Source of the DNA: Acidimicrobiales bacterium
GTDB lineage: Bacteria > Actinomycetota > Acidimicrobiia > Acidimicrobiales > CADCSY01
Length of the DNA: 11,141 bases
Assembly (NCBI GenBank): GCA_030447125.1
Contig: JAUJLZ010000011.1
Location: forward strand, 8,943 to 20,083
Direction of reading: 5' to 3'
How positions within the stretch are numbered: the stretch's first letter is position 1; each line of letters begins with the position of its first letter. A program made the position numbers and the translations under genes. The notes under the pieces are model-generated. The model was not told the origin of the DNA. It did no database searches and saw nothing but the letters and a program-made list of their open reading frames with translations. Shown piece by piece: positions 1-11,141 of the stretch.

Positions 1-41
1 TCGAACTGGGCGCGGGCGAAGGCGCCCAGGGAACCGAGCAT
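1..41 (-). CDS. N-terminal 13 codons of a leftward gene, product unknown (partial)
   Basis: Reading leftward from an ATG at 41-39, the frame stays open to the window edge and encodes MLGSLGAFARAQF. Too little is present to name a product. The start is supported by a TAGCCT hexamer ending 6 nt before the ATG (48-53), the same spacing seen before most genes here, which suggests a leaderless transcript. It is divergent from the sugar dehydrogenase at 136, so positions 42-135 would be a shared promoter region. The call rests on promoter position and an open frame only. Confidence 0.5.
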   Translation of the reverse strand, partial: MLGSLGAFARAQF

Positions 42-47
42 CGCTCC

Positions 48-53
48 AGGCTA
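48..53 (-). promoter_or_regulatory. -10 element TAGCCT for the leftward partial gene
   Basis: On the minus strand TAGCCT is followed by a 6-nt spacer (GGAGCG) and then ATG. This matches the actinobacterial TANNNT -10 consensus at the spacing expected when transcription begins at the start codon. Confidence 0.5.
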
Positions 54-135
54 CCGGGCGGCGCCCGCCGCCCCTCACCCGGCGCTCACCCAGGGCGCGC
101 CCCGCTCCCGAGCGGTTGCGTGCGACCATGTCGCC

Positions 136-1362
136 ATGCTCGGGCGGCGAAGGCGTGTCCTCCTGGTCGTGACCGCGCTCATGGTCGGAGCCTGCGGCGG
201 TGGCGAACGCCAGCCCGGTGCCACCAGCGCCGAGCCCACGGCCACCGTCACGATCCCGACCACCACGTCGGCCTCTGCCCCGAGCGAGGAGCCGGCCTCT
301 GCCTCGTTGGACGAGCTCGACGGTTTGGCCGTCGGCCTCACCGAGGTCGCCACCCTGCAGGCTCCGGTGGCCATGGCCCAGCGACCCGGCCACGAGCCGT
401 TCTTCGTGGCCGAGCGGGCCGGGCGGGTCATGGTGGTCGAGGACGGCCAGGTGCGACCCGAGCCGCTGCTCGAGGTGGAGACGACCACCAACGGCGAGCG
501 TGGCCTCCTCGGCCTGGTCTTCAGCCCCGACGGGAGCCGCTTCTACGTCAGCTACACCAACCTCGAAGGTGACAGCCGCCTGGAGGAGTTCACCATGGGC
601 GCCGGGGCCCTCGATATCGACCTCTCCTCTCGTCGCACCCTCCTGCGGGTGGCCCAGCCCTTCGCGAACCACAACGGCGGCCACATCGCCTTTGGTCCCG
701 ACGACCTCCTCTACTACGGCCTCGGCGACGGCGGGGGCAGTGGTGATCCCGAGAGCAACGCCCAGGACACCTCCACCCTGCTCGGCTCGGTGCTGCGCAT
801 CGAGCCCACGGCCCAGGGTGAGGCCCCCTACGCCATTCCCGCCGCCAACCCCTTCGCCGACGGCGGGGGCCGGGGCGAGATCTACCTCTACGGCGTGCGC
901 AACCCCTGGCGCTTCTCCTTCGACCGGGCCACCAACGACCTCTGGCTGGCCGATGTGGGCCAGAACGCCATCGAGGAGGTCAACCGCCTGCCCCTCGACG
1001 AGGCGCCCGGCGCCAACCTGGGTTGGCCGGCGCTGGAGGGCACCCGAACCTACGACGGTGAGCCGGCCCCCGACACCGTTCCCCCGGTGTACGAGTACAC
1101 CCACGACGAGGGGTTCTCGGTCACCGGTGGTCACGTCTACCGGGGCTCGCGCATCCCGGCCCTCCAGGGGGCCTACGTGTTCGGCGACCTCGGCACCGCC
1201 CGGGTCTGGGCCCTCGCCGTGGAGGGCGACGACGTCACCGGCCGAGCCGACCTCGGCGTGGGCGTCGACGAAGGGACGCTGGTGTCGTTCTTCGAGGACG
1301 GCGCGGGCGAGCTCTACGTCATCTCCATCGCCGGACCCATCTTCCGCCTGGATCCGGCCTAG
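136..1362 (+). CDS. PQQ-dependent aldose sugar dehydrogenase, lipoprotein (GSDH family)
   Basis: A 408-residue exported quinoprotein, expected to oxidise aldose sugars to lactones with PQQ on the outer face of the membrane. The N-terminus has an Arg-rich start, a hydrophobic stretch and a lipobox VGAC with the lipidated Cys at 20. A Thr/Ser/Ala/Glu-rich linker runs to about residue 60, and the beta-propeller domain fills about 63-406. Family motifs seen are ERGLLGLVFSPD (121-132), NHNGGH with the likely catalytic His179, GLGDGGGSGDP (195-204), GVRNPWR with Arg255 (253-259), DVGQNAIEEVN (273-283) and NLGWP (294-298). These fit the YliI/Asd branch of soluble aldose dehydrogenases. PQQ synthesis genes are not in the window. 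Only a weak -10 (GACCAT, 124-129) precedes the ATG. Exact sugar specificity cannot be read from sequence. Confidence 0.9.
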   Translation: MLGRRRRVLLVVTALMVGACGGGERQPGATSAEPTATVTIPTTTSASAPSEEPASASLDELDGLAVGLTEVATLQAPVAMAQRPGHEPFFVAERAGRVMVVEDGQVRPEPLLEVETTTNGERGLLGLVFSPDGSRFYVSYTNLEGDSRLEEFTMGAGALDIDLSSRRTLLRVAQPFANHNGGHIAFGPDDLLYYGLGDGGGSGDPESNAQDTSTLLGSVLRIEPTAQGEAPYAIPAANPFADGGGRGEIYLYGVRNPWRFSFDRATNDLWLADVGQNAIEEVNRLPLDEAPGANLGWPALEGTRTYDGEPAPDTVPPVYEYTHDEGFSVTGGHVYRGSRIPALQGAYVFGDLGTARVWALAVEGDDVTGRADLGVGVDEGTLVSFFEDGAGELYVISIAGPIFRLDPA

Positions 1363-1365
1363 CGA

Positions 1366-1429
1366 CCCACCTGTTCTTTTCGGCGCTGAGGACCAGCAGG
1401 TGGGACTCACAGCCGAAAGAACGGGCGGG
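1366..1429 (+). terminator. Interlocking inverted repeat after the sugar dehydrogenase (terminator or structured RNA)
   Basis: The left arm CCCACCTGTTCTTTTCGGC (1366-1384) pairs with GCCGAAAGAACGGGCGGG (1412-1429). The core is 11 bp with one bulged T, and the outer part extends it with one wobble and one mismatch. The 27-nt loop contains CAGGTGGG (1397-1404), a perfect complement of the outer left arm CCCACCTG (1366-1373). Two exclusive folds, or a pseudoknot, are therefore possible. There is no U-tract. It begins 4 nt after the dehydrogenase stop, so termination of that transcript is the simplest role; a riboswitch-like or protein-binding role is also open. Confidence 0.45.
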
Positions 1430-1451
1430 GCGGGCGAGGGCGGGCGGCCGG

Positions 1452-1457
1452 TAGGTT
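1452..1457 (+). promoter_or_regulatory. -10 element TAGGTT for the alpha/beta hydrolase
   Basis: TAGGTT lies 7 nt before the ATG at 1465, giving a predicted leaderless transcript. It is flanked by the inverted arms GGCCGG (1446-1451) and CCGGCC (1459-1464), so the hexamer sits in the loop of a 6-bp inverted repeat that abuts the start codon. Confidence 0.6.
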
Positions 1458-1464
1458 TCCGGCC

Positions 1465-2268
1465 ATGCCCGTCGCCAGCGTCGCTGGTCATGCCGTCCAC
1501 CACCTCGACGAGGGCGACGGCGAGCCCGCCCTGGTCCTGCTGCACGCCTTCCCCCTCCACGCCGGCATGTGGGCACCCCAGATCATGGCCCTGGCCGGAC
1601 TGACCCGGGTGGTGGCTCCGGACCTCCTCGGCTTCGGCGCCACCGACGCCCCCGAGGACCCGGCCGTCTACTCCGTGGACGCCTGGGCTGATCAGGTCGC
1701 CGGCCTCCTCGACCACCTCGGGCTGGGGCGGGTCGTCCTCGGCGGCCTGTCGATGGGCGGCTACGCCGCCTTCGCCTTTGTCCGCCGCCATCGGGACCGG
1801 TTGGCCGGGCTGGTGCTGGCCGACACCCGGCCCGGCCCTGACACCGCCGAGGTGGCTGAGCGACGCCGGCGCCAGGCCCGCCAGGTCAGCGAGCGGGGCA
1901 CAACCGAGCTGCGCGAGAGCCTGCTCGGCGGACTGCTCGGCGAGCACACCCGGGCGCAGCGCCCGGACGTGGTCGACGCCGTCCGGGCCCTGAGCGACAA
2001 CCCCCCGGCCGGCTTCGTCGGGGCACTGACGGCCATGCGCCATCGCCCCGACTCGACTCCGGACTTGGCCGGCATCGAGGTTCCCACCCTCGTGGTCGTG
2101 GGCGACGAGGACACCCTGTCGCCCCCCGAGGTGGCCCAGGCCATGCACGCCGCCATCCCCCGCTCGACGCTGGCCGTGCTCCCCCGCGCCGGCCACCTCT
2201 CCAACCTGGAGGCGCCCAACGCCTTTGGCGCGGCGCTGGATGGGCTTCTGGCCGACCTCGAGTCGTAG
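1465..2268 (+). CDS. Alpha/beta-fold hydrolase
   Basis: A 267-residue cytoplasmic serine hydrolase of the alpha/beta-hydrolase fold, with no signal peptide. The oxyanion-hole segment is LLHAFP (25-30). The nucleophile elbow is GLSMGG with Ser96, followed by a helical lid region at about 125-200. The acid is probably Asp216 in VVGDEDTLSPP, and the base is His244 in RAGHLSNLE, so the triad is complete. The protein resembles the esterase, carboxylesterase and 3-oxoadipate enol-lactonase group, but no neighbouring pathway genes fix the substrate. The ATG is supported by a TAGGTT -10 element 7 nt upstream, and the gene appears to be transcribed separately from the dehydrogenase before it. Confidence 0.9.
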   Translation: MPVASVAGHAVHHLDEGDGEPALVLLHAFPLHAGMWAPQIMALAGLTRVVAPDLLGFGATDAPEDPAVYSVDAWADQVAGLLDHLGLGRVVLGGLSMGGYAAFAFVRRHRDRLAGLVLADTRPGPDTAEVAERRRRQARQVSERGTTELRESLLGGLLGEHTRAQRPDVVDAVRALSDNPPAGFVGALTAMRHRPDSTPDLAGIEVPTLVVVGDEDTLSPPEVAQAMHAAIPRSTLAVLPRAGHLSNLEAPNAFGAALDGLLADLES

Positions 2269-2313
2269 CGCGCTCCCGGGCGGGGCCGCGGCCAGCGCCG
2301 CCTCAGGCGCCGG

Positions 2314-2319
2314 TAGGAT
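2314..2319 (+). promoter_or_regulatory. -10 element TAGGAT for the lytic transglycosylase
   Basis: TAGGAT lies 8 nt before the GTG at 2328 and supports that start as leaderless. The arms GGCGCCG (2306-2312) and CGGCGCC (2320-2326) form a 7-bp inverted repeat with the -10 in its 7-nt loop, so it could also be an operator. Confidence 0.6.
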
Positions 2320-2327
2320 CGGCGCCC

Positions 2328-3386
2328 GTGCCCCGTCGTCTCCTCGTCGCCGCCCTCGCGGTCGCCCTGGTCGCCGGGGTGGCCTTCGAGACCAGCACCG
2401 GCGATCCCGGCGTGCGTGTGGCCAGCGATGTCGAGGGGGGCGCTGAGCGCTTGAACCGGGTCCCCGGCTCGCGACGTCTCGCGACCCCGCCCCCGGGCGA
2501 TGGGTCGGCGACCGAGGAGGCCACCGCTCCAGCCAACTCCTTGCCGGTGGCACCGACCGACGACGGGGTGGCCGGCGAGGAGACCACGCCCCCGGAGGAG
2601 CCCGAGGCCGACCTGAGCGTCGTGCCCGTCGCCGCCGACACCCCGGCCGGCCTGGCCGAGCAGATCCGCAGGGCCGAGCAGGCCATCCGGTCGCCTGACC
2701 CCTCGCCCGAGGAGCTCGCCTACCACGGTCACCTCCAGCAGGTGGCCTACCGGGCGCTCACCGACCGGCCCGAGTGGGACGCGGAGGTGGCTGAGGCCCT
2801 GCCCGAGGACCTCCGCCCGATCATGGCCGCCAACCTGGCCGCCGGGCGCGAGCTGGCCCAGCCCCACGCCCGACCCCAGACCAAGCTGCCGGCGTGGCGC
2901 ATCGTCGAGCCCGCGCCCGCCGAGGAGCTGCGGGCGTACTACGAGGAGGGCGAGGCGGTGTACGGGGTGCCCTGGGAGTACCTGGCGGCGATCAACCTGA
3001 CCGAGACCCGGATGGGCCGCATCCGAGGGCTCAGCTCGGCCGGAGCCCAGGGCCCGATGCAGTTCATCCCCAGCACCTGGGCGACGTACGGCGAGGGGGA
3101 CATCAACGACCCCCACGACGCCATCCTCTCCGCCGCCCGCTACCTCGCCGCCAACGGAGGCGGCAGCGGCAACCTGCCCAACGCTTTGTTCCGGTACAAC
3201 CCGGTCTCGTGGTACGTCAACGCCGTCACCGCCTACGCCGAGCAGATGGTGGCCGACGAGCGGGCCTACCTCGGCTACCACGCCTGGCAGGTGTACTACG
3301 CCACCTCGCTGGGCGACGTCTTGTTGCCGGTGGGCTACGAGTCGAGCGAACGCCGCCCGGTCACCCCCGCCGAAGTCACCCGCTGA
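2328..3386 (+). CDS. Secreted lytic murein transglycosylase (SLT family)
   Basis: A 352-residue exported enzyme expected to cleave peptidoglycan glycan strands, leaving 1,6-anhydro-muramyl ends. Residues 1-20 form a signal peptide or N-terminal anchor without a lipobox Cys. A Pro/Glu/Thr-rich linker (about 50-105) precedes a helical region (about 108-185), and the SLT domain occupies about 195-310. Its catalytic Glu is probably 226 in INLTETRMG. The family motif GAQGPMQFIPSTW is at 239-251, followed by DINDPHDAILSAARYLAANGG (258-278) and a substrate-groove segment ALFRYN (286-291). The Gly-Ala-Gln-Gly-Pro-Met-Gln-Phe motif resembles MltB/Slt-type actinobacterial enzymes. The GTG start is chosen from the -10 spacing and the signal peptide. 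The last 52 nt overlap a leftward small ORF. Confidence 0.88.
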   Translation: MPRRLLVAALAVALVAGVAFETSTGDPGVRVASDVEGGAERLNRVPGSRRLATPPPGDGSATEEATAPANSLPVAPTDDGVAGEETTPPEEPEADLSVVPVAADTPAGLAEQIRRAEQAIRSPDPSPEELAYHGHLQQVAYRALTDRPEWDAEVAEALPEDLRPIMAANLAAGRELAQPHARPQTKLPAWRIVEPAPAEELRAYYEEGEAVYGVPWEYLAAINLTETRMGRIRGLSSAGAQGPMQFIPSTWATYGEGDINDPHDAILSAARYLAANGGGSGNLPNALFRYNPVSWYVNAVTAYAEQMVADERAYLGYHAWQVYYATSLGDVLLPVGYESSERRPVTPAEVTR

Positions 3387-3535
3387 CGTCCCCGCCGACG
3401 GGTTGGGGCGTGCCTGGCGGCGAGGCCGACAGCGACCACCGCGGCGAGCAGGCCGAGGGGGATGGGCAGACAGCAGCCGCCCACGCGCACGCGGGTCCGT
3501 CTGGTCCGGGGCCTGCGTGATCGGAGGATTCCCAC
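3335..3535 (-). CDS. Probable small membrane protein with a CCLPIPLG motif
   Basis: A 66-codon leftward frame starting at GTG 3535. It has a strongly basic N-terminus (residues 4-17), then GGCCLPIPLGLLAAVVAVGLAA (about 19-40) as a single hydrophobic segment led by a Cys pair, and a basic tail. Third codon positions are about 80% G/C, consistent with coding. A TACACC hexamer ends 6 nt before the GTG (3542-3547), like the leaderless promoters elsewhere in the window. It starts 41 nt after the GNAT gene and could instead be the last member of that leftward operon. Its final 52 nt overlap the 3' end of the transglycosylase gene antisense, so the C-terminus is the least certain part. Function is unknown; a small integral membrane protein is the most I can say. 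Confidence 0.45.
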   Translation of the reverse strand: MGILRSRRPRTRRTRVRVGGCCLPIPLGLLAAVVAVGLAARHAPTRRRGRQRVTSAGVTGRRSLDS

Positions 3536-3576
3536 GGCGCTGGTGTACCCCGAAGGTGGCGAAGCACAACGAGGGC

Positions 3577-4014
3577 TCAGCGCGAATGGCGGTAGACGTT
3601 GGTGTCGCGGGGCTCGAAGCCGAGCCGGCGGTAGAGGCGGTTGGCGGCCTGGCGGGACGGACGGGAGGTGAGGTCGACGCTGCGGGCGCCGGCCGCGGCC
3701 GCTCGCTCCAGCGCCGAGCGGGTGAGGGCGTCGCCCACGCCCGTGCCCCGAGCCCCCTCGTCGACCACCACGTCCTCGATCCAGGCCCGCAGACCGGTGG
3801 GGATCCGAAAGAGCGCCAGGGTGAGGGTGCCCACGATCTCGCCGGCGTCGCTTCGAGCCACCAGCAGCGTGGTCGCCGGCGACGCCACCATCTCCGCCAG
3901 CTCGGCCTCGGTCGGCGGGGGTGACGACCGGGACAGCTGAGGGACCAGGCGGGCGAAGGCGGCGACCAGGTCGGGGGTGACCGCGGTGGCCTCGGCGATG
4001 GTGACCTCCCCCAC
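3577..4014 (-). CDS. GNAT-family N-acetyltransferase
   Basis: A 145-residue acetyl-CoA-dependent acetyltransferase spanning a single GNAT domain. Motif A is visible as a beta strand DVVVDEGARG followed by the pyrophosphate-binding loop RGTGVG (89-94). A C-terminal motif B follows: RQAANRLYRRLGFEPRDTNVY (121-141). The acceptor substrate, protein or small molecule, cannot be inferred. The GTG start lies 4 nt beyond the stop codon of the citrate synthase fusion, so the two are almost certainly co-transcribed and probably translationally coupled; I see no ribosome-binding site of its own. The pairing with an acetyl-CoA-consuming enzyme is suggestive but does not prove a functional link. Confidence 0.88.
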   Translation of the reverse strand: MGEVTIAEATAVTPDLVAAFARLVPQLSRSSPPPTEAELAEMVASPATTLLVARSDAGEIVGTLTLALFRIPTGLRAWIEDVVVDEGARGTGVGDALTRSALERAAAAGARSVDLTSRPSRQAANRLYRRLGFEPRDTNVYRHSR

Positions 4015-4018
4015 CGGG

Positions 4019-5584
4019 TCAGGCTTCGGGGACGGGCTGGGGCGGGGGCGGGCCCACGTAGCGGGCGCTGGGGCGGATGATGCGGTTGTCGGCGGCCTGC
4101 TCGAGGATGTTGGCGCACCAGCCGATCACCCGGCTGACGGCGAAGGTGGGGGTGAACATCTCCGGGGGGATGCCACAGCGCTCCATGACCACCCCGGCGT
4201 AGAACTCCACGTTGGCGTACAGCTCCCGCCCGGGCTTGAGCTCGGCCAGCACCTCCACGATGGTGCGCTCGACGGTGGTGGCGAACTCGGCCTTGTCGCC
4301 CCCCAGGCGCTGGGCCAGCTCCCGCAGCAGCGTGGAGCGGGGGTCCTCGGTCCTGTAGACCCGGTGGCCGAAGCCCATGATCCGGCCCCCGCCGTCCACC
4401 TCCCGGCGGATCCACTCCTCGGCCCGGGCCGGCTCCCCGATGGCCTCGAGCATGTCGAGGGCCCGGCTGGGGGCGCCGCCGTGCAGGGGGCCCGACAGGG
4501 CGCCGATCGCCCCCACCACCGCGGCACCGACGTCGGCCCCGGTGGAGGTGATGACCCGGGCGGTGAAGGTCGAGACGTTGAAGCCGTGGTCGACGGTGGA
4601 GATGAGGTACTGCTCCACTGCCCGGGCGTGCGCGGGCGCGGGGCGCCGCCCGCTCAGCATCCACAGGTAGTTGGCGGCGTGGGCCAGCTCGGGGTCGGGC
4701 TCGACCGGCTCCTCCCCCTGGCGGAGTCGGAACAGGGCCGCGACCAGGGTGGGCACCAGGGCGCACAGGCGCACGGCGTCGGCCCGCAGCTCCCCGGCGG
4801 GGATGTCGAGGCTGGGCCGGAAGCCCAGGGCGGCGGCGGTGAGCGACACGGCCGAGCGCAGGGCTTCGAGGGGCAGGAACGTCTCCCCGGTGTTGGCCAC
4901 GTCGCCCAGGAGCGGCCATAGGGTGTCGGGCAGGGTCCGCTGGGGACGGATCTCCTCGTCGAAGGCCACCTGTTGCTCGGCGGAGGGCAGCTCGCCGTCG
5001 AAGAGCAGCGTCCACACGTCCTCGAGGGTGCGCTTGTCGGCCAGCTCCCGAGCCGAGTACTGGCGGTAGTGGTAGAAGCCCTCCTGGCCCCGCACGTCGC
5101 CGATGACCGTGTCGGCCACGATCACCCCGGCCAGCCCCCTGGGAGCCTCGACCTCGCCGGGGTGGAGCATGGGCTGGATCTGGGCCACCTTCATCAGGTC
5201 GCGCATCGACACCACGCCCACCACCCGCCCGTCGTCGACCACGGGGATGTGGCGGTAGCCCCGCTCGGCCAGGCTGGCGAAGGCGGTGCCGGTCTCGGAC
5301 CCGGGCGCCACGGTGTCGGGCTGGGCGGTCATCCAGTCGGACACCGAGGCACGACGGCCGTCGGTTCCCGATGCCGCGAAGCGCACGATGTCGCGCTCGG
5401 TCACGATGCCCACGGCACGGAAGTCCTCGACCACCACCACACAGCTGACGCGCTCCTTGGCCATGCGGACCGCGACCTCGGCCATGGTCTCACCGGGAAG
5501 GGCGGTGACGGCGGGGGTGGTCATCAGATCGGCGACGGCGCGCCGGCGCGACAGGACGTGCTGGTTCACCGGACTCCTCGTCAT
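4019..5584 (-). CDS. Citrate/2-methylcitrate synthase with N-terminal CBS domain pair
   Basis: A 521-residue fusion. Two CBS domains (about 17-70 and 80-133) carry the adenosyl-ligand signatures GIVTERD (59-65) and GVVSMRD (123-129). A citrate synthase domain follows (about 148-512). Its condensation of acetyl-CoA with oxaloacetate is the entry step of the TCA cycle, though propionyl-CoA use cannot be excluded. Active-site motifs seen are DHGFNVSTFTAR (332-343), GPLHGG with His368, and GFGHRVY with His407. At the third catalytic position, NVEFYAG has Glu460 where E. coli GltA has Asp362. The tail RPSARYVGP and the other motifs resemble the shorter Streptomyces 'citrate synthase 2' group, which from memory also has Glu there. 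The CBS pair implies allosteric control by AMP/ATP-type ligands. Start ATG 5584 is chosen because CBS homology begins soon after it; an upstream extension to 6040 lies inside the next gene. A proline-rich tail (PPPPQPVPEA) ends the protein. Confidence 0.92.
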   Translation of the reverse strand: MTRSPVNQHVLSRRRAVADLMTTPAVTALPGETMAEVAVRMAKERVSCVVVVEDFRAVGIVTERDIVRFAASGTDGRRASVSDWMTAQPDTVAPGSETGTAFASLAERGYRHIPVVDDGRVVGVVSMRDLMKVAQIQPMLHPGEVEAPRGLAGVIVADTVIGDVRGQEGFYHYRQYSARELADKRTLEDVWTLLFDGELPSAEQQVAFDEEIRPQRTLPDTLWPLLGDVANTGETFLPLEALRSAVSLTAAALGFRPSLDIPAGELRADAVRLCALVPTLVAALFRLRQGEEPVEPDPELAHAANYLWMLSGRRPAPAHARAVEQYLISTVDHGFNVSTFTARVITSTGADVGAAVVGAIGALSGPLHGGAPSRALDMLEAIGEPARAEEWIRREVDGGGRIMGFGHRVYRTEDPRSTLLRELAQRLGGDKAEFATTVERTIVEVLAELKPGRELYANVEFYAGVVMERCGIPPEMFTPTFAVSRVIGWCANILEQAADNRIIRPSARYVGPPPPQPVPEA

Positions 5585-5597
5585 CGTGGTCGGAGGG

Positions 5598-5603
5598 AGT
5601 GTA
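5598..5603 (-). promoter_or_regulatory. -10 element TACACT for the CBS-citrate synthase operon
   Basis: On the minus strand TACACT lies 13 nt before the ATG at 5584, which would give a short leader of roughly 6 nt. This is slightly longer than at the other genes here. The last three bases of the element overlap the palindrome at 5601-5617. Confidence 0.5.
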
Positions 5604-5617
5604 GGAGAAGCTCCTAC
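5601..5617. promoter_or_regulatory. 17-bp hyphenated palindrome, candidate operator
   Basis: GTAGGAG-AAG-CTCCTAC is a perfect 7-bp inverted repeat with a 3-nt centre. It overlaps both the -10 of the citrate synthase promoter and the stop codon of the HlyIII gene (5614-5616). This position suits a repressor site controlling the synthase operon. Reading as a terminator for HlyIII is possible but less likely, because no U-tract follows. Confidence 0.5.
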
Positions 5618-6291
5618 GGGGAGCGCACCAAGACCATGATCATGGCGTAGTGGCAGGCGCAGGCGGCCACCACCAGGCAGTGCCACACCTCGTGGTAGCC
5701 GAACACGGTTGGGGCCGGGTCCGGCCGGCGCCGGGTCAACACCACCGTGCCCACCGTGAACAACGCGCCGCCGGCAGCCAGGAGGGCCAGCACCAGGGGG
5801 CGTCCGGTGAGCTGGGGGACGAGGACCAGCACGGCCCAGCCGAGGATCAGGTACAGCGAGTTGCCCAGTCGCATGGCCTCGAGGCGAAAGACCTTGAGGG
5901 CGACGCCCACCAGCGCTACCACCCACACCACCGACAGGGCCACGGCCCGCCACACCCCGTCGAGGGCAAGGAGGCAGAGGGGGGTGTAGGTGCCGGCGAT
6001 GAGCACGAAGATCATGGCGTGGTCGAGCCGGCGCATCCACAAGCGGGCCGGGATCGACCGGGCCAGGCGGTGGTAGGCGGCACTGGTGGCGAACAGGCCG
6101 GTCAGGCTGAGGGCGTAGACGATGCCGCCGATGCGGGCCGACGCTCCCTCAGCGGCGGCGACCACGACGATGCCGGCCGGGATGCTGAGGAAGAACATCA
6201 CCTGGTGGAGCCGACCCCGCAGCCGAGGTCGCACCGCGGTCAAGATGTCGAGCATGGCGTCGGGCATCGGCGCCGGGGAAGAGCGAGCCAC
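5614..6291 (-). CDS. Hemolysin III / PAQR-family seven-helix membrane protein
   Basis: About 225 residues if started at GTG 6291, with seven predicted hydrophobic helices. The family's metal-site residues are present: Ser70 and His74 in TSAAYHR (69-75), Asp90 and His91 in LDHAMIF followed by GTYTP (100-104), and His200/His204 in FGYHEVWH near the C-terminus. Bacterial members (YqfA/TrhA group) are poorly understood; roles in membrane lipid or fluidity homeostasis have been proposed, and 'hemolysin' is a historical name. I chose GTG 6291 because a TATCGT -10 element (6300-6305) lies 8 nt before it, as at other leaderless genes here. ATG at 6267 or 6255 would give 217 or 213 residues and remain possible. 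It is followed after 29 nt by the citrate synthase operon. Confidence 0.88.
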   Translation of the reverse strand: MARSSPAPMPDAMLDILTAVRPRLRGRLHQVMFFLSIPAGIVVVAAAEGASARIGGIVYALSLTGLFATSAAYHRLARSIPARLWMRRLDHAMIFVLIAGTYTPLCLLALDGVWRAVALSVVWVVALVGVALKVFRLEAMRLGNSLYLILGWAVLVLVPQLTGRPLVLALLAAGGALFTVGTVVLTRRRPDPAPTVFGYHEVWHCLVVAACACHYAMIMVLVRSP

Positions 6292-6299
6292 CTGCGCCC

Positions 6300-6305
6300 A
6301 CGATA
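6300..6305 (-). promoter_or_regulatory. -10 element TATCGT for the HlyIII/PAQR gene
   Basis: TATCGT on the minus strand precedes GTG 6291 by 8 nt. If ATG 6267 were the true start, the same promoter would give a leader of about 25 nt. The region 6292-6375 is shared with the divergent PAC2 gene promoter. Confidence 0.4.
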
Positions 6306-6363
6306 CAGCCGTGCCCAGCCTGGGTGCTGGCGCCTCCCGGTCGTGGTCGCGGCCCCACCTCAC

Positions 6364-6369
6364 TACGCT
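6364..6369 (+). promoter_or_regulatory. -10 element TACGCT for the PAC2-family gene
   Basis: TACGCT ends 6 nt before ATG 6376, giving a predicted leaderless start. The start codon is embedded in a perfect 12-bp palindrome GACCCATGGGTC (6371-6382). Confidence 0.6.
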
Positions 6370-6375
6370 CGACCC

Positions 6376-7239
6376 ATGGGTCACCTCCGCTGGATCGACG
6401 GCGAGCGACCCCGGCTCGAACGTCCCGTGCTCATCGCCGCCTTCGAGGGCTGGAACGACGCCGGTGAAGCGGCCAGCCTCGCCGCCCGATGGCTGAGCGG
6501 TCGCTGGGCGCCAGAACCCCTGGCCGAGATCGATCCTGAGGAGTTCTTCGACTTCACCTCCACCCGGCCTCGCGTGCGCTTCACCCACGATGGGGACCGG
6601 GAGATCGAGTGGCCGTCCAATGCCTTCTTCTGGGGCTCCTCGGGCTCCTCGGGCGGGGCTGCCGGCACCGACGTGGTCGTCCTGGTCGGCACCGAACCCC
6701 AGTTGCGCTGGCGCACCTTCTGCGCCCAGGTGGTCGACGTGGCCCAATCGATCGATGCCCGCCTGGTGCTCACGCTCGGGGCGCTGCTGGCGGAGGTCCC
6801 CCATTCCCGCCCCACCTCGGTCGTGGGCACGGCGGCCGACCCGGCGATCGTCGAGCGCATGGAGCTCACCCCCTCGACCTACCAGGGCCCCACGGGCATC
6901 GTGGGCGTGCTCGGTGACGCCTGCCGGGCCGCCGGACTGGTCGGAGCCTCACTGTGGGCGGCGGTACCCGCCTACGTGCCCGGCGCGCCTTCTCCCAAGG
7001 CGGCACTGGCCCTCGTCGAGCACACCGCCGAGCTCCTCGGCGTTCCCGCCATCGCCACCGATCTGGAGATCGCGGCTGCCGCCTACGAGCGCCAGGTGAG
7101 CGAGGTGGTGGCCGACGACGAGGAGATGACCAGCTACCTCGAGACGCTGGAGCAGCGCTTCGACGCTGACGAGGGCGTGCCCACCGCCTCCCTGGCCGAG
7201 GAGGTCGAACGCTTCCTGCGCGACCGTCCCGGGGAATGA
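6376..7239 (+). CDS. PAC2-family protein (proteasome assembly chaperone-like)
   Basis: A 287-residue cytoplasmic protein of the PAC2 superfamily, named after a eukaryotic proteasome assembly chaperone and common in Actinobacteria. Recognisable segments are PVLIAAFEGWNDAGEAAS (17-34), the strand DVVVLVGTEPQLRWRTF with its downstream helix (about 99-128), a Tyr-x-Gly-Pro-Thr-Gly-Ile loop near residue 173, and AVPAYVPGAPSPKAALAL (about 196-213). A helical acidic C-terminus rich in Glu/Asp follows. Whether bacterial members act on the 20S proteasome is not settled, and no proteasome genes are in the window. The ATG is supported by the -10 spacing. The next gene, a superoxide dismutase, starts 31 nt later with its own promoter. 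Confidence 0.87.
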   Translation: MGHLRWIDGERPRLERPVLIAAFEGWNDAGEAASLAARWLSGRWAPEPLAEIDPEEFFDFTSTRPRVRFTHDGDREIEWPSNAFFWGSSGSSGGAAGTDVVVLVGTEPQLRWRTFCAQVVDVAQSIDARLVLTLGALLAEVPHSRPTSVVGTAADPAIVERMELTPSTYQGPTGIVGVLGDACRAAGLVGASLWAAVPAYVPGAPSPKAALALVEHTAELLGVPAIATDLEIAAAAYERQVSEVVADDEEMTSYLETLEQRFDADEGVPTASLAEEVERFLRDRPGE

Positions 7240-7257
7240 GGCGCAGGCTGGCCACGG

Positions 7258-7263
7258 TACGGT
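7258..7263 (+). promoter_or_regulatory. -10 element TACGGT for the superoxide dismutase
   Basis: TACGGT lies 7 nt before ATG 7271 and decides that start over the in-frame GTG codons at 7262 and 7265. The arms TGGCCAC (7249-7255) and GTGGCCA (7265-7271) form a 7-bp inverted repeat around the hexamer and reach the first base of the start codon. Confidence 0.6.
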
Positions 7264-7270
7264 GGTGGCC

Positions 7271-7924
7271 ATGCGCCGACCCCCCCTCCCGCTCGCCGTC
7301 CTGGCCCTCTCCGCTCTCGCCCTGGTGGGCTGCACGAGCGAGGACGCCTCCGACAACGCCGACGCCGATCCCACAGAGGCCCCGTCTCCCAACGACTCCG
7401 TAGCCGAGGGGGAGGAGGAAGAGGAGCAGGAGGAGGACGTGGCCCTGACCGACGCCATGGGCAACGACGTGGGCACGGTCACCCTGTCCACCAGGGAGGA
7501 CGGGGTTCGGGTGGATGCCCGCCTGGAAGGACTGGAGCCGGGCTTCCACGGGTTCCACATCCACGACGTCGGCCTGTGCGAGGCCGACGCCCCCGACGGT
7601 CCCTTCACCACGGCGACGGGCCACTTCGTGGGCGAGGGTGGCACCCACGGTGACCACGACGGCGACCTACCCAGCATCTACGTCAAGGACGACGGCACGG
7701 CCCGGCTCACCGTCGACCTCGACACGTTCACGATCGACGAGCTCACCGCAGGTGACGGGGCGGCCGTGATGGTCCACGCCGGGTCCGACAACTTCGCCAA
7801 CGTCCCCGACCGCTACACCTCCTCGGAATCGGACCAGCCCGGTCCTGACGACATGACCAACAGCACGGGCGACGCCGGTAGCCGGGCCGCCTGCGGCGTG
7901 GTGGCGGCGGCTTCGGGGACCTGA
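7271..7924 (+). CDS. sodC: Cu,Zn superoxide dismutase, lipoprotein
   Basis: A 217-residue surface-anchored enzyme that converts superoxide to oxygen and hydrogen peroxide. The signal peptide ends in lipobox LVGC with Cys21. An acidic, low-complexity linker including EGEEEEEQEED (46-56) leads to the SOD domain (about 57-215). All expected ligands can be placed: copper His96 and His98 in FHIH, bridging His118 in GHF, zinc His126, His129 and Asp132, and copper His169 in VHAGSDN. The structural disulfide is Cys103-Cys208, and the active-site Arg is 205 in GSRAACGVV. The enzyme therefore looks fully functional. It converges on the M1 metallopeptidase gene with 33 nt between stop codons and no clear terminator. 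Confidence 0.95.
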   Translation: MRRPPLPLAVLALSALALVGCTSEDASDNADADPTEAPSPNDSVAEGEEEEEQEEDVALTDAMGNDVGTVTLSTREDGVRVDARLEGLEPGFHGFHIHDVGLCEADAPDGPFTTATGHFVGEGGTHGDHDGDLPSIYVKDDGTARLTVDLDTFTIDELTAGDGAAVMVHAGSDNFANVPDRYTSSESDQPGPDDMTNSTGDAGSRAACGVVAAASGT

Positions 7925-7957
7925 CCCTCGTCGCCTCCGTCCACCATGAGGTGTCGT

Positions 7958-9409
7958 TCAGGGCGCTCCGAAGGCGGCCAAGGTGGCATCGGCCTCGGGG
8001 AAGCGCTGGCGCAGGGCCACGAGCAGGTCCTCGGGGCGGGCGAGGTCAAAGGCGTGGGTGGCGGCGTAGAGGCGCAGAGCGCAGTCGACCCCGTCGGCGT
8101 CGCCCAGCGCCGCCAGCGCCTGGGCGCCCTGGATGTACACGCTGCGGTAGTAGGCACCTGGCCGGGCCTCCCAGAAGGCCATGGGCTGACCCACCTGGTG
8201 GCGTCCAGCGGAAGGGATCGACCGCGCCACCATCTCGTCGAGCGTGCCCTCGAAGCGGGCTTCGGCCCAGGTGGCCAGGCCCTCGTCGAGCCAGGGGTGA
8301 CGGCCCTGGTTGTTGCCCACCAGTGAGTAGAACCACATGTGGGCCACCTCGTGGGCGGTGGTGCGGGCGAGGGTGTCCGGCCCCTGCATGACGTGGCTCG
8401 GGTACTCGACCCCCCCGGACAGGCCCGGGGTCAGGGCGAGGCTGTAGGTGGGGTACGGGTGCGCCCCGAACCGTCGGGAGAAGTCCTCCAAGGCGTCGAC
8501 GACCTTGTCGAGGTAGGCCCCGGGGTCATCGTCGAGCCCCTCGTGGACCCCCACCGTGACCGCCACCGGGCCGGGAGCGTAGGCCGTCCCCTCGACCGTG
8601 CGGAACCGGCCGATGGAGATGGCGACGTCGCGCGTGGCCTCAGCCCGCCAGCGATCGCCCTCCCGGACGCCCGTGGCCAGGACCGAGAGCCCGTCGGGGA
8701 CTGAGATCGAGTAGTTGAAGTCGGCCACCGGCGCCAGAGAGGACTCGGCGAAGCCAGACGTGGGGGCGTCAGTGGCCCACCCGACCCCGGGTTCCCAGGC
8801 CAAGATGGGGAAGAACGAGCCGAGCCGGATGGCGTCGCCCTCTTGGGCCAGGCGGTCGTTGGACGCCCCGGGCAGGGTCAGTCGCCAGGGCACGGTCGCC
8901 TCGATCTCGTCGCCGGCTCGGAGCCCGGGCTCGAGGGGGACCACCAGGGTCGTGGGTTCGGGGGCCTCGGTGGGGACCGGAACGGGGGAACCGAGGAAGA
9001 CCGGTCCGGCCTCGAGGCGAGCGCCGGCGGCCGCGGGACGGGGACCGTTGGGCCAGAGCCGGAACACCAGGCGATCGGTGGCCAGGTCGGGGCGGAAGCG
9101 CACCGTCAGGCGCCCCTCCACCGCGCCCTCGTCGGGGAGGACCCGGACCGACATGCTGTAGCGGGGCCGATCGGGGTCGGGGCCGGCTTGGGCGGGCACG
9201 GCAGGGCAGGTGTCGGTCGCCGGTTGGGCACCAGCGAGGGGCAGGGGCGAGGGCGCGGTGGTGGTCGTGACCGGCTCCGTCGTGGTGGGACGGTCAGTCG
9301 GGGCCGAGACCGGGGGCCCCATCGCCGGCTGCGACCGACGAACGTCCCCCGCATCACTGCACGCGCCGGCCAAGGCCACCACCACGAGCAACGGGACCAG
9401 GCGTCGCAC
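7958..9409 (-). CDS. M1-family zinc metallopeptidase, lipoprotein
   Basis: A 483-residue exported peptidase related to gluzincin aminopeptidases. The N-terminus is a signal peptide with probable lipobox AGAC (Cys17) and a Thr/Pro-rich linker to about residue 75. An N-terminal beta domain (about 80-275) precedes the catalytic domain. The zinc site is HEVAH (353-357) plus Glu376 in WLDEGLATWAE, exactly the HEXXH-X18-E spacing. The substrate N-terminus motif appears as GGVEYP (332-337), and a transition-state Tyr is likely in the YYRSVYIQGAQAL segment. It is shorter than full aminopeptidase N because the C-terminal domains are missing, which is common in actinobacterial secreted members. GTG 9409 is the start that yields the signal peptide. 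Substrate is unknown. Confidence 0.88.
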   Translation of the reverse strand: MRRLVPLLVVVALAGACSDAGDVRRSQPAMGPPVSAPTDRPTTTEPVTTTTAPSPLPLAGAQPATDTCPAVPAQAGPDPDRPRYSMSVRVLPDEGAVEGRLTVRFRPDLATDRLVFRLWPNGPRPAAAGARLEAGPVFLGSPVPVPTEAPEPTTLVVPLEPGLRAGDEIEATVPWRLTLPGASNDRLAQEGDAIRLGSFFPILAWEPGVGWATDAPTSGFAESSLAPVADFNYSISVPDGLSVLATGVREGDRWRAEATRDVAISIGRFRTVEGTAYAPGPVAVTVGVHEGLDDDPGAYLDKVVDALEDFSRRFGAHPYPTYSLALTPGLSGGVEYPSHVMQGPDTLARTTAHEVAHMWFYSLVGNNQGRHPWLDEGLATWAEARFEGTLDEMVARSIPSAGRHQVGQPMAFWEARPGAYYRSVYIQGAQALAALGDADGVDCALRLYAATHAFDLARPEDLLVALRQRFPEADATLAAFGAP

Positions 9410-9415
9410 CCGCCC

Positions 9416-9421
9416 ATCCTG
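9416..9421 (-). promoter_or_regulatory. -10-like element CAGGAT for the metallopeptidase
   Basis: On the minus strand CAGGAT lies 6 nt before GTG 9409. It differs from TANNNT at the first base only, so this is a weaker call than the others. It lies back to back with the promoter of the divergent gene at 9466. Confidence 0.35.
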
Positions 9422-9453
9422 GCAGCCCGTCGTCCCCCCGCTCCGTCACCACC

Positions 9454-9459
9454 TACGGT
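9454..9459 (+). promoter_or_regulatory. -10 element TACGGT for the unknown gene at 9466
   Basis: TACGGT ends 6 nt before ATG 9466, giving a predicted leaderless transcript. An inverted repeat, GTCGGG (9458-9463) and CCCGAC (9469-9474), brackets the start codon. Confidence 0.55.
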
Positions 9460-9465
9460 CGGGAC

Positions 9466-9945
9466 ATGCCCGACTTGGTGTCCACCTGCATCTGGACGAT
9501 CACCCCGGACTTGGTCCTGGCCCTCGACCGTCGCTTCGGCGAGCCCGTCGACGCCTACGTGAACGGGTCGCAGGTCTGGCTGCGCGACGACGGCCCCGGT
9601 GGTCTGACCTTGGAGTGGCGCCTGCACCCCGTCGCCCGGTTCCGGCGGCCGGCGAGCACCTCCACCCACGAGCTCTTCGCCGCCGTGGCCCTGGCTCTGG
9701 CCAGCCACGTCGAACCGCCGGCGGCACCGGCGGCGCTGTGGGACGGGCTGGAGAGCTTCAGTGCCTACGGAGAGGAGGTGGAGCCGGCACCCCTCGCCGC
9801 CGCGGCCACCGCGGCACTGGGGGTCGCCCCCGACGCAGTCGGGCTGGCCGACCACCAGACCGTGGGTCAGCGCTGGGAGGCGACAGAGGGACGCACCTCC
9901 ATCATCACCGCCCTGCTCGAACAGCTGGCGCCGCCTCCCGGCTGA
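9466..9945 (+). CDS. Conserved-looking protein of unknown function
   Basis: A 159-residue acidic cytoplasmic protein that I do not recognise. No signal peptide, membrane segment or metal motif is visible. The first half looks like an alpha/beta fold: a helix ITPDLVLALDRRFGEPVDAYV (12-32), then a strand-rich part with SQVWLRDDGPGGLTLEWRLHPVARFRRP (35-62). The second half is Ala-rich and helical. Codon use matches the neighbours and the ATG has a well-placed -10, so it is a real gene. It is divergent from the metallopeptidase (56-bp gap) and its stop codon abuts the stop of the Nudix gene. Neither neighbour suggests a function. Confidence 0.75.
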   Translation: MPDLVSTCIWTITPDLVLALDRRFGEPVDAYVNGSQVWLRDDGPGGLTLEWRLHPVARFRRPASTSTHELFAAVALALASHVEPPAAPAALWDGLESFSAYGEEVEPAPLAAAATAALGVAPDAVGLADHQTVGQRWEATEGRTSIITALLEQLAPPPG

Positions 9946-10614
9946 TCAGCTCCGGGGCCGGGGAGGGTCGAAGACCACCTCGACGGGCTCCCCCCGGATC
10001 GCCGCGAAGGCGGCCGGTGCCCAACGGGACGCACCGGCCAGGGGCGCCGGCAGGTCGTCCTCGGCGAACCAGCCCACGTCGGCGCACTCGAGGGGATGCG
10101 CTCGCAACTCGCCCCCCGTCATGCGGCAGTGGAAGACCAGCGAGTAGAGCGGGATGCGGGAGAACCCGAGGCGCAGCCCGTCCAGCACGGCGATCAGGCG
10201 CTCGGGCGTGCAATGGATCCCCGTCTCCTCGTCCACCTCTTTGACCGCCACCTCGGCCGGTGAGTAGCCCACGTCGGCCCACCCGGTGGGATAGAGCCAG
10301 ACACCGGAATCGGCCCGCTGCACGAGGAGGATCTCACCTCGGTCATTGCCCACCACGGCACCCACGGCGGCTTTGGGAGTGACGTACCCGGCCACCCCCT
10401 CACCGACGGTCGCCATCCACCCCTGCACGAGCGCGGCCGTCACCGGCACCGGATCGATGGTCGCCGCCTGCATCTCGGCGGCGACCTTCAAGACCTCTTC
10501 GAAACGCTCCCGTTCATAGAGGCTGGTGGTGAAACCGAGGCCGGTCCGGGCGATGCCGGCCAGCGTCTCGCTCCAGCGCAGCAGATCGTGGACAGGGCCA
10601 AGCTCGGGCTCCAC
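9946..10614 (-). CDS. Nudix hydrolase with N-terminal Nudix_N-type domain
   Basis: A 222-residue enzyme expected to hydrolyse a nucleoside diphosphate linked to another moiety, such as ADP-ribose or a nucleotide sugar. Residues about 5-70 match the helical N-terminal extension of Nudix_N proteins (LLRWSETLAGIARTGL... YERERFEEV). The Nudix domain follows at about 78-215. The Nudix box is GWADVGYSPAEVAVKEVDEETGI in outline (111-133). The metal-binding EVDEE core is intact, but the first consensus Glu is Tyr and the Arg of RE is Lys. From memory, other members of this subgroup also lack that first Glu (GWADVG-hydrophobic-SP), so I do not read it as inactivation. The GTG start at 10614 is supported by a TAGCCT -10 7 nt upstream. 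Substrate is not determined. Confidence 0.87.
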   Translation of the reverse strand: MEPELGPVHDLLRWSETLAGIARTGLGFTTSLYERERFEEVLKVAAEMQAATIDPVPVTAALVQGWMATVGEGVAGYVTPKAAVGAVVGNDRGEILLVQRADSGVWLYPTGWADVGYSPAEVAVKEVDEETGIHCTPERLIAVLDGLRLGFSRIPLYSLVFHCRMTGGELRAHPLECADVGWFAEDDLPAPLAGASRWAPAAFAAIRGEPVEVVFDPPRPRS

Positions 10615-10621
10615 CCGGGTG

Positions 10622-10627
10622 AGGCTA
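10622..10627 (-). promoter_or_regulatory. -10 element TAGCCT for the Nudix hydrolase
   Basis: On the minus strand TAGCCT precedes GTG 10614 by 7 nt. The GTG is the end of a perfect 10-bp palindrome CACCCGGGTG (10612-10621). This supports transcription separate from the gene to the right, whose stop is 42 nt upstream. Confidence 0.55.
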
Positions 10628-10656
10628 GGCCGGACCGTCGCCCTGGGGTCGGCTCC

Positions 10657-11141
10657 TCAGGAGCCCGGGGCCCGAGGGCTGCGCCGAGGCCGGTCGGTGG
10701 CAGCGTCACCGGCGCCGCTCGATGAGGTCTCGAACCCCTGACCGAGGTTGGGCTGGTCGGACGTCTCCCGAGCGGGGGCAGCCGGGCCCGATCCGGCCTC
10801 GGCCAGAAGGTCGGCCAGCTCGTCGAGGGTGACCTCCCCCGGAGGTGGCCCCGGACGTGGCGCCGGAGGTGGCCCCGATGATGAGGACTTCACCGCCTCC
10901 GACGCGGTCGTGGCCGACCCGTTGCGCCCTCCGCCCGACTCGCCGTCGGGCCGGGGAGCCTTCCCCGTCTTGACGCCAGCGTCCGGCGGCTCGGGGCCCT
11001 CGGAGGGTCCCGTGTCGTTGGCCTCGGCCCCGTCGGGGCTGGGGGACGGGGGTTGCGACTCGTCCGCTCCCGCCGGAGGCCCACCCGCGGCTTCCTGCTC
11101 AGCGGCCCGCAGCACGGCCGGCGGCGGCTTCTTCTCGGCCC
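10657..11141 (-). CDS. C-terminal disordered tail of a leftward gene (partial), product unknown
   Basis: The leftward frame is open from the right edge to a TGA at 10657-10659, about 161 codons, entering the window as AEKKPPPAVLRAAEQEAAGG. Almost all of it is low-complexity and rich in Pro, Ser, Gly, Glu and Ala, which indicates disorder. One short conserved-looking helix, GEVTLDELADLLAEAG, lies in the second half. Codon use (very high G/C at third positions) supports coding. An internal GTG at 11115 is available, but the frame continues past it, so I treat the gene as starting outside the window. The recognisable domain, if any, would be upstream. Confidence 0.6.
   Translation of the reverse strand, partial: AEKKPPPAVLRAAEQEAAGGPPAGADESQPPSPSPDGAEANDTGPSEGPEPPDAGVKTGKAPRPDGESGGGRNGSATTASEAVKSSSSGPPPAPRPGPPPGEVTLDELADLLAEAGSGPAAPARETSDQPNLGQGFETSSSGAGDAATDRPRRSPRAPGS

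Follow-up and report, generated by a model that had tools for sequence, protein, structure and literature searches.

The window, a stretch of 11,141 nucleotides on contig JAUJLZ010000011.1 of an Acidimicrobiales bacterium, contains on its minus strand one open frame coding for a pair of CBS domains joined by a flexible linker to a complete citrate synthase domain (Table 1). Both domain types match Pfam far above chance level: the CBS family (PF00571) in two stretches with 91.4 bits (cut-off 24, E 4.3e-26), and the Citrate_synt family (PF00285) with 376 bits (cut-off 27, E 2.3e-112). The frame joining the motifs GIVTERD and GVVSMRD to a citrate synthase, initially proposed in a sequence-only reading of this DNA, was confirmed where that reading had placed it. 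A GNAT acetyltransferase gene lies directly downstream and is likely co-transcribed with the fusion.

The fusion gene probably starts at the GTG rather than at the upstream ATG, because the codon aligned with the ATG encodes Thr in one close relative (L001) and Ile in another (L002), a possible ribosome-binding site precedes the GTG, and each of P0003 to P0009, all predicted relatives, is as long as the protein read from the GTG. The CBS pair is included whichever start is used. Compared with L002, the differences at the first, second and third codon positions number 13, 11 and 34 over the 121 codons of the CBS part, and 27, 24 and 88 over the 372 codons of the enzyme part; the pattern in the CBS region is that of coding sequence. 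As third positions vary most in both parts, and given the start evidence, the CBS pair is very probably translated. A translation start downstream of the CBS region, which the sequence-only reading had named as a way in which it could be wrong, is made unlikely by the length of the relatives, the aligned start codons and the coding type of substitution.

Table 1. Features of the fusion gene and its surroundings (residues counted from ATG 5584; positions are those of the window, or of the locus named).
Feature	Residues	Position	Strand	Remarks
CBS-CBS-citrate synthase gene		4019..5569	-	stop at 4019; preferred start GTG 5569, 516 aa
Alternative start of the same frame		ATG 5584	-	521 aa
GAGGAG, possible ribosome-binding site		5574..5579	-	4 nt upstream of GTG 5569, read from the sequence
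CBS domain 1	17-70	5375..5536	-	PF00571
GIVTERD	59-65	5390..5410	-	predicted ribose/phosphate half of nucleotide site S1
CBS domain 2	~81-133	5186..5344	-	second PF00571 stretch; limits approximate, from the model
YRHIP	110-114	5243..5257	-	predicted adenine half of S1
GVVSMRD	123-129	5198..5218	-	predicted ribose/phosphate half of S2
Linker	134-149	5138..5185	-	residues 135-142 with pLDDT under 50
Citrate synthase domain	150-506	4067..5137	-	PF00285
Active-site His	333	4586..4588	-	invariant in alignment A1
Active-site His (LHGGA)	368	4481..4483	-	invariant in alignment A1
Active-site His (GFGHRVY)	407	4364..4366	-	invariant in alignment A1
Glu at the catalytic-Asp place	460	4205..4207	-	from comparison of CitA-like loci
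GNAT acetyltransferase gene		3577..4014	-	4 nt downstream of the fusion; PF00583, E 1.7e-16
HTH(MerR-type)-citrate synthase neighbour, example		L040:4575-5936
HTH(MerR-type)-citrate synthase neighbour, example		L038:4713-5939
HTH(MerR-type)-citrate synthase neighbour, example		L078:4095-5330

Of central interest is the CBS pair. In CBS domains, the motif G-h-h-T/S-x-x-D/N contacts the ribose and phosphate of a bound nucleotide and h-x-x-h-P contacts the adenine (excerpts of PMC6429129; the former motif also in excerpts of PMC11172384). At the predicted site S1 of the fusion, the ribose/phosphate motif is kept in 63 of 64 CBS rows, the exception being L136 with Ala for Gly, and the adenine motif in all 64, as are R64, R111 and H112. 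At S2, the ribose/phosphate motif is present in 61 of the 64 rows and R128, the counterpart of R64, in 62, and the Pro of the adenine half is missing throughout (64/64). Among the 60 proteins of alignment A1 that were taken from the window or retrieved by database search, and overlap in origin with the 64 rows, each S1 motif is found in 59 and the S2 motif in 58. The alignment of the CBS region (A2) excludes three duplicates (L111, L131, L156), four cut, damaged or weakly matched loci (L018, L026, L072, L142) and CBS scores under 100. The S2 Asp is lost in L021, L022 and L153 as well as in the divergent L157, L158 and L159, in all of which S1 is intact, and this decay of S2 next to an unaltered S1 points to S1 as the likely working site.

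The structural model of the CBS pair (pLDDT 92.5) matches chains solved with AMP (2rif), with AMP, ADP, ATP and Ap4A (AcuB) and with a nucleotide (5g5x). Close structural matches also include a SAM/MTA pair (3kpb, MJ0100), a zinc pair (1xkf) and several chains without a nucleotide in their title. By both sequence and fold, the pair matches IMP dehydrogenase and AcuB, whose catalytic or partner domains differ from that of the fusion; in IMP dehydrogenase the CBS pair is inserted rather than N-terminal. The CBS-domain pyrophosphatase likewise is a metabolic enzyme with a built-in CBS pair and the same ribose-phosphate motif, with another catalytic domain and reaction; it is inhibited by AMP and ADP and activated by ATP and diadenosine polyphosphates (excerpts of PMC11172384). 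A nucleotide-type CBS site in the fusion is supported by these motifs, and the earlier suggestion that the pair belongs to the adenosyl-nucleotide type agrees with the retention of the published adenine-nucleotide motifs at S1.

We therefore favour, as a rather likely reading, that the fusion is a CitA-type citrate synthase gated by an adenine nucleotide at its N-terminal CBS pair, mainly at S1; we infer the ligand, the dimeric disc described below and the direction of the response. A point against nucleotide gating is that the S1 and S2 motifs occur in many CBS proteins. The pair might also sense another adenosyl ligand (c-di-AMP, Ap4A, SAM or MTA), and so report a second messenger or the methylation state. 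MJ0100 with SAM/MTA and AcuB with Ap4A are indeed among its structural neighbours, but the Arg at the phosphate-contact place of both half-sites (R64 and R128) favours a phosphate-bearing ligand over SAM while being compatible with c-di-AMP and Ap4A; in MgtE, the Arg at the place equivalent to R64 touches the phosphates of ATP (excerpts of PMC6429129). We regard such a ligand as a possibility of clearly lower standing than an adenine nucleotide.

It is less likely still that the pair is a ligand-free oligomerization or scaffold module with no part in metabolic sensing. Such a role would fit the faster divergence of the CBS pair compared with the enzyme part (for example 52% versus 71% identity between L006 and the window), the degeneration of S2 in places and the existence of relatives without a CBS pair. 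On the other hand, the ligand-motif residues T62, E63, D65, R111, H112 and P114 are the same wherever the 89 CBS rows of A1 carry a letter. This uniformity is suggestive only, since positions outside the motifs (M21, M41, V51, M85) are likewise unvaried in these rows.

Turning to the catalytic part, all 50 Foldseek matches listed are citrate or methylcitrate synthases, the fold is that of type II enzymes, and the top 10 matches reach target-normalized TM scores of 0.89-0.92 to citrate synthases (0.89 for 2c6x). In alignment A1 (60 of 121 proteins, plus 63 loci), the residues H333, H368, H407, R416, E460, R485 and R504 are invariant; the catalytic histidines that the sequence-only reading had recognized thus stand. 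The fusion has E460 in place of the catalytic Asp of ordinary citrate synthases (NVDFYSG): every one of 80 CitA-like loci has Glu here, and each of 16 ordinary citrate synthases from carrier genomes has Asp. The best solved relative of the enzyme part is Bacillus subtilis CitA, citrate synthase 1 (PDB 2c6x, 294.6 bits), which shares the active-site motifs and the same Glu (NVEFY), but is a chain of 363 residues without a CBS pair. Since the Glu is common to B. subtilis CitA, it marks the CitA-like group and does not exclude the fusion from it. We conclude that the enzyme part is a CitA-like type II citrate synthase with a complete active site carrying an Asp-to-Glu exchange.

The mycobacterial CitA proteins, titled 'putative citrate synthase 2' (6wgy, 8gm9 and others), share the type II fold and are more distant from the fusion (~225 bits); with 379-380 residues they have no room for a CBS pair, and their PDB titles describe pyruvate-bound and cysteine-variant forms. 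They presumably carry the same NCBIfam name, PRK12350, as the model that recognizes the fusion. Beside its ordinary citrate synthase, Caulobacter has two more genes of citrate synthase type whose locus tags are consecutive, CitB and CitC; CitB, with 37% identity to B. subtilis CitA, can stand in for GltA in E. coli, and CitC is inactive there; unlike in the fusion, no CBS domain is mentioned for either in the available excerpts of that paper (PMC7083601).

We counted as full length any fusion whose match begins at residue 40 or earlier and ends at residue 519 or later; 42 of 296 Acidimicrobiia genomes have one, the sample being taken from the class to which G002, the genome of an Acidimicrobiales record, belongs. 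Twenty-eight of these 42 carriers also hold an ordinary citrate synthase, full in 27 (at least 445 bits) and long but partial in G174 (403 bits), two (G040, G238) have only fragments of one, and no other PF00285 protein was found in the remaining 12. Within these 12 genomes, aconitase, RpoB (twice in part) and ribosomal protein L16 are each found in 11, and all three in nine, among them G147 with a 3.0 Mb contig of ~3.2 Mb in total; incomplete assembly may explain some of the 12 absences, but probably not all. The Glu-type enzyme can therefore probably serve the TCA cycle. In a first set of 20 carriers, which shares G002 and G012 with the 42, an ordinary citrate synthase was present in 16, a fragment in G006 and none in G008, G011 and G014. 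The ordinary enzyme is present in each of the genomes of L001 to L005, the five nearest relatives of the window, and the organism of the window thus probably has two citrate synthases.

These counts bear on the proposal, made from the sequence, that the fusion places the entry of acetyl-CoA into the TCA cycle under adenylate control. In the organism of the window it probably does not do so alone, as most carriers and all five nearest relatives possess a second citrate synthase, which is also a point against the favoured reading; in the 12 sole-enzyme genomes the proposal would apply, provided that an adenylate is the ligand.

They also bear on whether the catalytic part works mainly as a 2-methylcitrate synthase in propionate degradation, or as an enzyme altered by the Asp-to-Glu exchange, rather than as a citrate synthase of the TCA cycle. 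Asp375, the residue in question, is presumably numbered as in the animal enzyme. It takes the proton from acetyl-CoA (excerpts of PMC5830745), so that a Glu should matter for the rate and may lower or alter activity, though the alignment with 2c6x has the same Glu. Among the 25 NCBIfam models listed, only the subfamily model PRK12350 exceeds its cut-off (351.7 versus 332 bits), and the equivalogs for bifunctional 2-methylcitrate/citrate synthases match below theirs (304.9 versus 479 and 251.1 versus 550 bits). PrpD_N occurs in four of the 12 sole-enzyme genomes, including G147, the best assembled, which would suit a methylcitrate role. This role is weakened by the absence of PrpD_N from the other eight, by the fusion being the sole PF00285 protein in all 12, and by the nearest solved relative being a citrate synthase that likewise has the Glu. 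On balance, we consider a main function outside the TCA cycle unlikely, and retain the CitA-type citrate synthase gated at S1 as the preferred reading.

Both Pfam domains occur in 119 of the 120 best homologues (out of 7999 scored), the exception being P0042, a protein of 397 aa. Among genome contigs, 80 of 110 confirmed loci were kept, of which 31 have a CBS profile match, two of them partial; the titles of the CBS loci name mostly Acidimicrobiia or unresolved Actinomycetota. In L026, an internal stop interrupts the CBS region, which also contains a repeated stretch, and in L072 the middle of the pair is missing, each before an intact-looking enzyme part; either decay or assembly error may account for this damage. 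In the genome set, the match of G130 starts only at residue 146, and the profile finds CBS in its longer frame; G225, with a match beginning at residue 54 and no CBS profile match in its sequence, was rejected as a carrier. A sample of the phylum gave full-length matches in 10 of 149 genomes, three of them divergent (47-51% identity), with the enzyme and S1 motifs kept and Gln at the S2 Asp. The CBS-CBS-Citrate_synt arrangement, whose mapping the sequence-only reading had suggested, is conserved and spread in Acidimicrobiia. A chance joining of two genes or an assembly artefact is refuted, because numerous further assemblies, among them one with a 3.0-Mb contig, have the identical join and both parts show coding-type substitution.

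That reading also knew of no characterized enzyme of this kind, and our literature search of open-licence PMC articles found no paper on a CBS-citrate synthase. Both parts are of known kinds, and their joining appears to be new. Genome G348 encodes a divergent CBS-citrate synthase (L159) together with a non-fused CitA-like gene (L160). Two records seem to be mislabelled: L017 bears the title Thermoanaerobacterales but clusters with records of Acidimicrobiales, and the gene of L055, whose title is Kitasatospora, hardly differs from that of Williamsia muralis.

The surroundings of the gene differ between lineages. A GNAT gene lies downstream of 28 of 66 scorable CBS fusions, that of the window included, and is a clade-specific neighbour; we rejected it as an obligate partner. 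An analogy with AcuA and AcuB is conceivable. A further neighbour is a gene encoding a second citrate synthase domain, called in these counts by its citrate synthase profile match and not by HTH; of the scorable rows, 35 of 44 without the fusion and 12 of 56 with CBS have it. It is usually head-to-head with the CitA-like gene, and convergent in L042. All nine neighbour proteins that were scanned match HTH or MerR families, seven of them past the curated cut-off, and for one neighbour protein the precomputed annotation gives HTH_17 in 119 of 120 listed homologues. The three active-site His positions are occupied by His in 40, 39 and 38 of 40 aligned neighbours, and at the catalytic-acid position 38 have Asp and two have Glu; the fold, with its active site mostly kept, may act here as a metabolite-sensing regulator. 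HTH-citrate synthase neighbours are seen in many Actinobacteria, in 12 CBS-fusion rows and in two loci titled Chloroflexota (L073, L078).

Within the 57-row clade of the window (SH-aLRT 86), the neighbour is absent from all 44 scorable CBS rows, and outside this clade it is present in all 12 CBS rows. It is also missing from nine of the 44 scorable non-fused rows, six of them Catenulispora or Catenulisporales records, and the supported branches give only two independent contrast pairs of CBS and neighbour, so that a replacement of the neighbour by the CBS pair is best taken as a conjecture.

In a test of a single origin of the fusion, one clade of all CBS rows was rejected (p-AU 0.0041; 32 rows versus 52). 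A larger tree of 117 rows has six changes of CBS state; it excludes the duplicates L111, L131 and L156, as well as L141 and loci whose main match to the enzyme profile is under 450, and keeps L078 as outgroup despite its score, this locus being left out of the counts. The CBS state of L052, cut at a contig end, was left unscored. Both trees were built quickly and leave many forks open, and so do not separate repeated gain from repeated loss. Non-fused relatives lie among fused ones on the tree, and L165 (952-2169), whose enzyme part is 69% identical to that of the window, has no CBS match in ~950 bases upstream; the sensor is therefore dispensable in some lineages, and L165 is a natural sensor-less comparison enzyme. 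In the window itself, DNA identity to L001 over ~4030-5215 reaches ~99% only within the enzyme domain and drops to roughly 86% on either side, with the breaks at the CBS/enzyme border and the gene end, which would fit either one-domain recombination or a chimeric assembly.

How might nucleotide gating at S1 work? Two chains would form the usual citrate synthase dimer, and their two CBS pairs would meet as a disc beside it. S1, built from GIVTERD and YRHIP, would bind AMP or ADP, which ATP would displace, and this exchange would alter the shape of the disc, a change that the short linker would pass on to the open-closed motion of the enzyme. In the model of the whole protein (pLDDT 90.1, pTM 0.74), residues 135-142 have low confidence, so that no fixed signalling path is visible. 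AMP and ADP would raise activity and ATP would lower it, and acetyl-CoA would therefore enter the cycle when energy is low; we hold this to be the likelier direction, at no better than an even chance.

A broader scenario is speculative: in some Acidimicrobiia, the sole citrate synthase would be a Glu-type CitA gated by adenine nucleotides at S1, so that citrate formation, and possibly the reverse cleavage, would read the energy charge, and an earlier control of expression by a head-to-head HTH-citrate synthase would have given way to the CBS sensor. Acidimicrobiia occur widely in nature, and for this class a reversed oxidative TCA cycle via citrate synthase has been proposed (both from excerpts of PMC11697166).

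The fusion may thus be of interest beyond this locus. Bacterial citrate synthases are tuned by NADH, ATP or 2-oxoglutarate. If our reading is true, an integral CBS sensor would add a new mode of regulation to the step that opens the TCA cycle, a step for which no enzyme other than the fusion was found in some genomes.
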